NCBI RefSeq assembly: GCF_002160145.1
Contig: NZ_NFKA01000020.1
Location: 1 to 63,088, forward strand
Length of the DNA: 63,088 nt
Direction: 5' to 3'
Origin: Gemmiger sp. An194
Lineage (GTDB): Bacteria > Bacillota > Clostridia > Oscillospirales > Ruminococcaceae
Shown: positions 1 to 63,088 of the stretch, piece by piece
Position numbering within the stretch: position 1 is the first letter of the stretch
How the letters are laid out: the number at the start of each line of letters is the position of its first letter
Made by a program: the position numbers and the translations under genes
Notes under the pieces: generated by a model
Told to the model about the DNA's origin: nothing
Seen by the model: the letters and a program-made list of their open reading frames with translations, nothing else
Databases searched by the model: none

Positions 1-162
<162 letters not shown>

Positions 163-269
163 GAGCGGCGGCTGCATGAAAACCGTGAGTCTTTTTTCTT
201 CGCTTTGCTTTTGGCAAAGCGAGGCCCGCTCCGGGGCGTTTTTGCCTGCGCAAAAACGCTGATCCCTCC
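163..269. repeat. Hairpin-rich segment between two copies of the gltA tail
   Basis: This non-coding stretch holds two perfect inverted repeats. One has arms CGCTTTGC and GCAAAGCG (201-208 and 214-221); the other has arms CGTTTTTGC and GCAAAAACG (237-245 and 250-258, loop CTGC). It separates the live gltA 3' end from a displaced copy of the same codons. The structure suggests a small non-autonomous palindromic element or its remnant. Identity with any known repeat family could not be tested. Confidence 0.45.
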
Positions 270-323
270 GCTAAGCATGCCGCCAAGGCCATTGACGAGT
301 ACATCAAGAGCAAGAACAAGTAA
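270..323 (+). pseudogene. Displaced duplicate of the gltA C-terminal codons
   Basis: Reading from 270 gives [17 protein letters not shown] followed by TAA, a near copy of the [14 protein letters not shown] tail that ends at 162. The two DNA versions differ almost only at third codon positions. The downstream copy uses the GCC/AAG/GAG/ATC codons favoured throughout the window, while the in-frame tail of the gene uses GCG/GCA/AAA/GAA/ATT. It has no start codon or ribosome site and is read as a leftover gene end, not a gene. Confidence 0.6.
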
Positions 324-353
324 GATATTCCCAAAACAGCCATTGTAATAGAA

Positions 354-400
354 GCCGAAGGCCCCGTGGTTCCAGTTGGAACCCGGGGCCTTCGGCGTTT
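354..400. terminator. Terminator-like hairpin between convergent gltA and tspO
   Basis: A 13-bp perfect stem (GCCGAAGGCCCCG with CGGGGCCTTCGGC) encloses a second stem GGTTCC/GGAACC. It sits between two convergent genes and can serve both. The flanking T-tracts are short, so termination strength is uncertain. Confidence 0.65.
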
Positions 401-419
401 GTCTGTTCAGAATGATTGT

Positions 420-899
420 TCAGCGGTTCAAAATCCATACCGCGCCGTTCAGGTAGCCAGCGAAGAGCAGCCACAGCAGATAGGGAACCTGCAGCCAGGA
501 GGCTGCGGGGCTTACGGAGTAGAACCGCAGCGCCATGAGAAGCACTGCCAGGAAGAGGGCAACCAGGCAGATCAGCGCCCCCAGCGGATTATTCCAGCCA
601 AAGAACAGGATGCTCCAGAAGAAGTTCAGGATCAGCTGGAAGCCCCAAAGCCGAAGCGTGGGCACCCGGTCCTGAGTGCTTTTGTTCCAGACCAGCGCCA
701 TGCCGATGCCCATCAGGATGTACAGGATGGTCCAGGCGATGGGGAACACGTAGCCGGGAGGAGTGAGAGGGGATTTAAGCAAAGTGGGATAGACATTTTC
801 CAGCCCATACCGGGTGAGTGTGCTGGAAAGCCAGCCGGTGCCAAGGGCAATGGCCGGGAAGAGTGCAAAGGGGAGGGCGCGGGAAAGCCGCTGTTTCAT
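420..899 (-). CDS. tspO: TspO/MBR family tryptophan-rich membrane protein
   Basis: The 159-residue protein starts at an ATG preceded by AAAGGCGG. It has five hydrophobic segments and the family hallmarks PPGYVFPIAWTILYILMGI near residues 45-63, WNKS after helix 2, LNFFWSILFFG in helix 3 and a conserved WxLNGAVWILNR-type end. TspO proteins are five-helix membrane proteins that bind porphyrins, cholesterol or similar ligands and are tied to tetrapyrrole and stress responses. Length is normal for the family. It stands alone, convergent with gltA and downstream of a TetR gene on the same strand, which may or may not control it. Confidence 0.92.
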   Translation of the reverse strand: MKQRLSRALPFALFPAIALGTGWLSSTLTRYGLENVYPTLLKSPLTPPGYVFPIAWTILYILMGIGMALVWNKSTQDRVPTLRLWGFQLILNFFWSILFFGWNNPLGALICLVALFLAVLLMALRFYSVSPAASWLQVPYLLWLLFAGYLNGAVWILNR

Positions 900-1105
900 A
901 ACGATACCGCCTTTCAGTGGAGGATGTCCGGGCAAAATGCAGCGCCGGTATTCCTAGTATATGCGGAAGAATCCCCCGGGGCGATCTTGCTCTTGGAGGT
1001 TACTCTCATCATACAGCGTTTGGAGCCGAAAGACGGTTGTGGAAACAACAGAGAAAAAAGAAAACGTGACGCTTTGTGTGAAAAGCAGCACGTTTTGAAA
1101 AGCAA

Positions 1106-1612
1106 TCATTTGCCGGAAACCGAGTCCATCAGCTGGAACACCTCTTCCGGTGTTTCGGTGAAGTCGTTTTCGATCATAGTGCGCACCAGACCGTAGATCA
1201 GAAAAGCCATACCGTTGCGGTGATAGCGTAGGCTGGGGGGAGTGCCCACGTCCGGGCCCAGTACCTCCAGGAACATCTCCTCAAGCACACCCAGCATCTG
1301 CTTTTGCCGAAGGCTGCGCAGCAGGGGCCGTTGGCCGTAGATGTAGATGATCAGATATCGGCCGGGGGAGTCCAGCAGGTCCCGCCGGTCCGGCAAAGAG
1401 GATGCATAGCGAATCCAGCGGGAGCGCAGATAGTATCCGACCACCTCTTCGATGGAATCGAAATTCCGGTAAAAGGCATTCCGGGAAACTCCGGCCTGGC
1501 GGCACAAAAGACTCACCGAAAGATCGGCATCCAGCAGCAGAAGGTCTACCGCAGCATTGGCGATGGAATCCTTGGTCTGCTGGCAGATTTCACTGTTGCG
1601 GGCGTTGGGCAT
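1106..1612 (-). CDS. TetR/AcrR family transcriptional regulator
   Basis: The 168-residue protein starts at an ATG with GGAGG seven bases upstream. An N-terminal helix-turn-helix domain occupies roughly residues 10-55, with the TetR signature LLCRQAGVSRNAFYRNFDSIEEVV (given here as the pattern xxxGVSxxAFYxxFxSxEE). The remaining helices form the ligand-binding part. It represses its targets in the absence of an inducer, by family analogy. A perfect palindrome overlaps its own promoter, arguing for autorepression. The next gene downstream is tspO after a gap of about 200 bases, a possible second target. Ligand unknown. Confidence 0.9.
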   Translation of the reverse strand: MPNARNSEICQQTKDSIANAAVDLLLLDADLSVSLLCRQAGVSRNAFYRNFDSIEEVVGYYLRSRWIRYASSLPDRRDLLDSPGRYLIIYIYGQRPLLRSLRQKQMLGVLEEMFLEVLGPDVGTPPSLRYHRNGMAFLIYGLVRTMIENDFTETPEEVFQLMDSVSGK

Positions 1613-1672
1613 AACGGGCCTCCATAAGCATAGAAAGCTTCGGGCGAACCCCACGGTTTGCCCTGCCTGTCT

Positions 1673-1701
1673 ATTCTATAACGTAACAACTGTTACGTCA
1701 A
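1673..1701 (-). promoter_or_regulatory. TetR-gene promoter with an operator in its spacer
   Basis: On the minus strand TTGACG (1696-1701) and TAGAAT (1673-1678) are 17 bases apart. The spacer region is filled by the perfect inverted repeat ACGTAAC-AACT-GTTACGT (1681-1698). A repressor bound there would occlude RNA polymerase, which fits autorepression by the TetR protein encoded just downstream. Confidence 0.8.
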
Positions 1702-1847
1702 GTGTTGAAAAGTTGTTTATCTTGTTAAAGCGTTGGAGAAAAATGGAAATTTTGCGGCGAAGACTTAAAAAAGAGGCAAGTCTGTAAGGAAAAGGTAAGC
1801 TAAAAGTCAAAAGGGTCCGACGGTTTTGAAGCGGAGAGGGAGCAAGG

Positions 1848-1876
1848 TTGACAGCCGCAGGCCCATGGGGCATACT
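1848..1876 (+). promoter_or_regulatory. Putative sigma-A promoter for the TIM-barrel gene
   Basis: TTGACA (1848-1853) is followed after 17 bases by CATACT (1871-1876), about 80 bases before the start of the downstream gene. The -35 is perfect and the -10 matches 4 of 6. Nothing else was recognised between the divergent TetR promoter and this gene. Confidence 0.55.
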
Positions 1877-1957
1877 TAAAGCAAACAGCCGGAAGTATTT
1901 CCCGGCGAATCATCAGCCGCCCCGGCTAAGACAGGCGGCGGAATGGAGCGTATCATT

Positions 1958-2896
1958 ATGACAAAACGTGTGTTGGACCTGCTTCCGGCGGAGCTCGCCT
2001 CCCTGAACGCAAAGGAGCTGCTGCAGGCAGTGGCAGGCAGCGAGGGCCGGGTGCTTGCAGCCGAGACCATCGGCATCACCCCGCCGCTGCTCAGCGATGT
2101 GACCAATGCGGAGTTCGCCGCTTCCATGGGTGCGGACCTGCTGCTTTTGAATATGTTCGATGTGTGGGAGCCCCGCATCGTGGGCCTGCCCGAGACCCGG
2201 CCCGAGGACGTGGTGCGCCGGGTGAAGGAACTCACCGGCCGGATGATCGGCATCAATCTGGAGCCGGTGGACCCGGCCGTGTGCGCCCAGAATGAGGAGA
2301 CCATCTGGGCCATGAGCCGGGGCCGTTACGCCACGGCGGAAAACGCCCAGCGGGCCATGGAGATGGGCGTGGACCTGATCGTGCTCACCGGCAACCCGGG
2401 CAACGGCGTGAGCAACGAGGCCATCGTGCATTCGCTGGAAAGCATCCGCGCCCAGGTGGGTGACGGCATCGTGCTGGCGGCGGGCAAGATGCACGCTTCC
2501 GGCGTTGTGGGCGAGGGTGGTGAGAACATCATCACCAAAGCGGATGTGGATGCCTTCAGCAAGGCTGGGGCGGACATCATCCTGCTGCCCGCGCCCGGCA
2601 CTGTGCCCGGCATCACCACCGAGTATGTGCGTGGTCTGGTCAGCTATGCCCACAGCCTTGGCCGCCTGACCATCACAGCCATCGGTACCTCGCAGGAGGG
2701 AGCGGACACCGCCACCATCCGTCAGATCGCTCTGGAGTGCAAGATGACCGGCACCGACATCCACCACATCGGTGATTCCGGCTATGTGGGCATGGCCCTG
2801 CCGGAAAATATCATGGCCTACAGTGTAGCCATTCGCGGCATCCGTCACACCTACCGGCGCATGGCGGCCTCGCTGGCCCGCAAGCCCAAGGGATAA
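1958..2896 (+). CDS. TIM-barrel protein of the DUF7916 / PEP-phosphonomutase-like type
   Basis: The 312-residue protein starts at ATG with GGAG upstream; an ATG 15 bases earlier is less well placed. It reads as a single beta/alpha barrel: LAAETIG near the start, ADLLLLNMFDV, GINLEPVD, GVDLIVLTGNPGNGVSN, VLAAGKMH, GADIILLPAPGTVPGIT and TGTDIHHIGDSGY occur at successive strand ends. Close relatives are often labelled haloacid dehalogenase-like hydrolase, but no HAD DxDx motif is visible. Substrate unknown. It is monocistronic, with its own promoter and a strong terminator. Confidence 0.6.
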   Translation: MTKRVLDLLPAELASLNAKELLQAVAGSEGRVLAAETIGITPPLLSDVTNAEFAASMGADLLLLNMFDVWEPRIVGLPETRPEDVVRRVKELTGRMIGINLEPVDPAVCAQNEETIWAMSRGRYATAENAQRAMEMGVDLIVLTGNPGNGVSNEAIVHSLESIRAQVGDGIVLAAGKMHASGVVGEGGENIITKADVDAFSKAGADIILLPAPGTVPGITTEYVRGLVSYAHSLGRLTITAIGTSQEGADTATIRQIALECKMTGTDIHHIGDSGYVGMALPENIMAYSVAIRGIRHTYRRMAASLARKPKG

Positions 2897-2915
2897 ACGA
2901 AGCGGTTTCAAAAGC

Positions 2916-2953
2916 AATGCCCCGGCTCTTTGCGAAGAGCCGGGGCATTTTTG
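2916..2953. terminator. Bidirectional intrinsic terminator
   Basis: A 14-bp stem ATGCCCCGGCTCTT / AAGAGCCGGGGCAT with a four-base loop is followed by a T-run on the plus strand and lies between convergent genes. Confidence 0.85.
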
Positions 2954-2966
2954 CGAAAAACGCGGC

Positions 2967-4073
2967 TTATTCCTCAAACAGGTCCAGCAGATAGCCGTAG
3001 CCTTCCGCTTCCATCTTTGCGTAGGGGACAAAGCGCAGGGATGCGCTGTTGATGCAGTACCGCACCCCGTTGGGAGACTCGGGGTCCCCGGTGAACACGT
3101 GGCCCAGGTGGGAATCGCCGGAGCGGCTGCGCACCTCGGTGCGGTGCATGCCGTGGCTGTCGTCCGGCAGTTCCACCACAGCGGGCTCTTCAATGGGCTT
3201 GGAAAAAGCGGGCCAGCCGCAGCCGCTCTCGAATTTATCGGTGGAGGAGAACAGCGGCTCACCGGTGACCACATCCACATAAATGCCTTTTTCAAACTGG
3301 TTCCAAAATTCGTTGGCAAAGGGACGCTCGGTGCCGTTTTGCTGGGTGACCCGGTACTGCTCACTGGTCAGCTTGTCCCGAATGGCTTCCGCCGCGGGCT
3401 TCTGGTAATCGCCCGGATCGATGCGCAGGCTGGAAAACAGCTTCATTTCCGCAAGGGGGATGTGGCAGTAGCCGTCGGGGTTCTTTTCCAGATAATCCTG
3501 ATGATATTCCTCGGCGGGGTAGAAGTTCACCAGCGGGCCGATCTCCACCTTGAACAGACGGCTGCGGCTGCGCTCGATCTCCGCGATGCGCTCCACCGTC
3601 TCCTTCGCCGTGTCGTTTGTGTAGTAAACGCCGGTCTGGTACTGGGTGCCCACATCGTTGCCCTGCCGGTTTTCCACGGTGGGGTCGATCACATAGAAGT
3701 ACGCCAGCAGCAGTGCGTCCAGGCTTACCTGCTCCGGGTCGTATTCCACCCGCACCGTTTCCCGGAAGCCGGTTTTCCCGGTACATACGGTGGGGTAGTT
3801 GGCATCGGCCTCGCCGGAACCGTTGGCGTAGCCGCTTTTGGCATCGATCACGCCGGGGATGGACTGCATCAGCTGTTCAATGCCCCAGAAGCAGCCTCCG
3901 GCCAGATAAATCACATTTTCGGTGGATTCCATCTTCATAACCTCCTGTTCCGGTTCGCTTTGAGGCGAACCATTCTCACTGCCTGCGGGCTGCACGGCAG
4001 CGTCCTTTGGGCGGCCGCAGCCGCTCAGCAGCATTGCCGCCGCAAGCAGGCTTGCCAATATTGTTCGGTGCAT
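2967..4073 (-). CDS. msrAB: Lipoprotein peptide methionine sulfoxide reductase MsrA-MsrB fusion
   Basis: The 368-residue protein starts at an ATG with GGAAAGGAG upstream. Residues 1-20 form a lipoprotein signal with lipobox LLSGC. An MsrA domain follows with catalytic GGCFWG and EYHQDYL, then an MsrB domain with [16 protein letters not shown] and the catalytic [11 protein letters not shown]. MsrA reduces S- and MsrB R-methionine sulfoxide. The MsrB part lacks the two CxxC zinc motifs (VDVVTG replaces one) and so belongs to the zinc-free form, with the Cys of SGCGW as likely resolving residue. Surface anchoring implies repair of extracytoplasmic proteins. Confidence 0.95.
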
Positions 4074-4146
4074 GGCGGGGTCTCCTTTCCTTCCGGTTCG
4101 GCCGGGAGCGGGATACACCGGCCGCGATGCCGGGATGAATGACTTA

Positions 4147-4152
4147 ATTATA
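4147..4152 (-). promoter_or_regulatory. Candidate -10 box for msrAB
   Basis: A perfect TATAAT on the minus strand lies about 75 bases upstream of the msrAB start, but no good -35 is seen at the right spacing, so the assignment is tentative. Confidence 0.4.
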
Positions 4153-4242
4153 CTATATAGGTAGGAAAAAGAAAAGCCCACCTTTCGTGCTGTTCGGGCA
4201 GGGCCTGTGCCGAACAGCCGAAAAAGGGGAAAAGTGTTTTGG

Positions 4243-6588
4243 TCAGACCGAACCCCAGAAGCTGTCCAACTGGTCTGCCAGCTGCTCAGGACCGTAGAGC
4301 CAGCGGCAGTGAGCCCAGTGGCTGGGGAAGAGATGACGATATTCCGCCCGGGAAAAGCGGCTGTCGATGAGCAGCACCACGCCTTTATCTTTCGGGGTGC
4401 GGATGACCCGTCCTGCCGCCTGCAGCACCTTATTGAAGCCCGGGTACTGGTAGGCATAGGCAAAGCCGCTGCCCCGGCTCTCTTCAAAATAATCCCGCAG
4501 AATCTCCTGCCGGGGGTTCACCTGGGGCAAGCCCACCCCCACGATGGCGGTGCCGATCAACCGCTCGCCCGCCAGGTCCACACCTTCGCCGAACACACCG
4601 CCCATCACGCTGAAGCCCAGAAGGGTCTCGGCGGCGTCCGGCTGAAAGGCATCCAGAAAATCCTTGCGGGCCTGCTCGTCCATGCCCGGCTGCTGCACCA
4701 GGGTGCGAATCTCGGGGAACAGCTCCTCGAAGCGTTCCAGCACCTGGGTCAGATAGCTGTAGCTGGGGAAAAAGGCCATATAATTGCCGGTGCGTCCCCG
4801 GCACATTTCATAAAGATAGCGGGCCACCGGCTCGATGCTCTGCTGCCGGTCCTTATAACGGGTGCTCACGTCCGCCGCGCAGAACAGGCCCAGATTTTTG
4901 GCGGGGAAGGGACTGGGCAGCGCGGCGCAGCGGGCCTCGGCGCAGCCCAGAATGTCCCGGTAATAATCCATGGGGGACAGGGTGGCGCTGAACAGCACCG
5001 CGCCCCGCCCGCTGGAAAAGCTCTGGTCCAGAAAGGCGCTGGGGTCCAGGCAAAGCTGGCTGATGCGCACATCGGTGCCAAAGGCTGCCGCCTGGGTCAC
5101 ATAGTGGTCATCGTACCGCTCGGCCACCCGCAGGTAACCCCGCAGCTCAAAGTAAAGAGCCAGGATCAGATCGTGGGCGGTACCCTCCCGGTGCTCGGTG
5201 AGCCATTCCTCCATGGGGCCAGTGACCCGACTGATCACCCGGTTCAGGCCGGTATGGGCCTCCTTTTCAAAGAAGGTGCGGTTTTCCCCCTCGTCGCACT
5301 GGCGGCGCAGTTCCACGAACTCGTCGTTCAGCTTGCCCAGAGCAGTTTTCAGCTTGCTTTTACCCTTGCCCAGGGCCTTGCGGGCCTCCAGTACCTGGCT
5401 TTTCAAAAGGCTGGCCGAGTGCATCTCCCGGGCCCGGTCCGGCAGATTGTGGGCCTCGTCCACCAGGAACAGGTAGTCGCCGCCGCTCTCAAAAAAGCGT
5501 TTCAGGCTGACCACCGGGTCGAACAGATAGTTGTAATCCCCCACGATCACATCGCACCAGAGAGACAGGTCCAGCCCCAGCTCGAAGGGGCAGACGGTGA
5601 ACCGCCGGGCCAGGTCCTCCAGCGCAGTGCGGGTGAACTCATTTTCGTCCAGCGCCTGCCACAGAGCATCCCGGATGCGGTCGTAGTAGCCGTTGGCGTA
5701 GGGGCAGGCCTCCGGGGTGCATTCCCGCTGCTCCAGCAGGCAGATGGTGTCCTTGGCGGTGAGGGTAATGCTTTTCAGCGCAAGGTCGGGCTGGCTTTTG
5801 CGCAGCAGGGCCAGCGCATCCTCCGCTGCCTGCCGGGTGGTGGTGCGGGCAGTGAGATAAAACACCCGCTCGCCGCAGCCCTCGCCCATGGCCTTGAGCG
5901 CGGGGAACAGGGTGCTCATGGTTTTGCCGATGCCTGTGGGGGCCTGGCAGAGCAGTCGACCCTTGTCCCGCAGGGTCCGAAATACCGCCCCCGCCAGAGC
6001 ATATTGGCCCGCCCGGTATTCCTCAAAGGGAAACCGCAGTCCACGCAGCGCTTCGCCCCGGTTCACCTGCCAAGCGGCGGCTCGCTTGGCCCAGGGGGCA
6101 TACCGGGCCAGCAGATCCAGCACAAAGTCCTCCAGTTGACGGGCGGTGAATTCCCGGCGGAAATTTACCACCACCTCGTCGTCCACCTGAAAATAGGTCA
6201 GCCGCACTGCGATGTTGTCCAGCCCGTGCTGCCGGGCGTAGATGGCCGCGTATACCTGCCCCTGGGCCCAGTGCACCGGGTTCATGTCCTCGTGGATCTG
6301 GTCGGTGGGGGTGGTCACAGTCTTGATCTCATCCACCACAGTCAGGCCGTCCTCGTCGGTGAAGATGCCGTCTGCCCGGCCATCCACCAGATAGTCCACC
6401 TCATCTACGGTGTATTCCTGATTCAGATAGACCTCGGCCTCGTAGCCGGGCCCGGCCTGCTTTTGCAGCCGCCGGTGGATGCGCGCGCCCTCATTGGCCC
6501 GGTCAAAGCCGGTGAACCGGCTGTCGATGCTGCCGGTCTGCAACAGGAACTCCACCAGCTGCCGCACCGAAAGATGGATTTGTTCCAT
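4243..6588 (-). CDS. DinG/XPD-type iron-sulfur DNA helicase with N-terminal PD-(D/E)XK nuclease domain
   Basis: The 781-residue protein starts at ATG after GAGGGG. Residues about 1-170 form a Cas4/RecB-like nuclease fold with VDGRADGIF and VVDEIKT, giving the D...ExK signature. A superfamily 2 helicase follows: QAPTGIGKT (Walker A), FYLTARTT, four cysteines around [13 protein letters not shown] and TVCPFELG for an iron-sulfur cluster, LVDEAHNL (DEAH box), FSATLSP and a [14 protein letters not shown] motif VI. Such proteins unwind DNA 5' to 3' in repair. The fused nuclease suggests it also processes ends. It is followed on the same strand by no close partner and preceded by a P-loop ATPase gene. 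Confidence 0.88.
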
Positions 6589-6647
6589 GAAAAATGCCCC
6601 TCTCGCGATACACATTGAATCCATTGTATCACAAAAGGGGCGCCCGG

Positions 6648-7727
6648 TCACGCAAACAGGGTTTTGGTCAGCTGTTCGGCAATTTCATCCAGCCGGGAGA
6701 AATCTGCCGCCGTGCGGTAGAAGCTCTCCAGCTCGTCGTGGCTGGCCTTGGCCTGCCGCTGGGCCGCGCTGGCCAGCTCCAGCAGCTCAGCCGCCGCCCG
6801 CCGGTCAAACCGCAGCCGCGCCCGCTGACTGCGCAGCCCGCCCTTTTCCAGAAAGCGGGTGCAGTGTACGTTCCGGCAGCCCTCCAGCGCCATGGGGTGC
6901 CAGGAGCTGCCCGTCAAAAAGGCAAACTTCAGCTCCGGGATGAACAGATGGTCGATTACACCTTCCCGCAGCGGGCAGGGGCAGGTGATGATTGCGTAGC
7001 CCCGCTCCAGTGCCATTTCCCGCAGAAGCGCCAGAGCCAGCGGAGCTGCCGCACCCTGCTCGTCGTGCAGCACGATGGCTTCGCTGGCCAGCGTTTCCAC
7101 CGTGTTCAAAAAGACCATCCGACCCTTGGGCGTCACAGCGCTTAAAAGCCGGATGCGCTCGCTGCCGGGTCGGCCGGTGTGGGGCAGCCTGCGGGCGCCC
7201 AGCCGCCTGGCCCAGCCCAACAGCTTTTCCTGGTTCACCAGCGGCGCGGTCAGACGGCGGCTGTCCTCCAACAGGGCGGCTGCCGCCTGGATGGACCGGC
7301 CCGCCTGGTCCTGCAATGCCTTGCACCGGTGGAACAGGGCCACGATCTCGCCCCGGTGAGCGGTCAGATAATCGTTGTCCAGCACATGGTGCAGGTCCAC
7401 CACCTTCTGCACCGCGCCGGGGTAGGTGGGCTCCACCACATGGGGCGCGGTGGCATCGATGATGGCCGCCCGGGGCCGGGAGAAGATCACGCCATCCAGA
7501 CTGTCCGGGTCGGAGGAGCAGTGGATGCGCTCCACCGGCAGGGGGCTTGCCTGAGCCAGACGGGTCATCAGGGTGCTCTTGCCGCAGCCGGGGCCTGCCT
7601 TGATCAGATACAGCGGAACCTGCTCCTGTGTGTCCAGCCAGTCAAAGTAGCCTTGAAAGCCCTTCGGTCCCAGAGCACCCATAAAGAAATCCACGCTGTT
7701 TGCCATGGAATTTACACTCGTTTTCAT
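6648..7727 (-). CDS. P-loop ATPase of the PRK06851 type
   Basis: The 359-residue protein contains IKAGPGCGKSTLM (Walker A, near residue 40), IHCSSDPDSLDGVIF, and IIDATAPHVVEPTYPGAV. A second, degenerate copy of the same fold seems to follow (ITCPCPLREGVIDHLFIPELKFAF). These features match an uncharacterised family widespread in spore-forming Firmicutes. The role is unknown. The start ATG is preceded by GAGGTG. It lies 59 bases upstream of the helicase gene on the same strand and may be cotranscribed with it, but there is no further link. Confidence 0.7.
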   Translation of the reverse strand: MKTSVNSMANSVDFFMGALGPKGFQGYFDWLDTQEQVPLYLIKAGPGCGKSTLMTRLAQASPLPVERIHCSSDPDSLDGVIFSRPRAAIIDATAPHVVEPTYPGAVQKVVDLHHVLDNDYLTAHRGEIVALFHRCKALQDQAGRSIQAAAALLEDSRRLTAPLVNQEKLLGWARRLGARRLPHTGRPGSERIRLLSAVTPKGRMVFLNTVETLASEAIVLHDEQGAAAPLALALLREMALERGYAIITCPCPLREGVIDHLFIPELKFAFLTGSSWHPMALEGCRNVHCTRFLEKGGLRSQRARLRFDRRAAAELLELASAAQRQAKASHDELESFYRTAADFSRLDEIAEQLTKTLFA

Positions 7728-7792
7728 CCTGCAACACCTCGCTTTTTGGCCCATCCTATGCGCAGCACCGGAGGGGTGTGCGGCCGATGGCA

Positions 7793-7821
7793 TTGCAAAG
7801 AGTCTTTTTGACTGGTATAAT
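7793..7821 (+). promoter_or_regulatory. Promoter of the small membrane-protein gene
   Basis: TTGCAA (7793-7798) and a perfect TATAAT (7816-7821) are 17 bases apart, about 60 bases before the downstream ATG. Confidence 0.7.
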
Positions 7822-7882
7822 CAGAAAAAATGATTTGTCGAACCGGTCCGAAGACGGCTGGTTTGCGGAATGAGGTAGATGT

Positions 7883-8206
7883 ATGGATCGAAAAGCAACG
7901 AACATTGTGGCATATATCACGCTGGTGGGCTGGTGCCTGGCCTACTTTGTGGGTGACCGGTACAATTCCCGGTTTCATCTGAACCAGGCGCTGGTTCTGA
8001 ACCTGTTTTTCCTGGTGCTGCGGGTGGCTTCCTCGGTGGCAGGCTGGCTTCTGGGCTGGATTCCGCTGGTGGGCTGGCTCGTGATGCTGGCGCTGAATCT
8101 GGTAAGCCTGGCGGGCTTTGTTCTTTGGATCGTGAGCCTGGTTTATGCTGTGCAGGATAAGGAACAGCCGGTTCCGCTGCTGGGCTACATTCAGCTGCTG
8201 CACTGA
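7883..8206 (+). CDS. DUF4870/Tic20-like small membrane protein
   Basis: The 107-residue protein begins at ATG after AGGTAG. Three or four hydrophobic helices are visible (about residues 8-23, 40-62, 64-84 and 86-98), with RFHLNQALVLNL near residue 30, matching the conserved (F)HxxQA pattern of DUF4870 membrane proteins. The C-terminus is short and polar. No enzymatic motif is present, and its function is unknown. Confidence 0.7.
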   Translation: MDRKATNIVAYITLVGWCLAYFVGDRYNSRFHLNQALVLNLFFLVLRVASSVAGWLLGWIPLVGWLVMLALNLVSLAGFVLWIVSLVYAVQDKEQPVPLLGYIQLLH

Positions 8207-8236
8207 GCAAGGTGAAAAAATCCCGGGAATTCCCAC

Positions 8237-8269
8237 TTGACAAGCAGCCGGGCGGGGTGATATTATAAT
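8237..8269 (+). promoter_or_regulatory. Promoter of the MATE transporter leader
   Basis: A perfect TTGACA (8237-8242) is followed by TATTAT at 8261-8266 (18-base spacing), overlapping a TATAAT at 8264-8269. It would start a leader of roughly 125 bases. Confidence 0.7.
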
Positions 8270-8308
8270 ACCCGCCGAAATGCCGGAGCTTGATTCCGGC
8301 CATTAAAT

Positions 8309-8332
8309 ATGCGAAAAACCGCAGGGCTATAA
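8309..8332 (+). CDS. Candidate leader peptide MRKTAGL upstream of the MATE gene
   Basis: A seven-codon frame ATG...TAA encodes MRKTAGL. Its last codons lie inside the 5' arm of the terminator stem at 8322-8329, the geometry expected for translation-controlled attenuation. Another frame (MPELDSGH, 8280-8306) ends two bases before it. No convincing ribosome site precedes either; GGAG at 8285 lies in a small hairpin. Translation is therefore unproven. Confidence 0.3.
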   Translation: MRKTAGL

Positions 8333-8382
8333 ATTTTCCTGTTTCTGATTCACAAACAGGGGATTGTAGCCCTGTTTTTTTT
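8322..8382 (+). terminator. Leader terminator (attenuator) of the MATE gene
   Basis: The outer stem CAGGGCTA (8322-8329) pairs with TAGCCCTG (8367-8374) and is followed by eight Ts. An inner stem CCTGTTT/AAACAGG sits inside. It ends only 20 bases before the transporter start codon and follows a promoter, so it should terminate transcripts before the gene unless the stem is disrupted. Confidence 0.75.
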
Positions 8383-8401
8383 GTGCCAAGGAGGAACCGG
8401 A

Positions 8402-9769
8402 ATGACCGAACGAATCAACCAGAACCCCATGGGCAGCCGGCCGGTACTGCCGCTGCTGGTGAGTATGTCGCTGCCGCCCATCTTATCCATGCTGATCCAG
8501 TCGCTGTATAACGTGGTGGACAGCATCTTTGTTGCCCGTCTGAGCAGCGATGCGCTCACCGCCGTTTCGCTGGCCTATCCGCTGCAGAATCTGGTGCTGG
8601 CGGTGGCAGTGGGCTTCGGCGTGGGTGCCAATGCCTTTGTGGCCCGCAGCCTGGGCCAGGGCGACCAGCGCAGCGTGGACAAAGCCGCCTCCATGGGCAT
8701 GGTGTTCACCGGCATTCACGCGCTGGGCTTTCTGTTGATCGGCCTGTTCGGCAGCGAGCCGTTTCTGCGCCTGTTCACCACCGATGAGCAGGTGCTGGCT
8801 ATGAGCCTGGTATACACCCGCATCGTCATCTGCCTTGCTTTCGGAAGTTTGTTTCACATCTACATCGAAAAGCTGCTGCAGTCGGTGGGCAACATGTTCG
8901 TGCCCATGATTCTGCAGGGTGTGGGTGCCATCGTGAATATCGTGCTGGACCCCATCCTGATTTTCGGTCTGCTGGGCGCCCCCCGCATGGGTGTGGCGGG
9001 CGCTGCTGTGGCCACTGTGGCCGGGCAGATGACCGCCTGCACCATGGCGCTGGTTTACTTCTTCCGGGCCAAAACCGGCATGCACATCACCCGCAAGGAC
9101 ATGAAGGCGGACTGGAACATTGCCGGCAAGATCTACGGAGTGGGCGTGCCCTCCTGCCTGATGACTGCCATGCCCAGCCTGCTGGTGGGTGTGCTGAATG
9201 CCCTGCTGGTGGAGCTGCACGCGCTGGCGGTGGCAGTGTTCGGTTTGTATTTCAAGCTGCAGACCTTTGTGTACATGCCCGCCAACGGCCTGATTCAGGG
9301 CATGCGTCCTATCGTGAGCTACAACTACGGTGCGCGGCAGAAGCAGCGGATGCATTCCACCATTCGCTGGAGTCTGACTCTCACGGCTGTCATCATGGCG
9401 CTGGGCACCCTGATCGCCTGGGTGCTGCCGGAGCAGATCATGGCCCTCTTCGACGCGGACAGTGCCATGGTGGCCATCGGTGTGCCCATGCTGCGCATCA
9501 CCAGCCTGGGCTTTGTGGTCTCCACCTTCGGCACGGTACTGGCCGGCTGCTTTGAGGCCCTGGGCAAGGGCATACAGTCGCTGGCGGTGTCGCTCATCCG
9601 GCAGCTGGTGATCATCCCGCCGCTGGCAATGGTGCTTTCCCGCTTCTGGGAGTTGAATGGCGTATGGGTCTCCTTCCCGGTGGCGGAGACGCTGGCCGCG
9701 CTGGTTGCGGTGGTGCTCTATCGAGGTATGATGCGCCGCATTGATGGTTCCATGAAGGAATGCAAATGA
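8402..9769 (+). CDS. MATE family multidrug efflux transporter
   Basis: The 455-residue protein starts at an ATG preceded by AAGGAGG. Twelve hydrophobic helices occur in two homologous halves, with typical MATE features: PPILSMLIQSLYNVVDSIFVARL in helix 1-2 region (read as PxxxxxLxxxLYNxVDxxFVxRL), PLQNLVLAV, and in the second half MPANGLIQGMRPIVSYNYGA. These carriers expel cationic drugs or metabolites using a sodium or proton gradient. Its transcription is probably attenuated in the leader just upstream. It is monocistronic with a strong terminator. Substrate unknown. Confidence 0.93.
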   Translation: MTERINQNPMGSRPVLPLLVSMSLPPILSMLIQSLYNVVDSIFVARLSSDALTAVSLAYPLQNLVLAVAVGFGVGANAFVARSLGQGDQRSVDKAASMGMVFTGIHALGFLLIGLFGSEPFLRLFTTDEQVLAMSLVYTRIVICLAFGSLFHIYIEKLLQSVGNMFVPMILQGVGAIVNIVLDPILIFGLLGAPRMGVAGAAVATVAGQMTACTMALVYFFRAKTGMHITRKDMKADWNIAGKIYGVGVPSCLMTAMPSLLVGVLNALLVELHALAVAVFGLYFKLQTFVYMPANGLIQGMRPIVSYNYGARQKQRMHSTIRWSLTLTAVIMALGTLIAWVLPEQIMALFDADSAMVAIGVPMLRITSLGFVVSTFGTVLAGCFEALGKGIQSLAVSLIRQLVIIPPLAMVLSRFWELNGVWVSFPVAETLAALVAVVLYRGMMRRIDGSMKECK

Positions 9770-9770
9770 A

Positions 9771-9818
9771 AAAAACGCCCGCGCGGCTGCCGATTTGGCA
9801 GCCTGCGCGGGCGTTTTT
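9771..9818. terminator. Bidirectional terminator after the MATE gene
   Basis: A near-perfect long stem AAAAACGCCCGCGCGGCTGCC / GGCAGCCtGCGCGGGCGTTTTT lies between convergent genes and has A and T tracts on its two sides. Confidence 0.9.
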
Positions 9819-9835
9819 GCGTGAAAAATACCGGG

Positions 9836-10207
9836 TTATTTCTTTTCGGGGACGATCTCCAGCCAGTAGCCGTCCGGGTCCTGGATGAAGTAGATGCCCA
9901 TGGCTTCGTTTTCAAAGCAGATACAGCCCATCTCCTTGTGCAGAGCGTGGGCAGCGTCGAAGTCCTCCACCTGGAAGGCCAGATGGAACTCGCAGTCACC
10001 CAGGTTGTAGGGGCGGTCCATATCCCGCAGCCAGGTCAGCTCCAGCTGGAAGTCGCTCTCCTCGTTGGCCAGGTAGACAATGATGAAGGAGCCGTCCGGC
10101 GCGGTGATGCGCCGCACCTCGGTAAGACCCAGAGCCTTCTCATAAAAGGCCTTGGAGCGGTCCAGATCGAAGACATTGTAGTTTTCGTGGATCATTTTAA
10201 ATTTCAT
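9836..10207 (-). CDS. gloA: Lactoylglutathione lyase-like VOC metalloenzyme (glyoxalase I type)
   Basis: The 123-residue protein contains two beta-alpha-beta-beta-beta units of the VOC superfamily. Likely metal ligands are His7 (MIHENYNVFDL), Glu in LELTW, His in FHLAF and Glu in GYWLEIVP. The pattern NVxDLxxSKAFYEKALGL is typical of glyoxalase I, which converts the hemithioacetal of methylglyoxal. It is the last gene of a three-gene minus-strand cluster with an MBL hydrolase and ddh. Thiol cofactor unknown. Confidence 0.82.
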   Translation of the reverse strand: MKFKMIHENYNVFDLDRSKAFYEKALGLTEVRRITAPDGSFIIVYLANEESDFQLELTWLRDMDRPYNLGDCEFHLAFQVEDFDAAHALHKEMGCICFENEAMGIYFIQDPDGYWLEIVPEKK

Positions 10208-10249
10208 TGCAAAAATTCCTTTCTGGAATGGATTGATAAAAACGGGGCC

Positions 10250-10918
10250 TCAGCCCTGCCAGACCTCTTCCGCGTGAATGCGGGCAAGATAGGGCGCCAG
10301 CTCCGGCCGGTTCAGGTAAGCCAGCATTCCGGCCCGGTCCTCGAAGCAGTGCATGGGGAACACATTGTCACAGCGGCAGGCTTTCAGAAAGTCCACAAAG
10401 CCCCACCAGGCGTTTTCCTCCTGCCGGGGGTCCAGCGGAACAAAGGCTGCGTCGAAAAAGCGGCCCCGGATACGGTCCAGCTCCTCGTGGAAGGCCTTGT
10501 CGTGCCAGGCATTTTGTTCGTCCGGCTCACCCTCCCAGTGCCACCAGTTCAGATCGCCCGCATGGTAGAACCAAAGCCCCTCGGCCTGCACCAGAAAGGC
10601 GCACCCCTCGTCGGTGGAGCGCAGCGTCTCGATGCAAAGACCCTGCCAGTCGTACCGGCTGCGGGGCGCGGCGGGCAGCACATTGGCCGAGCGCCGGGCA
10701 GGAATGTTTTCGTCCAGCACATAAAACACATTGGGATGGTGCTCGCTCAGCTCCCACACTGCGGGGGAGTAGTGGTCGTGATGCCGGTGGGAGGAAAAAA
10801 CAAACAACGTCTTTTCCGGGTCCATCGGGGGCAGAGCGCCCTGAAAGTAGTCAAACAGCAGCAGGGTGTGGTCCAGTTCCACCAGAAAGCAGCTGTGGCA
10901 GATGTGGGTGATCTTCAT
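10250..10918 (-). CDS. MBL-fold metallohydrolase
   Basis: The 222-residue protein has the metallo-beta-lactamase metal site SSHRHHDHYSP (HxHxDH-like, near residues 42-53), then FYHAGDLNWW for the bridging aspartate and FPMHCFED near the end for the last histidine. The N-terminus MKITHICHSCFLVEL matches UlaG-like hydrolases. The substrate is not evident. It lies between ddh and the glyoxalase gene with gaps of 34 and 42 bases, so probably one operon. Confidence 0.82.
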   Translation of the reverse strand: MKITHICHSCFLVELDHTLLLFDYFQGALPPMDPEKTLFVFSSHRHHDHYSPAVWELSEHHPNVFYVLDENIPARRSANVLPAAPRSRYDWQGLCIETLRSTDEGCAFLVQAEGLWFYHAGDLNWWHWEGEPDEQNAWHDKAFHEELDRIRGRFFDAAFVPLDPRQEENAWWGFVDFLKACRCDNVFPMHCFEDRAGMLAYLNRPELAPYLARIHAEEVWQG

Positions 10919-10952
10919 AAAAACTCCTTGAGAATGAAGGTTGCGCTGCTGT

Positions 10953-11939
10953 TTACAGCAGCTGGCGGCGCAGCTCCTCGCCGCTCAGCGGGCTGAGCAG
11001 GGCGGGCGGAACGTCCAGAATGGTCTTGCAGCCGGTCTGCCCGGCGGCGTGCATCCGGTGTACCGCACGGGCACAGGCAGCCAGAACACTGGCGGTAAAT
11101 TCCGGGTTGGAATCCAGCTTCAGGCTGTATTCCACGGTGGCGGTGTGCTCCTCGTTCCAGCCGGTCAGACCGCTGCGCAGCACGCTGCCGCCGTGGGGCA
11201 AGCCGCTGTGCTCGGCGTGCAGCTGCTCCAGACTCACGAAAGTTACGGTGGTGTCGTAATCCGCGAAATAGTTGGGCATGGTCTTGATCTCCTGCTCGAT
11301 GCGGGCAAGATCCGCCCCCGGCTTTGCGGCCACAAAGCACTCCCGGGTGTGCTTCTGGCGGGTGGTCAGGGTGGGTCGCTGCCCGGCACGCACCTGCTCC
11401 AGCGCTTCGGGCACCGGCACGGTGTACTGGCGGGCATCTGCCACGCCCTCGATGCGGCGAATGGCGTCGGAATGGCCCTGGCTTACGCCCTTGCCCCAGA
11501 AGGTGTAGGTGCCGCCCTGGGGCAGAATGGCCTCGGCATATACCCGATTCAGCGAGAACAAGCCCGGGTCCCAGCCGCCGCTGATCAGGGCGGTGGTGCC
11601 CGCGGCGGCTGCGGCAGCGTCCACCGCAGCAAAGTGTTCCGGGATTTTCGCATGGGTGTCGAAGCTGTCCACCAGATTGAACCAGCGGGCCAGCTCGGGG
11701 GTCTGCACCGGCAGGTCGGTGGCACTGCCGCCGCACAGGATCATTATGTCGATCTTACCGGCCCAGTTGGCCGCCTCGCCTGCCGCCACCACCGGCACAC
11801 CCTCGGTCAGAGGAGAAATACTGGCCGGGTCGCGTCGGGTAAAGATCGCAGCCAGCTCCAGATCCGGGTTCTGGCGCACCGCACACTCGGTGCCCCGGCC
11901 CAGATTGCCGTAACCAAAAATACCAATTCGAATCGCCAT
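10953..11939 (-). CDS. ddh: meso-Diaminopimelate dehydrogenase
   Basis: The 328-residue protein starts at ATG after GGAGGGAG. It has an N-terminal Rossmann motif GIFGYGNLGRG, IFTRRDP for NADP binding, MILCGGSATDLP, SFDTHAKIPEH, SGGWDPGLFSLNR and FWGKGVSQGHSDA, all hallmarks of Ddh. The enzyme makes meso-diaminopimelate from tetrahydrodipicolinate in one NADPH-dependent step, for lysine and peptidoglycan. It heads the cluster with the MBL hydrolase and glyoxalase genes. A TATAAT (minus strand, 11980-11985) lies about 40 bases upstream. Confidence 0.95.
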   Translation of the reverse strand: MAIRIGIFGYGNLGRGTECAVRQNPDLELAAIFTRRDPASISPLTEGVPVVAAGEAANWAGKIDIMILCGGSATDLPVQTPELARWFNLVDSFDTHAKIPEHFAAVDAAAAAAGTTALISGGWDPGLFSLNRVYAEAILPQGGTYTFWGKGVSQGHSDAIRRIEGVADARQYTVPVPEALEQVRAGQRPTLTTRQKHTRECFVAAKPGADLARIEQEIKTMPNYFADYDTTVTFVSLEQLHAEHSGLPHGGSVLRSGLTGWNEEHTATVEYSLKLDSNPEFTASVLAACARAVHRMHAAGQTGCKTILDVPPALLSPLSGEELRRQLL

Positions 11940-12029
11940 AAGTAAGCTCCCTCCATTGGTTTTATCAAATATTGGTTCTATTATACCATGAACCGGCGGA
12001 ACTTGAGAAGTGAGAGAAGCCGGAGAAAC

Positions 12030-12068
12030 AGAAAAGCCCTGTGCGCCAAAGAACGGCACACAGGGCGA
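12030..12068 (-). terminator. Terminator of the ECF sigma operon
   Basis: On the minus strand the stem GCCCTGTGtGCC / GGCgCACAGGGC is followed by TTTT, just after the stop of the third gene of the sigma operon. Confidence 0.8.
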
Positions 12069-12099
12069 TTGAGTGTTTCAAAGAGAATCCGCGGCGCGG

Positions 12100-13074
12100 T
12101 TACAGCGGCTGAAAACAGCTGTCCTCGCTGTATAGCAGGGCAATCCGCTGATCGCTCAGGCTGCGGGCGCTGTTTGCGGGGGAGGCATCCGTCACAGTGG
12201 GCGAGGTCTGCCTGTTCTGCGTGATGCGGTCCTGCAACAGGGCCACCAGTGCGTCGAAGCTGCCCGGTTCCGGGGCGGTGCTTTCCGCTGCGGTGAGTTC
12301 ATCGCTGCTTTCTGCTGCGGGCAGCTGGTCGGGGATGGCATCGGCGGGCACATCCAGCAGCAGCCAGGTGGTGTTCCGGCCATAGACGGTGGCGGAGTAG
12401 TAGTCGCAGGCAAGCCCCTGGTTGGCGGCAGCCTGTTTCAACGCCACCAGATAGGCAGCGGCTTCCTCCAGTGTGACTTCGGGCGGCTCCCGGTCCGCAC
12501 TGTGGAAGCCCGTATACAGCACAGTGGGCAGGGGCAGATCATCGGCGGAGAACTCCATCCCCACCCGGAACAGAGGGCTCTGCGGGTCAAACACCTGGTC
12601 GTTGTTTTCCGGATAGAAGGTGAGGGTGGTCTCGTAGGGGGAACGGCCCTTCAGGTCTCGGCACAGGCGGTTGGTGTCCAGCTGACCGGCCAGTTTATTG
12701 CGCAGCCGATTGGAGGTGTTCAGGCCGCTGTCCACTGTCAGGGCCCGGTTGGTGTAAACCTGACCGCCGCTCAGGTAGGCGGAAAAGCCCACATCCTCCT
12801 CGCCGGTCTGGTACACCGGGCAGACATAGCGGCGCTTACCATCCGCGTAGGTGTAGCGGGCATTGCCCACCACATAGCCTTCGCGGGGGTATTTTGCCTG
12901 AAGAGCGTCGTTGATGGCGTGTACCGTCCACCGGGCGGTGAAGGGATTGCCCACCTGGCGCTCCACCACCAGTACCAGTGCAGCGATGAGTACCAGTGCA
13001 GCCAGTGCGGCGATAACCCGGGTAAGGGGAGTGCGCCGGATCTGGGGCAGGGCCGGCCATTTGATTTTATTCAT
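12100..13074 (-). CDS. Unknown membrane-anchored protein of the ECF sigma operon
   Basis: The 324-residue protein starts at ATG with GAGGAA upstream and overlaps the anti-sigma gene by eight bases. One membrane helix lies near residues 19-37 (AALAALVLIAALVLVVERQ), followed by an extracytoplasmic domain with KRRYVCPVY and a single later pair of cysteines (RLCRDL, LACDYY). A Ser/Ala/Glu-rich patch (PAAESSDELTAAESTAPEP) precedes the C-terminus. I do not recognise the family. Its position suggests a target, sensor or effector of the sigma pathway. Confidence 0.75.
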   Translation of the reverse strand: MNKIKWPALPQIRRTPLTRVIAALAALVLIAALVLVVERQVGNPFTARWTVHAINDALQAKYPREGYVVGNARYTYADGKRRYVCPVYQTGEEDVGFSAYLSGGQVYTNRALTVDSGLNTSNRLRNKLAGQLDTNRLCRDLKGRSPYETTLTFYPENNDQVFDPQSPLFRVGMEFSADDLPLPTVLYTGFHSADREPPEVTLEEAAAYLVALKQAAANQGLACDYYSATVYGRNTTWLLLDVPADAIPDQLPAAESSDELTAAESTAPEPGSFDALVALLQDRITQNRQTSPTVTDASPANSARSLSDQRIALLYSEDSCFQPL

Positions 13075-13615
13075 CCAAAGATTCCTCCTTTGGCTCGGAT
13101 TTGCCCCGGCGAAGCCCGCCGAAGGCGAAGTGCAGCAGTCTTGCGATGAGCGCACCCACCAGCAATGCTGCCAGATACAGCCCGGCCTGCATCAAAGAGT
13201 AACGATTCGGTGTGCTGACCAGCAGCACCAAAGCCATGGGAATGGCGCTGATGACGGCTGCAAACCAGACGCTGCGGCGCAGAAATACATAACCCAGTGC
13301 TCCCAATGCGGGCAGGCCCCAGGCCAGGAATGGCCCGTTGGCCAGTGCCAGGCAGACCGCAAAGCCTGCCACCGCCATCAGAGCACTTTGGATCAGCAGT
13401 TTGCGCTGGATGCGTCCCAGCACCCGGGCGGCGTCCGGCTCCGGCGGGGGCAGTTGAATGCCGCCAGAATCCAGATAGGCCTGACAGGCGGGGCAGTGGG
13501 CCACATGGCTGTGTACCAGGGCTTCGCTGTCCTCGCTGGCAACGCCGTCGGCCACCAGCGGGATCAGGTCCCGACATACATCACAGGAAATGTCTGACAC
13601 GATGCCTTTATTCAT
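13067..13615 (-). CDS. Zinc-finger anti-sigma factor with membrane helices
   Basis: The 182-residue protein starts at an ATG whose last bases overlap the sigma stop (ATGA). Residues 10-48 hold the ZAS motif CDVCRDLIP...HSHVAHCPAC (H-x3-C-x2-C), which binds zinc and the sigma factor. The rest contains about four hydrophobic segments (QSALMAVAGFAVCLAL, GLPALGALGYVFL, VISAIPMALVLLV, GLYLAALLVGALIA). It should hold the cognate sigma factor at the membrane until a signal arrives. Stop/start overlap implies translational coupling, giving matched amounts. Confidence 0.85.
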   Translation of the reverse strand: MNKGIVSDISCDVCRDLIPLVADGVASEDSEALVHSHVAHCPACQAYLDSGGIQLPPPEPDAARVLGRIQRKLLIQSALMAVAGFAVCLALANGPFLAWGLPALGALGYVFLRRSVWFAAVISAIPMALVLLVSTPNRYSLMQAGLYLAALLVGALIARLLHFAFGGLRRGKSEPKEESLDE

Positions 13616-14124
13616 GGCATCGATCCCTCCTCTCGTTTCAGTTGTTCCCGCAGCCAGTTGCGGGTGCGGAAGTTCAGCATGCGGGCGGAATTTTCGGTGA
13701 TGCCGCATGCCTGGGCAATCTCGGCGAAGGAGTAGCCCTGAGCCCGCATCAGCAGAACGGTGCGGGCGTTGGGCTTGCAGGCTTCCAGCAGCAGTCGGGC
13801 ACGGCGGGCAAGCTCCCGGGTGTCGCATTCTTCCTCCAGACCCCGTGGGTCCGGCATGTCCTGCTCCAGATATCCGGCCAGCATATCGTCGTAGGAGAGC
13901 GTGGGCCGTTTGCGGCGCAGCGCATCCACCCACACGTTGCGGGCGATGGCGAACAGCCAGGTCTTCACGCTGCTGCGGCTTTCGAAGCGGCCGAAGGCGC
14001 GCACAGCCTTCAAAAAGGTCTCACTGAGCAGATCCTCCGCCCAGACAGGGTCATGGGTGAGCCCGCAGAGATAGCGGTAGATGTCCGAGCTGTAAAGCTG
14101 ATACAATTCTTCCAGGTCCTGCAA
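13612..14124 (-). CDS. ECF family RNA polymerase sigma factor
   Basis: The 170-residue protein contains sigma region 2 (DIYRYLCGL through AEDLLSETFLKAVRAF and KTWLFAIARNVWVD) and region 4 (ARTVLLMRAQGYSFAEIAQACGITENSARML pattern). I chose a TTG start at 14124 because AAAGGAGGGG lies seven bases upstream; longer in-frame starts have no such site. It heads a three-gene operon with its anti-sigma factor and an unknown membrane protein. Its regulon is unknown; no clear autoregulated ECF promoter was found. Confidence 0.88.
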   Translation of the reverse strand: MQDLEELYQLYSSDIYRYLCGLTHDPVWAEDLLSETFLKAVRAFGRFESRSSVKTWLFAIARNVWVDALRRKRPTLSYDDMLAGYLEQDMPDPRGLEEECDTRELARRARLLLEACKPNARTVLLMRAQGYSFAEIAQACGITENSARMLNFRTRNWLREQLKREEGSMP

Positions 14125-14232
14125 GCGCACCCCTCCTTTCCGTCTGCTTGGGGTAGTTCCCCAAGCTATGATGTAAAACAGCCGTTTCGATTTATTAGAC
14201 GGCGGAAGCGGCCGTCCGTTACACAAAAACGC

Positions 14233-14269
14233 AAAAAAATTCCGCCGGGCCCCGAAAGCTCGGCGGAAT
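14233..14269 (-). terminator. Terminator of the esterase gene
   Basis: On the minus strand ATTCCGCCG pairs with CGGCGGAAT and is followed by TTTTTTT, directly after the esterase stop. Confidence 0.85.
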
Positions 14270-14272
14270 GGA

Positions 14273-15037
14273 TCATGCGGTGGGTTTTGCCTTGCCGGTC
14301 AGCTGCTGCAGCAGCTGGGGCAGGAAATAAACGGCCTGCTTTGCCCACCAGGGCCAGTCGTGGCTCACGTCCTCGCCCCAGTAGTCCACAAAGGCGGGCA
14401 TGCGCCGGTCGGTCAGAGCCTGGGCCATGGCCCGGGTGTCGGCCAGGAAATCGTCCTCGTAGGGGCCGCGGCCGCAGCACAGGAACAGAGGAGCCAGCCG
14501 GGTGGAAGGCAGGCCTTCGGTGTGCAGCAGGGGCAGGTATTCCAGCGGGCTGTTGCGCAGGGTCAGATCGTCGTGATAAGGCCCGAACCAGGGGGCAGCG
14601 GAATAGCTGCCGGACAAACAGATTGCACCGCACACAAGCTCCGGCCGGCGCAGATACAGGTTCAGCGCGTGGCCAGCGCCCAGGCTGCAGCCCAGCAGAG
14701 CCACCCGATTGTGGGTGCCGTCGTTCAAAGTCAGCACCCGGGGAATCAGCTCGCCTGCCAGGTAGTTGAACCAGCGTTCCTGCATCTCGCTGCGGGCCCG
14801 GCCCTCGCCGCTGCCCAGCCAGCTCTCGGCGTCCACGCTGTCGGCGCAGAACAGCTGAATTTTACCCGCGTCGATCAGCGGGGCCAGCGCGGCCACCATG
14901 CCGTGGTCCTCCCAATCGTAAAAGCGGCCTCCCTCACAGGCAAACGCCAGGCAGGGCAGGCCGGAATGGCCGAACACCTTGAACTCCATCTCCCGCTTCA
15001 AAAAGCGGCTGGGTTCCTTGTAATATTGGATCTCCAC
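14273..15037 (-). CDS. Esterase-family alpha/beta hydrolase
   Basis: The 254-residue protein starts at GTG preceded by GGGAGGGA. The nucleophile elbow GCSLGAGHAL (near residue 117), a GxxxxDD segment (RGPYEDDFLAD) and SHDWPWW with a histidine near the C-terminus supply a Ser-Asp-His triad of the putative esterase family PF00756 (esterase D and mycolyltransferase relatives). The substrate may be an acyl ester or acylated sugar. It has no signal peptide and is monocistronic between two terminators. Confidence 0.82.
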   Translation of the reverse strand: MEIQYYKEPSRFLKREMEFKVFGHSGLPCLAFACEGGRFYDWEDHGMVAALAPLIDAGKIQLFCADSVDAESWLGSGEGRARSEMQERWFNYLAGELIPRVLTLNDGTHNRVALLGCSLGAGHALNLYLRRPELVCGAICLSGSYSAAPWFGPYHDDLTLRNSPLEYLPLLHTEGLPSTRLAPLFLCCGRGPYEDDFLADTRAMAQALTDRRMPAFVDYWGEDVSHDWPWWAKQAVYFLPQLLQQLTGKAKPTA

Positions 15038-15140
15038 GCAAAATCCCTCCCGAAGCGGTGAAGCGTCACCGCGAATTGCATTACCTTCATTATAGAATGG
15101 CCGGGCGGACCGGTCAAGCGGACAAGGTGGAGCAGAACAC

Positions 15141-15177
15141 AAAAAAGCCGGTCATCCGAAGATGACCGGCAGTTTTT
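15141..15177 (-). terminator. Terminator of rpmB
   Basis: A perfect 10-bp stem GCCGGTCATC / GATGACCGGC with a four-base loop is followed on the minus strand by TTTTTT, 12 bases after the rpmB stop. Confidence 0.9.
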
Positions 15178-15188
15178 GCGTTGAAAAA

Positions 15189-15377
15189 TCAAACAGCGCG
15201 GGTAACCTTGCCCGAGCGCAGGCAGCGGGTGCAGGCGTAGATGTACTTGGGAGAACCGTCTACAATAGCCTTAACACGCTTCACGTTCGCCTTCCAGGTG
15301 CGGTTAGACCGACGATGAGAGTGGGAAACCTGGATGCCGAAGGAAACGCCCTTGCCACAACAATTGCACTTTGCCAT
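15189..15377 (-). CDS. rpmB: 50S ribosomal protein L28
   Basis: The 62-residue basic protein starts at ATG after GAGGTG. It has the L28 pattern GKGVSFGIQVSHSHRRSNRTW and SPKYIYACTRCLRSGKV. Two cysteine pairs (CNCC near the N-terminus and CTRC near the C-terminus) make it the zinc-ribbon form. L28 binds 23S rRNA near the peptide exit and E-site region. It is a single-gene unit with its own promoter and terminator. Confidence 0.97.
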   Translation of the reverse strand: MAKCNCCGKGVSFGIQVSHSHRRSNRTWKANVKRVKAIVDGSPKYIYACTRCLRSGKVTRAV

Positions 15378-15415
15378 TTGCTGCACCTCCTCGATATAAT
15401 TTAAGTCGCTAGAAT

Positions 15416-15444
15416 ATAATAGCAAGCCGGACGGGAAAAATCAA
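15416..15444 (-). promoter_or_regulatory. rpmB promoter
   Basis: On the minus strand TTGATT (15439-15444) and TATTAT (15416-15421) are separated by 17 bases, about 40 bases upstream of the rpmB start. Confidence 0.75.
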
Positions 15445-15493
15445 GGGTTTTTTAAAAATATCTTTGAAAAACTCTGAAAAAGTCCCATTTTGC

Positions 15494-15522
15494 TTGTGAA
15501 TGGCCCCAAAAAACGCTATAAT
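15494..15522 (+). promoter_or_regulatory. Promoter of the site-2 protease operon
   Basis: TTGTGA (15494-15499) and a perfect TATAAT (15517-15522) are 17 bases apart, about 115 bases before the protease start and divergent from the rpmB promoter. Confidence 0.7.
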
Positions 15523-15638
15523 AAAAAGCAAACTGCCGAATATGCCCCTCATTCGAGCCGGGCAGTGCGCAGTGGTTTGCCAAAGACATCCTACCTTATT
15601 TTATATAAGGCGTCAAATGAACAAAAAGGGAGAGTTTT

Positions 15639-16313
15639 ATGGGTCTGATCAGTCCTGCCCAGTTGATGGTCTGGGTGATGCGCGGCCTTGCCATGCTGCT
15701 GGCCATTCCGGTGCATGAGTCCGCCCACGCCTGGGCAAGCGCCAAGCTGGGCGATCCCACCGCAAAGAATATGGGGCGGCTTTCGCTGAATCCTATGGCA
15801 CACTTTGACCTGCTGGGTGCGGTTTGTATGATCGTGGCGGGTATCGGCTGGGCCAAGCCGGTGCCGGTGTACCCTCAGCGGTACAAGAATCCCAAGCTGG
15901 GCATGGCCCTCAGCGCGGCGGCGGGGCCGATTTCCAATCTGCTGCTGGCGTATCTGTCTATGATGCTGTATAAGCTGGCATACTATTTCCTGCCGGCGGG
16001 GATGCTGGCGGAGCTGGTACTGTATTTCCTTTACTACATGGTGGCCATCAACGTGTCGCTGGCAGTGTTCAATCTGCTGCCGGTGCCGCCCTTCGACGGC
16101 AGCCGCATTCTTCTGCTGGTGCTGCCCCGGCGGTTGTATTTCCGGGTGATGCAGTATGAGCGCCAGATTTTCATCGGTATGTTCATCCTGCTGATGCTGG
16201 GCGTGTTCGATGTGCCACTCTACTGGCTGAACAACGGCATGTGGAACATTCTGAACCACGCCACCGCCTTCATTGACCGGGCGGTCTATATGGCGGCGGG
16301 CATTGCGGTGTAA
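15639..16313 (+). CDS. Site-2 protease family (M50) intramembrane metalloprotease
   Basis: The 224-residue protein has the zinc motif HESAH in the first long helix (IPVHESAHAWASAKLGD), NPMAHFDLLG, and FNLLPVPPFDGSRI supplying the third metal ligand. Several membrane helices are visible and no PDZ domain. These are hallmarks of the compact YwhC/YdiL-like M50 group, which cleaves membrane substrates. Substrate unknown. It sits directly upstream of scpA, a common clostridial order, and likely heads the same transcript. Confidence 0.92.
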   Translation: MGLISPAQLMVWVMRGLAMLLAIPVHESAHAWASAKLGDPTAKNMGRLSLNPMAHFDLLGAVCMIVAGIGWAKPVPVYPQRYKNPKLGMALSAAAGPISNLLLAYLSMMLYKLAYYFLPAGMLAELVLYFLYYMVAINVSLAVFNLLPVPPFDGSRILLLVLPRRLYFRVMQYERQIFIGMFILLMLGVFDVPLYWLNNGMWNILNHATAFIDRAVYMAAGIAV

Positions 16314-16325
16314 GGAGGGGAAAGC

Positions 16326-17045
16326 ATGGAGACTTTGACCTTCCACCTGGAAGAATTCGACGGTCCGCTGGATGTGCTGCTCTATCTTGTGAGCAAGAAC
16401 AAGATGAACATCTACGACATTCCCATCCTGGAGCTGATCGACCAGTACACCAGCCTGATCAACGGCCTGCAGGATAACCGGATGGAGGTGGCCAGTGAGT
16501 TCATCGAGATGGCTGCCCGTCTGGTGCAGATGAAGAGCTTTCTGCTTCTGCCCCGCAGCGAGGAAGCAGAGCGGATGAAGGAAGAGCTCACCGGTCAGCT
16601 GATTGAATACAGCGCCTGCAAAGAGGTGGCCCGCCAGCTGGGCGAACAGGCCGCCAGCCATTGCAGCTTTGTGCGCCCGCCTGTGGAGCTGGAGCAGGAT
16701 AATACCTATCGCCTGACGCACGATGCCAGCTTGCTGGCCCAGGCGATGGAGTTGCTTTTGGGCCGGGGCAAGCGCCGCAAGGCTGCCCCCAGCCAGCAAA
16801 GCTTTGAGCCGCTGGTCACCGCGCCCTTTGTGTCGGTGGCGAGCCGGGTGGTGCACGTGCTGCGCAGCATCGTTACCGGCCGGGTGGCAAGCCTCCGCGG
16901 GCTATTTAACCGGGGCGGAAGCCGCAGCCAGACGGTGGCCACCTTTCTGGCGGTGCTGGAGCTGATTCGCGCGGGTCGTATTGAGATCGACGACCAGGAG
17001 AGCCTCACCGTGCGCCGGGGCCGGATGAAGAAACAGGAGAGTTGA
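16326..17045 (+). CDS. scpA: Segregation and condensation protein A
   Basis: The 239-residue protein begins at ATG after AGGAGGGG. FHLEEFDGPLDVLLYLVSKNKMNIYDIPI is the kleisin N-terminal signature that contacts the SMC neck, and the C-terminal winged helix (TVATFLAVLELIRAGRIEI) binds the SMC head. ScpA closes the SMC ring during chromosome organisation. Its stop overlaps the alternative TTG start of scpB, so they are coupled. Confidence 0.96.
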   Translation: METLTFHLEEFDGPLDVLLYLVSKNKMNIYDIPILELIDQYTSLINGLQDNRMEVASEFIEMAARLVQMKSFLLLPRSEEAERMKEELTGQLIEYSACKEVARQLGEQAASHCSFVRPPVELEQDNTYRLTHDASLLAQAMELLLGRGKRRKAAPSQQSFEPLVTAPFVSVASRVVHVLRSIVTGRVASLRGLFNRGGSRSQTVATFLAVLELIRAGRIEIDDQESLTVRRGRMKKQES

Positions 17046-17053
17046 CAAAAGGC

Positions 17054-17620
17054 ATGACACAAAAGGAAAAGGAATACAAGGCGGCTGTGGAGGCCATCCT
17101 GTTTGCCCATGGCGACGCCATCGGAGCGGACAAGATCGCCGAGGCGCTGGAGATCCCGAAGGATCACACCGTAGCCATTCTGGAGCAGCTGCAGAAGGAA
17201 TACGAAAAGGCGGACCGGGGCCTGTGCATCCTGCCCCTGGGCGACAAGTGGCAGATGGCCACCAAAACCGCCGTGCAGGAGCCGGTGAAACGGGTGCTGG
17301 ACAATCGGCGCAACACGCCCCTTTCCCAGGCGGCGCTGGAGGTGCTGGCGATCATCGCCTACAACCAGCCGGTGTCCCGCGGATTTGTGGAGCAGGTGCG
17401 CGGCGTGGACTCCTCGTCCACCATCGCAAAGCTGATGGAAAAGGGTCTGGTGGAGGAGGCCGGACGGCTGGATCTGCCCGGCCGGCCCATCAGCCTGTGC
17501 ACCACTGAGGTGTTTCTGCGCACCTTTGGTCTGGCAACGCTGGAGCAGCTGCCCCCGCTGCACGAGGGCGACGGCGTTCAGCTGGAGATGGCGGGCAGTA
17601 CGGGCGAGACCCAGGCCTGA
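17054..17620 (+). CDS. scpB: Segregation and condensation protein B
   Basis: The 188-residue protein has two winged-helix units, with LSQAALEVLAIIAYNQPVSRGFVEQVRGVDSS (family pattern ALExLAIIAYxQPVxRxxIexIRGV) and RPISLCTTEVFLRTFGL near the end. It binds ScpA as a dimer in the SMC complex. The start is ambiguous: ATG at 17054 fits the family, while a TTG at 17042 overlaps the scpA stop; AGGAG at 17035 is 14 and 2 bases away respectively. Confidence 0.95.
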   Translation: MTQKEKEYKAAVEAILFAHGDAIGADKIAEALEIPKDHTVAILEQLQKEYEKADRGLCILPLGDKWQMATKTAVQEPVKRVLDNRRNTPLSQAALEVLAIIAYNQPVSRGFVEQVRGVDSSSTIAKLMEKGLVEEAGRLDLPGRPISLCTTEVFLRTFGLATLEQLPPLHEGDGVQLEMAGSTGETQA

Positions 17621-17658
17621 CCCATCCCATGAAGTAAAATGGGTAAGGAGGCGAGCCG

Positions 17659-18432
17659 ATGGCTGTTTTATGGCTGATCCTGAAGGGGATCGGGTGGGTT
17701 TTGCTGGTGCTTCTGGCGCTGCTCATCGCTGCGCTTCTGGTTCCGGTGACCGCTGAACTCTGCTATGAGAAGGGGCAGTTCAGCGCCGCGCTTCGGGTGC
17801 TGGCGGTGCGGGTGAAGCTGTATCCCCGCCCGGAAAAACCGGAAAAGCCCCAAAAGCAGAAGAAACCCCGAAGACCGAAAAAAGCAAAGCCTGTAACGAA
17901 GAAGCCCACGGCACAAGCAGCTGCCGAACAGGAGAAAGCGGCAGCAACAGAGCAGACACCAGCGCACAAGCCGCAGGCAGAAGTGTCTGAGCAAAAGCAG
18001 GCGGCACTCCAGCCCGCTGCCCGACAAACCGGCAAAGCCACTGCCCGGCCGCCGCAGCAAAAGCCGGAAAAAACGCTGCAGGAAACCCTGGACTGGGTGC
18101 TTGCCTGGGTGCGCACCGGCGGTCAGATTCTGCGCCGCCTGCTGGAAGGCTTCAAGATCCATCACATTCAAATCTATCTGCCGGTGCATGGGGAAAGTGC
18201 CGCTTCCACTGCGCTGGCTGTGGGCGCGGTACACGCGGGCCTTGGTGCCAGCTTCGGCATGCTGCAGAATTTTTTAGATCTGCGCATGGAGCAGCTGGTC
18301 ATCGAGCCGGATTATACCGGCGAACACCAGGGGCGGGAACATTTCTCTTGTAAAATCACGTCCCATCTGATTATAATGGTAATAACAGGAGTCTGGGCGC
18401 TGCTTCGCCTGCATAAGGAAAAGCTGATCTGA
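17659..18432 (+). CDS. DUF2953 membrane protein (YtfI-like)
   Basis: The 257-residue protein starts at ATG after AAGGAGG. An N-terminal membrane helix (residues 5-28) is followed by a long Lys/Pro/Ala/Gln-rich linker (about 58-140) and a C-terminal domain with GFKIHHIQIYLPVHGESAASTALAVG and LVIEPDYTG, typical of DUF2953. In spore formers this gene commonly precedes gerW, as here. The function is unknown, though a membrane role linked to sporulation is likely. Confidence 0.82.
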   Translation: MAVLWLILKGIGWVLLVLLALLIAALLVPVTAELCYEKGQFSAALRVLAVRVKLYPRPEKPEKPQKQKKPRRPKKAKPVTKKPTAQAAAEQEKAAATEQTPAHKPQAEVSEQKQAALQPAARQTGKATARPPQQKPEKTLQETLDWVLAWVRTGGQILRRLLEGFKIHHIQIYLPVHGESAASTALAVGAVHAGLGASFGMLQNFLDLRMEQLVIEPDYTGEHQGREHFSCKITSHLIIMVITGVWALLRLHKEKLI

Positions 18433-18510
18433 CCGCCGCCCGGCTCGCATTGAAACAAACGGAACATCCCGGCCCCGCAAGGCCGGTTGCATCACAGGAG
18501 GGAAACAACT

Positions 18511-18906
18511 ATGGCTGAACGTCCGCTTGAGGGTATGATGAGCGTCACCCTGGATAAGATCCGCGAGATGGTTGGCTCCAACACCATCATCGGCGAACCC
18601 ATCACACTGGAGGGCACCACCATTCTGCCGGTGTCCAAGGTCACCTTTGGTTTTGCATCCGGCGGTTCCGACTTCGGCGCCAAGACCACCAAGGAGCTGT
18701 TCGGCGGCGGAAGCGGCGCAGGCGTGTCGGTCACCCCGGTGGCCTTCCTGGTCATTAAGGACGGCAACGTGCGCACCATCCAGCTGGCGGACCACAACAG
18801 CACCGTGGACCGGGCGCTGAACATGGTGCCCGAGCTGGTGGACAAGCTCACCGGCCTGCTGAACAAGGGTGAGGCCGCAGCGGCCGACCCGGCACAGAAC
18901 CAGTAA
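18511..18906 (+). CDS. gerW: GerW family spore protein (YtfJ-like)
   Basis: The 131-residue protein starts at ATG after AGGAGGG. It shows the YtfJ/GerW pattern: TIIGEPITLEGTTILPVSKVTFGFASGGSDFG, then GGGSGAGVSVTPVAFLVI. In Bacillus GerW is a forespore protein needed for spore germination; homologues also exist outside spore formers. Gene order DUF2953-gerW is conserved. A terminator follows. Confidence 0.92.
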   Translation: MAERPLEGMMSVTLDKIREMVGSNTIIGEPITLEGTTILPVSKVTFGFASGGSDFGAKTTKELFGGGSGAGVSVTPVAFLVIKDGNVRTIQLADHNSTVDRALNMVPELVDKLTGLLNKGEAAAADPAQNQ

Positions 18907-18911
18907 ACCAA

Positions 18912-18947
18912 GCCGGGCGGCATGTTGAATCTGCCGCCCGCTTTTTC
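18912..18947 (+). terminator. Terminator after gerW
   Basis: The stem CGGGCGGCA / TGCCGCCCG is followed by CTTTTT, just after the gerW stop and before rluB. Confidence 0.8.
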
Positions 18948-18982
18948 TGCAATCAACCAACAGAGAATATGAGGAACGGATT

Positions 18983-19825
18983 ATGGCATTGGAACGAGTA
19001 CAAAAGGTAATGGCCGAGCAGGGCATGTGCTCCCGTCGTGCAGCGGAGCAGATCATTCTGGAGGGCCGGGTGAAGGTGAACGGTCACCCGGTAAACCTGG
19101 GCGATAAGATGGACGTGAACCGGGATACCCTGAGCATCGACGGCCAGCGCATCCGCCTGGAGAAGAAGCAGGAATACCACTACCTGATGCTGCACAAGCC
19201 CCGCGGCTTTGTGACCACTACCAGTGACGAGCGCGGCCGCAAGACCGTGATGGACCTGCTGGCCGATTACCCGGCCCGGGTCTTCCCGGTGGGCCGTCTG
19301 GATAAGGACAGCGAGGGTCTGCTGCTGCTCACCAACGACGGCAGCTTTGCCAACCTGATGATGCATCCCTCCCATGGTGTGAGCAAGCTCTACCGGGTGA
19401 CCGTGCGTCCCCGCGCGGACGAGAGCCAGGTTATTGCTCTGAGCAAGGGCGTTACCCTGGACGACGGCAGCGTCACCCAGCCCGCGGTGATCAACGTGGT
19501 GGTGGATGAGCCGGGCCGCACCGTGATGGAAATGACCATCAAGGAGGGCAAGAACCGGCAGATCCGCCGCATGTGCGAGGCAGTAGGCCTGGAGGTCATC
19601 CGCCTGCGCCGCAGCGCTATGGGCGCGGTGAAGCTGGGCATGCTCCAGCCCGGCCAGTACCGGGAGCTGACCAAGAGCGAGGTGGCCGCCCTGCGTGCCG
19701 CCGCCCAGAAGGGCAAGGCCCGCGCCCAGACCCAGCGTGCCCAGGAGGCTGCTGAGCAGCGCCGCGAGCACCAGAAAAAGCGCAGCACCGCTCCCTCCCG
19801 GCCCAGTCGGCCCCGGCGCGGCTGA
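18983..19825 (+). CDS. rluB: 23S rRNA pseudouridine synthase RluB-like
   Basis: The 280-residue protein has an N-terminal S4 RNA-binding domain (RVQKVMAEQGMCSRRAAEQII) and a synthase domain with catalytic Asp in FPVGRLDKDSEGLLLLTNDG, plus EGKNRQIRRMCEAVG. Such enzymes make pseudouridine in the 23S rRNA peptidyl-transferase region. The basic tail after residue 235 (Ala/Arg/Gln-rich, ending SRPSRPRRG) is an extension beyond the catalytic core. No promoter of its own was clear. Confidence 0.94.
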   Translation: MALERVQKVMAEQGMCSRRAAEQIILEGRVKVNGHPVNLGDKMDVNRDTLSIDGQRIRLEKKQEYHYLMLHKPRGFVTTTSDERGRKTVMDLLADYPARVFPVGRLDKDSEGLLLLTNDGSFANLMMHPSHGVSKLYRVTVRPRADESQVIALSKGVTLDDGSVTQPAVINVVVDEPGRTVMEMTIKEGKNRQIRRMCEAVGLEVIRLRRSAMGAVKLGMLQPGQYRELTKSEVAALRAAAQKGKARAQTQRAQEAAEQRREHQKKRSTAPSRPSRPRRG

Positions 19826-19846
19826 TCGCACCCGAATGAAATGAAA

Positions 19847-19890
19847 CAGGCCCCCGGCCCACCGCATGTTGCGGCAGGCCGGGGGCCTTG
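19847..19890. terminator. Bidirectional terminator between rluB and the hydrogenase
   Basis: AGGCCCCCGGCC pairs with GGCCGGGGGCCT, with an inner CCGCA/TGCGG stem, between convergent genes. Confidence 0.75.
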
Positions 19891-19904
19891 CTGTGCTTAA
19901 AAAC

Positions 19905-21302
19905 TTATTCGCCGGAAACGGGCTGACTCTTCAACAGGCCGCTGCAATCCCGGTAGCTGGTGTGCAGCATCTGTTCGGCCATCTCGCTGAGAGGCTGGCC
20001 ATAAAACTCCTCGTAGACCTGCTTGATCTCCGGGTTCTCATGGCTGGTACGCAGCTCCATGGAGCTGTCCCGCCGGTAAAGGGCAGCGATGCGCTGTTTG
20101 CGGGTTTCGTCCGCATCCCGCATGATGTTTTTGGGCTGACCGCCGCCGCCAATGCAGCCGCCGGGACAGGCCATGACCTCCACAAAATGGTATTGCTTGC
20201 CACTTTCCTTCATGCGCTGCAAAAAGGCGCGGGCGTTGGCGGTGCCGTAGACCACCGCGACCTGAAGCGTCTGGTCGCCGATCTCCACCTGCGCCTCCCG
20301 CACGCCCTCGTAGCCGCGAACCGGGGTCAGATTCAGCAGGCTCTGGGGAGCGCTTTCGCCGGTCAGGTAGGCGTAGGCAGTGCGCAGGGCGGCTTCCATC
20401 ACGCCGCCGGTGTTGCCGAAGATCACACCCGCGCCCGAAGCCTGACCCATCAGGGAATCGTAGGCGGAATCCGCCAATGCGTTCCAGTCCACCCCTTCGG
20501 CCTTGGCCCAGCGAGCCAGCTCTCGGGTGGTGATCACCTGGTCAGTGTCCCGCAGGCCGGGGATGCCCAGATGGTCCGCAGCGCCGTGCAGCTCCTGGCG
20601 GCGGATCTCGAACTTTTTGGCGGTGCAGGGGGTAAGGGCCACATGCACGATCTTCTCCGGGTCCAGACCCATCTTCTTGGCGAAGTAGGTCTTGACCGTG
20701 GGGCCCTGCATGCCGATGGGGCTCTTTGCGGTGGACAGATGGGGCAGCAGCTCGGGGGCATACATCTCGGCAAAGTGGACCCAGCCGGGGCAGCAGCTGG
20801 TGAACTGGGGCAGGGGCCGGTCCTTTTCAGTGATGCGGCGGATCAGCTCACTGGCCTCCTCCACGATGGTCAGGTCGGCGGCAAAGTTGGTGTCCAGCAC
20901 GTAGTCGGCGCCCAGAGCACGCAGCAGCGCCACCATTTTGCCTTCCACAAAGGCGCCGGGCTCCATGCCGAATTCCTCGCCCAGCGCAGCGCGCACCGAG
21001 GGCGAGGTGCTGACCACCAGCACCCGGTCGGGGTCGGCGGCCGCCTGGCGGACCTGGGGGCATTCGTCCCGCTCCACAATGCTGTCCACCGGGCAGACGT
21101 TGGCGCACTGGCCGCAGTAGATACAGATGGCGCGGTTTCCGGTGTCCTCCAGTGTGTAGCTGCCGTGCACTCCCATCAGGTTGGTGCAGGCTTCCTTGCA
21201 CATGCCACAGCGGATGCAGGCCTGCTCATGACGCAGGATACTGGGATTGTCCTCCTCAATGGGGACGCGGACGGATAAGGGCAGATGGTTCAGTTTCCTC
21301 AC
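19905..21302 (-). CDS. [FeFe] hydrogenase, ferredoxin-type (group B-like)
   Basis: The 465-residue protein has two [4Fe-4S] ferredoxin motifs (CIRCGMCKEAC and CIYCGQCANVCP) and the three H-cluster signatures: FTSCCPGW, TPCTAKKFE and MACPGGCIGGGGQP. The usual methionine of the second signature (MPC) is threonine here, as in group B enzymes. No NuoG-like N-terminal clusters are present. It probably oxidises or evolves hydrogen with ferredoxin in the cytoplasm. A GTG start with AAAGGA close by is the best option. The gene stands alone behind an unusually rich promoter region. Confidence 0.93.
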   Translation of the reverse strand: MRKLNHLPLSVRVPIEEDNPSILRHEQACIRCGMCKEACTNLMGVHGSYTLEDTGNRAICIYCGQCANVCPVDSIVERDECPQVRQAAADPDRVLVVSTSPSVRAALGEEFGMEPGAFVEGKMVALLRALGADYVLDTNFAADLTIVEEASELIRRITEKDRPLPQFTSCCPGWVHFAEMYAPELLPHLSTAKSPIGMQGPTVKTYFAKKMGLDPEKIVHVALTPCTAKKFEIRRQELHGAADHLGIPGLRDTDQVITTRELARWAKAEGVDWNALADSAYDSLMGQASGAGVIFGNTGGVMEAALRTAYAYLTGESAPQSLLNLTPVRGYEGVREAQVEIGDQTLQVAVVYGTANARAFLQRMKESGKQYHFVEVMACPGGCIGGGGQPKNIMRDADETRKQRIAALYRRDSSMELRTSHENPEIKQVYEEFYGQPLSEMAEQMLHTSYRDCSGLLKSQPVSGE

Positions 21303-21365
21303 ATTCCTTTCTTTGTGATAGGTTATGTATTCTTCCTTCTGGAATCCAAAAATGGTCGGATTTTA

Positions 21366-21394
21366 ATTATAGCAATTATTATCATTAATATCAA
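21366..21394 (-). promoter_or_regulatory. Strong hydrogenase promoter with Fur-like sequence
   Basis: On the minus strand TTGATA (21389-21394) and TATAAT (21366-21371) are 17 bases apart. The spacer carries GATATTAATGATAATAATT, which matches the classical 19-base Fur consensus at 13 positions by my count. AT-richness makes this suggestive only. Confidence 0.65.
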
Positions 21395-21406
21395 CTGACA
21401 TAGCAT

Positions 21407-21430
21407 CCAAAATATTTGACAGTATTTTGG
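21407..21430. promoter_or_regulatory. Inverted repeat upstream of the hydrogenase promoter
   Basis: Perfect 8-base arms CCAAAATA and TATTTTGG flank an 8-base spacer. The centre lies about 25 bases upstream of the -35 box, a position typical of activator sites. The sequence does not resemble the Rex box TTGTTAAN4TTAACAA. Confidence 0.55.
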
Positions 21431-21465
21431 AGGTTTTCACAGGTGGGCCTCAAGCGGAGCTGGAA

Positions 21466-21504
21466 ATAAAAAACAGCGCCCTTTTCTTTTGGAAAAGAGC
21501 GCTG
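21466..21504 (-). terminator. Terminator of the acyltransferase-like membrane gene
   Basis: On the minus strand CAGCGC and GCGCTG form the base of a stem extended by CTTTTCC/GGAAAAG-type pairing and followed by TTTTTTATTT, just after the stop codon. Confidence 0.75.
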
Positions 21505-21524
21505 CACAAGGCAAGGGGCAGAAT

Positions 21525-22295
21525 TCATCTTACAAGACAAAGAGGCGAAGCGGGCGAAAGAAAAATGACGCATACCGCCATACACAAGGGCTGGTGTACC
21601 AGATAGACCGGCAGACTTTTGCGCCCCAGCCAGTCCAGCCCCGGCAGCCGGAGCCGGGCAGCCTGCTTTACATGCTCGCTGGCAAACAGAAGCGGCCGGG
21701 CAAAGTAGCCCGCCAGAAAGAGAAAATACCAGGGCAGGATGGAAAAGTAATCGCTGGAGAAAAAACCCGGAAAGGGAAAGCCCAGCACCGTGAGCAGGCG
21801 GGAGCGGTAAAGCGCGTCCGGCAGCTGCCAGAGCCGCCACGTGCCAAGGCCCAGCCAGCCCTGGTTCACCGGCCAGAACACCGCCAGCAGCACAAGACTC
21901 ATCGCAAGGCCTGCAGCCGCCCACCGGCCATTCAGCAGCCGGTCCACCGGAATGGTGAGCAGCGTGGCGCAGCCCAGGAAGGTGAGTACCCCGCACCACA
22001 CCGCCTGGTCCGGTACCGCGATCAGGGTCACGGCAGTGATCAGCAGCCCGCAGCCGTTGAGCACAAGCCCCCGACGCAGCGCGTGACGCCTGCCCCAGTG
22101 CCAGCACAGGCCGCTGATGAAAATGAAGGAGCAGCAGATGCACCGCTCCCACACCCGCACCGGCCACCGGGCGGGCCACAGCGGATCGAAGCCCCAGATC
22201 ACATAGACATCAAATAAAAGATGGTACAGCACCATGTTGGCCAGTGCCAGGCCCCGCAGCCCGTCGATCAGATGCCAGCGTTCCCTCGTCTGCAT
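21525..22295 (-). CDS. DUF1624/heparan-alpha-glucosaminide N-acetyltransferase-like membrane protein
   Basis: The 256-residue protein starts at ATG after GGGAGG. It opens with ERWHLIDGLRGLALANMVLYHLLFDVY, the family start with a conserved Arg and His, followed by seven or eight hydrophobic helices and a C-terminal WLGRKSLPVYLVHQPL, as in membrane acyltransferases. These proteins move acyl groups to sugars or lipids across a membrane; the substrate here is unknown. Confidence 0.83.
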   Translation of the reverse strand: MQTRERWHLIDGLRGLALANMVLYHLLFDVYVIWGFDPLWPARWPVRVWERCICCSFIFISGLCWHWGRRHALRRGLVLNGCGLLITAVTLIAVPDQAVWCGVLTFLGCATLLTIPVDRLLNGRWAAAGLAMSLVLLAVFWPVNQGWLGLGTWRLWQLPDALYRSRLLTVLGFPFPGFFSSDYFSILPWYFLFLAGYFARPLLFASEHVKQAARLRLPGLDWLGRKSLPVYLVHQPLCMAVCVIFLSPASPLCLVR

Positions 22296-22332
22296 GAAAA
22301 ATCCTCCCCAAAGCCGGAAAATCAACGCATCC

Positions 22333-22361
22333 ATTGTAATATAAGGCGGCGGGCAAAACAA
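22333..22361 (-). promoter_or_regulatory. Promoter of the DUF1624 gene
   Basis: On the minus strand TTGTTT (22356-22361) and TACAAT (22333-22338) are 17 bases apart, about 40 bases before the start codon. Confidence 0.65.
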
Positions 22362-22390
22362 GGGCGGCCGGGCACGGAGCGATAAAAAAC

Positions 22391-22419
22391 TTGCAATGAA
22401 GCGCCAAACCGAGTAGAAT
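22391..22419 (+). promoter_or_regulatory. Promoter of the yicC-remA-gmk operon
   Basis: TTGCAA (22391-22396) and TAGAAT (22414-22419) are separated by 17 bases, about 108 bases before yicC. It is divergent from the DUF1624 promoter. Confidence 0.7.
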
Positions 22420-22526
22420 AATAGCATGTATATTTAAATGGGGAAATATGTCCGCAGCCGGTTTCAGGCCGGGCAGACCCCGGCGATTTCAATAACGATC
22501 CTACAGGGAACGAGGTGCCTTTATCA

Positions 22527-23405
22527 ATGGCTTTGAGCATGACCGGCTACGGCCGCGGCGAAGCAATCCTGAACGGACGGGACATCACCGTCGAGATCAA
22601 AAGCGTAAACTCCCGTTATTTTGAGTATTCCTCCCGCATCCCCCGCAGCTGTGCCTATCTGGATGATAAGCTGAAAAAGCTGCTCAGCGCAAGCATCAGC
22701 CGGGGCAAGGTGGAGCTGAGCCTGCAGATGCAGAGCGTGGGCAGCCAGGATGTGGCGGTGGAGGTGGATCTGCCTTTGGCCAGAAGCTATGCCGACGCAC
22801 TGGCCGCTCTGGCCGAGCAGCTGGGCGTGAAGAACGACGCCACCGCCAGTCTGATCGCCCGCTACCCGGATGTGCTGAGCGTGCGCCACGCGGATGTGGA
22901 CGAGGAGCAGCTGTGGCAGGATGTGAGCCAGGTGTGCACCATCGCGCTGGAAAACTTCGTGGCCATGCGGGCCGTGGAGGGCGAGAAGCTGAAGGCGGAC
23001 GTGATGGGCCGCCTTGCCACCATCGAGGCCAACGTGGGCAAGGTGGAGGAAGGCAGCGCCGAGCGGGTGCAGGCCTACACCCAGAAGCTGTACACCCGCC
23101 TGCAGACCATCCTGCAGGATCAGAACATCGACGAGGCGCGCATCCTCACCGAGGCCGCCATCTTCGGTGACAAGACCGCGGTGGACGAGGAGACGGTGCG
23201 CCTGCGCAGCCACATCGCCCAGTACCGTGAGATTCTGGAAAGCGACGGTCCGGTGGGCCGCAAGCTGGACTTTTTGACCCAGGAACTGAACCGGGAAACC
23301 AACACCATCGGCTCCAAGTGCCAGGACATCGCCATCACCCGCATCGTGGTGGACACCAAGGCCGAGATCGAGAAGATCCGCGAGCAGATCCAGAACATCG
23401 AGTAA
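22527..23405 (+). CDS. yicC: YicC/YloC family endoribonuclease
   Basis: The 292-residue protein begins MALSMTGYGRGEA, the invariant YicC start, and ends with FLTQELNRETNTIGSKCQD followed by KAEIEKIREQIQNIE. The charged coiled-coil middle is also typical. YicC proteins are oligomeric metal-dependent RNases acting on sRNA and mRNA. It heads the conserved yloC-remA-gmk order. Confidence 0.95.
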   Translation: MALSMTGYGRGEAILNGRDITVEIKSVNSRYFEYSSRIPRSCAYLDDKLKKLLSASISRGKVELSLQMQSVGSQDVAVEVDLPLARSYADALAALAEQLGVKNDATASLIARYPDVLSVRHADVDEEQLWQDVSQVCTIALENFVAMRAVEGEKLKADVMGRLATIEANVGKVEEGSAERVQAYTQKLYTRLQTILQDQNIDEARILTEAAIFGDKTAVDEETVRLRSHIAQYREILESDGPVGRKLDFLTQELNRETNTIGSKCQDIAITRIVVDTKAEIEKIREQIQNIE

Positions 23406-23417
23406 GGAGAGCCAAGC

Positions 23418-23696
23418 ATGAAACTGATCAACATCGGCTTTGGCAACATGGTCAGCGCCAACCGGCTGATCGCCATCGTGAGCCCGGAATCCGCGCCCAT
23501 CAAGCGCATCGTACAGGAAGCGCGGGATAAGGGCTCCCTCATCGACGCAACCTACGGCCGCCGTACCCGTGCGGTCATCATCATGGACTCGGACCATGTG
23601 ATCCTGTCTGCCGTGCAGCCGGAGACCGTGGCCAACCGTCTGAACGACACCGACGATGCCGAGGATGAAATGGAGGACGAACTGGACAATGAATAA
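23418..23696 (+). CDS. remA: RemA-like extracellular matrix regulator (DUF370)
   Basis: The 92-residue protein has the family core [26 protein letters not shown] and [28 protein letters not shown]. RemA is a DNA-binding regulator of biofilm matrix and osmoprotection genes in Bacillus. The acidic C-terminal tail ([14 protein letters not shown]) is an addition. The gene overlaps gmk by eight bases (ATGAATAA), implying coupled translation. Confidence 0.94.
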
Positions 23697-24261
23697 GGAA
23701 CGCCATCTGATCGTAATTTCCGGGCCTTCCGGCTCCGGCAAGGACACGGTGGTCAAGCGGCTGATGGAGCTGCACCCGGAGATCGAGGTTTCGGTTTCCG
23801 CCACCACCCGCCCCATGCGCTCCGGCGAAAAGGAAGGGGTAAACTACTTCTACCTGAGCCGCGAGGAGTTTGAACGCCGCATTCAGGCGGGTGAGATTCT
23901 GGAGTACGCGGAATACTGCGAAAACTACTACGGTACCCCCAAGTCCGAGGTGGACAAGCGCATTGAAAACGGCATTACCGTGATTCTGGTCATCGAGGTG
24001 ATCGGCGCGGGCAACATCAAGAAGCTGTACCCCGATGCGGTGACCATCTTTGTTCGGCCGCCCAGCTACGGCGAGCTGGAGGAGCGGCTGCGGGGCCGCG
24101 GCACCGAGACCGAGGAATCCATCAAAAAGCGCCTTGCCCGTGCGGTGGAGGAGATGGAGTACGCGGTGGACTACAACGAGGTCGTGATCAACGACACCGT
24201 GGACGAGTGTGCCGAGGAGATCTACGGCCTGATCCAGAAATATCAGCAGGAAGAAGAGTGA
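23689..24261 (+). CDS. gmk: Guanylate kinase
   Basis: The 190-residue protein has [15 protein letters not shown] (P-loop), [21 protein letters not shown] for GMP binding and [18 protein letters not shown]. It phosphorylates GMP to GDP. The start overlaps the end of remA. In many Firmicutes rpoZ and coaBC follow; here priA follows directly. Confidence 0.96.
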
Positions 24262-24295
24262 CCCGCCCCCGGCGGGCGGAAGGGAGCGCGGCGCG

Positions 24296-26548
24296 GTGCT
24301 GCAAACAGTCCAGGTGGCAGTAAGCGGCGCCACGTTTCATTTTGATAAGCTCTATACCTATCTGGTGCCCCCCACACTGGCCCATCCGGTGGTTCCGGGG
24401 GGCATGGTGCTGGTGCCCTTCGGCCGGGGCAACAAGCCCCGCATGGGCGTTGTGCTGGCTGTGGGTCAGCAGGAGGAGGCGGGCCGCTGCAAGGAACTGT
24501 TCGACGCAGCGCCGGAAAACGCTCGCCTCACCGACGAGCTGCTGGGTCTGGTGCGCTTTTTGAAGGAGCGCACCTTCTGCACCTGGTACGAGGCGGTCAA
24601 GGCCATCATCCCCTATGGGGCCCAGTATAAACCGGCGGAAACGGAAAACGGCCCCCGGCTGCAAAAGCAGCTGGTGCGCCATACCGAGCCGGAATATTCC
24701 CTTGCAGGGCCTTTGCCCGAAAAACCAAAGCCCACCGCCAAACAGCAGGCGGCAGTGGCGGCGCTGCAAAGCGGCCCGCTGCCCCAAAGTGCGCTGGCTC
24801 AGCTGGGCCTGAGCCGCGCTGTGCTGGATAATCTGTGCGAAAAGGGCGTGCTGCAAAAGCGGCAGGTGGATAAGGTGCTGGACCTGTTCAGCCACATTCC
24901 CCAGACAAACGACCCCATCCTCCTCAGTGAGGAACAGCAGCAGGTGTACGACGGGCTGTGCGCCCAGATGGCGCAAAACAAGCCCAGTGCCGCCCTGCTC
25001 TACGGGGTGACCGCCAGCGGCAAAACGCTGGTGTTTTTAAAGCTGATTCAGCGCACGCTGGAGTTGGGCAAGACTGCTCTGGTGCTGGTGCCGGAGATCA
25101 GCCTGACCCCCCAGATGATCCGCCGCCTGAAGCAGACCTTCGGCGGGCGGGTGGCGGTGCAGCATTCTGCTCTCAGTCACACCGAGCGCCTGCTGCAATG
25201 GCAGATGATCCAGGCCGGCGGGGCCGACATCGTGGTGGGCACCCGCAGTGCGGTATTCGCGCCGCTGAAAAACATCGGCCTCATCGTGTTGGACGAAGAG
25301 CAGGAGCACACCTACCGGTCGGAAAGCGCACCCCGCTTCGATGCCCGGGAGGTGGCCAAGCGCCGGGCCGTGGACCACGGCGCTCTGGTGCTGTTCGCTT
25401 CGGCCACCCCCAGTGTGGAAAGCTACCAAGCCGCGCTGGAGGGCCGCTATACCCTGTATAAGCTCACCCGGCGTTATGCGGGTCAGCCGCTGCCCGCGGT
25501 GGAAATGGTGGATATGCGCGCCGAACTGGCCGCCGGAAACTCCGGCAGCATCAGCACCGCGCTGGCCGGGCGCATCCGCCAGACCCTGACCCGGGGCGAG
25601 CAGGCGATCCTGCTGCTCAACCGGCGGGGCTACAAAACCGTGGGCATGTGCTCCAGCTGCGGGCAGGTGATCAAATGCTCCAGCTGCAGCGTCCCCATGG
25701 TGTATCATAAATCTGAAAACAAGCTGCTTTGCCATTACTGCGGCAAGGCGATTTCCCTGGTGCCCACCGTCTGCCCGGAATGCGGCGGAAAGGTGCGCTA
25801 CACCGGCTTCGGCACCCAGCGGGTGGAGGAGGAGCTGGTCGAGCTGTTCCCGGACGCCCGGGTGCTGCGTATGGACCAGGACTCCACCAGCCAGAAGAAC
25901 GCCCACGAGAACATGCTGGCGGCTTTCGCCCGGGGCGAATACGACATCATGCTGGGCACCCAGATGGTGGCCAAGGGACTGGATTTTGAAAAGGTGACCC
26001 TGGTGGGCGTGCTTGGCATCGACTCGCTGCTCTTTTCCCAGGGGTTCCGGGCGGTGGAGAATGTGTTCTCGCTGGTGACCCAGGTGATCGGCCGTTCCGG
26101 CCGGGCCGGGGCCGCGGGCCGGGCGCTGATCCAGACCATGGACCCGGAAAATTCCACCCTGAATCTGGCGGCGGCCCAGAACTACGAGGCCTTTTTTGAT
26201 CAGGAGATCATGTTCCGCAAGATCTGCCTGTATCCGCCCTTCTGCAGCGTCTGCATCGCTGCCTTCAGTGGCGCGGACGAAAACCGCACCATGCAGGCGG
26301 CCGCCCGCTTTGCCCGGCTGCTGGGCGCCGAGGCCAGCGCCCATCCGGGCATGCCGCTGCGAATTCTTGGCCCCGCGCCCATGAACATCGTCATGGTCAA
26401 AGACCGCTACCGCTACAAGCTCACCATCAAATGCCGCAACGACCGGGCCTTCCGCCAGGTGCTGGGCAGGGTGCTGGCGGCTTACAGCGACGAGGGCTTG
26501 CCGTCCAAAGCGTCGGTGACGCTGGACTTCAATTCCGACGGCGACTGA
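24296..26548 (+). CDS. priA: Primosomal protein N' (PriA helicase)
   Basis: The 750-residue protein starts at GTG after GGGAG. After an N-terminal DNA-binding domain it shows GVTASGKTLV (Walker A, near residue 237), LDEEQEHTY (helicase motif II), LFASATPSVESY, and eight cysteines in CSSCGQVIKCSSC plus CHYCGK and CPECGG forming two zinc sites, then GTQMVAKGLDFEKVTLVGVL and QVIGRSGRAG. PriA restarts stalled replication forks. The gene is 34 bases after gmk. Confidence 0.96.
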   Translation: MLQTVQVAVSGATFHFDKLYTYLVPPTLAHPVVPGGMVLVPFGRGNKPRMGVVLAVGQQEEAGRCKELFDAAPENARLTDELLGLVRFLKERTFCTWYEAVKAIIPYGAQYKPAETENGPRLQKQLVRHTEPEYSLAGPLPEKPKPTAKQQAAVAALQSGPLPQSALAQLGLSRAVLDNLCEKGVLQKRQVDKVLDLFSHIPQTNDPILLSEEQQQVYDGLCAQMAQNKPSAALLYGVTASGKTLVFLKLIQRTLELGKTALVLVPEISLTPQMIRRLKQTFGGRVAVQHSALSHTERLLQWQMIQAGGADIVVGTRSAVFAPLKNIGLIVLDEEQEHTYRSESAPRFDAREVAKRRAVDHGALVLFASATPSVESYQAALEGRYTLYKLTRRYAGQPLPAVEMVDMRAELAAGNSGSISTALAGRIRQTLTRGEQAILLLNRRGYKTVGMCSSCGQVIKCSSCSVPMVYHKSENKLLCHYCGKAISLVPTVCPECGGKVRYTGFGTQRVEEELVELFPDARVLRMDQDSTSQKNAHENMLAAFARGEYDIMLGTQMVAKGLDFEKVTLVGVLGIDSLLFSQGFRAVENVFSLVTQVIGRSGRAGAAGRALIQTMDPENSTLNLAAAQNYEAFFDQEIMFRKICLYPPFCSVCIAAFSGADENRTMQAAARFARLLGAEASAHPGMPLRILGPAPMNIVMVKDRYRYKLTIKCRNDRAFRQVLGRVLAAYSDEGLPSKASVTLDFNSDGD

Positions 26549-26621
26549 TCCCCTCGAGAATCTTTCATCAACCAATCTCGCCGGCCTTCCCGCCGGCTCA
26601 TTTTAAGGAGGATAAACTTCT

Positions 26622-27152
26622 ATGGCTCTGCGTACCATCGTGCAGGACGGCGATCCCATTCTGAAAAAAGTCTGCCGCCCGGTGACTAATTTTGACGACC
26701 GTCTGGCAACTCTGCTGGACGATATGAAAGAAACCCTGATCGACGCAGGCGGTCTGGGCCTGGCCGGCCCCCAGGTGGGCGTGATGCGCCGCCTGTTCAT
26801 CGCGCTGGACGAGCGCGACCTGCCGGAGGATGGCACCATGCCCGAGGGCTACGAGCCCAAGTTCATCGAGTGCATCAACCCGGAGATCCTGGAGGAGTCC
26901 GAGGATGAGGTGACCCTGTACGAGGGCTGCCTGTCCTTCCCGGGCCACAACGGCGCCATCAGCCGCCCCCGCAAGGTGAAGCTCCGCGCCCAGGACCGCC
27001 ACGGCGAGACCTTCGAGATGGAGGCCGAGGAGATGCTGGCCCGCTGCTTCTGCCACGAGACCAACCATCTGGACGGCATCACCATCATGGACCTGGCCGA
27101 CCATTTCTATGAGGACGATTACCCGGACGAGATCGAAGAGGACGAGGAATAA
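26622..27152 (+). CDS. def: Peptide deformylase
   Basis: The 176-residue protein has GGLGLAGPQVG (motif 1), YEGCLSFPG (motif 2, metal Cys) and CHETNHLDG (motif 3, metal histidines). Motif 3 has Asn where HExDH is most common. It removes the formyl group from nascent peptides. The acidic C-terminus is typical of clostridial forms. Its stop overlaps the fmt start by one base (TAATG), pairing the two formyl-cycle enzymes. Confidence 0.95.
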   Translation: MALRTIVQDGDPILKKVCRPVTNFDDRLATLLDDMKETLIDAGGLGLAGPQVGVMRRLFIALDERDLPEDGTMPEGYEPKFIECINPEILEESEDEVTLYEGCLSFPGHNGAISRPRKVKLRAQDRHGETFEMEAEEMLARCFCHETNHLDGITIMDLADHFYEDDYPDEIEEDEE

Positions 27153-28066
27153 TGCGCATTCTGTTTATGGGCACGCCGGACATTGCCGCTGCCAGCCTGG
27201 CTGCCGTTCTGGAAGCAGGGCATGAGGTGTGCGGCGTGTTCACCCGCGAGGATAAGCCGGTGGGCCGCAAGCAGATCCTCACCGCTCCGCCGGTCAAACA
27301 GCTGGCGCTGGAGCATGATCTGCCGGTCTACCAGCCCAAGACCCTGCGCACCGAGGAGGTGCAGCAGCAGATCCGGGACCTGGCCCCCGAGCTGATCGTG
27401 GTGGTGGCCTATGGCCGCATCCTGCCGCCGGAGGTGCTGTGCGTGCCGCCCAAGGGCTGCATCAACCTGCACGTTTCGCTGCTGCCCAAGTATCGTGGCG
27501 CTGCGCCGGTGCAGTGGTCGGTGATCAACGGCGACAAGGAGACCGGCGTCTCCATCATGTATCTGGACGAGGGCCTGGACACCGGCGACATTCTGAACGT
27601 CGCCCCGGTGACCATCGGCCCCGAGGAGACCAGCGGCGAGCTGTTCGAGCGCATCACCGCCCAGGGTGCTAAAACCCTGGTGGAGACCATTGCCTCCATC
27701 GCCGAGGGCACTGCCGTGCGCACCCCCCAGGACCACAGCAAGGCCACGCTGGCCCCGCCCCTGACCAAGGAGATGGCCCGCTTTGCCTTTGACCAGCCTG
27801 CCCAGAAGCTGCACGACCTGGTGCGGGGCATGAACCCCTGGCCGGTGGCCTACTTTGAGCAGGAAGGCAAAAAGATCAAGCTACGCAAAAGCCATGTGGC
27901 CGCCGGAAGCGGGGCGCCCGGCACTGTACTGAGCATCAAACCCCTCACCATCGCCTGCGCCGAGGGTGCGCTGGAGCTGGACGAGGTGGTGCCGGAGGGC
28001 TCCAAGCCCATGGCGGGCTCCGCCTGGGCGGCGGGTCGACGCCTGAAAGCGGGCGACCGGCTGTAA
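27152..28066 (+). CDS. fmt: Methionyl-tRNA formyltransferase
   Basis: The 304-residue protein starts MRILFMGTPDIAAASLAAV and contains NLHVSLLPKYRGAAPVQWSVINGD, the formyl-folate site with catalytic Asn-His, and MYLDEGLDTGDIL. The C-terminal OB-like tRNA-binding domain follows. It formylates initiator Met-tRNA. It is translationally coupled to def. Confidence 0.97.
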   Translation: MRILFMGTPDIAAASLAAVLEAGHEVCGVFTREDKPVGRKQILTAPPVKQLALEHDLPVYQPKTLRTEEVQQQIRDLAPELIVVVAYGRILPPEVLCVPPKGCINLHVSLLPKYRGAAPVQWSVINGDKETGVSIMYLDEGLDTGDILNVAPVTIGPEETSGELFERITAQGAKTLVETIASIAEGTAVRTPQDHSKATLAPPLTKEMARFAFDQPAQKLHDLVRGMNPWPVAYFEQEGKKIKLRKSHVAAGSGAPGTVLSIKPLTIACAEGALELDEVVPEGSKPMAGSAWAAGRRLKAGDRL

Positions 28067-28090
28067 TTTCACCATTGGAGGAACACGTTT

Positions 28091-29395
28091 ATGGATAAAG
28101 CCCGCCGCATCGCGGTTCAGGCACTGGTCCGCCAGGAGGAGAGCGGCTTTGCCAATCTGGTATTGAACGCAGTCCTGGAGCATCAGGACCTGACCGGCCG
28201 GGACCGGGCCTTCGTGAGCGCCCTGTTTTACGGCGTCACCGAGCGGCTGCTCACTCTGGACTGGGCGCTGGCCCGCTGTCTGAGCCGCCCGCTGGCCAAG
28301 CTGGACCCCCAGGTGCGGGCCATCCTGCGCAGCGGTCTGTATCAGGCCCGCTACATGCAGGTGCCCCGCGCGGTGGCGGTGAACGAGTCGGTGAGCCTGT
28401 GCCGCGCGCTGAAAAAATCCAGCGCCGCCGGGCTTGTGAACGCGGTGCTGCGCAAGGCCGTGACCCAGGACCCGGCTTCGGCCTCCTTCAAAACCGAGGC
28501 CGAGCGGCTGAGCATCCGGTATTCCGTGGGCCTGCCGGTGGTAAAATTGATTCAAAAAAATTATCCCGAAGAATGCGAGCAGATTCTGCAGGCATTCTTT
28601 GAAGCACCCCGGGTGGCCCTGCGGTGTAACCCGCTGAAAACCACACCCGCCCAGCTGACCGAGCTGCTGGAAGCAGAGGGCGTGGAGGTGGAACCCGGCT
28701 GGCTGGAGAACACCCTGCTGGCCAAGTTTACCGGCAGCCCAGCGGCCACCGAGTCCTTCCGGCAGGGGCTTTACCATGTGCAGGGCCAGGCCTCCCAGCT
28801 GGCGGCTTATAGCCTGCAGGCAAAGCCCGGGGAAAAGGTGCTGGATCTGTGCGCCGCGCCGGGCGGCAAGACCCTGACCATCGGCGAGGACATGGAGAAC
28901 ACCGGCACCCTCATCAGCTGCGATGCGGTGGAAAGCCGCCTGCCGCTGATCGAAAAGGCCGCCGCCCGCGCGGGCCTTGCCAATGTAACGGTGCTGCACA
29001 ACGACGCGTCGGTCTACCGGGAAGAGTTTGCCGGGGCGGACCGTGTGCTGTGTGACGTGCCCTGCTCCGGCCTTGGCATCATCGCCAAAAAGCCGGACAT
29101 CCGCTACAAAACCATGGACGGGGTGGAGCAGCTGCACGAGCTGCAGGCGAAGATTCTGGCCACCGCCGCTCGTTATGTGAAAGAGGGCGGCCGCATCGTG
29201 TATTCCACCTGCACCATCGACCCGTGGGAGAACCAGAACATCGTGCGGGCCTTTTTGGAGCAAAACGCCGCTTTCCGGCTCGTCCAGCCCCCCTTCGTGC
29301 CCGAAGGAGCACGAGTGGAGGACGGCATGCTGACCCTGTTGCCGGGCAAGGCCGGGCCGGACGGATTTTTCATTGCCATTATGGAGAAGTTGTGA
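28091..29395 (+). CDS. rsmB: 16S rRNA (cytosine-967-C5)-methyltransferase
   Basis: The 434-residue protein has an N-terminal NusB-like domain (residues 1-135), then the methyltransferase with VLDLCAAPGGKTLTIGEDM (SAM binding), CDVPCSGLGIIAKKPDIRYK (motif IV Cys) and IVYSTCTIDPWENQ (motif VI catalytic Cys). It makes m5C967 in 16S rRNA. In other clostridia a DUF116 or metallopeptidase gene often sits between fmt and rsmB; it is absent here. Confidence 0.95.
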   Translation: MDKARRIAVQALVRQEESGFANLVLNAVLEHQDLTGRDRAFVSALFYGVTERLLTLDWALARCLSRPLAKLDPQVRAILRSGLYQARYMQVPRAVAVNESVSLCRALKKSSAAGLVNAVLRKAVTQDPASASFKTEAERLSIRYSVGLPVVKLIQKNYPEECEQILQAFFEAPRVALRCNPLKTTPAQLTELLEAEGVEVEPGWLENTLLAKFTGSPAATESFRQGLYHVQGQASQLAAYSLQAKPGEKVLDLCAAPGGKTLTIGEDMENTGTLISCDAVESRLPLIEKAAARAGLANVTVLHNDASVYREEFAGADRVLCDVPCSGLGIIAKKPDIRYKTMDGVEQLHELQAKILATAARYVKEGGRIVYSTCTIDPWENQNIVRAFLEQNAAFRLVQPPFVPEGARVEDGMLTLLPGKAGPDGFFIAIMEKL

Positions 29396-29398
29396 ACC

Positions 29399-30439
29399 AT
29401 GCAGAAAACCTGTATCTCATCCTACACCCTTGAGCAGCTGGCCGAGCGGCTGAAGGCCATGGGCCAGCCCGCCTTCCGGGCAAAACAGATTTTTCACTGG
29501 CTGCACCAGAAGCTGGTCACCGAATTTTCGGCCATGACCGACCAGCCCAAGGCGCTGCTGGCAAAGCTGGAAGAGGAGTACTACATTGCGGCTCCCGTCA
29601 TCCAGCGGCGGCAGCAGTCCAAGGACGGAACCGTGAAATATCTTTTCCGCCTGGCGGACGGCAACTGCATCGAGACGGTGGTAATGCGCTATAATTATGG
29701 TAATACCGTGTGTGTGTCCACCCAGGTGGGCTGCCGCATGGGCTGCCGGTTCTGCGCCTCCACTCAGGCGGGCCGGGTGCGCAACCTGGAGGCCGGAGAG
29801 ATCGCGGCGGAGATCTACGCCGCCCAGAAGGACATCGGCGAGCGCATCTCCCACATCGTGCTCATGGGCATCGGCGAACCACTGGACAACTTCGACAATG
29901 TGATGGATTTTCTCACCATCATTTCCAGCCCCGAGGGCGTGAACATCGGCATGCGGAACATCAGCCTGTCCACCTGCGGCATTGTGCCCCAGATCGACAA
30001 GCTGGCGGAAAAGAAGCTGCAGCTCACCCTGTCCATCTCGCTGCACGCGCCCAACAATGCCATGCGCAGCCAGATGATGCCGGTGAACGACGCATACCCG
30101 GTGGAGGAGCTCATCGCCGCCTGCCGCCGCTACCAGAAGGTCACCGGCCGACGCATCAGCTTTGAATATTCCATGGTACGGGGCGTGAACGACAGCCCTG
30201 CCACCGCCAAGGAGCTGGCGAAGCTCATCCGGGGCATGGGGGCCCATGTGAACCTGATCCCCATCAACCCGGTGGACGGCAGCCCCTACTCCGCCACCGA
30301 CGCGGAGAACGTGAAGCGATTCCAGAACATGCTCACCGATTTAGGGGTGAACGCCACCGTGCGCCGCCGCCTGGGCAGCGATATCAGCGCCGCCTGCGGC
30401 CAGCTGCGGCGGGAGGCAGCAAAGGAGGAACAGCCATGA
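29399..30439 (+). CDS. rlmN: Dual-specificity 23S rRNA/tRNA adenine C2-methyltransferase
   Basis: The 346-residue protein carries the radical-SAM motif CRMGCRFCAST (CxxxCxxC), preceded by TVCVSTQVG, and a C-terminal catalytic cysteine in DISAACGQL. MGIGEPLDNFDNV and SLHAPNNAMRSQMMPVN are typical. It methylates A2503 of 23S rRNA and A37 of some tRNAs. Its stop overlaps the next start (ATGA). Confidence 0.96.
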   Translation: MQKTCISSYTLEQLAERLKAMGQPAFRAKQIFHWLHQKLVTEFSAMTDQPKALLAKLEEEYYIAAPVIQRRQQSKDGTVKYLFRLADGNCIETVVMRYNYGNTVCVSTQVGCRMGCRFCASTQAGRVRNLEAGEIAAEIYAAQKDIGERISHIVLMGIGEPLDNFDNVMDFLTIISSPEGVNIGMRNISLSTCGIVPQIDKLAEKKLQLTLSISLHAPNNAMRSQMMPVNDAYPVEELIAACRRYQKVTGRRISFEYSMVRGVNDSPATAKELAKLIRGMGAHVNLIPINPVDGSPYSATDAENVKRFQNMLTDLGVNATVRRRLGSDISAACGQLRREAAKEEQP

Positions 30440-31176
30440 AACTGGCCGGCAAAACCGATATCGGCAGCTGCCGCAATGAAAATCAGGACAATTACCGGGC
30501 CGCCCGCCTGCCGGACGACACCGTCTGGGCCGTTGTGTGCGACGGCATGGGCGGCGCGGCATCGGGTCAGCTGGCGGCACAGATCGCCACCGATACCATG
30601 GAGTCCTGCTTTGCAAGCGGTTTAAAAAACCTGCCCAAGGGTCAGGAGCGTGCCTTCCTGATGCATTGCGTCACTCAGGCCAACCGGGCCATTTACAACG
30701 AGGCCCAGGCCCACCCGGAAAATAAGGGGATGGGCACCACCGCTGTGTGCTGCCTGGTGCGGCACGACACTCTGCACGTGGCCCACGTGGGCGATTCCCG
30801 CGCCTACCTGTGCCGGGACGGGCAGATCAGCCAGCTCACCCGGGACCATTCCATGGTACAGGAGCTGGTGGAGGCAGGGCGGCTGACCACCGAGGAGGCC
30901 GAGAACTACCCTCACAAAAACCTCATCACCAAGGCGCTTGGGGTGGAGCCCGGTGTGCAGGCGGATTATTCCAGCATGTCTGCGCAGCCCGGCGACGTGA
31001 TCCTCATGTGCAGCGACGGGCTTTCCGGCGTGGTGCCGGATGGTCAGCTGCTGGCTATCATCCAGCACAATCCGTTTTTCACGGTGCCGCGGCGGCTGGT
31101 GGAGCAGGCGCTCCAGGCAGGCGGGCAGGACAACATCACCGCCCTGCTGATCGAGGTAGAGCAAACGGAGGACTGA
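30436..31176 (+). CDS. prpC: PP2C-type Ser/Thr protein phosphatase
   Basis: The 246-residue protein has the PP2C metal motifs: DNYR in IGSCRNENQDNYRAA, CDGMGG, HVGDSRAYL, LTRDHSM, and CSDGLSGV, with the final DNITALLIE. It reverses phosphorylation by the adjacent PknB-type kinase and lies one base upstream of it, in the conserved phosphatase-kinase pair. Confidence 0.96.
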   Translation: MKLAGKTDIGSCRNENQDNYRAARLPDDTVWAVVCDGMGGAASGQLAAQIATDTMESCFASGLKNLPKGQERAFLMHCVTQANRAIYNEAQAHPENKGMGTTAVCCLVRHDTLHVAHVGDSRAYLCRDGQISQLTRDHSMVQELVEAGRLTTEEAENYPHKNLITKALGVEPGVQADYSSMSAQPGDVILMCSDGLSGVVPDGQLLAIIQHNPFFTVPRRLVEQALQAGGQDNITALLIEVEQTED

Positions 31177-31177
31177 G

Positions 31178-33103
31178 ATGGATCAACTGATAGGCAAAAA
31201 GCTGGACGGCCGCTACCTGCTGGAGGAACTGGTGGGCGTGGGCGGTATGGCCAACGTTTATAAAGGTGTGGACCTGAAAAACCAGCGTGTGATCGCGGTG
31301 AAGGTCCTGCGGGAGGAATTTCTGGAGAATCCGGAGCTGGTCTACCGGTTCAAGAATGAATCCAAGGCCATCTCCATTCTGGACCACCCGGGCATCGTGA
31401 AGGTGTTCGATGTGTCGGTCACCGACAAGCTCCAGTACATCGTGATGGAATACATCGACGGCATCACCCTGAAGGAGTACATGACCCGGCGGGGCGAGCC
31501 TCTCACCTGGAAAGAGGTGGTGCATTTCACCGAGCAGATTCTGGATGCCCTGGATCATGCCCACCGGAAAGGCGTGGTCCATCGGGACATCAAGCCCCAG
31601 AACATCATGCTGCTGGCCGATGGCAAGGTCAAGATCATGGACTTCGGCATCGCCCGCTTCTCCCGCGCCGAGAGCCAGATGGTGAGCAACAAGGCCATCG
31701 GTTCGGTGCATTACATCAGCCCCGAGCAGGCCAAGGGCGACGTGACCGACGCCAAGGCAGACATCTATTCCGTAGGCATCATGCTGTACGAGATGCTGTC
31801 CGGCAAGCTGCCTTTTGAATCGGACGACGCGGTCTCGGTGGCCATCAAGCAGATTTCAGACAAGGCTGTCCCTCTGGGACAGATTGCACCGGATGTGCCC
31901 CAGGCACTGCAGGATATTACCGCCCGGGCCATGGCGAAGGACCCGAACCGGCGATATCCCAGCGCCCGCGCTATGCTGGAGGACATTGAGGAATTCAAGC
32001 GCAACCCCAGCATCCGGTTTGAGTATGAGTATTTAACTGAGGATTCGCCGTCGAGGTATATTGACAAGGTGGTTAAACAAAGCAGACCCGGCTCCGGTCA
32101 GAACGAGCCGCGGCGCACCGGTCAGCGTTCCACACGCACCGGCAGCCAGCAGGCTTCCCGCAGTGCTCAGAGCCGCCCCACGGGTACCCAGAGCCGGAAA
32201 AAGAAGAAAAAAAGCATCGGTCTGCTGCCGGTGCTGGCGGGCATGGCCACGGCCTTCGCTTTGGGCTCCGCCATTCTGTGCTTTATGATCTTCGCGAACT
32301 CCACCAATCCCCTGTTCAGCAGCAAGGAGGACGTGGAACTGCCCGATTTCACCGGCATGAACTGGGAGGAAGTAAAAGCCCAGTATAATGACAAGCTCAG
32401 TCTGACCGCTGAGATGGTGAACAGCAGCGAGACCGAAGAGGGCATCATCATCAGCCAGTCGCCCCGCGGTCCCCGTACCGTGAAGGAGGGCCAGAAGGTC
32501 ACCCTGAAGGTGAGCATTGGTACTCTGTATGTGAACATCCCCTCGGTGAACGGCTGGACCGCCGCCGAAGCGGAGGAGGCTCTGAAGAACGAGGGCCTGC
32601 AGGTCCGCCGGATCAATGAGGCGGATGATACCGTGCCCGAGGGCAGCGTGATCCGCACCGATCCTGCCAACGGCGAGCAGGTGGCCAGCGGCTCCACCGT
32701 GACCATGTATGTGAGCCAGAAGAAGGTGGATCTGGAGCGCTCGGTGCCCCAGCTGATCGGCCTGACCGAGGCGGACGCACAGAAGGCGCTGACCGCCAGC
32801 AACCTTCGCACCGGTACCCGCACCGAAGCCTACAGCAGCGAGTACGAGGCCGGCCGCGTGATTGCCCAGACCTACGAGTCGGGCGCGTTGGTGCGCATCA
32901 ACACCACGGTGGGCTACACCGTGTCTCTGGGACCGGAGCCCACGCCGGAACCGACCCCGGAACCCACGCCCGAGCCTACCCCGGAACCTACGCCTGCGCC
33001 CACTCCGGCCGCGACCATGCCGCCGGTGGTGGTAACTCCGGATCAGGGCAACAATGGCAACAGTGCCAATCAGGGGCACCAGCAGGAGCACGGAGACGAT
33101 TGA
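31178..33103 (+). CDS. pknB: PASTA-domain Ser/Thr protein kinase
   Basis: The 641-residue protein has a kinase domain (about 10-275) with GVGGMANVYKG, AVKVL, HRDIKPQNIML and DFGIARFSR, then a basic Ser/Arg-rich juxtamembrane region and one membrane helix (about 347-370). Three extracellular PASTA domains follow (starting VELPDFTGM, VNIPSVNGW and RSVPQLIGL), then a Pro/Thr/Glu repeat. PASTA kinases sense peptidoglycan fragments and control wall growth or germination. The TPEP-type tail also appears in the giant wall protein at 49483-58809. Confidence 0.96.
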   Translation: MDQLIGKKLDGRYLLEELVGVGGMANVYKGVDLKNQRVIAVKVLREEFLENPELVYRFKNESKAISILDHPGIVKVFDVSVTDKLQYIVMEYIDGITLKEYMTRRGEPLTWKEVVHFTEQILDALDHAHRKGVVHRDIKPQNIMLLADGKVKIMDFGIARFSRAESQMVSNKAIGSVHYISPEQAKGDVTDAKADIYSVGIMLYEMLSGKLPFESDDAVSVAIKQISDKAVPLGQIAPDVPQALQDITARAMAKDPNRRYPSARAMLEDIEEFKRNPSIRFEYEYLTEDSPSRYIDKVVKQSRPGSGQNEPRRTGQRSTRTGSQQASRSAQSRPTGTQSRKKKKKSIGLLPVLAGMATAFALGSAILCFMIFANSTNPLFSSKEDVELPDFTGMNWEEVKAQYNDKLSLTAEMVNSSETEEGIIISQSPRGPRTVKEGQKVTLKVSIGTLYVNIPSVNGWTAAEAEEALKNEGLQVRRINEADDTVPEGSVIRTDPANGEQVASGSTVTMYVSQKKVDLERSVPQLIGLTEADAQKALTASNLRTGTRTEAYSSEYEAGRVIAQTYESGALVRINTTVGYTVSLGPEPTPEPTPEPTPEPTPEPTPAPTPAATMPPVVVTPDQGNNGNSANQGHQQEHGDD

Positions 33104-33135
33104 TCCTGCCGGAAACGAATGTAACATAACATGAG

Positions 33136-33168
33136 GGCCGGGCCGTAAATCTGCGGCCCGGCTCTTTC
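33136..33168 (+). terminator. Possible terminator between pknB and rsgA
   Basis: The stem CCGGGCCG / CGGCCCGG is followed by CTCTTT. The T-tract is weak, so it may only reduce transcription into rsgA. Confidence 0.5.
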
Positions 33169-33207
33169 CAATGGCACGAACCAAGCAAACGGGGAAAGGA
33201 ATTCACT

Positions 33208-34083
33208 ATGCCGGAAGGATATATCAAAAAAGGGATCGGCGGTTTCTACTATGTGCAGTGCGGCGATGAGCTGCTGGAATGCAAGGCAAAGGGTATCTTC
33301 CGCAAGCGGGGCATTACCCCGGTGGCGGGCGATCGGGTCACGGTGGAGGTGGAGAACGGCGGCAATGTGATTGCTGAGATCGCTCCTCGCCGCAACGTAT
33401 TCGTACGGCCGCCCATTGCCAATCTGGATGTGCTGTTTATCGTGGCCAGCACCACCCAGCCGGTGCCCAGCACCCTGGTGCTGGATAAGCTCACCGCCAT
33501 CGCGGTGGACAAGGAGGTCCAGCCGGTGCTGGTGTTCACCAAGGGCGATCTGGCCAGCACCGAAAAGCTGATGGAAGCCTATGCGCTGTCCACTTTGCCG
33601 GTGGTGATCGTAGACCACGCCACCGGCGGCGGACTGGAGGAGATCAAGGCCATGATCCAGGGCAAGCTCTGTGCCTTCTGCGGCAACTCCGGCGTGGGCA
33701 AGAGCACCCTGCTCAACGCCCTTCTGCCCGACCTTGCCCAGCAGACCGGCTCCATCAGCCAGAAGCTGGGCCGCGGTCGCCACACCACCCGTGAGGTGGA
33801 GATTTTCGAGGCCTTTGGCGGCTATGTGGCCGACACCCCGGGCTTTGCCAGCCTGGACACCGGCAAGGCCTGCTACATTCCCAAGGAGAACCTGCAGTAC
33901 GCCTTCCCGGAATTTGCACCCTACGTGCATGAGTGCAAGTTCACCGGCTGCGCCCACCGGGCCGAAAAGGGCTGCGCGGTGCTGGAGGCCCTGAAGGAGG
34001 GCAAGATCAGCCAGAGCCGGTACGACAGCTACGCCGCCATGTACGACGAAGTGAAGGACATCAAGGACTGGGAACTGCGCTGA
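33208..34083 (+). CDS. rsgA: Ribosome small-subunit-dependent GTPase
   Basis: The 291-residue protein has an N-terminal OB domain, then circularly permuted GTPase motifs in the order TKGD, GNSGVGKSTLLN and DTPGF, and a C-terminal zinc motif with CKFTGCAHRAEKGCAV. RsgA helps mature the 30S subunit. It follows pknB as in many Firmicutes. Confidence 0.96.
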   Translation: MPEGYIKKGIGGFYYVQCGDELLECKAKGIFRKRGITPVAGDRVTVEVENGGNVIAEIAPRRNVFVRPPIANLDVLFIVASTTQPVPSTLVLDKLTAIAVDKEVQPVLVFTKGDLASTEKLMEAYALSTLPVVIVDHATGGGLEEIKAMIQGKLCAFCGNSGVGKSTLLNALLPDLAQQTGSISQKLGRGRHTTREVEIFEAFGGYVADTPGFASLDTGKACYIPKENLQYAFPEFAPYVHECKFTGCAHRAEKGCAVLEALKEGKISQSRYDSYAAMYDEVKDIKDWELR

Positions 34084-34107
34084 CGGCTTTCGGGAAAGCA
34101 ATCAAAT

Positions 34108-34153
34108 AAAAAACGCCCCGCGTCTGCCGTTTTTGACAGGCGCGGGGCGTTTT
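34108..34153. terminator. Bidirectional terminator after rsgA
   Basis: AACGCCCCGCG and CGCGGGGCGTT form a perfect stem between convergent genes, with A-rich and T-rich flanks. Confidence 0.85.
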
Positions 34154-34180
34154 GTTGAAAAGAAAGGCAGCAGGCGGAAG

Positions 34181-34660
34181 TTATTCCGCAGAAGAAGGAT
34201 TGCTCCGGCGGAACAGCAAACGAAATAAAAACCTTACCAGCGGTCCGCAGAAAAAGATCTGCCAGAAAAACGCCATGGGGAAGTTGCAGGCAACGGTCTG
34301 CAGCCAGCAGGGCACAAATTCCCATCCCGGTCGCTTGAAAATCACGGTGGCCCAGAAGCTCATAATGGGACACATGAAAGCCACCGTGATGCTGGCACGG
34401 GCCAAAATCACAAAAACAGGCCGGTCCACTGCCGGGTCCACCAGCCGGAAGGCAATGCGCGGAGCGAACCGGTCCACAAAGCAGAAGCCCATCACAAAGC
34501 AGATGGGAAAGATGATCAGCGTCTCCGGCAATGCGGCCAGAATACCCGCGTTGGTCAGCCCGCCCATACGCAGGCCGGTGTTGTACAGCTCCATGGCCAG
34601 TACCATGAACAGGGTCATCAGCAGACCATACACCAGTTCTTCCAGTTTTGTCTTCGGCAT
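34181..34660 (-). CDS. DUF2798-type membrane protein
   Basis: The 159-residue protein starts at ATG with GGAG upstream. Four hydrophobic helices are visible (about residues 9-25, 40-58, 80-101 and 112-150). The pattern LMTLFMVLAMELYN, then FCFVDRFAPRIAFRLVDP and MCPIMSFWATVIF, fits DUF2798 proteins. No function is known. It has its own strong promoter about 120 bases upstream. Confidence 0.7.
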   Translation of the reverse strand: MPKTKLEELVYGLLMTLFMVLAMELYNTGLRMGGLTNAGILAALPETLIIFPICFVMGFCFVDRFAPRIAFRLVDPAVDRPVFVILARASITVAFMCPIMSFWATVIFKRPGWEFVPCWLQTVACNFPMAFFWQIFFCGPLVRFLFRLLFRRSNPSSAE

Positions 34661-34777
34661 AATAGAAACACTCCTTCTTAAAAATAAGAAAACGGCCCAG
34701 TCCATCGGATGAATAGACTACGCCGTAACGAATTATTTCTATTGTGCCAGACTCATGGCAGTTTTCTGTTTGGCTTT

Positions 34778-34806
34778 ATTATACCACTGCGTTTGGCAAA
34801 ATGCAA
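34778..34806 (-). promoter_or_regulatory. Promoter of the DUF2798 gene
   Basis: On the minus strand TTGCAT (34801-34806) and TATAAT (34778-34783) are 17 bases apart. The transcript would carry a leader of over 100 bases with no recognised structure. Confidence 0.75.
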
Positions 34807-34814
34807 AGGCCGGT

Positions 34815-34843
34815 TTGCATCCCGGGCGGCAGTGTGGTACAAT
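34815..34843 (+). promoter_or_regulatory. Promoter of the thiN-spoVM unit
   Basis: TTGCAT (34815-34820) and TACAAT (34838-34843) are 17 bases apart. The two divergent -35 hexamers at this locus are identical and only eight bases apart. Confidence 0.7.
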
Positions 34844-34892
34844 CAGGCGTAAGCTCTGCCGCCCCAAAGGGAGGCGCGGAAAGGAGAATCGT

Positions 34893-35543
34893 ATGCAGCA
34901 AACACGATGCGTGATCGTCTCGGCCGCACCGCTTGCACCCTCCATGAAGAAACTGCTGCGGCCCGGCGACTGGCTGATCGCCTGCGACGGGGGCTACCGG
35001 AGCACCCGGCAGATACTGGAACGGGAGCCGGATGTGATCCTGGGGGATTTCGACAGCGCACCTCCGCCGGAGGGGACCGGTGCCGTGGTGCTGCCCCGGG
35101 TCAAGGACGATACGGACACCCACTATGCTGCCAAGCTGGCGGCGGAAAAGGGGTTTTCCCAGGTGCTCATGCTGGGGGCGCTGGGCGGACACCGGCTGGA
35201 GCATACACTGGCCAACATCGGCACCGGCCTATGGCTGGAAAAGCAGGGCATACAGGTGATGCTGGCCGATGAGGACAGCCTGCTCTGCTACCTGATGCCC
35301 GGCAAAAGCCTGGAGCTGCCCTACGAGCCGGAGGAATACTTCTCGGTGCTGCCGCTGGAGGGCAGGGCCGAGGGAGTGTGCGAGCGGGGGGCTAAGTACA
35401 CGCTGGAGGATGCCACCCTCACCACGGTGGATTTTCCGCTGGGGGTAAGCAATGAGACTATGCCCGGCGGCGCCACCATCACAGTACGAGAGGGCACTTT
35501 GCTGGTGATCCGCACCAAAAAGGACCACCAACTGGACTACTGA
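34893..35543 (+). CDS. thiN: Thiamine pyrophosphokinase
   Basis: The 216-residue protein starts at ATG after AAGGAG. WLIACDGGYRSTR, VILGDFDSAPPP and KDDTDTHYAAKLA are the ATP and metal-binding motifs; ALGGHRLEHTLANI and GVSNE-containing C-terminal segment bind thiamine. It makes thiamine diphosphate directly from thiamine. The rsgA...thiN...spoVM order is conserved with Bacillus, though here a gene on the other strand intervenes. Confidence 0.95.
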   Translation: MQQTRCVIVSAAPLAPSMKKLLRPGDWLIACDGGYRSTRQILEREPDVILGDFDSAPPPEGTGAVVLPRVKDDTDTHYAAKLAAEKGFSQVLMLGALGGHRLEHTLANIGTGLWLEKQGIQVMLADEDSLLCYLMPGKSLELPYEPEEYFSVLPLEGRAEGVCERGAKYTLEDATLTTVDFPLGVSNETMPGGATITVREGTLLVIRTKKDHQLDY

Positions 35544-35610
35544 TGCACAAATTCCAGGGCGGATGGATATACTGGAGCAAAACCATCAGCCACAAGGGAG
35601 GGAAGAGGCA

Positions 35611-35691
35611 ATGCAAGTGATCGTGGTCAAAAGCCCCAAATGCCTGGCAGGAGTGCTGCGGGCGCTGTTTAAAATCAAAAAGGAAAACTGA
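35611..35691 (+). CDS. spoVM: Stage V sporulation protein M (SpoVM), 26 residues
   Basis: This 26-codon gene follows GGGAGGGAAGAGG and encodes a single amphipathic helix with core KSPKCLAGVLRALFK and a basic end. Bacillus subtilis SpoVM is also 26 residues, with KLPKFLGGIVRAML at the same place, including the critical Pro-Lys and Gly-(I/V)-(V/L)-Arg-Ala positions. SpoVM recognises the convex forespore membrane and anchors SpoIVA. The position after thiN matches Bacillus, and spoIVA lies 1.7 kb downstream. Confidence 0.88.
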   Translation: MQVIVVKSPKCLAGVLRALFKIKKEN

Positions 35692-35706
35692 ATCCAACCC
35701 GATGAG

Positions 35707-35748
35707 AGGGCCCGCTGCCTGGAAAAAACCAGGCGGCGGGCCTTTTGT
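35707..35748 (+). terminator. Terminator after spoVM
   Basis: AGGGCCCGCtGCCTGG pairs with CCAGGCgGCGGGCCT and is followed by TTTTGT. Confidence 0.85.
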
Positions 35749-35821
35749 CTGCAAAAAGGGGTATGGCTTGCCCACCGCGCGCATATACATGGGACTAGAA
35801 ACGCGCGAAAGGGGCGAAAAA

Positions 35822-37336
35822 ATGGAATTGAAGGTATTCAGGGACTCGCTGTCCGCCATGGGGAGCCTGTGCGAAACCAAGGCAGAGCTTCCGGTGGAGG
35901 CGGAGATCCTTATTCCGGATTATCTGCCGCAGGTGTTCAAGATCATAAAATGCTTCGTCTACCTGGTGCCGCTGCAAAAACAGATCACGGCCGGCCGCCT
36001 TACCGTGGACGGCTACCTGCGGTGTGTGGTGTATTACCAGGCCGAGGAGGACCAGAGCCTGTGTCAGACCGAACAGAAACTGCCCTTCACCCGGGCGATG
36101 GACCTGCCGGAGGGGGATTACTCCGGCTACAGCGTTCAGGTGGGCGGTCAGCTGGAATATCTGAACTGCCGTGCGGTGAACCAGCGTCGGGTGGACCTGC
36201 GGGGGGCCTATGCCCTCAGCGCCCGGGTGGCCTGCCGCACCGATCAGGAGGTGATCACCGCTCTGGCGGACTGCGGCATCGAGCAGCGGATGGAATCGGT
36301 GGAGGGCGTCAAGTGTCTGGCCAGTCTGGACAAGATGATTACCGCGGAGGAACAGCTGCAGTTTGCCCAGCCGCCCCAGGCCATTCTGGATGTGGCCGGA
36401 GTGGGCCAGGTGGAGGACGTGAAGCTGATTTCCGGCAAGGCAGTGGTCAAAGGTGCCATCCAGGTGAGTCTTTTGTACCGCACTGGGCCCGGCTATCAGA
36501 TGGAGCAGACCCAGCAGCGGGTACCCTTCAATCAGATTCTGGACCTGGAGGGTGTACCGGAGGACAGCGAGTGCTTTGCATCCGCCGAGCTCACCGGCTG
36601 CACCGTGATGGCTGCGGCCCAGGAGAACGGGCATACCATCACCGCCACCGCAGCGCTGCATCTGCGGGTGTGGCGTAAAAATGAGTGCTATCTGGTCAGC
36701 GATGCCTTCTCTACGCAGTACGAGACTCAGGTGAGCAGCCAGCGTATCCTCACCGAGCAGCTGTTCCAGACCCTCAGCCAGGAGTGCGAAGCCCAGACCG
36801 GCGGCGCGCTGCCGGATGAGGAAGCCCAGATCATCCACTGCTTTGTGCTGCCCGGCCTGCCGGAGCTGAGTGCTGTGGGGCAGGGGGTACAGCTGAGCGG
36901 CCGGGCCAGCGCCCATGTGTTCTGTATGAACTCGCTGGGCGAGATCGACTGCTACGACAAGAGCTTTGAATACACGCTCAGCCCACCCTGGCCGGGCAGT
37001 CCGGAGGAGTACCGCTGCGAGTGCTGGCCTACCGTCACCGACATCGATGTGCGCAAGAATGGGGCCGAAATGACCCTGAGCGCCCGCATCCGGCTGGACG
37101 GTCTGGTGTTCAAGCGCAGCTGGCAGACGGCGCTGGAGCAGGTGGAGTGCGGCGAGGCACTGGAGCAGCCGGAGCCGGACATCGCGCTGCGCATCTATTA
37201 CGCAGCCCCCGGCGAGGATGTGTTTGAGATCGCCAAGCGGTACCATGTGTCACCGGCGGCCATGCTGAAAAGCAACCAGCTGGAGGACACCCGCATCACC
37301 CAGGCGGCCCGGCTGCTGGTGCCGGCCAGCATGTGA
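35822..37336 (+). CDS. DUF3794 and LysM domain spore-coat-type protein
   Basis: The 504-residue protein starts at ATG after AAAGGGG. Repeated DUF3794 (SipL/SPOCS) units are visible, for example LPQVFKIIKCFVYLVPLQKQITAGRLTVDGYLRCVVYY and later ILDVAGVGQVEDVKLISGKAVVKGAIQVSLLYR (read as two copies of the same beta pattern). A C-terminal LysM domain starts near IYYAAPGEDVFEIAKRYHVSP and ends LVPASM. In Clostridioides difficile the DUF3794/LysM protein SipL binds SpoIVA to build the coat; the adjacent spoIVA here supports that role. The upstream GTATGG...CATATACA region may be a sporulation-sigma promoter, unproven. Confidence 0.88.
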   Translation: MELKVFRDSLSAMGSLCETKAELPVEAEILIPDYLPQVFKIIKCFVYLVPLQKQITAGRLTVDGYLRCVVYYQAEEDQSLCQTEQKLPFTRAMDLPEGDYSGYSVQVGGQLEYLNCRAVNQRRVDLRGAYALSARVACRTDQEVITALADCGIEQRMESVEGVKCLASLDKMITAEEQLQFAQPPQAILDVAGVGQVEDVKLISGKAVVKGAIQVSLLYRTGPGYQMEQTQQRVPFNQILDLEGVPEDSECFASAELTGCTVMAAAQENGHTITATAALHLRVWRKNECYLVSDAFSTQYETQVSSQRILTEQLFQTLSQECEAQTGGALPDEEAQIIHCFVLPGLPELSAVGQGVQLSGRASAHVFCMNSLGEIDCYDKSFEYTLSPPWPGSPEEYRCECWPTVTDIDVRKNGAEMTLSARIRLDGLVFKRSWQTALEQVECGEALEQPEPDIALRIYYAAPGEDVFEIAKRYHVSPAAMLKSNQLEDTRITQAARLLVPASM

Positions 37337-37354
37337 AAGGAGGGGAGGAATCCA

Positions 37355-38830
37355 ATGGAAACCCAGGGCGTTTACAAGGACATCGCAGCCCGTACCGGCG
37401 GCGATATTTACATCGGTGTGGTGGGCCCGGTGCGCACCGGCAAGAGCACCTTCATCAAAAAATTCATGGAGGAGCTGGTGCTGCCCCAGCTTACCAGCCC
37501 GGCGGTGAAAAACCGGGCGCGGGACGAACTGCCCCAGTCCGCCGCAGGGCGCACCATTATGACCACCGAGCCCAAGTTCATCCCGGAGACTGCCGTCACC
37601 ATCGAGCTGGAGGGGGGCGGCAGCTTCAAGACCCGGCTCATCGACTGTGTGGGCTACATGGTGGAGGGGGCCATGGGCCATGAGGAGGACGAAAAGCCCC
37701 GCATGGTGAAGAGCCCCTGGTTCGAGGAGGAGATTCCCTTCGACCAGGCTGCCCAGACCGGCACCCGCAAGGTGATCCGGGAGCATTCCACCATCGGGCT
37801 GGTCATCACCACCGACGGCTCCATCAGCGACATTCCCCGGGAAAAATACCAAGCGGCGGAGGCTCAGGTCATCGCCGAGCTGGACGAGATCAACAAGCCC
37901 TTTGTGATTCTGCTCAACTGTGTGGACCCTCATAAGCCGGATGTGTACCAGCTGGCCCAGCAGATGGAGCAGGAGTATGGCCATACTGTTATCCCGGTCA
38001 GCTGCCTGGACCTGGACCGGGCGGCTATCGGTAAGATTCTGCAGAGCGTGCTCTATGAGTTCGAGGTGAAGGAGATCGCCTTCGCCATGCCCAAGTGGAT
38101 CACCATGCTGGAGCCGGACCACTGGCTGCAGCAGCAGGTCTACGCGGCGGCCCGGGAATACGCGGACTCGGTGGCTCAGATGAAGGATGTGGCCTGCCGG
38201 GAGGACCCGGTGCAGTGCGAGGCGCTGAAGACCTCCCGCATCCGCTCGCTGGAGCTGGCCACCGGCCGGGTGGTGCTGGAGCTGGAGCTGCGGCCGGAGA
38301 TCTTCTATCAGGTGCTGGGCGAGACCACCGGGCTGGAGATCTGCGACGAGGCCAGTCTGATGCCCTGCATCATCGGTCTTGCCCGGGCCAAGCGGGAGTA
38401 CGAGAAGATTCGCAGCGCGCTGGAACAGGTGGAGGCCACCGGCTATGGCATCGTGATGCCCACCATCAGCGAGCTTCGGCTGGAGGAGCCGGAAATCGTG
38501 CACCAGGGCGGCCGCTATGGGGTACGGCTGCGGGCCAGCGCGCCCTCCATCCATCTGCTTAAGGCCACCATCAACACCGAGATTTCGCCCATCGTCGGCT
38601 CGGAAAAGCAGTCGGAGGAACTGGTGGTCAGCCTGCTGCACGACTTTGAGCAGGACCCGTTGAAGATCTGGCAGTCCAACATCTTCGGCAAAAGCCTGCA
38701 TGAGCTGGTGAACGAGGGGCTGCAGAACAAGCTGCTGCACATGCCCCAGGAGGCCCGTGCCCGTCTGCAGGAAACTCTGGAACGGGTGATCAACGAGGGC
38801 TGCACCGGACTGATCTGTATTATTTTGTGA
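37355..38830 (+). CDS. spoIVA: Stage IV sporulation protein A (SpoIVA)
   Basis: The 491-residue protein has the invariant start VYKDIAARTGGDIYIGVVGPVRTGKSTFIKKFM with Walker A GPVRTGKST, then AGRTIMTTEPKFIPETAV, DCVGYMVEGAMGHEE and the conserved C-terminus ending GLICIIL. SpoIVA is an ATPase that polymerises on the forespore surface and forms the coat basement with SpoVM. It lies 18 bases after the DUF3794/LysM gene, so they are cotranscribed. Confidence 0.98.
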   Translation: METQGVYKDIAARTGGDIYIGVVGPVRTGKSTFIKKFMEELVLPQLTSPAVKNRARDELPQSAAGRTIMTTEPKFIPETAVTIELEGGGSFKTRLIDCVGYMVEGAMGHEEDEKPRMVKSPWFEEEIPFDQAAQTGTRKVIREHSTIGLVITTDGSISDIPREKYQAAEAQVIAELDEINKPFVILLNCVDPHKPDVYQLAQQMEQEYGHTVIPVSCLDLDRAAIGKILQSVLYEFEVKEIAFAMPKWITMLEPDHWLQQQVYAAAREYADSVAQMKDVACREDPVQCEALKTSRIRSLELATGRVVLELELRPEIFYQVLGETTGLEICDEASLMPCIIGLARAKREYEKIRSALEQVEATGYGIVMPTISELRLEEPEIVHQGGRYGVRLRASAPSIHLLKATINTEISPIVGSEKQSEELVVSLLHDFEQDPLKIWQSNIFGKSLHELVNEGLQNKLLHMPQEARARLQETLERVINEGCTGLICIIL

Positions 38831-38849
38831 CAAAAATGGTTTTCGGGAA

Positions 38850-38886
38850 AAAGCCGCCGTATCGGCAAAATACGGCGGCTTTTTTG
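38850..38886 (+). terminator. Terminator after spoIVA
   Basis: AAGCCGCCGTAT pairs with ATACGGCGGCTT and is followed by TTTTT, 20 bases after spoIVA. Confidence 0.9.
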
Positions 38887-38937
38887 TGTAAAAACGGTGC
38901 AAACTAATCCCAATGAGGCAAATCAGCTGCGAAAACA

Positions 38938-38966
38938 TTGATTCTTTGGTGAAAATAGTGTAAAAT
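38938..38966 (+). promoter_or_regulatory. Promoter of the dehydratase-transferase pair
   Basis: TTGATT (38938-38943) and TAAAAT (38961-38966) are separated by 17 bases. About 200 bases of leader follow, holding a CCGCCCggtcGGGGCGG hairpin near 39003 but no recognised riboswitch. Confidence 0.6.
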
Positions 38967-39174
38967 TACAAGAAAAACAAGGGGTAGCACTGCGCCTTTT
39001 TGCCGCCCGGTCGGGGCGGTGTCGTGCCGGATGACAGGCATTTTGTCTTATCAGGGTCGTGGAGCTATTCGGAACAATGGGGCATGGTGTCCTGTGGATT
39101 GCCGGCAGGGCACTATTTGTCGCGCCCGGGGTCCGGCTGAAAACAAAAACAAAGTTTGGTGATAGAATTTGTCA

Positions 39175-41052
39175 ATGAAGATCGGTGCGATCCTGAGCAG
39201 ATTCCGCAAGCAGATTCTGATGCTGTTCGACATCTGCGCTCTCACGGTCTGCTATCTGGCCCCCTGGGTGTTGATCAGCGGCCGCGCGCCCTACGCGCAG
39301 TATTCCAGCCTGCTGGTGGCCAGCTGCTTTTTGTTCGTCTGCTGCTTCGAGATCGTCTACGGCCTGATGGGCATGTACGACAGCCTGTGGCGTTACGCCG
39401 AGGTGGTGGAATTCTTCCGGCTGTGTACCGGCTCGGCCATTGCGATTTTCCTGTTTGTGGCCAGCTCACTGCTCATCTTCCAGGGAACGGGAAGTCAGGT
39501 GCCCGTCTCCGTTTATTTCCTCAGTGCCATGTTCTCGGCGGGTGTGACCATGTATTCCCGCCTGGTGTACCGGATGTACCGGAATGTGAAGCTGGGCAAA
39601 AAGGGCGCCCATAAGGCACGCCGCACCCTGCTCATCGGCGCAGGCGACGCGGCCAGCACCCTTCTGCATGAGCAGTTCAAAAAGCCCAGCCCGGACATGA
39701 ACATCATCTGCTGTGTGGACGACGCGCCGGAAAAGCAGGGCCGCTACATCATGGGCATCCAGATCATGGGTACCACCGAGGACATCCCCGAGATCGTGGA
39801 GCAATGTGAGATCGAGAGCATTCTGCTGGCTATCCCCACCATGGATGAGGAAAACAAACGCCGGGTGCTGTCCATCTGCAACAAGACCAAGTGCAACATC
39901 AAGATCCTGCCGGACATTGTGAAGATGATCACCGACGGCAAGGACCTTGCCTCCCGTATCCGCGATGTAAAAGTGGAAGACCTGCTGGGCCGGGAAGAGG
40001 TGCAGCTGTCGGTGCGGATCGCGGAATTTCTGCGGGGCAAGCGGGTCATGGTCACCGGCGGCGGCGGTTCCATTGGTTCCGAGCTGTGCCGCCAGATCGC
40101 ATCCTGTGAGCCCAAGGAGCTGCTCCTGGTGGATATCTACGAAAACAGCGCCTATGCCATCCAGCAGGAGCTGCGCCGCAAATACGGCGATAAGCTGGAT
40201 CTGCAGGTGCAGATCGCCTCGGTGCGTGATTCCAAAAAGATGGATGCACTGTTCGAGCACTATCGCCCCGAGATCGTGTTCCATGCCGCTGCTCATAAGC
40301 ATGTTCCTCTGATGGAGGACAGCCCGGAAGAGGCGGTGAAGAACAATGTGTTCGGCACCTTCAACGTGGCCAGCTCGGCGGACCGGTACGGGGCCGAGCG
40401 GTTCGTGCTGATCTCCACCGACAAGGCGGTGAACCCCACCAACGTGATGGGCGCCACCAAGCGCGTGTGCGAGATGATCGTGCAGGCCATGGCCCAGCGA
40501 AGCAAGACCCGGTTTGCGGCGGTGCGCTTCGGCAACGTGCTGGGGTCCAATGGTTCGGTGATCCCTCTGTTCAAGGATCAGATCGCCTGCGGCGGCCCGG
40601 TCACCGTGACCCACCCGGATATTGTGCGCTATTTCATGACCATCTCCGAGGCGGTGAGCCTGGTGCTGGAGGCCGGTTCCATGGCCACCGGCGGCGAGAT
40701 CTTCGTGCTGGATATGGGTAAGCCCATGCGCATTCTGGATCTGGCCGAGAACCTGATCAAGCTTTCCGGCTTCATTCCCTACAAGGACATTCAGATCGTC
40801 TTCACCGGCCTGCGCCCCGGCGAAAAGCTGTTTGAGGAGCTGCTGATGGACGAGGAGGGCCTGCGCAAAACCGAAAACCGGAAGATCTACATCGGCGCGC
40901 CCCTCAAGCTGAACAACCAGACCTTCTTCGATCACCTGATGACCCTGAAGCAGATCGCCTACACCAACAACAGCGACAATCTGGTGCAGGCGCTCATCGA
41001 CATGGTGCCCACCTTCCACCACAAGACCAACTGTGGGCAGGAACCCGCCTGA
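39175..41052 (+). CDS. UDP-sugar 4,6-dehydratase, CapD/PglF type, membrane-bound
   Basis: The 625-residue protein has four N-terminal membrane helices (residues 10-115), a first Rossmann-like domain (RTLLIGAGDAASTLL) and a catalytic SDR domain with VMVTGGGGSIGSELCRQI, HAAAHKHVPLMEDSP and STDKAVNPTNVMGATKR. The S-T-D-K signature replaces the usual YxxxK, as in PglF-type 4,6-dehydratases, which make UDP-4-keto sugars. It precedes a PglC-like transferase by 30 bases. No aminotransferase (PglE) is nearby. A TTG at 39169 is an alternative start. Confidence 0.93.
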   Translation: MKIGAILSRFRKQILMLFDICALTVCYLAPWVLISGRAPYAQYSSLLVASCFLFVCCFEIVYGLMGMYDSLWRYAEVVEFFRLCTGSAIAIFLFVASSLLIFQGTGSQVPVSVYFLSAMFSAGVTMYSRLVYRMYRNVKLGKKGAHKARRTLLIGAGDAASTLLHEQFKKPSPDMNIICCVDDAPEKQGRYIMGIQIMGTTEDIPEIVEQCEIESILLAIPTMDEENKRRVLSICNKTKCNIKILPDIVKMITDGKDLASRIRDVKVEDLLGREEVQLSVRIAEFLRGKRVMVTGGGGSIGSELCRQIASCEPKELLLVDIYENSAYAIQQELRRKYGDKLDLQVQIASVRDSKKMDALFEHYRPEIVFHAAAHKHVPLMEDSPEEAVKNNVFGTFNVASSADRYGAERFVLISTDKAVNPTNVMGATKRVCEMIVQAMAQRSKTRFAAVRFGNVLGSNGSVIPLFKDQIACGGPVTVTHPDIVRYFMTISEAVSLVLEAGSMATGGEIFVLDMGKPMRILDLAENLIKLSGFIPYKDIQIVFTGLRPGEKLFEELLMDEEGLRKTENRKIYIGAPLKLNNQTFFDHLMTLKQIAYTNNSDNLVQALIDMVPTFHHKTNCGQEPA

Positions 41053-41082
41053 TGAGGCGAGACCAGCTAGGAGGAATGTTTC

Positions 41083-41673
41083 ATGTATCGCAATGTGATC
41101 AAGCGTGTGATTGACTGGGTGCTTTCGCTCTGTGCCATTGTTGTGCTGTCGCCCCTGCTGGCGATTCTGGCCCTGTGCGTCAAGTTTTCGTCCCCGGGGC
41201 CGGTACTTTTCTGCCAGAAGCGGGTGGGCAAGGGCAAGACCTACTTCCAGATTTATAAGTTCCGCAGCATGCGCACCGATACCCCCAAGGATATGCCCAC
41301 GCATCTGTTGGAAAACCCGGATGCCTTTATCACGCCCATCGGCCATTTCCTGCGTAAGACCAGCCTGGACGAGCTGCCCCAGCTGTTCAACATCTTCAAG
41401 GGCGAGATGAGCATTGTGGGCCCGCGCCCTGCTCTCTGGAATCAGGACGACCTGATTGCCGAGCGGGACAAGTACGGTGCCAACGACTGCGTGCCCGGCC
41501 TGACCGGCTATGCCCAGATCCACGGCCGCGACGAGCTGCCCATTCCCAAAAAGGCGGAGCTGGACGGCTACTATGTTCAGCACCTGAGCTTCGGGTTGGA
41601 TGTGAAGATCTTCTTCGGCACCATCCGCAGCGTGCTGCACCACGAGGGCATCGTGGAAGGCAAGCAGCCCTGA
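41083..41673 (+). CDS. Phosphoglycosyl transferase (PglC/WcaJ-like sugar transferase)
   Basis: The 196-residue protein starts at ATG after TAGGAGG. An N-terminal reentrant hydrophobic segment (RVIDWVLSLCAIVVLSPLL) is followed by SSPGPVLFCQKRVGKGKTYFQIYKFRSMRTD, KTSLDELPQLFNIFKGEMSIVGPRP (catalytic Asp-Glu) and GLTGYAQIHGRD; each is diagnostic. It moves a phospho-sugar from UDP-sugar to undecaprenyl phosphate, the first membrane step of a surface glycan or glycoprotein. Its short length matches monotopic PglC enzymes. Confidence 0.94.
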   Translation: MYRNVIKRVIDWVLSLCAIVVLSPLLAILALCVKFSSPGPVLFCQKRVGKGKTYFQIYKFRSMRTDTPKDMPTHLLENPDAFITPIGHFLRKTSLDELPQLFNIFKGEMSIVGPRPALWNQDDLIAERDKYGANDCVPGLTGYAQIHGRDELPIPKKAELDGYYVQHLSFGLDVKIFFGTIRSVLHHEGIVEGKQP

Positions 41674-41695
41674 TTGATTGACGGATAAAAAAGAA

Positions 41696-41738
41696 AAACC
41701 GCCGCTGTGCATTCACCTTGCACGGCGGCGGTTTTGTT
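41696..41738. terminator. Bidirectional terminator after the transferase
   Basis: AACCGCCGCtGTGCA pairs with TGCACgGCGGCGGTT, flanked by A and T tracts, between convergent genes. Confidence 0.9.
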
Positions 41739-41768
41739 TGTGTTCGTTTAAAAGGGAAGAGGAGAAAA

Positions 41769-42353
41769 TCAGCCCTTGGCGGCACTGTCCGGCTCCTCCT
41801 GCCGGGTGGAATCGGTGGTCATGGTTTCCAGAAGCAGGGCATAGATCTCGCTGCCCTTCTCGATGAAGGCGTTTTTTACCATTTCAGCGGTCAGCGGGTC
41901 CGGCAGGGTGAAGGAAAGACCAAACACCTCGCTGCCCAGTTCGTTGATGGAGCAGTGCACCACATAGCCCTGGTCGGTTTTGGTCACCTGGGTCTGATGC
42001 TGGGCGGCCTTGCGCACCCATTGCTGCGCCCGGATTACCGCGCGAATGGCGGTTTCCCGCACGCTGCGGGGCAACAGGTCAAAGCCCAGCTCATCGGTCA
42101 CCGAGATCCCCTTAGGGGTGATATGATAGCCGCCGTTCTCATTCACGGTCACAAGCCCCTGATCCTCCAGGTCGGCCAGACTTCCGGCCAGCTCGAAATA
42201 ATTCACCAGCTGCTCGCCCAGCAGCGCGTTTTCTATATCCTGCCGGCACAGGGGCGCGGCGGTGCGAATCAGGTAGCACAAAAGGATGCTCACCTGGGAG
42301 CGGTCGGTCAGGCCGCCCGGCTTTACGCCAAAGGTAAATGCATTTCCGGCCAC
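41769..42353 (-). CDS. DUF4364 winged-helix family protein
   Basis: The roughly 194-residue protein best starts at GTG 42353, eight bases after AAGGAA. The N-terminal part (KLLCYLI-like SILLCYLIRTAAPLCRQDIENAL, then ELAGSLADLEDQGLVTVNENGGYHITPKG) is a winged helix. The C-terminal half is the mixed fold of DUF4364, conserved in clostridia. A regulatory role is likely but unproven. Convergent with the glycan genes. Confidence 0.78.
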   Translation of the reverse strand: MAGNAFTFGVKPGGLTDRSQVSILLCYLIRTAAPLCRQDIENALLGEQLVNYFELAGSLADLEDQGLVTVNENGGYHITPKGISVTDELGFDLLPRSVRETAIRAVIRAQQWVRKAAQHQTQVTKTDQGYVVHCSINELGSEVFGLSFTLPDPLTAEMVKNAFIEKGSEIYALLLETMTTDSTRQEEPDSAAKG

Positions 42354-42389
42354 AGCAAACACTTCCTTTTCTTAGGTGTACTGTTACTA

Positions 42390-43343
42390 TTATAAAAGGA
42401 TTTGTTCACCTGCGCAAGGCCCGGCGGCCGCCATCACCTCAGATTTAAATTCCGTCTCAATGTGCTTGCGGCTGAAGGGGGTGGAATAGACCCAGCGATC
42501 AATGTGCCCGCTGGTCCGGGTGTAGGGCAGGGCAAAGCGCAGAGGCTCGCTCAGCTCCCGGTTCACGATCACCAGCTTCAGTTTCATCTTGTCCGGCAGG
42601 ATGCTCTTGATGTAAACGCTCACCGGCTGACCCAGCCGCAGCCCGTCGGTGCGCTCGGCAAGGCCCGCCAGATTGGGGGCGATTTCAATGAATACGCCGT
42701 AGTCCTCGATGCTCCGCACAATGCCCACCACCGTTTCGCCCACGGCAAACCGGCCCGCGTTTTCCTCCCAGGTGCCCAGCAGCTCCCGCAGGCTCAGCAC
42801 CAGCCGGCCCTGGTCATCCCGGCTTTTGATCACGCAGAACAGGTCCTCCTCCAGCTGCACCCGGTCCGCCGGGCTCTGGATGCGGGAGACCGAAAGACAG
42901 TCGATGGGCAAGAGCGCGCTGATGCCGCAGCCCACATCACAGAAGGCCCCGAAGGGCTCGATGTGGGTCACCCGGCAGGGCAAGATGTCCCCGGGCTGCA
43001 GCCGATCCAGATATTCCTCCCGGCAGCGGCGCTGGGCCATCCGGCGGGAAAGCCGCCAGGCTCCGTCCGCCCCGGGTGCTTCCAAAATCACGAAACAGGT
43101 GGGCCGCCCCACCCGGGTGAGCACCGCGATCTCCCGCACCTGGCCGGAGTCAATGCCGTCGGCACAGTCGTCATGCTCCATATAGGCGGGCTGGCCGTTC
43201 AAATTCAGCCGAAGCCGCTGCTGACGGTCGAAGGCAAGAGCCGTAGCCTGCAGCACCTCACCCTGAGCCTGCGCCTGGGCCAGTTGAGAGGGGCTAAGTT
43301 CGCATGCGGGGCGGCAAAGCCCCTCCGGTTTATATTCCACCAT
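42390..43343 (-). CDS. S1 RNA-binding domain protein
   Basis: The 317-residue protein has two OB/S1 domains: GDILPCRVTHIEPFGAFCDVGCGISALLPI (about residues 130-200) and GETVVGIVRSIEDYGVFIEIAPNLAGLAE (about 215-280), with LVLSLRELLGTWEENAGRF between. It resembles the short ribosomal S1-like proteins of clostridia rather than full S1. It probably binds RNA or ribosomes. It is separated from DUF4364 by only 36 bases. Confidence 0.85.
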   Translation of the reverse strand: MVEYKPEGLCRPACELSPSQLAQAQAQGEVLQATALAFDRQQRLRLNLNGQPAYMEHDDCADGIDSGQVREIAVLTRVGRPTCFVILEAPGADGAWRLSRRMAQRRCREEYLDRLQPGDILPCRVTHIEPFGAFCDVGCGISALLPIDCLSVSRIQSPADRVQLEEDLFCVIKSRDDQGRLVLSLRELLGTWEENAGRFAVGETVVGIVRSIEDYGVFIEIAPNLAGLAERTDGLRLGQPVSVYIKSILPDKMKLKLVIVNRELSEPLRFALPYTRTSGHIDRWVYSTPFSRKHIETEFKSEVMAAAGPCAGEQILL

Positions 43344-43425
43344 GAATCCTCATCCTCATTTCTACTGGTTTCAGATTGCGGCCGTGGCCGCTTAAAAAAA
43401 TATATGCACCCCTTGGGCGGGATAT

Positions 43426-43453
43426 TTGCAAATTCCGCAAGATAGGGTATAAT
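43426..43453 (+). promoter_or_regulatory. Promoter of the DUF951-prfA operon
   Basis: TTGCAA (43426-43431) and a perfect TATAAT (43448-43453) are 16 bases apart, about 50 bases before the DUF951 gene. Confidence 0.7.
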
Positions 43454-43501
43454 GTATTAGTTAACGGCTGTGTGCCGCAAAAACACAAAAGGAGGCCGCC
43501 T

Positions 43502-43687
43502 ATGGACGTTCGCGTTGGGGATCAGATCCTCACCAAAAAGCCCCATCCCTGCGGAGCAAGCTGCTTCGATGTGCTGCGGGTGGGTATGGATTTCAAGATC
43601 CGCTGCACCGGCTGCGGCCGCGAGGTCATGGTGCCCCGGGCCAAGATCGAAAAGAACATCAAAAAGATCCTGCGCGGCGAGGAGTAG
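43502..43687 (+). CDS. DUF951 small protein
   Basis: The 61-residue protein starts at ATG after AAAGGAGG. It reads VRVGDQILTKKPHPCG...RCTGCGREVMVPRAKIEKNIK, the DUF951 pattern KKxHPCGxxxWxVxRxGxDxxxxCxGCGxxVxxxR with three cysteines that may bind metal. The usual tryptophan position is Phe here. Function unknown; the gene begins the prfA operon. Confidence 0.9.
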   Translation: MDVRVGDQILTKKPHPCGASCFDVLRVGMDFKIRCTGCGREVMVPRAKIEKNIKKILRGEE

Positions 43688-43732
43688 CGGCGGGCGTTTC
43701 TTTGCATTTTTACAAAAAAGGAGAAACTGCCC

Positions 43733-44809
43733 ATGCTGGATAAACTGCGCGATGTGCGCCTTCGCTACGACGAGGTGAACCGCCGTCTGCAGGACCCCGC
43801 CACCGTCAGCGACAACAAGCTGTTCCGGGACCTGATGCGGGAATACAAAAATCTCACGCCCCTGATCGAGGCGATGGACGAATACGAACAGGCCGAGGAA
43901 GCCTGCCGCGAGGCGAAGGAGCTGCTGGACGAAGGTGGCCTGGAGCCGGACTTTAAGGAAATGGTACAGCAGCAGCTGACCGAAAACAAGGAAAAGCTGG
44001 AGCCTCTGGAGCAAAAACTCAAGCTGCTTTTGCTGCCGAAGGACGAAAACGACGGAAAAAACGTGATCGTGGAGATCCGCGGCGGCGCGGGCGGCGAGGA
44101 AGCGGCCCTGTTTGCCCACAGCCTGTTCCGGATGTACAGTATGTATGCCGCCTCCAGGGGCTGGACCTACGAGGTGCTGAGCCTGAACGAGACCGAGCTG
44201 GGCGGCATCAAGGAGATCGTGTTCTCGCTGCAGGGCGAGGGCGCATACAGCCGCCTGAAATTCGAGAGCGGCGTGCACCGGGTGCAGCGGGTACCGGAAA
44301 CCGAGACCCAGGGCCGCATCCATACCTCCACCGTCACCGTGGCAGTTATGCCCGAAGCGGAGGAGGTGGATCTGGAGCTGGACATGAACGATCTGAAGAT
44401 CGATACCTTCCGTTCCTCCGGCGCGGGCGGTCAGCACATCAACAAGACCTCCAGCGCCATCCGGGTGACCCACCTGCCCACCGGCATGGTGGTGGAATGC
44501 CAGGACGAGCGCAGCCAGTACAAAAACAAGGACAAAGCCCTGAAGGTACTGCGCAGCCGCCTGCTGCAGCAAAAGCAGCAGGCCCAGAAGGATGCCATCG
44601 ATGCGGATCGCCGCAGCCAGGTTGGTACCGGCGACCGCTCCGAGCGCATCCGCACCTATAACTTCCCCCAGGGGCGGCTCACCGATCACCGCATCGGGCT
44701 GACCCTGTACAAGCTGGACAGCATCATGGACGGCGCACTGGACGAGGTTTTGGATGCGCTGATCACCGTCGATCAGGCGGAAAAGCTGAAAGCGGCAGAA
44801 AAGGAATGA
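43733..44809 (+). CDS. prfA: Peptide chain release factor 1
   Basis: The 358-residue protein contains the GGQ motif in [20 protein letters not shown], the stop-codon-reading segment near [21 protein letters not shown], and [15 protein letters not shown]. It releases peptides at UAA and UAG. The order prfA-tsaC is conserved; the prfA stop overlaps the tsaC start (ATGA). Confidence 0.97.
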
Positions 44810-45834
44810 GTTCCATGGAAACCTTATTGGAAAAAGCAAACGAAGCCTCCATCGCCAAAGCGGCGGAGCTTCTGAAACAGGGCGAGATCGTGGCGATCCC
44901 CACCGAAACGGTGTACGGCATTGCTGCCAGCGCCTTTGACGGCAACGCCGTCAAGAAAATCTTTGAGGCCAAGGGCCGCCCCCAGGATAACCCCCTCATC
45001 GTTCACATCGATCGCATGGAGATGCTGGACGGTCTGGTAAGCCGGGTGCCGGAGGGAGCCAGAAAGCTGGCGGAGGCCTTCTGGCCCGGCCCGCTCACCA
45101 TCATCATGCCCCGGGGCGACAAGGTGGCGGACGAGGTTTGTGCCGGTCTGGACACGGTAGCCATCCGCATGCCCAGCCATCCGGTGGCCCGGGCGGTCAT
45201 CGCGGCAAGTGGACTGCCTCTGGCGGCGCCCTCGGCGAACCTTTCCGGCAGCCCCAGCCCCACCTGCGCCCATTATGTAATGAGCGATATGGACGGCCGT
45301 CTGCCTCTGATTCTGGACGGCGGCGACTGCCAGGTGGGTGTGGAATCCACCGTTATCACCCTGGCGGGGGATACCCCCGTGCTGCTGCGCCCCGGCTACA
45401 TCACCAAGGAACAGATGGAGCAGGTGCTGGGCGAAGAGGTTGTTTTGTCCGGCGCGATTCTGGCAAAACTGAAGGAAGGGGAGACCGCCCGTTCCCCCGG
45501 AATGAAGTATAAGCACTATGCCCCCAAGGCGGAGGTGACCATCGTCAAGGGAGATTTGGCCGCTTTTGCCGCCTATGTGGAGCAGCATAAGACCGAGCAT
45601 ACCCTCTGCCTGTGCTTTACCGGCGAGGCAGGGCAGCTGCCGGTGCCCTGTGTGGAATACGGCGCACAGGACAGCGGGGCCGAGCAGGCCCACGCCCTGT
45701 TCACTGCTCTGCGCCGGCTGGATGAGCTGGGCGCAAAGCAGGTGTTTGCCCGCTGCCCGGCGGATACCGGCGTATCGCTGGCGGTGTATAACCGGCTGCT
45801 GCGCGCCGCCGCCTTCCGGGTGGTGGAATCATGA
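44806..45834 (+). CDS. tsaC: L-threonylcarbamoyladenylate synthase (Sua5 type)
   Basis: The 342-residue protein has a YrdC domain ([71 protein letters not shown]) and a C-terminal Sua5 domain ([18 protein letters not shown]), so it is the long form. It makes the threonylcarbamoyl-AMP used for t6A37 of tRNA. It overlaps both neighbours by four bases. Confidence 0.95.
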
Positions 45835-46430
45835 GGACCATCGGCATCACCGGCCGGTCCGGCTGTGGCAAATCCACCGTTTCGGCCCATTACCGGGCCC
45901 TGGGCTACCGGGTAGCGGATGCGGACCTGGTGGCCCGGCAGGTGCTGGAACCGGGCTCTGCCTGTATCCCGTTGCTGGTGGAGCAGTTTGGCGCGGACAT
46001 CCTGGACGAATCGGGCGGCATTCAGCGCCGCCTGCTGGCAGACCGGGCCTTTGCCCGGCCGGATGGCTCCCAGCGTCTGGTGAGCATCACCCACCCGGAG
46101 ATCGTCCGCCGTCTGCTGCAGGAGGGCGAAGAGGCCCGGCAGGCGGGGCAGGAGGTATTCTTTGTGGACGGTGCGGTCATTGTGGGCGCACCCTTTGAGC
46201 CTTATTGCGACGGGATCATCCTGGTGAGCGCACCGCTGGAGGAATCCGTCAGGCGCATTTGTGCCCGGGACGGTATTTCGGAAGAGTCTGCCCGCCGCCG
46301 GCTGGATGCCCAGCTGAGCGAGGAGACCCTGCGGGCCGCCTGCGCCTGGGAGATCCGAAACGACGGCACGCTGGCCAGCCTGCTGGAGCAGGCGGACCGG
46401 GTGCTGGAACACCTGAAAGGCGGGATGTGA
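45831..46430 (+). CDS. coaE: Dephospho-CoA kinase
   Basis: The 199-residue protein has GITGRSGCGKSTVSAHY (P-loop), VADADLVARQVLEPG and RITHPEI-like SITHPEIVRRL. It adds the 3' phosphate in the last step of CoA synthesis. The middle is less conserved than usual (FVDGAVIVGAPFEPYCDGIILV in place of the common DvPLLfE), but order and motifs fit. Start overlaps the tsaC stop. Confidence 0.92.
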   Translation: MRTIGITGRSGCGKSTVSAHYRALGYRVADADLVARQVLEPGSACIPLLVEQFGADILDESGGIQRRLLADRAFARPDGSQRLVSITHPEIVRRLLQEGEEARQAGQEVFFVDGAVIVGAPFEPYCDGIILVSAPLEESVRRICARDGISEESARRRLDAQLSEETLRAACAWEIRNDGTLASLLEQADRVLEHLKGGM

Positions 46431-47027
46431 TTGTTGAAACGATACGGCAAGGCTCTGCTTGTACTGATGCTGGGCCTTGTGGCAGCGGTTTTGCTGGCGC
46501 TGCCGCTGATTCGCGCCGGGCTGCATAAGCTGGATCTGGCGCGCTACCCCCAAAAATATCAGGAGCTGGTGGAGCAGTATGCCCGTGAAAATCAGGTGGA
46601 CCCGCTGGTGATCTACAGCGTGATCCGCACCGAAAGTGGCTTTGCCCCCAAGGCGGAGTCCAACGTGGGCGCTCGTGGCCTGATGCAGATCACCGAGGAG
46701 ACTTTCTGGTGGATCAAAAGCAAAATCGCCCCAAAAGAAGAGCTGGAATTCGAGGATCTGTATGACCCGGAGACCAACATCCGCTTTGGCTCCTATTATT
46801 TTGCCGCCTGCCTGAGCCGCTACGAAAACGACCTGGCCACCGCGGCTGCCGCCTATCACAGCGGTTGGGGAACCGTGGATGGACTGCTGGAGAAGGAGGC
46901 TTATTCGGCCGACGGAGAAATCCTGCACACCTTCCCCTATGAACAGATGAAACTGTATGTGTACAAGATCACACATGCGTTCCAAAAATATCAAACGCTG
47001 TATTCCAGCGTGGAAATCGAGGGATAA
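46431..47027 (+). CDS. Lytic transglycosylase (SLT domain), membrane-anchored
   Basis: The 198-residue protein appears to start at TTG directly after the coaE stop, with AAAGGCGGG upstream. A signal anchor covers residues 6-24. The SLT domain has the catalytic Glu in VIRTESGFAPKAESNVGARGLMQITEET and AAAYHSGWGTVDGLL. These enzymes cleave peptidoglycan and make anhydromuropeptides. The coaE-SLT order recurs in clostridia. Confidence 0.92.
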   Translation: MLKRYGKALLVLMLGLVAAVLLALPLIRAGLHKLDLARYPQKYQELVEQYARENQVDPLVIYSVIRTESGFAPKAESNVGARGLMQITEETFWWIKSKIAPKEELEFEDLYDPETNIRFGSYYFAACLSRYENDLATAAAAYHSGWGTVDGLLEKEAYSADGEILHTFPYEQMKLYVYKITHAFQKYQTLYSSVEIEG

Positions 47028-47030
47028 CCA

Positions 47031-48437
47031 ATGAGCAAAGAAAAGACCAAGGGCCAGCAGCTGGCCGACGAGCTGTTCTACGAAGCACCTCTGGCGGCGG
47101 ACAGCGCTGCCGATGCCTTTGAGAAGGCAAACGCCTTCTGCGAGGGCTACAAGACCTTCCTGGACGAGGGCAAAACCGAGCGCGAGTGCACCACCTATGC
47201 GGAGAAGATGCTGGTGGAAGCGGGCTACAAGCCCTTTGAGCCCGGCGTGGCCTACCAGCCCGGCGACAAGATCTACACCGTGAACCGTGCCAAGAGCATC
47301 CTGGCTGCCACCATCGGTACCAAGAGCATGGCCGAGGGCATGCACCTGAACATCGCCCATGTGGATGCGCCCCGTCTGGACCTGAAGCCCAACCCCCTGT
47401 ACCAGAGCGCCGACCTGGCCCTGCTGCAGACCCACTACTACGGCGGCATCCGCAAGTATCAGTGGCCCACCCTGCCTCTGGCCCTGCATGGCGTTGTGTT
47501 CAAGAAGAACGGCGAGAAGGTGGAGATCAACATCGGTGAGAAGCCCGGCGATCCCGTCTTCTGCATCACCGACCTGCTGCCCCATCTGGGCGCGGACCAG
47601 AATGTCCGCAAGCTGAGCGAGGGCATCACCGGCGAGGAGCTGAACATCGTGGTTGGCTCTCTGCCCTACGAGGACGAGGAAGTGAAGGACCGGGTCAAGC
47701 TGCTCACCATGAAGCTGCTGAACGACATGTACGGCATCACCGAGCGGGACTTCAACCGGGCCGAGATCGAGGCTGTGCCCGCTCAGAAGGCCTGCGACGT
47801 GGGCTTTGACCGCGGTCTGGTGGGCGCTTACGGTCAGGATGACCGCATCGACGCTTATCCGGCTCTGGTAGCGGAGATCGAGACCAAGAACCCCGCCTTC
47901 ACCACCGTCTGTGTGCTGACCGACAAGGAAGAGATCGGCTCTGACGGCCCCACCGGCCTGGCCAGCATGTATGTGTTCCACTTCATGCAGCAGCTGTGCG
48001 CTGCCCATGGTGTGGACAGCGTCACCTGCTTCAAGGCCTCCAAGTGCCTGTCTGCCGACGTGACCGCGGCTTACGATCCCACCTTCTCCAGCGCCTTCGA
48101 GCCCCAGAACAGTACATATGCAGGCAAGGGCGTGGCCCTGGCCAAGTACACCGGTTCCCGCGGCAAGGGCGGCGCGAACGATGCCAGCGCCGAGCTGGTG
48201 AGCTACTTCACCCGCATCTTCGACGATGCCGGCGTGGTATGGCAGCTGGGTGAGATGGGCAAGGTCGACCAGGGCGGCGGCGGCACCGTTGCCAAGTATG
48301 TGGCGGCTCACGACATCGACACCCTGGATGTGGGTGTGCCGGTGCTGAGCATGCACTCTCCCTTCGAGCTGGCCTCCAAGGTGGATATCTACATGGCTTA
48401 CAAGGCCTTCAAGGCCTTCAACGAGGCGCAGGAGTAA
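47031..48437 (+). CDS. M18 family aminopeptidase
   Basis: The 468-residue protein shows M18 features: NIAHVDAPRLDLKPNPLY (first metal His), DKEEIGSDGPTGLASMY (catalytic Glu-Glu), SADVTAAYDP (metal Asp) and VPVLSMHSPFELASKVD (last metal His). M18 enzymes are dodecameric cytosolic peptidases preferring acidic or large N-terminal residues. It begins three bases after the transglycosylase stop and is followed by a strong terminator. Confidence 0.95.
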   Translation: MSKEKTKGQQLADELFYEAPLAADSAADAFEKANAFCEGYKTFLDEGKTERECTTYAEKMLVEAGYKPFEPGVAYQPGDKIYTVNRAKSILAATIGTKSMAEGMHLNIAHVDAPRLDLKPNPLYQSADLALLQTHYYGGIRKYQWPTLPLALHGVVFKKNGEKVEINIGEKPGDPVFCITDLLPHLGADQNVRKLSEGITGEELNIVVGSLPYEDEEVKDRVKLLTMKLLNDMYGITERDFNRAEIEAVPAQKACDVGFDRGLVGAYGQDDRIDAYPALVAEIETKNPAFTTVCVLTDKEEIGSDGPTGLASMYVFHFMQQLCAAHGVDSVTCFKASKCLSADVTAAYDPTFSSAFEPQNSTYAGKGVALAKYTGSRGKGGANDASAELVSYFTRIFDDAGVVWQLGEMGKVDQGGGGTVAKYVAAHDIDTLDVGVPVLSMHSPFELASKVDIYMAYKAFKAFNEAQE

Positions 48438-48459
48438 TTTCCTTTTGCGCAGCAAAACA

Positions 48460-48503
48460 AAAAGCAAGGGCGCTTCCCCAAGCGGGAAGCGCCCTTGCTT
48501 TTT
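48460..48503. terminator. Bidirectional terminator after the aminopeptidase
   Basis: AAGCAAGGGCGCTTCCC pairs with GGGAAGCGCCCTTGCTT, with T tracts on the plus strand and A-rich flanks on the other. Confidence 0.9.
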
Positions 48504-48538
48504 GTCTGGTTATGGGACAGAAGAGACTGCAAAATGAT

Positions 48539-48916
48539 TTATTTCAGGGTGTAGGTGCTGATGCAGCGGCACAGTGCGCCCACATCGGTTTTGGCGGCGA
48601 ATTCAAACCGGATCTTACCCAGGCCGCTGAACCAGAGCTCCAGCTCACTGTCGATGTCCAGTACACCGGCAGTCTCCACCGAAAAGGCCTGGATCTTGCT
48701 GTAGGGCAGGGAAGAAATGTCCTTCTTTTTGCCGGTCAGCCCCTGAAGATTGATGGCAAAAATACGGCGGTTGGTGAATACAATGGCATCCCGCACCGTC
48801 TTGTAGGCCTGAATGATCTCTTCATCCGGGATCATCATGGGCTGCAGCATTGCCTGATAGGCGGAAGGATCGGCAGCGGTGAGCTTGTAAGCGGTAGGAT
48901 TTTTAAAATCGATCAT
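48539..48916 (-). CDS. PH-domain protein (bacterial bPH type)
   Basis: The 125-residue protein starts at ATG after AGGAGG. The central part, MMIPDEEIIQAYKTVRDAIVFTNRRIFAINLQGLTGKKKD followed by SSLPYSKIQAFSVETAG and SELELWF, is the bacterial PH-like fold seen in YdjZ/YvbH-type proteins, with no membrane helix. Function unknown. Confidence 0.85.
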   Translation of the reverse strand: MIDFKNPTAYKLTAADPSAYQAMLQPMMIPDEEIIQAYKTVRDAIVFTNRRIFAINLQGLTGKKKDISSLPYSKIQAFSVETAGVLDIDSELELWFSGLGKIRFEFAAKTDVGALCRCISTYTLK

Positions 48917-49482
48917 AAAAAGAACCTCCTGTTCCGGTGTTGATGAGAAAACGGGGAATCGTTGCTTTCTGTTTACCATATTTTTCCGTATCTGTCAAGA
49001 AGGGGAGCCTGGCGCAAAAGAGGAAATACAGAATTCGGTTGCGTTGTGCTCCATAACTAGTGCAATATTGCTGATTAAGGAAACGGAATAAAATGTTCTG
49101 ACAGGGCAATGCAATTAAAAATTTATTCGATCATATAAATCCCGAGGACTTTTGTGCGAATTCAGCGTGTTGTCAAGTTGAACAAAAAAGAAAGATCACT
49201 TTTTACGAAAGGCTCATGAAAGATAAAAAACAAGGGGGAAAACATGCATTTTTTGAAGCGTTTTTTTAAAAGAGGATAGGAAAAATTACATGGACTTTGC
49301 ATAAAAAAAAGATTTATAATGATTAACATCTGGAAATATTGCTGGTTTTGTAGAAAAATTGGTGATTTCCAGAGCAAAATGAATGTTGCTTGTATCGGGG
49401 GCGCTTTTCTGTTCCGTCAGTGTGGGGACAAAGGCGGCGGAAAAGGCAGGCAAGCAATGTGAAAGGAGTAAAAGGAGACGGA
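48917..49482. other. AT-rich intergenic region before the first giant glycosidase
   Basis: This 566-base stretch is far richer in A and T than its surroundings. It holds TTATAATGATT near 49312, a possible -10, with only weak -35 candidates. A tiny frame at 49244-49279 follows AAGGGGG and would encode an 11-residue cationic peptide. Several oligo-A and oligo-T runs occur. No RNA gene was recognised. Confidence 0.6.
49244..49279 (+). CDS. Candidate 11-codon leader ORF (MHFLKRFFKRG)
   Basis: ATG is preceded by AAGGGGGAAAAC, one of the best ribosome sites in the region, and the frame ends at TAG after 11 codons. The product is basic and hydrophobic. It lies about 200 bases upstream of the giant wall protein. 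It could be a leader peptide or chance; transcription is not shown. Confidence 0.25.
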   Translation: MHFLKRFFKRG

Positions 49483-52400
49483 ATGAAAGGAATCAAGGAA
49501 CAAGGAAAACGGATTGTGGCTGCCGTTCTTTGTGCCGGTGTATTCGCAACGTCTATGCCCATGGGCGTATTTGCGGATGCAGCTCAGGAAGTAGCTTCTT
49601 CAGTGGCTTCCTCGGTGGTTCAGAACGAGCAAACCGGTTCCGAGCCGGCAGATGCTGCGGTAGCCGACAGCACTGCGGCGGCCGATGCTTCTGCAGGCAG
49701 CACCGCAGCTGACAGTACGGCTGTTGATGATACCGCGGCAGTCAATGCTGCCGACGGTACTGCAGCGGGCGATTCTTCTGCTGACAGTACTGCGGCAGGC
49801 GACACCGCTGCCAGCAGCGCTGCGACAAGCGATGCGGTTGGCAGCACAGAGCAGGCTGACGGTGAAGAGGAAGCTGAGCCTGTTCAGCCGACAACCAGTT
49901 ACATCGCAACCTACCAGAACACCCTTCCGGAAGGTATCAGCTGGCCCGAAACCGTGACTGCTGAAACCTTCGGCACTCTCTACAGCACAGTGGAGGTGCA
50001 GGATGTGGACGGCAACACCTACTTTGTGGAGGTTGTGCCGGAAAATCTGGTGTACTTCATCGACTCGGCGGTTGCCAAACCCAGTGCGGACGGCGCGCTG
50101 GCCAGCACCGAGGCCTTCGACGCCGTGAAGACGCTGCTGGGCGACAAGCTGCTGAACGATCGCTATGACCAGCACACCAGCAAGGGAAGCTGGGGCCTGG
50201 TGAACAACTATGCTCAGGAAAAATCCTATGCGGATGTGGGCACAGCGGACAAGGATTATACCGGTATTTTGGGCCATGACAACGTGGAGGGTGCGTCCGT
50301 TTCCTACGATCTGACCCTGCCTGCCGGTACCTACACCCTGACCTCTCTGCATCAGGAGTGGTGGGGCAATGCCCGGCCCATGAAGATGACCGTGTACAAC
50401 GGTACCTCTGCGGATGCCGCGGTGCTGGCCGAGACCACTGCCACCATCCAGACCAAGGGCCAGAAGGAACAGGTCAACCTGACCTTCACCCTGACCGAGG
50501 AGACCAAGGTCCGGTACACCGTTTCTCAGAACGGCACCACCCAGGCACCGGCCATCAGCTGGCTGGCAGTCCGCTGTGATCTGGGTCAGGTCACTCTGGA
50601 TATGCCGGAAGCAGTTTATGCAGACGGCAGCAACCTGCCCACCACCGCCACCGCTGTTTACAACGGTGAAACGGTCAACAGTGCGGTGACCTGGTCCGGT
50701 CTGACGGGTGATTTCGGCAGTACTCCCCTGACTGCCACCCTGACCGAGTGCGGCAATGCACAGGTTACTGTTGATGCCATGGTCGTTCCCCAGGACCTGG
50801 TATACTTTGTGAATATGGCGCAGGCCGTGGATGACATGGCCGACTATCAGGCCATTGTGGCCGCCAATGCAGACACCCTGAAGAATACCGTGAACGACGG
50901 AGCTTACTCCGCCGAGACCGGCTTCGGTTATGTGGGTGCTGCCGGTACCATTCGCAATAATGTTGCGGATATCTACCAGAGCATGCGCTATGCGACGAAT
51001 AAAACCGATAGCATCAGCTATCAGTTCGACAACCTCCAGCCCGGCACCTACGATGTATACATTGGTATGCACGAGCCCTCCGGCTGGACGGGCAGCAACC
51101 CCAAGCGTGCTGCGGATGTGATCATTAACGATGCCACCCTGACCACGGGGTATTCTTACGCTCAGAACTGTGTGGGCACGGCAGACACCCTGAGCTACAC
51201 CGACATCACCGTGGATGCAAGCGGTGTGATGACCGTGGAGGTGGCTCCGAATGCCAACACTGACGGCGCGGTGCAGGTGAGCTTCATCATGATTGCTGCC
51301 AAGGAGACTGCACCTGTGGTTCCCGATGTGGAGCTGAGTGAGCCCCTGGAAGAGACCGACGGCCTGACCTATGCAGATGGTGCGGTGGTGTCGGAGATGG
51401 AGCCTTTCGGCACTGTGTTCCAGATGGACCAGACCTGGAACAACACCGCAAAGTACCATGCGACCATCAATGACACGAAGGCCAAGTTTGACACCACTGG
51501 TTTCACCATCCTGCTGGATGTGGAGACCGAACAGACTGCCACCGGTGATCTGCTGACACGTACCGCGGCACTGAATATCGGCAATGCGGACAATGCAGTG
51601 CGGATTTCCACCTATGCGGGCGAGTTGCGTTACGGTGCACTGCCTAGCGGCGTGAGTGCAAACAGTGTGCCTCTGACCGGTTTCAACCAGGGCGAGTGGA
51701 ACGCCATTGCGCTGGTGTATGAGGAAAAAGATGGCGGCAATGGTTCCGTTGTCGTCTATGTGAACGGTGTGAAGGCTGCTGAAGTGGCCGACATCGGCTT
51801 CAAGCTGAGCGAAATGGGTGATGTGCAGGCAATGCTGGGCCGGTCCTTTAATACCAGCTACCTGCAGCAGGGCACCTACGACAACATTGTTTACTCCTCC
51901 GGGGTGATGGGTGCAAGTCAGGCCATGAAACTGACCGCCCAGCACAAGAAGGAGAAGAATCAGGCCTCCCTGGATGCGCTGAAAGAAGCTCTGGAACAGG
52001 CCAAAGACAAGGTTAACTCCGGCATGACCAGTGACCGACTGGAAGCCGCGATTGAAGCGGGTCAGGAGATTCTGGATAAGGCGCAGACCACTGTTCTGGC
52101 CCAGAAGGAAATCGACGCGGCCACCGATGAATTGATTGCGGCAATGGAGGAGGTAACTCCCACAACCATCACCCTGGACGGCGCCGATGTGGACGCCGCA
52201 GCGGAGAACGTAAACGGCCTGACCTGGAAGGGCTGGGGCATGCTGAACGGCAACAGCACTAGCAACCTGCTGCTGGACTACAAGGCCGAGCATCCCGACA
52301 AATACTGGGAGATGATGGAGTACCTGTTCGGCGGCAAGCATCCGCTGTTCACCCACATCAAGATGGAAATGGGTAACGACGGCAACAACTCCACCGGTGC

Positions 52401-55400
52401 GGAAGCCTGCACCATGCGTTGGGCGAATGACAAGGCGGATGCCTCCCGTTCTCCCGGTTTCGTAATGGCGGCGGACGCGAAGGCCGTGAACCCGGATGTG
52501 AAAATCAGCGTGCTGCGCTGGATGTACCCCGACTGGATCGCGGACACCGGCTTCACCGACTGGGATTCCAACAACAAGAGCGGCTGGGATGAGATGTACA
52601 CCTGGTACCGCGAGACCATCTTCGATGCCTACGAGAAGTACGGCTATGTGGTGGACTTCGTGAACCCGGACCGGAACGAGACCTCCAACCCCAACGAGGG
52701 CCTGATCAAGTACTTCGCGGATCGGATCGAGAATGAGACCGAGTTCCCCAACTACTTTACCGAGGAAGCGAAGGAAGCTTACCGGAACATCCGCATCATC
52801 GCTTCCGACGAGAACAAGACTCTGAACATTGTGCCCAGCATGCTGGCAGATAAAGAGCTGTTCAATGATGTTGACATCATCGGCTTCCATTACCGCACCA
52901 GCGCCACCGAGGATTATGTGAAGATGGCTGAGGAGTGGGGCAAGGAAGTCTGGTACAGCGAAGGCTGCGCCACCTTCGGTTACACCGAACTGCAGGAGAA
53001 CAAGAACAGCGAGTATGGCTACGAGAGCATTGGTGGCTACCAGAGCCCGCTGGCCCTGGTGGACAGCATGACCACCGCCTTCATGTCCTCCCGCCGGACT
53101 CACTACATGTTCCAGCCTGCGCTGGGCTCCTTCTACGAGGGCATCCAGTATGCTCATAAGGAGCTGGCCAGTGCCCGTGACCCCTGGAGCGGCTACATCC
53201 ATTACGATCCCGCGCTCCAGATGATCGCGCACTTCTCCCGTTTTGCCGATACCGGCTGGGAGAATGAAGACAACACCAAGGGCATCTGGCGGCTGATCGT
53301 AAACGCCAGCCAGGAATCCTTTGCAGGCAGTGACAACGAGCATGCAACCGCCGGCATCAACGGCAATGCAAGCTACCTGACCATGGCAGATCCGGACAAG
53401 AAGAATTTCTCTACCGTATTTGTCAACAATACCCAGAACGCAAAGACCTTTGCCATCAGCACCGAGAACATGGAGCTGGCAGAAGATCAGAAGCTGTGCA
53501 CCTGGGTAACCGAGACCGACAGCTACATGAAGCAGGGCGAGACCCTGGAAAAGAATGCTGACGGCAGCTGGATCATCACCATCCCCGCCTACAGCGTGGT
53601 GACCGCCACCACCCTGGACGAGTACAGCGAGGAAGCCCTGAAGATGCCTGCGGAAGGCATCAACACCGAGGACCGTCTGGTGCTGGACACCGACGCCACC
53701 GGTAAGACTCTGGATTCCTCCGACGAGTACCTGTACGCCGATAACTTTGAGTACGCCGAGGAAGCTGACATGGGCGTAAGCAAGGACGGCGTGAAGGATG
53801 CTTACACTGTGGACTACCTGACTGCACGCGGCAACGAGCCCCGCTACATGCTGGACTCCCACGGCGCGTGGGTCGTGGAGGACGGCAAGCTGGCTCAGGT
53901 CCTGGATCAGGAAGTGGGTCAGTGGAACGGCGGCGAACCCATGACCATCGTGGGCGACTTCCGCTGGATGAACTACTCCACCAGCATTGATGTGGAGATT
54001 CCCGGTGCAGATGCAAACGTATGGGCCGGCGTAGGCGTGCGCAGCCAGACCGGTATGAACTGGAACCAGGACGGCTACACCCTGCGGGTGTACGGCGACG
54101 GTGACTGGGAGTTCTACCGCGGCGGCACCAAGCTGTCCAACGGCAAGGTAGAGGCCGATGCCGAGGGCAAGTACGCTGTACAGATCCATGCCAACGGCAA
54201 CATGATCGTTGCCTGCCTGGACGGCCAGGTGGTTTACAGCTACACCGACTCCAATCCCATGGATGCGGGCCGCATCAAGCTGAGCAGCCCCTGGAGCGTG
54301 GTCTACTTCGATAACCTGAAGGTGACCACCATCGAGGGCACCATCCCCTACGCCACCAGCATGGTGGACGGCCAGGATGACAGCGTGACCTACGCCGATA
54401 AGAGCGTGTGGGATATCACCAAGCCCGGCGGCGGCAGCGCCGACAACTGGTACCGCACCATGAGCGTGACCAGCACTGCGGGCGCTGAATTCACCTTCGA
54501 CTTCCCTGTGGCCGGCACCGGCTTTGCCATTACCGGCGGCAACGACGGCAGCGCCGTTCTGGATGTCTATGTGGACGGCAACCTGGTTGCTGAAAACGCA
54601 CAGACTTCCTCCAGCGGCACCCGTTTTGAGACCTACACTCTGACCGGCTTGACCAACGACAAGCACTCTGTGAAGGTTGTTGTGAAGTCCGGCACTCTGC
54701 AGATCGACGCGCTCTACACCCTGGGTGAGGAGCTGCCGATCACCACCGATTCGCTGGTCTCCATCGAGACCGAGCTGCCCGCCACCCTTGTGGCCGAAGC
54801 AGGCCAGCCTGTTTCCGAGGATGCTCTGCCCACCACCGTTTCCGTTCTCACCTCCAAGGGCGAGACCAAGGAGATGGAGATCCTGTGGGAAGGCAACACC
54901 GCAGAAAACCTGGCTGATCCCTTCACCAGCGCCACCATCACCGGCGTGGTACAGGGTGGTACCAATGTGCTGGGTCTGCCCCTGACCGCTACTGTAGTGG
55001 TGGAAGTGGTTCCCCAGAATCTGGTCTACTTCATCGACACCGTTTGCAACCTGAATGATGCAAACGCTCCCGAGACTACCGAGTATTTCACTCTGTTGAA
55101 AGACGCACTGGGCGATCAGCTGCTGAACGATAAGTTCGACCAGTTCAAGACCAGTGACAATACCTGGGGTCTGGTGGACACCGATGTTGGCACCAAGAGT
55201 TGGTCCAGCACCGAAAACAAGGAGGATACCGGTATCTACGGCCATAACAATACGGCCGGCGAGACCATCTCCTACGACTTCTATCTGAAAGCCGGTACGT
55301 ATACCATCACCTCGGCACACCGCGAGTGGTGGGGCATGACCCGGCCCATGGATGCCACCGTATCCTATGGCGACACCGTTCTGGATGCGGGCAGCATCTC

Positions 55401-58400
55401 TCTGAGCAGCAGCAACTGGCTGGATTACAACGAATTCACCTTTACGCTGGAAGAAGCCCAGACGGTTCGATACACTCTGACCTGCACCGGCTCTCAGGCT
55501 CCTGTTATCAGCTGGCTGGCGGTGAACGGTGTTCCCGGTGAGGAGCTGAAAGCAGAGCTGCAGCAGACCATTGCAGACATCGAGGCCAAGCTGGCCGCCG
55601 ATGAGGCCGCCGGCGTGAACTACGCCGAGGTTCCCCTGACCGCAAGTCAGGTAACCGGTTCCGGCTCCGTGATCCCCAAGGACAGCCTGCAGGATCTGAA
55701 CGCAGCGCTGGATGCCGCTAAGGCTCTGCTGGAAAATGAGGCTGCAACCGACAAGCAGATTCAGGAAGCCGCCGCAGAAATCGAGACCATCTACGAGAAT
55801 CTGCGCGTTCTGCCTGAGGAATACACCAGCATTCCCGGCACCGACGGCGATGTGATCTATGCCGATACCGGTCTGCCCATGCAGGCACACGGCGGCAGCG
55901 CCACCGTAATGGTGGAGGGCACCGGCGAGGGCTGCGTGAACGTGGACCTGGACGGCGACGGTGAAATCACCGAAGGCAAGACTGTATACCTGTGGTACGG
56001 CGAGGACAAGACTAACAGCACCCGCCCTGTGGACGGTGTCCGCTGCTATGTTTCCACCGACCTGTACAACTGGACCGACCGCGGCACTGTTCTGTATCTG
56101 CAGAACACCATCCTGCCCATTGAAGAGTCCGACGAAGCTGCCGTGACCTCCTCCGTTGGCGCGGATGGCGAGGGCACCACTCAGAGCTACAACGCCATGC
56201 AGCTGTCTCAGACCAATTACGAGACGCTGAAGGCCTGGGGCATGATGGAAACTGCTCCCGAAGGCGTTGCACAGGAGGACTTTGACGAAGTCAAGCGCTT
56301 CCTGCGCGCCTATGTGACCGAGTTCGACAAGGCGCCCACCAGCGCCGAGGACACCACCTGGACGGCCAAGAGCTATGATGAGACCCAGTTCGAGACCTCC
56401 AGCTTCCTGTACCCGGACAGCCAGACCGAAGGCACTCAGACCACCTCTGCACTGCAGCTGGCGTTTGAGGGTCTGTACGGTGATTACTGCATCACCGAGC
56501 GTCCGAAGATGATCTACAACGAGTCCACCGGCAAGTTCGTGATCGTCTTCCATGCGGATGGCCCCCTGTACAACAACGAGACCCTGAACCAGTGGGTCGC
56601 CAATGACTGCGAAGGCCAGATGAGCGCAAGCCGCTACAGCCGCGCCATGGTTGGCTTCGCGGAGAGCGAAACTCCCTTTGGTCCCTTCAAGCTGGTCAAT
56701 ATGACCCGCATGAACTACGACACCAGCCTGAACGCGGATCGTTTGGGCGAAGCCCGTGACATGACCGTGTTCGTGGACAAGGGCACCGACAGCAACGGCG
56801 ACGGTGTGGATGATGCTTACGTCATCTACTCCAGCGAGATGAATGCACGCCTGTACATCTCTCTGCTGGATGAGAACTACACCGACACCATCACCGAGGG
56901 CGCCGAAGGTCAGAATGAGACCTGGGCCGCCCGCATCGTGACCGAGACCAATCGGGAAGCTCCGGCCATGTTCAAGTACGATGGCTGGTACTACCTGATC
57001 ACCTCCGGCACCGACGGCTGGAACAGCACCGCCCATACCTACTACCGCAGTCAGAACCTGCTTTCCGGCTGGGAAGCCATGGGCAACCCCGCCCTGAATG
57101 ATACCGGCAAGTGCTTCAATACTCAGGTAACCTATGTGCTGCCCATTGACGCAGAGGCCGGCAAGTTCATCTACATGGGCGACCGCTGGAACGGCAACAA
57201 TCTGACCGACAGCCGCACCGTATGGCTGCCCCTGCAGGTCAACCCCGACACCGATACCATTGCGATCCTTGGCGAAAGCAACTGGACGCTGGATCGGCTG
57301 AATGAGCTGGCTCCCGTGACCGTTGTCACCGAGCTGCCCGAGACCGTTTACACCGACGGCAGCAACCTGCCCGACACCCTGGAAGTAATCTGGAACGGCG
57401 AGACCGTTGAGTCCGCTGTGGAATGGAGCTTCGACAATCTGGGCGATGCCACCGTCAAGGGAACACTGCTGGATTGCGATGACGCGGTGGTGACCGTTTC
57501 TGCTTTTGTTGTACCCACCAATGTGGTCTACTTTGCCAATATGGCCAATGAACCCATGAGCGAGGACTACAACAAAATCGTTGCAGAAAACGCCGACACC
57601 ATTCTGAACACTGTGAATGATGGCGCTTACTCTGCTGAGACCGGTTTCGGTTACATCGGAGCGGCCGGCAGCATTCGAGCCAACACCACAGACATGTATC
57701 AGAGCCTGCGTTATGCCGCCAATAAGACCGACAGCATTGAGTATCAGTTTGATCTGGAGGCAGGCGAGTACGAAGTATACATCGGCATGTTTGATCCCTC
57801 CGGTTGGGCGACTTGGAGCCCCAAGCGTTCTGCAGATATTGTGCTGAACGGAACCACCGTGACCACTGGCTATTCCTATTACAGCAACGCCTTTGATGTG
57901 GCCGATACGCTGCATTACACCGGCGTGGAAGTGGGCGAGGATGGCGTGCTGACCGTTGAGGTTGCTCCCAATGCGTCCACTGACAGCGCTGTGCAGGTAA
58001 GCTTCATTGTGGTTAGCAAAGTGGAGAAGGCTGTGGAGCCCACTCCGACTCCCACAGCAACCCCCGAACCCACTGAGTCTCCCGAGCCCACTGCGACTCC
58101 TGAGCCCAGCGCGGAACCCACTGCAACCCCTGAACCGACTGCTGTACCCACCGCAACTCCTGCACCCACCGAGGCGCCGGAGGTAGGAGATATTGCACTG
58201 AATGTTCAGGAGAGCATCACCACTGTTCCGGAAGGCTTGAAGGATACCGCGTTCAACACGGTAAACAAGATCGTTGAGCAGCTGTACAAAGTGGCGGCTG
58301 AGGCTGTGCCCGGTCTGACCACCGAGAACAGCAAGGTTTACGATGTAACTCTGATGACCTTCAATGACAACGGCGAGTGGGTACCGGTGACTGCCGACAA

Positions 58401-58809
58401 CTTCCCGAAGGATGGCATCGTTGTGGAATTGCCTTACCCTGAGGGAACCAGTGCATCGACTCATGACTTTGTGGTGACCCATATGTTTACCGTGGCTACG
58501 GGCGAACATATGCCCGGCGATGTGGAACTGCCTCAGGTTTATGAGGCAGAGACTGGCATCCGCTTTGTGGTTCACAGCTTGTCTCCCATTGGTCTGAGCT
58601 GGAAAACTACGGATACGGAGACTTCCACTCCGGAAACCACCCCGCAGCCCTCTGCACCGGCAGCAACTCCGGTACCGGTCATCACCACCAGCCCGCAGAC
58701 CGGCGACTCCGGTATGCTGATGATTGCGGCTGTGGCTGTGATTGCTGCCGCGGCTCTGGCCGTGGTGGAGATCACCCGCCGTACACGGCGCGGAAAAGAA
58801 GAAAAATGA
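49483..58809 (+). CDS. Giant wall-anchored multidomain glycoside hydrolase (GH59 plus GH43_24-like)
   Basis: The 3,108-residue protein starts at ATG after AAAAGGAG. In order: signal peptide (1-31); Ala/Ser/Thr/Asp-rich linker (34-130); module A1 with LVYFIDS (about 189-366); Ig-like and module B1 with LVYFVNM (368-607); LamG-like (620-812); FIVAR-like helices (820-893); GH59 (895-1390) with likely acid/base Glu1066 in NPDRNET and nucleophile Glu1160 in WYSEGCATF; two beta-sandwich modules (1410-1750); Ig-like and A2 (1753-2018); helical linker; GH43 subfamily-24-like domain (2116-2610) with WYGEDK and ERPKMIYN; Ig-like and B2 (2610-2851); TPEPT linker; C-terminal domain; SPQTGDSG, membrane helix and RRTRRGKEEK. 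GH59 and GH43_24 both act on galactosides, so a galactan or arabinogalactan substrate is inferred. Confidence 0.9.
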   Translation: MKGIKEQGKRIVAAVLCAGVFATSMPMGVFADAAQEVASSVASSVVQNEQTGSEPADAAVADSTAAADASAGSTAADSTAVDDTAAVNAADGTAAGDSSADSTAAGDTAASSAATSDAVGSTEQADGEEEAEPVQPTTSYIATYQNTLPEGISWPETVTAETFGTLYSTVEVQDVDGNTYFVEVVPENLVYFIDSAVAKPSADGALASTEAFDAVKTLLGDKLLNDRYDQHTSKGSWGLVNNYAQEKSYADVGTADKDYTGILGHDNVEGASVSYDLTLPAGTYTLTSLHQEWWGNARPMKMTVYNGTSADAAVLAETTATIQTKGQKEQVNLTFTLTEETKVRYTVSQNGTTQAPAISWLAVRCDLGQVTLDMPEAVYADGSNLPTTATAVYNGETVNSAVTWSGLTGDFGSTPLTATLTECGNAQVTVDAMVVPQDLVYFVNMAQAVDDMADYQAIVAANADTLKNTVNDGAYSAETGFGYVGAAGTIRNNVADIYQSMRYATNKTDSISYQFDNLQPGTYDVYIGMHEPSGWTGSNPKRAADVIINDATLTTGYSYAQNCVGTADTLSYTDITVDASGVMTVEVAPNANTDGAVQVSFIMIAAKETAPVVPDVELSEPLEETDGLTYADGAVVSEMEPFGTVFQMDQTWNNTAKYHATINDTKAKFDTTGFTILLDVETEQTATGDLLTRTAALNIGNADNAVRISTYAGELRYGALPSGVSANSVPLTGFNQGEWNAIALVYEEKDGGNGSVVVYVNGVKAAEVADIGFKLSEMGDVQAMLGRSFNTSYLQQGTYDNIVYSSGVMGASQAMKLTAQHKKEKNQASLDALKEALEQAKDKVNSGMTSDRLEAAIEAGQEILDKAQTTVLAQKEIDAATDELIAAMEEVTPTTITLDGADVDAAAENVNGLTWKGWGMLNGNSTSNLLLDYKAEHPDKYWEMMEYLFGGKHPLFTHIKMEMGNDGNNSTGAEACTMRWANDKADASRSPGFVMAADAKAVNPDVKISVLRWMYPDWIADTGFTDWDSNNKSGWDEMYTWYRETIFDAYEKYGYVVDFVNPDRNETSNPNEGLIKYFADRIENETEFPNYFTEEAKEAYRNIRIIASDENKTLNIVPSMLADKELFNDVDIIGFHYRTSATEDYVKMAEEWGKEVWYSEGCATFGYTELQENKNSEYGYESIGGYQSPLALVDSMTTAFMSSRRTHYMFQPALGSFYEGIQYAHKELASARDPWSGYIHYDPALQMIAHFSRFADTGWENEDNTKGIWRLIVNASQESFAGSDNEHATAGINGNASYLTMADPDKKNFSTVFVNNTQNAKTFAISTENMELAEDQKLCTWVTETDSYMKQGETLEKNADGSWIITIPAYSVVTATTLDEYSEEALKMPAEGINTEDRLVLDTDATGKTLDSSDEYLYADNFEYAEEADMGVSKDGVKDAYTVDYLTARGNEPRYMLDSHGAWVVEDGKLAQVLDQEVGQWNGGEPMTIVGDFRWMNYSTSIDVEIPGADANVWAGVGVRSQTGMNWNQDGYTLRVYGDGDWEFYRGGTKLSNGKVEADAEGKYAVQIHANGNMIVACLDGQVVYSYTDSNPMDAGRIKLSSPWSVVYFDNLKVTTIEGTIPYATSMVDGQDDSVTYADKSVWDITKPGGGSADNWYRTMSVTSTAGAEFTFDFPVAGTGFAITGGNDGSAVLDVYVDGNLVAENAQTSSSGTRFETYTLTGLTNDKHSVKVVVKSGTLQIDALYTLGEELPITTDSLVSIETELPATLVAEAGQPVSEDALPTTVSVLTSKGETKEMEILWEGNTAENLADPFTSATITGVVQGGTNVLGLPLTATVVVEVVPQNLVYFIDTVCNLNDANAPETTEYFTLLKDALGDQLLNDKFDQFKTSDNTWGLVDTDVGTKSWSSTENKEDTGIYGHNNTAGETISYDFYLKAGTYTITSAHREWWGMTRPMDATVSYGDTVLDAGSISLSSSNWLDYNEFTFTLEEAQTVRYTLTCTGSQAPVISWLAVNGVPGEELKAELQQTIADIEAKLAADEAAGVNYAEVPLTASQVTGSGSVIPKDSLQDLNAALDAAKALLENEAATDKQIQEAAAEIETIYENLRVLPEEYTSIPGTDGDVIYADTGLPMQAHGGSATVMVEGTGEGCVNVDLDGDGEITEGKTVYLWYGEDKTNSTRPVDGVRCYVSTDLYNWTDRGTVLYLQNTILPIEESDEAAVTSSVGADGEGTTQSYNAMQLSQTNYETLKAWGMMETAPEGVAQEDFDEVKRFLRAYVTEFDKAPTSAEDTTWTAKSYDETQFETSSFLYPDSQTEGTQTTSALQLAFEGLYGDYCITERPKMIYNESTGKFVIVFHADGPLYNNETLNQWVANDCEGQMSASRYSRAMVGFAESETPFGPFKLVNMTRMNYDTSLNADRLGEARDMTVFVDKGTDSNGDGVDDAYVIYSSEMNARLYISLLDENYTDTITEGAEGQNETWAARIVTETNREAPAMFKYDGWYYLITSGTDGWNSTAHTYYRSQNLLSGWEAMGNPALNDTGKCFNTQVTYVLPIDAEAGKFIYMGDRWNGNNLTDSRTVWLPLQVNPDTDTIAILGESNWTLDRLNELAPVTVVTELPETVYTDGSNLPDTLEVIWNGETVESAVEWSFDNLGDATVKGTLLDCDDAVVTVSAFVVPTNVVYFANMANEPMSEDYNKIVAENADTILNTVNDGAYSAETGFGYIGAAGSIRANTTDMYQSLRYAANKTDSIEYQFDLEAGEYEVYIGMFDPSGWATWSPKRSADIVLNGTTVTTGYSYYSNAFDVADTLHYTGVEVGEDGVLTVEVAPNASTDSAVQVSFIVVSKVEKAVEPTPTPTATPEPTESPEPTATPEPSAEPTATPEPTAVPTATPAPTEAPEVGDIALNVQESITTVPEGLKDTAFNTVNKIVEQLYKVAAEAVPGLTTENSKVYDVTLMTFNDNGEWVPVTADNFPKDGIVVELPYPEGTSASTHDFVVTHMFTVATGEHMPGDVELPQVYEAETGIRFVVHSLSPIGLSWKTTDTETSTPETTPQPSAPAATPVPVITTSPQTGDSGMLMIAAVAVIAAAALAVVEITRRTRRGKEEK

Positions 58810-58852
58810 TCGTTGATCATTGATCTTTCCGCAATACCTAAGCAATAAAACG

Positions 58853-58902
58853 AAACCCGCATGGGTCTCCGGCATTTTGCCGGAACCCATGCGGGTTTTT
58901 AT
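58853..58902 (+). terminator. Terminator after the first giant glycosidase
   Basis: AAACCCGCATGGGT pairs with ACCCATGCGGGTTT, with an inner CCGGCA/TGCCGG stem, and is followed by TTTTTATTT. Confidence 0.92.
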
Positions 58903-59279
58903 TTAAAGAACATAGAGAGATGATTTTTGGAAATATATTCCTGCAAATATAGACAATCAAAAAACGGCAGCTTTGTACAAAATGTAGATTTAAAAGAAAA
59001 CATGTAATATTTAATTGTATGTAGAAAAGTTGCAGGAAAAAGTACATGTACAATTTTTCGAAATAGCGTACAATTTTATTGCTTAGACCGTGAGAATTCT
59101 GTGTAAAACGTGTTTTGTCTGTGTTTACTTTGTGGAAGGCGGTAAATATAAAGGAAAAGTTGAACACAAAAAACTCTCGGTGTTGGCATAAAATGTGCAG
59201 GGAAAATGCGGTAATTCCCGGCACGGAAGAACAAAAGCCGGAAAAAACGGCGAAAAAGTATGGAAGATAAGGGGGAAAA
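58903..59279. promoter_or_regulatory. Intergenic region with repeated TGTACAA motifs before the second giant glycosidase
   Basis: TGTACAA occurs near 58973 and 59048, and GTACAATTTT near 59049 and 59069 as a direct repeat. The palindrome GTACATGTAC (from about 59043) is framed by GAAAAA and TTTTTC. TACAAT at 59070 could be a -10 with a weak -35 TGTACA 16 bases before it. A GGGGG ribosome site ends the region. No RNA gene was recognised. Confidence 0.4.
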
Positions 59280-59282
59280 ATG

Positions 59283-62200
59283 ATGCAGAAAATTCTGCGC
59301 AGAGCAGTGGCAGCTTTTCTGGCGGCCTGCATGATGATGAATATTGCAGTGCCGGCCTATGCCGCTTCTTCCACAGAATCGGCAAGCAGTCAGGCGGTCT
59401 CGCAGGAAACCGCAGATCTGCTGCTGGAGCAGGCTGCTGCCCAGGCGGAACCCACCGAGGCACCCGCGGAGGACGCAACAGGGGCTTCGCAGGCGGAGCC
59501 CACTGAGGCTCCCGAAGCGGAAGCAACTGAGGCCCCGCAGGCAGAGGCCACAGAGGTGCCGCAGGCGGAAGCAACCGAGGCTCCTCAGGTGGAATCCACC
59601 GAAACACCCGCTGCACCCGAAACAGCGGTGCAGCAGGAGCCCGTGGTGGAGGAGAAACTGGTGGCCAGCTATGACATGACCACCAACGGCACCGCACTGG
59701 TGGATGTCAGCGGCAATGGCAACGATGCCACCCTGAGCGGTACCACCGATGCCAGCTTTGCCGGCGGCAACTGGCACATGAACAAGGACAGCTTTGCTAC
59801 CTTGCCCGCCGGACTGATCACCGGTGAGGAATTCACCGTGCAGTTCACTGCCACCACCACTGCCAAGGCGGCACACTGGATGTTCGCTCTGGGTGACGGC
59901 TTCGGCAACTGGAACGACAAAAATGTGGGCAACTATATCTTCGTGAACCCGGCTCCCACCGAACGGAATGGCAATATCCTTTCCGCCATCAAGGTAGGTA
60001 CCGGCAGTGACTGGAAGGAAGTCCGTGTGCCGGACAGCGCTTCCGCGATCGGCCTGGCCAATCAGCAGGGTTATGCCACCATTACCATGGTGGGCGAGGG
60101 CAACGAACTGCGCCTTTACCTGAACGGCCAGCAGGTTTCCTCTGTGACCCATGAGTTCAAGATCCAGGATGTGATCCCTGAGGACAAGACCGGCTATATC
60201 GGTAAGTCCCTGTACACCTCTGATCCGCTGATGACCGCAAATCTGGCGGATTTCAAGATTTGGAACTATGCCCTCAGCACTGAGGAGCTGGCTGCCGAGC
60301 AGCCCTCCGCCGAGGTGCTGGCCGAGTATTTTGCCCGTGATATCAAGGCGGCAATGCTGGGCGGCAACTCCGGTCTGGAAGCAGTGACCGAAAATCTGAG
60401 CCTTCCTTCCACTGTAAACGGCGTTGCCGTGGCCTGGACCTCTGATAATACCGATGTTCTGGCCAACGACGGCACCATCCATCCCGTTGTGGGCAAGGAT
60501 ACCACCGTGAAGCTGACTGCTTCTTACAGCCTGAATGGCGAAGCCAAGACCCAGGAGTTCACCGTGGTTGTGAAGGGCCTGGATGTGGGCAAGACCCTTC
60601 AGGAGGCTGCCGACAGCCTGACCATCCCCAATGCGGACGATGTGCGCGGCAATTTCACCCTGCCCGAGAGCGTGGGTGAGGTTTCCGTAAAGTGGGCTAC
60701 CGACCATGAGGAGATCGTGACCGTGGAAAGCCAGAAGGCTTCCGTGGATGGTTACGATGAGATTCCCGCCGGTGTGGTGACCCGTCCCGCAGAGGACACC
60801 AAGGTAACCATGACCGCCACTTTGTCTCTGGCTGACCAGCAGACTACCAAGCAGATCGAGCTGACCGTAAAGGCTGCTCCCGAGGAGCTGACCGATGCGG
60901 ACTTCACCGACTACTTCTTCGCTTACTTTGCAGGTGAAGGCTATTCCGACGGCGAGCAAATCTACTTTGCTTCCAGCCAGGACGGCCTGAACTGGGAGGA
61001 TCTGAACGACAACGAGCCTGTGCTGTACTCCACACTGGGCGAGCAGGGCGTTCGCGATCCCTTCATCATCCGCTCTGCGGAGGGCGACCGCTTCTATCTG
61101 ATCGCCACCGACCTGAAGATCAACGGCAACAACGACTGGAGCGGTGCACAGAGCAACGGCAGCCAGTCCCTGATGATCTGGGAGTCCAACGATCTGGTGA
61201 ACTGGTCCGAGCAGCGTATGGTGGATGTAAGCTCTGAATACGATGCCGGCTGCACCTGGGCCCCCGAGGCCACCTACGATCCGATCACCGGCGAATATCT
61301 GGTGTACTGGGCATCCCGCGCCGAGCGTACCACCGGCGACAAGATCCATCGGATCTATGTGGTAAAGACCCGTGACTTCTATACCTTCACTGAGCCTGAG
61401 GTGTGGATCGAGTATGACCAGTCCAGCATCGATACCACCGTCATTCAGGGTGAGGACGGCAAGTACTACCGCTTCACCAAGAACGAGGGCACTAGCACCA
61501 ACGAGCTGGGCGCGCTGACCAAGACCGTATTCCTGGAGACCGCCGACACCCTGCTGGGTGAGTGGACTCAGATCAAATCGGATTCCCTGAACGGCGAGCA
61601 GTGGGTGGAAGGTCCCACCATCTTCCGTCTGAATGCGGATGACCGGGAAAACGGCCAATACTGCCTGCTGCTGGATGATTTCGGCGGCATCGGTTATTAT
61701 CCTGTTGTGACCGACGATCTGGCCAGCGGTGTATTCACCGCCCCGGATACCGAATTCAAAATGCCCAGCCGCGCCCGTCATGGTACGCCGCTGCGCATCA
61801 CCGCTGAGGAGTACGAGACAATCCAGGCAAAGTGGGGCGATGCTGTCATGCCGGACCCCGGCGTGGACCCCGATCCTGAGCTGGCCAAGCTGGCGCTGGA
61901 AGAGACCGGTGGTCTGACCTACGCCAACGGCGCCATCACCTATCTGCGCTCTGGCTGTGATACTCTGTTCCAGATCAATGTGGACTGGAACAATACCAAC
62001 AGCTACCATGCCACCATCAATGACGCACAGGCCAAGTTCGGTACCACCGCGTTCACTGTTCTGATGGATGTGAAGACTGAAGACAGTGCCTCCGGCGATC
62101 TGCTGGCCCGTGGTGCCGCACTGAATATCGGCAACGATAAATACGCCCTGCGTATCGGTACTTACGAGAACGGCAATCTGCGCTTCGGCAGCTACAGCGG

Positions 62201-63088
62201 CGGTGTAAGCACCAGCAGCGCTGAGCTGAACGGCTTTGAAAAGGGCGAGTGGAACGCCATTGCTCTGACCTATGAAGAAAAGGCTGGCGGCAATGGTTCC
62301 GTCGTCGTCTATGTGAACGGTGTGAAGGCTGCTGAAGTGGCCGACATCGGCTTCAAGCTGAGCACCATGACCGACATTCAGGCTATGCTGGGCCGCATGG
62401 TGGGCACCAGCTACCTGCAGAAGGGCCTGTACGACAGCATTGTGGTCGTGGATGAGGTTCTGGATGCGGAGAAGCTCCAGACCGAGACCCTGGCCCGCAA
62501 GTATGCCAAGGAAACCCTGCCCATGATCAATACCGCCAATCTGGAAGCCAACCTGGAAAAGGCTGAGGCTCTGGTGGAGGCGGGTCTGACCAGCGATCGT
62601 CTGGAAGCCGCGATGACTGCTGCCAAGGACGTTCTGGCCAACGAAAACAAGACCCAGACCATGGTGGATGAGGCCGACAGCGAGCTGATTGCTGCCATCG
62701 GCGAAGTGCAGCCCACCGAGATCCTGCTGGACGGCGCCGATGTGGACGCCGCAGCGGAAAACGTGAACGGCCTGACCTGGAAGGGCTGGGGCATGCTGAA
62801 CGGCAACAGCACCAGCAACCTGCTGCTGGACTACAAGGCCGAGCATCCCGACAAATACTGGGAGATGATGGAGTACCTGTTCGGCGGCGAACATCCGCTG
62901 TTCACCCACATCAAGATGGAAATGGGTAACGACGGTAACAACTCCACCGGCGCGGAAGCCTGCACCATGCGTTGGGCGAATGACAAGGCGGATGCCTCCC
63001 GTTCTCCCGGCTTCGTAATGGCGGCGGACGCGAAGGCCGTGAACCCGGATGTGAAAATCAGCGTGCTGCGCTGGATGTACCCCGACTG
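59283..63088 (+). CDS. Second giant secreted glycoside hydrolase (GH43_34-like plus GH59), cut by window end
   Basis: At least 1,268 residues are present, open to the right edge; ATG at 59280 is an equal start, both after GGGGG. In order: signal peptide (about 1-28, ending VPAYA); EATEAPQ-type repeats (53-120); LamG-like (126-335); two atrophied Ig-like domains (350-533); GH43 domain (537-853) with GVRDPFIIRS, CTWAPEATYDP, VIQGEDGKYYRF and VEGPTIF supplying the Asp/Glu triad, resembling subfamily 34; LamG-like (873-1060); FIVAR-like (1067-1147); and the start of GH59, whose catalytic residues lie beyond the window. It follows the first giant gene and probably shares its substrate class. Confidence 0.9.
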   Translation, partial: MQKILRRAVAAFLAACMMMNIAVPAYAASSTESASSQAVSQETADLLLEQAAAQAEPTEAPAEDATGASQAEPTEAPEAEATEAPQAEATEVPQAEATEAPQVESTETPAAPETAVQQEPVVEEKLVASYDMTTNGTALVDVSGNGNDATLSGTTDASFAGGNWHMNKDSFATLPAGLITGEEFTVQFTATTTAKAAHWMFALGDGFGNWNDKNVGNYIFVNPAPTERNGNILSAIKVGTGSDWKEVRVPDSASAIGLANQQGYATITMVGEGNELRLYLNGQQVSSVTHEFKIQDVIPEDKTGYIGKSLYTSDPLMTANLADFKIWNYALSTEELAAEQPSAEVLAEYFARDIKAAMLGGNSGLEAVTENLSLPSTVNGVAVAWTSDNTDVLANDGTIHPVVGKDTTVKLTASYSLNGEAKTQEFTVVVKGLDVGKTLQEAADSLTIPNADDVRGNFTLPESVGEVSVKWATDHEEIVTVESQKASVDGYDEIPAGVVTRPAEDTKVTMTATLSLADQQTTKQIELTVKAAPEELTDADFTDYFFAYFAGEGYSDGEQIYFASSQDGLNWEDLNDNEPVLYSTLGEQGVRDPFIIRSAEGDRFYLIATDLKINGNNDWSGAQSNGSQSLMIWESNDLVNWSEQRMVDVSSEYDAGCTWAPEATYDPITGEYLVYWASRAERTTGDKIHRIYVVKTRDFYTFTEPEVWIEYDQSSIDTTVIQGEDGKYYRFTKNEGTSTNELGALTKTVFLETADTLLGEWTQIKSDSLNGEQWVEGPTIFRLNADDRENGQYCLLLDDFGGIGYYPVVTDDLASGVFTAPDTEFKMPSRARHGTPLRITAEEYETIQAKWGDAVMPDPGVDPDPELAKLALEETGGLTYANGAITYLRSGCDTLFQINVDWNNTNSYHATINDAQAKFGTTAFTVLMDVKTEDSASGDLLARGAALNIGNDKYALRIGTYENGNLRFGSYSGGVSTSSAELNGFEKGEWNAIALTYEEKAGGNGSVVVYVNGVKAAEVADIGFKLSTMTDIQAMLGRMVGTSYLQKGLYDSIVVVDEVLDAEKLQTETLARKYAKETLPMINTANLEANLEKAEALVEAGLTSDRLEAAMTAAKDVLANENKTQTMVDEADSELIAAIGEVQPTEILLDGADVDAAAENVNGLTWKGWGMLNGNSTSNLLLDYKAEHPDKYWEMMEYLFGGEHPLFTHIKMEMGNDGNNSTGAEACTMRWANDKADASRSPGFVMAADAKAVNPDVKISVLRWMYPD

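Follow-up and report, generated by a model that had tools for sequence, protein, structure and literature searches.

A predicted surface-anchored protein of Gemmiger sp. An194 uniting GH59 and GH43_24-type domains, with type II arabinogalactan as its proposed substrate

Results

The window, meaning the whole stretch of 63,088 nucleotides analyzed here, carries at its high end two large genes with glycoside hydrolase domains. Gene 1 (P0001; 49483..58809, + strand) encodes, as judged from its reading frame and Pfam matches, a GH59-GH43_24 protein of 3,108 amino acids that is predicted to be secreted and surface-anchored. Its ATG start codon lies at 49483 behind a ribosome-binding-type site, AAAAGGAG, and its stop codon occupies 58807-58809, in agreement with the sequence-only reading, which had described a single polypeptide of about 3,100 residues. 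An antisense open reading frame of 3,096 codons (49600-58890, − strand) was rejected as a gene. We regard it as a codon-usage artefact, which stays open because TTA, CTA and TCA codons are nearly absent from gene 1 (no TTA or CTA among 193 Leu codons; one TCA among 206 Ser codons); codon usage in nine further genes that we checked resembled that of gene 1.

Hydropathy places a putative signal peptide at about residues 1-30 (49483..49572, +), with a hydrophobic core at residues 11-29. At the opposite end, inspection of the sequence and its hydropathy revealed a sorting-type signal (58690..58806, +), in which the motif SPQTG at residue 3070 precedes the hydrophobic stretch and positively charged tail expected for LPXTG-type anchoring. 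These features support the surface location implied by the wall anchor proposed earlier, although the motif deviates from strict LPXTG and the sole anchor model matching gene 1, NF033846, scored 13.9 bits against a cut-off of 23.5. Relatives with the same fusion (see below) carry SSQTG (L035), LPQTG (L037) or IPQTS (L086) at this position, and the L039 protein ends in a hydrophobic stretch with Lys only.

The GH59 part comprises a predicted (beta/alpha)8 catalytic barrel at residues 895-1253 (52165..53241, +), to which PF02057 matches over residues 915-1253 (238 bits, cut-off 27, E 1.3e-70). In a comparison covering the families present in the VIA-align rows, its predicted fold fits mouse galactocerebrosidase (GALC) across 601 residues, through the barrel, the beta-sandwich and the lectin domain, with 22% identity in the structural alignment. 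The predicted acid/base residue, E1066 (52678..52680, +), aligns within N1065-E1066 with the WNE of mouse GALC, and the predicted nucleophile, E1160 (52960..52962, +), aligns with its SSE; N1065-E1066 and E1160 are invariant in 51/51 rows of a profile of relatives, to which mouse GALC was aligned. Behind them lie a GALC-type lectin domain at residues 1460-1614 (53860..54324, +), where PF06439 passes its cut-off, PF21708 falls just below and the lectin part of GALC aligns, and a GH59-associated C-terminal beta module at residues 1622-1745 (54346..54717, +) that is seen behind GH59 in relatives. The family match, the catalytic Glu pair and the GALC-like predicted fold all assign this part to GH59, and the two catalytic glutamates named in the earlier reading are borne out. 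It is quite improbable that the GH59 enzymes of this clade are not beta-galactosidases and cut a related sugar such as alpha-L-arabinopyranose: identity to GALC is 22% only and sequence cannot give specificity, whereas the Glu pair of GALC and its layout of barrel, sandwich and lectin are all kept.

Elsewhere, two GH59 homologues of a single genome, G011 (L033, 9620-12085; L034, 6-2408), seemingly lack the acid/base Glu and are possible inactive paralogues. Four genomes of the window's family (L029-L032) encode GH59 proteins of 789-1,051 amino acids with no evident signal peptide, which apparently form a separate, intracellular branch.

The second catalytic part, at residues 2111-2620 (55813..57342, +), is a GH43_24-type exo-beta-1,3-galactanase domain as judged from Pfam, PDB sequence matches and relatives. 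PF04616 matches residues 2391-2537 with 36.8 bits (cut-off 32.2, E 3.5e-9). Eight PDB sequences match the domain at E<=1e-5: four bear the name galactan 1,3-beta-galactosidase or exo-beta-1,3-galactanase (7bys, 7byv, 7byx and 5flw), and the others are named 'beta-glucanase' (6eug, 6euf), 'ricin B lectin' (3vsf) and 'glycosyl hydrolase' (3nqh). The best two matches bear no exo-beta-1,3-galactanase name; we take 3vsf, presumably Ct1,3Gal43A, as well as 6eug and 6euf to be GH43_24 members too. In the PDB alignment, the predicted catalytic acid E2492 (56956..56958, +), presumably E208 in Pc1,3Gal43A numbering, aligns with a Glu for which chains 7byv and 7byx have Gln or Ala, and Q2548 (57124..57126, +) aligns with the Pc1,3Gal43A Gln that we take to be the base, in place of the usual Asp. 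Both residues are invariant in 8 rows. An insertion of about 100-130 residues within the domain (56098..56487, +) is kept in 8 sequences. An AlphaFold model built from the 8-row alignment was poor (pLDDT 45) and was set aside. If the best two matches are taken as GH43_24 members, the domain appears closest, among GH43, to the characterised exo-beta-1,3-galactanases. The Pfam match above cut-off, the names of four of the eight PDB sequences and the aligned E2492 and Q2548 uphold the GH43_24-like domain of the earlier reading and, together with the GH59 evidence, its union with GH59 in one protein.

The remainder of gene 1 consists of accessory modules. The proposed 'at least ten' roughly holds once internal repeats are included, although only two accessory Pfam families, 3keto-disac_hyd and Big_4, exceed their cut-offs; GH59_C, FIVAR and a LamG-like stretch fall below theirs. 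Module A (first copy at residues 182-300, 50026..50382, +; second copy at 55000..55353, +) and module B (first copy at residues 396-625, 50668..51357, +; second copy at 57400..58035, +) are internal repeats with about 65% DNA identity. A Laminin-G-like module at about residues 640-810 (51400..51912, +) has a PF14099 match below cut-off over 643-807, and Pfam classes its homologue in gene 2 as Laminin_G_3. Part of a Big_4 Ig-like domain lies at 54823..54921 (+; PF07532 above cut-off), and FIVAR-like helices lie at 55672..55803 (+; PF07554 below cut-off). Sequence matches show that a C-terminal module (58138..58617, +) is common to two more large proteins of the same genome, those of L027 (7743-14054, −) and L028 (8822-13462, −), the latter of which also has LamG and a metallophosphoesterase domain.

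Gene 2 (59280..63088, +) lies directly downstream and is cut by the contig end; its product is predicted to be secreted and comprises, according to Pfam and curated models, LamG, two aBig_2 domains, GH43, LamG and the start of GH59, which the sequence-only reading had overlooked. Its GH43 domain (60900..61889, +) matches NF052546, the model of the GH43_22 enzyme BAD_1527, with 209 bits, which lies under the 500-bit cut-off and marks it as a relative only; a PDB search with this domain returned no GH43 relative and one weak match from another family. The first third of a second GH59 is recognizable at 62721..63086 (+) by homology to the first copy, and the last 360 bases of the contig show about 98% DNA identity to gene 1. 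A further contig, C3, breaks off at the high end of L026 within a gene of the gene 2 type; it holds the tail of that gene, the first 60 bases of which are identical to gene 1. Since both the window from 62720 to 63088 and the end of C3 lie inside near-identical GH59 repeats, the assembly would hide the middle of the second GH59; we infer that gene 2 and the C3 tail belong to a single gene, with its near-identical middle part collapsed during assembly (the C13-C3 join). The join gains support from Lachnospiraceae bacterium GAM79 (L039/L208) and L036, where related importer and GH88 genes lie beside the GH59 gene.

Beside the C3 tail are genes for a histidine kinase, a LacZ-type GH2 (NF052611 over cut-off), a DUF2264 protein, a GH88, two permeases, a solute-binding protein and a YesM/YesN-type pair and, further along, a heparinase II/III-like protein. 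For the DUF2264 protein, the matches are 8oi4 (7e-33) and two glucuronate dehydratases, 9o4u and 9nwf, of the former GH154 family. The GH88 protein resembles unsaturated glucuronyl hydrolases (1e-112), and its closest solved relatives are unsaturated glucuronyl/chondroitin disaccharide hydrolases. For the heparinase-like protein, 8r75 and 8r6z match at 5e-74; both structures come from a study of PL33 whose accessible text names glycosaminoglycans and gellan, not arabinogalactan, as substrates (PMC11848413). C3 also carries a GH29 alpha-L-fucosidase gene (L213 4195-5574, +; C3 74195-75574), at a distance of about 13 kb from the gene for the solute-binding protein. In GAM79, two other genes and about 2.7 kb or more separate the fusion gene from genes for rhamnulokinase and rhamnulose-1-phosphate aldolase, a position that is no more than suggestive of rhamnose handling.

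Relatives were collected by a scan of genome contigs, in which the best 80 of 380 matches correspond to 79 loci. Weak PF02057 matches (E ~1e-4 to 1e-21, mostly in frames of 450-550 amino acids) were left out of all GH59 counts; we rejected them as GH59 and took them for distant relatives, perhaps GH30. Among the best 80 matches, GH59 and GH43_24 occur in one polypeptide at L035, L037, L039, L086 and, after extension, L036/L202 (3,321 amino acids). Counting the window protein this makes six fusions, and GH59 comes first in all six. When the fusion label is placed on a GH59 tree of 32 rows, four changes are required, at least three of them forced, and 22 of 500 shuffles were as low; the forced changes suggest that the fusion was gained or lost repeatedly. 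Distances between GH59 domains and between GH43_24 domains correlate weakly among the six fusions (r 0.30). In the genomes of L038 and L048, the insertion-type GH43_24 resides in a separate protein, apparently on the same contig as GH59. Two GH43 domains are joined to GH59 at L059 (4,220 amino acids), a GH43 gene adjoins the GH59 gene at L047, and in the window's genus GH59 occurs in one of seven genomes. The family and the GALC-like fold would suit cleavage of galactolipids or cerebrosides, the activity of mammalian GALC, yet the fusion to GH43_24 and the polysaccharide-type gene context make such a role highly improbable.

GH59 and GH43_24 also co-occur when they are encoded separately. A GH43_24 match of at least 150 bits was present in 19 of the 25 gut-clade genomes with GH59, or in 14 of 20 when the five fusions are subtracted. 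The class-wide figure was 5 of 393 genomes, including the genome under study and leaving out GH43_24 (A2) matches under 150 bits. In a 250-genome sample from one family, GH59 was found in 18 genomes, GH43_24 in 15 and both in 8 (odds ratio 25.7, p 6e-7, ignoring kinship); 10 of the 18 GH59 genomes were without GH43_24, and 7 of the 15 GH43_24 genomes without GH59. GH53 and GH10 served as controls for general plant degraders. GH53 occurred in 51 of the 250 genomes, in 8 of them with GH59 (odds ratio 3.5, p 0.015), and GH10 in 38, in 4 of them with GH59 (odds ratio 1.7, p 0.28), again ignoring kinship. The weak GH53 association, together with a xyl-doc cluster of R. cellulolyticum that includes GH59 according to the relevant passage of PMC6556953, would fit a GH59 acting on other plant galactosides, such as type I galactan, pectin side chains, xyloglucan or galactose-bearing xylan. 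We consider this unlikely, as the GH43_24 association lies far above that of GH53 or GH10, and that of GH53 falls to an odds ratio of 2.1 (p 0.17) when only frames longer than 1,000 amino acids are compared.

Strong matches to the importer, GH88, dehydratase, regulator or lyase genes of C3 lie beside GH59 at 6 of 26 gut-clade loci (L036, L038, L039, L049, L051 and L054); the other 20 show no strong neighbour matches, and many loci end early at contig ends. An importer together with a lyase-like gene accompanies GH59 at 3 of 33 actinomycete loci, many of which likewise end at contig ends. These three (L090, L097 and L110) are Streptomyces loci in which, as in some gut loci, genes for an ABC importer and a heparinase II/III-like protein lie close to GH59. 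Both counts leave out a 143-bit solute-binding-protein match at L048, weak permease matches at L062 and L075, and L103, which has an importer without a lyase-like gene. Outside the gut clade, Lachnospiraceae-type loci (L060, L063-L066, L099 and L106) have a shorter GH59 of about 1,000-1,130 amino acids, with a large GH2 relative encoded immediately behind it; these GH2 relatives (about 280-296 bits) were not counted.

The neighbourhood also bears on whether the target could be a host glycan with glucuronic acid (GlcA) and galactose. One example is the linkage region of proteoglycans, GlcA-Gal-Gal-Xyl, whose breakdown could likewise employ an exo-beta-1,3-galactanase together with a beta-galactosidase. 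The characterised relatives of the GH88, PL33 and dehydratase proteins act largely on glycosaminoglycans, and this keeps the alternative standing: the closest solved relatives of GH88 are those named above, and the accessible sections of PMC11848413 and PMC12269599 describe PL33 and dehydratase relatives, respectively, acting on glycosaminoglycans or chondroitin fragments. We nevertheless consider a host glycan rather unlikely, given that GH43 domains like BAD_1527, of arabinofuranosidase type, occur together with GH59 in gene 2 and at L047 and L059, that the three Streptomyces loci show a similar arrangement, and that BT3677, the founder of the former-GH154 dehydratase family, is described in arabinogalactan breakdown in the available parts of PMC12269599 and PMC12943147.

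Discussion

We propose, with a probability of roughly two in three, that the gene 1 product is anchored to the cell surface and trims type II arabinogalactan (arabinogalactan protein, AGP) there with its two enzymes. The substrate was already suggested, next to a galactose-rich host glycan, by the sequence-only reading; it is now backed by the recurrence of the GH59-GH43_24 fusion, by a co-occurrence that exceeds the controls and by an adjoining glucuronate/galactoside pathway, although the assignment of the substrate itself is still indirect. At the family level the parts of an AGP locus are present: exo-beta-1,3-galactanase, arabinofuranosidase, galactosidase, GlcA handling and an importer, with the GH43 of gene 2 below its model cut-off and the C13-C3 join presumed. 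Gene 1 is a new, conserved combination of known families.

According to this proposal, the GH43_24 domain would proceed from the end of the backbone along beta-1,3-galactan, freeing side chains. GH59 is likely a side-chain beta-galactosidase, perhaps beta-1,6-specific, and would take beta-linked galactose, most likely beta-1,6-linked, off these chains. In the gene 2 protein, GH43 may strip off arabinofuranose and the second GH59 galactose. The freed oligosaccharides, capped with GlcA, would enter the cell through the ABC importer. Inside, a PL33-type lyase or the glucuronate dehydratase would act on them first, followed by GH88 and finally by the LacZ-type GH2. PL33-type lyases cut at C4 of GlcA, and the one on C3 might remove rhamnose from GlcA. 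The limit tetrasaccharide of gum arabic is given in the accessible text of PMC8939339 as Rha-alpha-1,4-GlcA-beta-1,6-Gal-beta-1,6-Gal. As to gene 2, BAD_1527 is reported in the available part of PMC11264647 to have no action on arabinogalactan, on which the GH43_22 enzymes BlArafA and BlArafE act.

PF14587 had no match in any of the eight genomes with an insertion-type GH43_24, which suggests that GH59 may take the beta-1,6-galactan role. More tentatively, the secreted GH59 enzymes of the gut clade could be AGP side-chain beta-1,6-galactosidases or galactanases that replace GH30-type enzymes within an undescribed Gram-positive pathway leading from imported Rha-GlcA-capped oligosaccharides through a PL33-type lyase or dehydratase to GH88; we hold this broader scheme to be possible and somewhat doubtful.

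The earlier suggestion of a new use of GH59 fits the literature, with the reservation that it depends on the proposed arabinogalactan target. In the open literature searched, with CAZy and subscription papers outside its scope, we found no report of GH59 acting on arabinogalactan; the GH59 passages of PMC7889515, PMC8143103, PMC11739564, PMC6556953 and PMC4765114, and the accessible text of PMC6637243, describe no such action. GH59 is known mainly from the human Krabbe-disease enzyme, and its bacterial members are poorly understood. That GH59 is repeatedly fused to an enzyme with a single known specificity, within a coherent neighbourhood, opens a direct test of the role of bacterial GH59. If correct, our proposal would show how Gram-positive Clostridia digest AGP such as gum arabic, where the earlier work we have seen concerns Bacteroides and bifidobacteria, and could provide a new substrate setting for PL33-type lyases and former GH154 dehydratases.

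Compared with known systems, gene 1 shares with mouse and human GALC the family, the catalytic Glu pair and the succession of barrel, beta-sandwich and lectin over the 601 aligned residues, but it is a bacterial, putatively surface-anchored, modular protein with a galactanase and an extra C-terminal module. Its GH43_24 domain resembles Pc1,3Gal43A (7bys) and 5flw and shares their catalytic Glu and Gln, and differs from characterised GH43_24 enzymes in its insertion and in its position behind GH59. In Bifidobacterium longum, Bl1,3Gal is a GH43_24 exo-beta-1,3-galactanase (accessible text of PMC7889515). The surface-anchored B. longum enzymes BlArafE (GH43_22/GH43_34), Bl1,3Gal and GAfase act jointly on AGP, as proposed here for gene 1, and BlArafE likewise is multidomain with LamG and Ig-like modules; unlike gene 1, these gum-arabic enzymes are separate proteins, with no GH59 among them in the accessible text (PMC8939339). 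The chondroitin pathway of B. caccae PUL25 combines, like C3, a uronate dehydratase ('GH154'), a GH88 and a lyase, but its lyase is PL35 and that of C3 is PL33-like, and C3 in turn has GH59/GH43 surface enzymes, a LacZ-type GH2 and an ABC importer (available part of PMC12269599). Finally, the GH59/CBM6/BIG4/BIG3/3SLH protein of Paenibacillus sp. JDR-2 is a surface-attached modular GH59 protein like gene 1, from which it differs, in the passage of PMC4765114 that describes it, in that no GH43 is given and the annotation is beta-galactosidase only.
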